A stretch of DNA of 6,063 nt, taken from Nitrospira sp. (lineage in GTDB: Bacteria; Nitrospirota; Nitrospiria; Nitrospirales; Nitrospiraceae). A program made the position numbers and the translations under genes. Numbering within the stretch: the stretch's first letter is position 1; every line of letters begins with the position of its first letter. Positions 1 through 6,063 of this stretch are shown in pieces. The stretch is from contig JABMDH010000064.1 of NCBI GenBank assembly GCA_015904075.1, forward strand, positions 14,036 through 20,098, written 5' to 3'. Below the pieces are notes generated by a model. The model did not search any database and was not told the DNA's origin. It worked only from the letters and a program-made list of their open reading frames with translations.

Positions 1-1
1 G

Positions 2-3000
2 GTGCTCAAGACCCTCCACGAATCCCGTCTGATCGAGCAGGTGGAATCGTTGGTCGTCCAGACTGCCGAAGCCGCGCATCTAGCGGACGCCCTCGCCCAG
101 GCAACAACTGAATCTGCTGCGAGCCGAAACACCGTCAACGACATCTTTGAGACGGTCCTAGCCTCCGCTCAGCCTGCACTTCTCAATACCGACCGAATTG
201 AGCGATCGTATGCACCGAATCTTCCTCACTTCACAGGAAATCTCGAGGCCTTAACACAGCTCCTGGGTATGCTCCTGTCACAGGCCCAACGTTATGTGGC
301 TGCTGTCGGAAGCCACCATCGATTGCGGATCAGCACGGCCCTGGTTGGTCCACACAATGCCCCGATACATCCAGGATTGGCTCTGTCCACGCAAGCGACT
401 CCCATGGAAGTCGCCATCCAGATCCAGGAGACCGATACCAGGACCACGACACAGGAGTTCCCCTCCCAAACGATCGGCAATCTCTTTGACGCGTATGCGT
501 TTATCAAACAGCTCGGTGGCCGTTGGGATTTCCGCGCCCCCGTCGGAGGCTTACTATCGATCAACGTATGGATTCCGCTCGAGCAGGCATCTCATGCAGA
601 TAGAACCTCGATGCCATCCCCTCCACCACGGACGGTGGCAAATGCTGAGAGTGAACCGCCTCCCGTGGCGCAGGTTTTGACTACGGCGCCTCCAACGCCC
701 TCGACGTCCGTTTTTCCTGCACCCACATCTCAACCGTTGCCCGACCGGCGTAAGGACATCCGGACGGCCGCCAATCTGCCGGCACGCCTGATAATCGGCA
801 ACGCACTGTACAGCGGCGCCCTCACTGAGCTAAGCCCGACCGGCGCAACCTTAGAGATCGACGGTTTCCTTCCATCACTTGAACACCAATCTGCTTCGGT
901 AATCGTCAAAACAGCCGCCAGCCTATTGGAGTTACATGGTACGGCATATGACCGCGGAGGAACAGCACCCCAAGCCGGCACTGAGCAACACACTTCGCGC
1001 CTTGCATTCCAGTTTGTCGGACTTGACGACATTGAACACACGGTATTGGTGTCACTCATCGAAGACGTGCGCACGCTAGCGATCACGGTCGAGGCGTTGT
1101 TCGCACCGACGGAACAGACCGACACCCTTAGCGAGTCCGCCATAGAGACTGTCCGTCGAGGCACCGATCATCGTGAAACCGTCAGAGTCCGAGTCTCACT
1201 GCCTGTCCGCATTACGACTCCATCGATCAAGTCAGGAACCAGCCATACATTGGGGCTAGCCGTCAATTTCAGCCGAGGCGGCCTATGCCTGCAAACAGAA
1301 TCGTGCCTAACAATGACCCACGACTTGATCGCTCTTCATTTCTCTTCTCACAGCGCCTTTGATCCGCCGCGTGGGCATGAACCGGAAGCACCCGAAGCGA
1401 TCCTGACCGGCCGCATCGTCCACATCACTTCCGACCACACCGTTCCCTCTGAATTGAAACCCGGCTTGTCACAGCCTGGACAACTTGTCGGCATCCGTTT
1501 TGAGCAATTGACCTCATTTGCAGAACGAGACATCAACCGTGTGATCGCCCAGCATACCGGCTCCGCAATAGATCTCGCCGGCACCACCGGCTGGTCATCA
1601 CTCGTCAGCACGAGACGGGAATGCCGGAATGCACGGAACCAGATGATCGTCATGACAGACGATCATGCCCGCCACCAAATTTCGCCAAGCGCGCCCATTA
1701 TTCTCATCGTCCCGGGATTCGGACTAACGCAAACCGACTACGCGCCGCTCTCGTTTTCGCTGGCCGCCAACGGTTTCCGCATCCTGCGCTACGACCACAC
1801 CAATCATGTCGGCCAGAGCGAAGGCGACATCCTACAGATCACATTGCGCAGTATGCAGAGCGATCTCCACGGTGTATTGGACTTTGTCCGCGCCACCTGG
1901 CCGAGCGCTCCATTGACGCTCTTCGCCGAAGACATTGCTGCGCGAGTAGCGGTAAAAACTCTGGCTAGAAGCAACTCGGTTGCTCATCTGCTCTTGCTGA
2001 ACCCCGTTCTTAACATCGACGGTGCACTCTCAGCCGTCTACGCTCCCGATGCCATCGGAAGCTACCGACAGGGTGTTCGGCGAGGCATCGCCAATCTGTG
2101 GGGCCTCAATGTCAACGTCGATCAGTTCGTCAGCGACGCCATTGCAGGAGACTATACCGACGTGGCCTCATCGGCAGCGGACTTTGCCAGACTGACGACC
2201 CCGCCCATTCTATTGACTTCTCCCGGTTCACATCGCCCTCTTGAAAACATGTTCGGGCCTCAACTCCAGACGTTCTCCGCCATGGGAACGGTACCGGTCA
2301 TCGTCCCATTACAAGTCGATCTGTCTGAAAATTCCAGTGTGTATGACGAACGTCATACCGCAGCCTGCCGAACCATCCTCAATCTCATCTCTGCTCCTTT
2401 GACCGGCAATTCTCCATCCCTTCACATACATGAACCGAATATGCGGGATGTTCGCCGACAGCAGCAGTTGGAGTACGAGCGCATCCGCCTGCGCCACCAT
2501 GTAACACAGGCAGCACGCAGCGCTTTGTGGATAGCGCATTTGGCCCAACTGTCTCAACTTGGACACCAGCCTGACTACTGGGCATTAGAAAACGATCTAT
2601 TTCGCCGGCTCCTCCCTCTTGAACCAGACATGACCATTCTGGACGTTGGCTGTGGAGAAGGCGACCTTGTCCGTATCATGTTGACCGACCTAATCTATCG
2701 ATCAATGTACAAAAGCGGGCTGCCGGACAGTCGTTTCTGTTACATCGGCGCTGGCTACTCACAAGAATCGCTGGACCTTGCTAAACAGTACGTCACCACA
2801 TTTGCTCAGACGCTACCGTTCTTGCTCACAACCGGCTTGCCCACAGACAGATTTTTGAACACCAGCTGGCTGCATATCGACTGGCATTCACCCCTTCCCT
2901 TGACCGAAGGATCAATCCAGCGCATCCTATGCCACCTCTCTCTTTCATTCTCCCCCTCTCCTCTTCACCGCCTCAGGCACATACTCCGAGTCTTGCATCC

Positions 3001-3292
3001 GGATGGACGGGCTGTGATCACGGTCCTTCAACCACACACCGATCTCACAACACTGTTTCAACGTCACCTGCGCACGTCAGCTCACGATCAGGATGACGCA
3101 TCAGCCCAAATTCTCCTCCATCATATCGGCCGCCTGCGCGAAGCCGTTCGTCATGGCCTGCTGCATAGCTACGAACGCAATGAGTTCACTCGCCTACTGG
3201 TCCATGCCGGCGCCGACCCGATCCAGATTGTTCCCGCCCTCGGCAATCAAGTGCTCCTCGCCGTCATCCGGAATGGCAAATCCACTGGCTGA
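2..3292 (+). CDS. Composite protein: degenerate kinase-like ATPase, tandem PilZ, LuxD-like hydrolase, SAM methyltransferase (5' end probably cut)
   Basis: The frame is open at the left edge. The GTG at base 2 has no visible ribosome binding site, and the first 60 residues look like the second helix of a HisKA region, so the true start probably lies upstream. Order in 1096 visible residues: HATPase-like fold at about 50-194 without its ATP-binding residues; Pro/Ala/Ser-rich linker at 196-247; PilZ 1 at about 247-357 (R250xxxR254, E276xSxxG281); PilZ 2 at about 388-517 (R391xxxR395, N422xSxxG427); alpha/beta-hydrolase at about 561-800; helical linker; class I methyltransferase at about 870-1092 (DVGCGEGD at 881-888). 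The hydrolase resembles LuxD acyl-ACP thioesterase (RYD at 596-598, HVGQSEG at 602-608, VDLSEN at 772-777), but the positions matching its Ser-Asp-His triad are D644, S743 and V772. No signal peptide or membrane segment is visible, so it is probably cytoplasmic. Inferred role: c-di-GMP-binding regulator or scaffold with possible methyltransferase activity. The substrate is unknown. Confidence 0.9.
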   Translation: MLKTLHESRLIEQVESLVVQTAEAAHLADALAQATTESAASRNTVNDIFETVLASAQPALLNTDRIERSYAPNLPHFTGNLEALTQLLGMLLSQAQRYVAAVGSHHRLRISTALVGPHNAPIHPGLALSTQATPMEVAIQIQETDTRTTTQEFPSQTIGNLFDAYAFIKQLGGRWDFRAPVGGLLSINVWIPLEQASHADRTSMPSPPPRTVANAESEPPPVAQVLTTAPPTPSTSVFPAPTSQPLPDRRKDIRTAANLPARLIIGNALYSGALTELSPTGATLEIDGFLPSLEHQSASVIVKTAASLLELHGTAYDRGGTAPQAGTEQHTSRLAFQFVGLDDIEHTVLVSLIEDVRTLAITVEALFAPTEQTDTLSESAIETVRRGTDHRETVRVRVSLPVRITTPSIKSGTSHTLGLAVNFSRGGLCLQTESCLTMTHDLIALHFSSHSAFDPPRGHEPEAPEAILTGRIVHITSDHTVPSELKPGLSQPGQLVGIRFEQLTSFAERDINRVIAQHTGSAIDLAGTTGWSSLVSTRRECRNARNQMIVMTDDHARHQISPSAPIILIVPGFGLTQTDYAPLSFSLAANGFRILRYDHTNHVGQSEGDILQITLRSMQSDLHGVLDFVRATWPSAPLTLFAEDIAARVAVKTLARSNSVAHLLLLNPVLNIDGALSAVYAPDAIGSYRQGVRRGIANLWGLNVNVDQFVSDAIAGDYTDVASSAADFARLTTPPILLTSPGSHRPLENMFGPQLQTFSAMGTVPVIVPLQVDLSENSSVYDERHTAACRTILNLISAPLTGNSPSLHIHEPNMRDVRRQQQLEYERIRLRHHVTQAARSALWIAHLAQLSQLGHQPDYWALENDLFRRLLPLEPDMTILDVGCGEGDLVRIMLTDLIYRSMYKSGLPDSRFCYIGAGYSQESLDLAKQYVTTFAQTLPFLLTTGLPTDRFLNTSWLHIDWHSPLPLTEGSIQRILCHLSLSFSPSPLHRLRHILRVLHPDGRAVITVLQPHTDLTTLFQRHLRTSAHDQDDASAQILLHHIGRLREAVRHGLLHSYERNEFTRLLVHAGADPIQIVPALGNQVLLAVIRNGKSTG
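1643..1666. repeat. Perfect 9-bp inverted repeat inside the composite gene
   Basis: ATGATCGTC at 1643-1651 and GACGATCAT at 1658-1666 are exact reverse complements separated by six bases (ATGACA). It lies in the coding region between the second PilZ domain and the LuxD-like domain, around residues 548-555. The mRNA could form a hairpin here. No function is evident, and one such repeat in 6 kb could arise by chance. Confidence 0.5.
2341..2358. repeat. 18-bp palindrome inside the composite gene
   Basis: GTATGACG at 2341-2348 and CGTCATAC at 2351-2358 are exact reverse complements around a two-base AA centre. It lies in the coding region just after the VDLSEN motif of the LuxD-like domain. The symmetry resembles a dimeric protein-binding site, but a palindrome this size is expected about once by chance in 6 kb, so it is recorded as sequence structure only. 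Confidence 0.4.
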
Positions 3293-3347
3293 AACATCAC
3301 TCGCCATGTATACTGCACTCTGGTCGCAGCCATGATTCTTCGCGCGA

Positions 3348-3363
3348 GACTCTTCTAAGAGTC
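3348..3363. repeat. 16-bp intergenic palindrome: possible hairpin or operator
   Basis: GACTCTT at 3348-3354 and AAGAGTC at 3357-3363 are exact reverse complements around CT. It sits in the 119-base gap between the composite gene and the histidine kinase gene, 48 bases before the kinase ATG. As RNA it would give a short stem (six pairs with a four-base loop). No T-tract follows, so it is not a convincing intrinsic terminator. It could instead be an operator for a dimeric regulator or a leader hairpin. The rest of the gap (3293-3411) shows no convincing promoter or other element. Confidence 0.45.
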
Positions 3364-3411
3364 ACAGCACAGAAGTCTGCGACGTTCGTTCGCCACTCCC
3401 AGCTTCAATGT

Positions 3412-4686
3412 ATGACCGACCACGTATGCCCGCAACACATGATGACTGCACCGTCCGCTGCTGAATCGCTACGGCGCCTGACACAGTTTTCACAAGCAAT
3501 CGGGGACATTACGAGCATCTCTGCGACTGCTGAGCGTGTGCTATCAGAATTGTCCCAAATGGCACACTGCCAACAGGGCGCTCTGTATCTCGCCGAGCAC
3601 GAACGCGCTGATTTTCTCCGCCTCGCTATACAAAGGCCGGTCTCAACGGAATCTGCGCCTCTTACGATTTCGGCTGGTCATCCCCTCATACGTTTTCTTG
3701 CAACACATCGGCAGATTCTTGACCAATCCGCCGGCACCAGTGTCGCTGCGGGAATCGCCCCTGACAGCCCTCCAGCACTGCTGCAGGGAATGTGCGGCGA
3801 TATGACCATTCCACTTGTCAATCGAGGACGATTGGTAGCCTTCGTCTTGCTCCAATCAAACCCGGCAACGAGCCAACTCGGCTCTAAACCCATAGAACTT
3901 TTGACCGCAATGGCCCAAAGCGCCGCCAATGTGCTGGACTCTCTATTGATCTGCGAAGACCTGCGTCAATCTCAAACGCTGATGCGCCGCACGGATCGGC
4001 TGCGTTCATTGGAGACTATCGCCGGAGGCTTTGCCCACGAAGTCAGAAACCCGCTGACGTCAATCAAGACCTTCATCCAGCTGGCTCCTGAACGAAAAGA
4101 CGACGCCGAATTCATGCACGATTTTAGCCAAATCGTGCTTGAGGACGTCCATCGGATCGAGCGCTTGATCCAAGAAATTCTCGACTACGCCCGTTACATG
4201 GAACCACAGCTGACCGAAGAAGATGTCAATGAAATCGTCTCATCATGCCTGTATTTCATCGATGTCAAAGCGCGCTCACGACAGATCAAGATTGAAAAAG
4301 AGTTGGCGTCTGAGCTGCCTCGTGTCATGCTGGACCGGCAGCAAATCAAGCAGGTCCTGTTGAACTTATTCCTGAACGCTATGGATGCTATCGGCGACCG
4401 CAACGGCACACTTCGAGTCAGAACCGCCAAGATGATGAAACCGGAAGGCGACATCTGGGTACAGATCGAAGTTGAGGATACGGGGTGCGGAATTCCAGCA
4501 GCAAATCTCGAACGCGTATTCGACCCCTTCTTTACCACCAAACATGACAGCGGAGAAAATGAAGGCACTGGACTGGGATTGGCCATTGTCCATCAGATTA
4601 TTCAAGAGCACCGGGGCAACATTCATGTGCGGAGCTCTGAAGGAGTCGGAACGACCTTTCACATTAACCTGCCCGCTCTGGCATGA
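3412..4686 (+). CDS. Cytoplasmic GAF-domain sensor histidine kinase
   Basis: This 424-residue kinase senses a signal through a GAF domain, autophosphorylates on histidine and passes the phosphate to a response regulator, most likely the product of the next gene. Visible order: GAF domain at about 20-180; short coiled-coil-like linker at about 181-197; HisKA with phospho-acceptor H209 in FAHEVRNPLTSIKTF; HATPase_c with N-box N318/N322, G1 box D356TGCG, F box FDPFF at 370-374 and G2 box GTGLGL at 385-390. All catalytic motifs are intact. There is no signal peptide or membrane helix, so the signal is probably intracellular. ATG 3412 is the first in-frame start, but no Shine-Dalgarno is visible before it. 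ATGs at 3439 and 3442 are alternatives and would still keep the whole GAF domain. The GAF-plus-NtrB-like kinase arrangement recalls the PrsK-type kinases of PEP-CTERM systems, but the membrane region typical of those is absent, so that name is not assigned. Confidence 0.95.
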   Translation: MTDHVCPQHMMTAPSAAESLRRLTQFSQAIGDITSISATAERVLSELSQMAHCQQGALYLAEHERADFLRLAIQRPVSTESAPLTISAGHPLIRFLATHRQILDQSAGTSVAAGIAPDSPPALLQGMCGDMTIPLVNRGRLVAFVLLQSNPATSQLGSKPIELLTAMAQSAANVLDSLLICEDLRQSQTLMRRTDRLRSLETIAGGFAHEVRNPLTSIKTFIQLAPERKDDAEFMHDFSQIVLEDVHRIERLIQEILDYARYMEPQLTEEDVNEIVSSCLYFIDVKARSRQIKIEKELASELPRVMLDRQQIKQVLLNLFLNAMDAIGDRNGTLRVRTAKMMKPEGDIWVQIEVEDTGCGIPAANLERVFDPFFTTKHDSGENEGTGLGLAIVHQIIQEHRGNIHVRSSEGVGTTFHINLPALA

Positions 4687-4695
4687 CAGACAGAT

Positions 4696-4700
4696 AGGAG
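4696..4700 (+). promoter_or_regulatory. Ribosome binding site fixing a GTG start for the response regulator
   Basis: AGGAG lies four bases before the GTG at 4705 and within the 18-base gap after the kinase stop codon. The spacing is slightly short but usable. It decides the start, because no in-frame ATG precedes the receiver core: the ATG at 4682-4684, overlapping the kinase stop, is in another frame. Confidence 0.75.
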
Positions 4701-4704
4701 AGTC

Positions 4705-6063
4705 GTGGATAGTTCAGTTCTAAAAAAACGTGTCCTCTTGATCGACGACGAGGCGAGAGTCCGCACGTCGCTGAAAGTAGTGCTTGAGCCGACCTACGAG
4801 ATTCTCCAGGCTGCCGATGCGCAAGAAGGCCTTGATGTCTTTCGGAAGGAGGGACCGGATCTTGTACTGCTCGACGTGATGCTTCCGGGAACCGACGGAC
4901 TGGCAGTCCTTCAAACGCTTCGGGCCGAGAATAAAATGGTGCCGGTAATCATGCTGACAGGTACCAAGCTGGTAAAGACCGCGGTCGATGCTATGAAATT
5001 CGGCGCGGCAGACTATTTATCGAAGCCCTTCGACGTCGACGAATTACGCCTGGTCGTCGAACGCGCGTTAGAATCCCTGGCGCTCCAGCGCGAAGTCAAG
5101 CAGCTACGGAGCCAGGTTGTCCAACGCTATGCGTTCCACAACCTGATCGGAAAAAGCCAAGGCATGCAGGACATCTATGCGAAGATCGAGCAGGTCTCCG
5201 ACAGCCGCACCACGGTCCTAGTCACGGGCGAGAGCGGAACCGGCAAAGAGCTTGTCGCGAAAGCGCTGCATTACAACAGTTCTCGACGGGGGCGCCCCTG
5301 CATCGCGCTCAATTGCGCAGCGTTGCCGGAAACGTTGATCGAAAGCGAACTGTTCGGCCATGAAAAAGGCGCGTTCACGGATGCGACCGCACGGCGTACC
5401 GGGCAATTCGAACTGGCCCATACCGGGACGCTCTTTCTCGATGAAATCGGCGACCTGAGCCCCGTCACCCAGGCCAAGCTCCTGCGCGTCCTGCAAGAGC
5501 GGGAATTCACCAGAATCGGCGGCACCCAGTCGATCAAAGTCGATGTGCGTATTGTAGCGGCAACCAATAAAAACCTGGATGACCTGGTTCGAAAAGGCCA
5601 GTTCCGGGAAGACTTATATTATCGCATCAATGTCATCGCGCTCTATCTTCCTCCCCTCCGCGAACGCGGGGAAGACATTGCACTACTGGCGAAACATTTT
5701 CTCGCCAAACGGGTGGAAGAAGAAAAACGTCCGCGCATCGAGTTCTCAAAAGATGCCCTGGAAACGCTTGCACGTTACCCCTGGCCTGGCAATGTCCGCG
5801 AGTTGGAGAACATCGTTGAGCAAGCCTTTATTTGGTCACAGCAAGCCACTCAGATTACCCCTGAACATCTCCCATCTATTCTCAAGGGCGATATTCGGTC
5901 TTCATCTCTCCATGACGACACGCTTGCCGGGCGTATGTCGCTTGAAAAAGCGGTCATGGAATTTGAGCGGGAAATTATCCTAGACGCTCTAAAGCGCACT
6001 AACTACGTCCAAACCCACGCCGCTAATCTCCTCGGAATCAGCCGCCGTATGCTCAAATATCGT
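4705..6063 (+). CDS. NtrC-family sigma-54-dependent response regulator (3' end cut by the window)
   Basis: The 453 visible residues form a complete receiver and AAA+ domain and most of a Fis-type DNA-binding domain. Receiver (about 8-125): acidic pair D14/D15, phospho-acceptor D57, T85 and K107. AAA+ (about 146-375): Walker A GESGTGKE at 175-182, sigma-54 contact loop GAFTDA at 222-227, Walker B LFLDE at 243-247, sensor I region near N288, candidate arginine fingers R301 and R307, sensor II WPGNVRELEN at 360-369. Fis-type helix-turn-helix from about 413, ending within ISRRMLKYR, so probably only about ten residues are missing. When phosphorylated it should oligomerise, hydrolyse ATP and open sigma-54 RNA polymerase complexes. 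The start is GTG 4705, preceded by AGGAG, giving MDSSVLKKRVLLIDDE. The gene follows the kinase after 18 bases, so the two are almost certainly cotranscribed and cognate. The target genes cannot be read from this window. Confidence 0.95.
   Translation, partial: MDSSVLKKRVLLIDDEARVRTSLKVVLEPTYEILQAADAQEGLDVFRKEGPDLVLLDVMLPGTDGLAVLQTLRAENKMVPVIMLTGTKLVKTAVDAMKFGAADYLSKPFDVDELRLVVERALESLALQREVKQLRSQVVQRYAFHNLIGKSQGMQDIYAKIEQVSDSRTTVLVTGESGTGKELVAKALHYNSSRRGRPCIALNCAALPETLIESELFGHEKGAFTDATARRTGQFELAHTGTLFLDEIGDLSPVTQAKLLRVLQEREFTRIGGTQSIKVDVRIVAATNKNLDDLVRKGQFREDLYYRINVIALYLPPLRERGEDIALLAKHFLAKRVEEEKRPRIEFSKDALETLARYPWPGNVRELENIVEQAFIWSQQATQITPEHLPSILKGDIRSSSLHDDTLAGRMSLEKAVMEFEREIILDALKRTNYVQTHAANLLGISRRMLKYR

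Follow-up and report, generated by a model that had tools for sequence, protein, structure and literature searches.

The window, as we call the whole stretch of 6,063 nucleotides analyzed here, begins within a large multidomain gene, which is followed on the same strand by the genes of a histidine kinase and a response regulator. The features are as follows.

2..118, + strand: C-terminal part of a degenerate DHp (HisKA-like) helix (alignment to full-length homologues; model helix 2-40; hhalign against the neighbouring kinase)
119..580, + strand: degenerate HATPase_c domain, a pseudokinase (N-box and G1 columns; hhalign; PDB profile matches)
581..736, + strand: proline-rich, low-confidence linker (pLDDT < 50 at residues 196-254, most of its length)
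737..1105, + strand: PilZ domain 1 (Pfam; RRKDIR at 746-763; second motif E-L-S-P-T-G within 824-844)
1157..1561, + strand: PilZ domain 2 (Pfam; RETVR within 1169-1186; near-invariant NFSRGG at 1265-1282)
1598..2419, + strand: LuxD-like alpha/beta-hydrolase fold without the catalytic triad (Pfam; fold match)
1931..1933, + strand: Asp644 at the nucleophile-elbow position, LuxD position 114 (strand 638-643 and helix 644-656 in the model; alignment to 1THT)
2438..3277, + strand: class I methyltransferase fold (Pfam; motif I DVGCGEGD at 2642-2665; fold in the model)
3412..4686, + strand: soluble GAF-HisKA-HATPase histidine kinase (H, N, G1, and G2 motifs present)
4705..6063, + strand: NtrC/AtoC-type response regulator (REC - sigma-54 AAA+ - Fis HTH), truncated where the window stops (domain matches)

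A conserved multidomain protein in a single frame

The frame at 2-3292 (+) is uninterrupted and encodes 1096 residues, the C-terminal portion of a protein ~1400 residues long; on its 5' side the frame is open, as the gene starts upstream of the window. Homologues in Nitrospira revealed the conserved full-length architecture, REC-PAS-pseudo-histidine-kinase-PilZ-PilZ-LuxD-like hydrolase-methyltransferase, of which the first ~312 residues, containing REC and PAS, lie upstream of the window and were for that reason absent from the earlier note. The REC score of the protein P0003 was 28.5 bits, slightly below the Pfam cut-off of 30.2, and PDB receivers matched the family profile. Pfam searches with the window protein matched PilZ (1.8e-10, two stretches), Acyl_transf_2 of the LuxD type (7.7e-13), Hydrolase_4 (3.7e-9), and Methyltransf_23 (2.1e-7). 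Together with profile comparisons and 132 homologues at E <= 0.001 among 7,995 candidates scored, these matches bear out the five-part fusion that the earlier note had read from the frame, including its double PilZ, LuxD-type hydrolase, and class I methyltransferase parts.

The domain order was conserved among the homologues and is due neither to chance nor to misassembly. Contig ends aside, broken frames occurred only in L026 and L048, and long intact frames were found down to 35% identity. Since the same single frame with the same order recurs in independent genomes, a local misassembly or chimera was rejected. In the predicted structure, the hydrolase and methyltransferase folds were recovered. 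As the structural comparison chiefly concerned residues 532-802 and 840-1093, recognition of the PilZ and HATPase folds depends on Pfam, motifs, secondary structure, and profile comparison. No report of LuxD-methyltransferase-PilZ fusions or of the window protein was found in the open-licence papers searched.

Residue conservation in the individual domains

Conservation was assessed in a family alignment of 110 sequences, taken from the best 120 of the 132 homologues after dropping 10 shorter than 1300 residues; the counts below refer to these listed rows. The HATPase-like part was below Pfam detection in the window protein. However, profile-profile comparison with the neighbouring kinase detected it clearly (prob 97.1, E 5.7e-11, 221 columns), confirming the kinase-like region, and weaker PDB profile matches also pointed to kinases (8vc9, E 5e-4; 9jfj, E 8e-4). 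With motif columns placed by hhalign to the neighbouring kinase, the N-box Asn was missing in 109/110 rows and present in one, the G1 Asp was Glu in all 110, and the H-box column held His in 9 of 109 filled rows, with His in the next column in 25. The set of phospho-acceptor His, N-box Asn, and G boxes that marks an active histidine kinase is thus not preserved in the family. The proline-rich linker is likewise upheld by the low pLDDT.

In PilZ1, both Arg residues of the RRKDIR motif were kept in 110/110 rows, and the second motif had D/N at its position in 82/110, where the window has Glu. PilZ2 carried RxxxR in 110/110, and N/D-x-S-x-x-G was nearly invariant, so that the window and nearly all rows show the receptor motifs RxxxR and D/NxSxxG, which we take to be those shared with YcgR-type c-di-GMP receptors. 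Unlike YcgR, the protein has another domain context, and the Pfam scan gave no YcgR-type N-terminal domain. A PDB sequence search with the PilZ part returned one match only, at E 0.29.

The top fold match of the hydrolase domain was 1THT, the LuxD myristoyl-ACP thioesterase of Vibrio harveyi, in which Ser, Asp, and His at 114/211/241 are presumably catalytic. Aligned to 1THT, the window has Asp in place of Ser and neither the triad acid nor the His; its clade also differs from LuxD in its fusion partners, which are a methyltransferase, PilZ, and signalling domains. The active sites are indeed eroded, as the earlier note had supposed, but in the hydrolase not at random: the nucleophile position was Asp in 108/110 rows (the other two were without Asp), and this Asp and the GFG / RYDxxNHxGxSxG residues were nearly invariant. 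The Asp may have a structural role. The NCBIfam LuxD equivalog NF052253 (cut-off 420) scored 47.9 bits in the window protein and 79.5-112.5 bits in five scanned outgroups, below the cut-off in both cases.

Linkage to a kinase and to a REC-HD-GYP gene

A kinase of the same cluster as the neighbouring one occurred in 64 of the 75 loci and was the next ORF in 61, the enzyme-kinase pair being retained across differing neighbourhoods. A gene for a REC-HD-GYP protein was part of the locus in 43/75 (HD-GYP motifs in 36/43); the window ends before its place. A sigma-54 promoter pattern reached threshold in 4/42 stretches upstream of the family gene (shuffles ~1%) and in 10/36 before the HD-GYP gene (shuffles 0.4%), and a stricter pattern in 8/42.

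The same kinase class, in membrane form, followed an acyl-ACP-reductase-like enzyme in 10/10 loci (L166-L175). The best NCBIfam match of this enzyme was the N-terminal part of PigE rather than acyl-ACP reductase, both below cut-off. By eye, it has a PilZ-like N-terminus, which Pfam did not report. In L053, a PilZ-KAS III gene lies in between. A 1641-aa hydrolase-methyltransferase-kinase frame in L159 was set aside as evidence; it may be a frameshift, as both genes overlap by 4 bases in relatives.

Intact relatives and the conversion of the module

Outgroup relatives encode a hydrolase-methyltransferase in which the LuxD-type Ser-Asp-His triad is intact; its partner is a GAF histidine kinase with multiple membrane spans. 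In a profile of these relatives, Ser, Asp, and His aligned to 1THT 114/211/241. S-D-H and the methyltransferase acid were present in 120/123 aligned rows (reference included, among the matches listed), a proportion biased towards intact copies because the query itself was intact. A tree built from 92 chosen rows placed the converted copies in one clade of 50 (SH-aLRT 100) with Asp in 50/50, while the acid and His columns held many letters, never His; the single Ser change on this hydrolase tree counts three rows with Asn together with those that have Asp.

The kinase partner changed as well. Unconverted copies had a membrane kinase in 27/27 (26 Ser, 1 Asn) and converted copies a soluble one in 42/42, counting only kinases > 400 aa with both genes readable and leaving out L019, L033, and L044, which are cut by contig ends. 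The Asn copy, L053, has a membrane kinase although its Ser is replaced. Here 'soluble' means < 600 aa, and a crude hydropathy count gave 0-1 hydrophobic segments in such kinases versus 3-12 in membrane kinases. L072, L074, and L075, whose contigs start inside the methyltransferase, have soluble kinases and were left out of both counts, although the kinase tree labels them 'alive'. Kinase type changed once on that tree; both trees were quick and midpoint-rooted, with a warning of a long-branch join around L152/L158 on the hydrolase tree. The Ser-to-Asp and kinase changes are one historical transition, and therefore their coupling is without statistical replication.

The window's clade has its pseudo-histidine-kinase module between PAS and PilZ. 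L160-L162 were read as having no pseudokinase, on the basis of the short PAS-PilZ spacing (~50-130 residues) and the L160 stretch. Genomes G129 and G117 contain both modules, and each module there has the kinase type proper to it. The possibility that an intact paralogue is concealed elsewhere in the genome was rejected for G001-G006, in which one copy only with the hydrolase part was found, though two-copy genomes exist. Where the earlier note had spoken of kinase remnants in an eroded regulator, the outgroups make the history more specific: judging from these sequences, an ancestral module of intact hydrolase-methyltransferase and membrane kinase underwent the Ser-to-Asp conversion in the lineage whose kinase turned soluble.

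Proposed role and alternative explanations

A c-di-GMP-gated regulator, the explanation offered in the earlier note, remains the best class for the window protein on sequence grounds, because the PilZ2 motifs are conserved and the REC-HD-GYP gene recurs in the loci. The partner then suggested, the methyltransferase or an acyl-related protein, gives way to the adjacent kinase/NtrC pair, which is likelier. Loss of the triad and of the partner's membrane sensor in the same transition suggests a signal maker turned internal regulator. We favour, at a little less than even confidence, a catalytically retired acyl-signal synthase that now modulates the adjacent kinase and regulator. In the ancestor, a LuxD-like acyl thioesterase under PilZ regulation and joined to a methyltransferase would release or esterify a fatty-acyl signal that a multi-span membrane GAF histidine kinase would sense, as in Rpf/DSF or Phc systems. 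In the window's clade, Asp stands in place of the catalytic Ser, the triad His has disappeared along with, in most cases, the acid, and the partner kinase has no membrane sensor. The window protein probably modulates the adjacent soluble kinase and the NtrC-type sigma-54 response regulator in response to c-di-GMP; it would act inside the cell and integrate c-di-GMP (PilZ), REC/PAS inputs, and possibly a ligand that the hydrolase pocket still binds, with DHp/HATPase contacts to the adjacent kinase as its output. The domains, residue losses, single converted clade, linkage, and accompanying change of kinase are seen in the sequences; the acyl signal, the binding of ligand and c-di-GMP, and the direction of control are what we infer here.

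The gene might instead be a decaying relic of an abandoned signal system, left with residual structural roles and heading for loss. In the N. moscoviensis genus group, 43/79 genomes had no match to the family gene (genome completeness not given), while 69/77 had one to the kinase; 5/12 examined empty sites carry a scar of the methyltransferase end, and the kinase tree shows 4 presence/absence changes. These scars and absences mean that the gene is dispensable, and its repeated deletion in Nitrospira that it is accessory. The acid, His, and methyltransferase acid also drift, and dN/dS (8 pairs) reaches 0.57 in the hydrolase C-half and 0.88 in REC. However, dN/dS is < 1 in every folded domain and 0.08-0.58 in the hydrolase N-half, PilZ2, and methyltransferase, and the long intact frames and the near-invariant Asp and GFG / RYDxxNHxGxSxG residues also speak against decay, which we consider unlikely. 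It is similarly improbable that a still active methyltransferase is the output, with c-di-GMP and the pseudo-modules gating methylation. The fold is present in the model, motif I keeps its D in 107 and its G in 110 of 110 listed rows, and the acidic position after strand 2 is D/E in 73/110; but this position is Gly in 32/110, including the window (within 2747-2761), and no strong family match names a substrate. The NCBIfam matches to methyltransferase families (BioC, Mtf2, others) are far below cut-offs, so any substrate is a guess.

The ancestral hydrolase-methyltransferase may also have been no signal synthase, serving lipid modification or degradation of foreign signals while the kinase sensed the envelope state. 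Weak NCBIfam matches to AHL lactonase and exosortase-associated hydrolases would fit this, and the acyl substrate is backed only by fold and family likeness; kinase pairing in several neighbourhoods, and the same kinase class beside other acyl-ACP-user-like enzymes, make it a minority reading of low probability. Asp is the nucleophile in haloalkane dehalogenases and epoxide hydrolases, and its near-constancy at the elbow could be taken for a new catalytic nucleophile. As the converted clade lacks the triad His throughout (50/50 rows) and its acid varies, this is very improbable.

Relation to known systems

The retired-synthase proposal has counterparts elsewhere. Rpf/DSF consists of RpfF-RpfC-RpfG (PMC4504480), and, likewise, relatives L050, L053, L160, and L162 encode an acyl-ACP-type enzyme, a multi-span sensor kinase, and REC-HD-GYP together. 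Unlike Rpf/DSF, the module has a LuxD-like hydrolase and a methyltransferase in place of a crotonase-type synthase (Pfam scans of selected locus proteins gave no enoyl-CoA hydratase family) and an NtrC-type regulator, and the window clade has a converted enzyme and a soluble kinase. In PhcB-PhcS of Ralstonia, a methyl 3-hydroxy fatty acid signalling system (PMC8578825), a methyltransferase produces the signal that a sensor kinase detects, which by description resembles the proposed ancestral module; here a thioesterase-like domain is fused ahead of the methyltransferase. The gibberellin receptor GID1 is a hydrolase fold turned receptor that lacks the catalytic His and keeps a conserved pocket region (PMC3531792), as here; in the window clade, Ser is also replaced, the protein is bacterial and multidomain, and its ligand role is putative.

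A broader and more doubtful reading is an undescribed Nitrospirales class of signalling modules, in which PilZ-regulated acyl-ACP-type enzymes (LuxD-like hydrolase-methyltransferase, acyl-ACP-reductase-like, and PilZ-KAS III) would pair with 7TM-GAF histidine kinases. One synthase, through Ser-to-Asp and loss of the kinase's membrane sensor, would have become an intracellular receptor-like pseudoenzyme, a GID1 counterpart reading c-di-GMP and an acyl ligand. Nitrospira are major nitrifiers. Quorum sensing surveyed for the order is of the acyl-homoserine-lactone type (PMC12342949); if true, ours would be a second, acyl-ACP-derived, c-di-GMP-linked signalling class, new for Nitrospira. It would also be a tree-placed case of an enzyme that became a regulator as its partner changed, and the working and retired forms present in some genomes would allow direct comparison.

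Domain architecture of the window protein

The window gene runs uninterrupted from the first bases of the window to its stop codon and is followed by a kinase gene and a regulator gene:

2-3292, + strand: window gene, with its 5' end beyond the window start
3412-4686: soluble GAF-HisKA-HATPase kinase, downstream of the window gene, with all four kinase motifs present
4705-6063, cut by the window end: NtrC-type response regulator, downstream of the kinase

Pfam and NCBIfam searches of the window protein matched PilZ over two stretches, together with an Acyl_transf_2/Hydrolase_4 domain of LuxD type and a class I methyltransferase. Of 7,995 candidates scored in a protein search, 132 were homologues with E <= 0.001. 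Among the 120 best of these, most were approximately 1,400 residues long with a PAS domain at the N-terminus, and many had a REC match, indicating that the window holds the last 1,096 residues of the protein. The domain fusion claimed by the earlier note is genuine, and the protein is conserved in Nitrospira rather than a one-off.

Of these 120 homologues, 110 were aligned, the 10 shorter ones being left out. The phospho-acceptor His of the HisKA part was present in only 9 of 109 filled rows (His stood in the next column in 25 rows), the N-box Asn of the HATPase part in 1/110, and the G1 Asp was replaced by Glu in all 110. Homology with the adjacent kinase persists in this degenerate part (hhalign probability 97.1, E 5.7e-11). 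The receiver domain had its Asp in 102/107 filled rows and its Lys in 109/109, and the usual acid pair was replaced by N/S followed by E, A, D or S. Both PilZ domains carried RxxxR in 110/110 rows. The second motif, N/D-x-S-x-x-G, was kept in PilZ2 (N 107, D 3; S 107; G 110), and its D/N was found in 82/110 rows of PilZ1, with Glu in the window. Methyltransferase motif I was kept (D 107, G 110), and the acidic residue after strand 2 was D/E in 73/110 rows and Gly in 32/110, including the window. At the hydrolase nucleophile position, Ser in LuxD, the rows had Asp (108), Asn (1) or Gly (1), surrounded by the near-invariant residues GFG and RYDxxNHxGxSxG.

Conversion of the hydrolase nucleophile from Ser to Asp

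Scanning genome contigs with two short peptide patterns yielded 82 relatives, all labelled Nitrospirota, of which 80 were kept, representing 75 loci. Loci L001-L048 encoded the eight-domain protein (REC, PAS, HisKA/HATPase remnant, two PilZ, hydrolase, methyltransferase), save at contig ends or in broken frames (L026, L048); at L048:2477-6375, the gene is spread over several frames in a MAG contig. PilZ-hydrolase-methyltransferase proteins were found in L049-L054, preceded by REC-PAS in L053 and L054, and L050 had REC-PAS-PilZ in a separate adjoining gene. The protein of L055-L071 and L073 was ~780 residues long.

The outgroup hydrolases retain Ser, Asp and His, with Asn replacing Ser in L052-L054, where the acid and His are kept. 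Among the matches listed, 120 of 123 aligned rows, reference included, had the Ser-Asp-His triad and the methyltransferase acid, a count biased towards intact copies by the intact query. A tree built from 92 selected rows united the Asp copies in a single clade of 50 rows (SH-aLRT 100). The nucleophile-position Asp was present in 50/50, the acid and His columns varied, and none had the His. L152 and L158 branched first, on a long branch that carries a long-branch warning, and had Asp in the acid column, as did three further rows. The near-invariance of this Asp, next to acid and His columns that drift, favours a new constraint unrelated to catalysis. On the unrooted tree, the three Asn rows are neighbours of the Asp clade, which makes Asn a possible intermediate between Ser and Asp. 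We hold the anatomy of the window protein and the Ser-to-Asp conversion with high confidence.

For eight pairs of close relatives (seven for REC and PAS), no folded domain had a dN/dS of 1 or more; the ranges were 0.08-0.54 for the N-half and 0.13-0.57 for the C-half of the hydrolase, 0.10-0.36 for the methyltransferase, 0.09-0.58 for PilZ2 and 0.09-0.88 for REC. Only the linker reached a value as high as 1.03, in one pair.

Linkage to a GAF histidine kinase

A member of the kinase cluster was present in 64/75 loci and was the ORF directly after the family gene in 61; the regulator cluster occurred in 45/75 and a REC-HD-GYP protein in 43/75, with HD-GYP motifs in 36 of the 43. Outgroup kinases were 721-1,009 residues long, with HisKA_7TM and GAF in those scanned, and the window-clade kinase was soluble. 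Where both genes were readable, unconverted copies were paired with a membrane kinase in 27/27 loci (26 Ser; L053 Asn), and converted copies, the window included, with a soluble kinase in 42/42. A single membrane/soluble change suffices on the kinase tree; enzyme conversion and kinase change count as a single historical event and offer no statistical replication. That the two genes form a functional pair is supported independently by genomes G129 and G117, in which an intact copy and its membrane kinase lie at one site and a converted copy and its soluble kinase occupy the syntenic site, and by the occurrence of the enzyme-kinase pair in differing neighbourhoods between groups.

A sigma-54-like site preceded the REC-HD-GYP gene in 8/42 loci (L020, L022, L028, L034, L037, L039, L049 and L075), seven of them close relatives. 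A conserved upstream neighbour of ~386 aa (L001:8287-9693; cluster in 41/75 loci) had zero Pfam or NCBIfam matches in the copies scanned. At L159:7383-12308, one 1641-aa frame joins PilZ-PilZ-hydrolase-methyltransferase to a 7TM kinase; a frameshift is possible there.

The same kinase class was also found beside other enzymes. In N. moscoviensis and relatives, an acyl-ACP-reductase-like enzyme preceded it in 10/10 membrane-kinase loci (L166-L175) and 0/2 soluble-kinase loci (L176, L177). This enzyme matched TIGR04058 (E 1.2e-22, below the cut-off) and PDB 6JZU (E 1.2e-19); its best match was the N-terminal part of PigE (2.9e-38, below the cut-off). At L165:6625-10616, a membrane GAF kinase overlaps a preceding acyl-ACP-reductase-like, also PigE-like, enzyme by 4 bases, and at L053:4243-5841, a PilZ-KAS III (FabH-like) gene separates the family gene from the kinase gene.

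Loss of the family gene

In the N. moscoviensis genus group, a hydrolase-methyltransferase match (E <= 1e-20) was present in 36/79 genomes, one being a fragment, and a kinase match (E <= 1e-60) in 69/77. At 12 loci that have the kinase but lack the family gene, the regulator and HD-GYP neighbours were all retained (12/12); the upstream neighbour was the next ORF in seven, and a scar of the methyltransferase end remained in five. Presence of the family gene changed four times on the kinase tree. The patchy presence, scars and presence changes count against a key role of the gene. In the complete N. moscoviensis genome (L029:9932-15043), the family ORF (1703 aa) is fused in frame to the sigma-54 AAA+/HTH part of the regulator, and the kinase and receiver part are missing at the fusion place.

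A possible acyl-signal module

LuxD (PDB 1THT) frees fatty acids from acyl-ACP. An acyl-ACP enzyme works jointly with a multi-span kinase and an HD-GYP protein in the Rpf system (PMC4504480), and PhcB is a methyltransferase producing a 3-hydroxy fatty acid methyl ester that PhcS senses (PMC8578825). Taken with the gene linkage, these systems suggest that intact relatives may make an acyl-derived signal for the paired kinase, with synthesis under c-di-GMP control through PilZ, and that the window protein, a converted copy, would modulate the soluble kinase from the cell interior. GID1, a hydrolase-fold receptor without the His, provides a precedent for an enzyme-to-receptor path (PMC3531792). 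We regard this model as a whole as tentative, with a probability a little short of even. The fusion is more informative than the earlier note had it: a variant of known domain kinds and signalling logic, new in form. The boldest reading, which we consider rather unlikely, is that these loci would represent a novel class of acyl-signal modules and that one such module may have turned into a receptor-like regulator.
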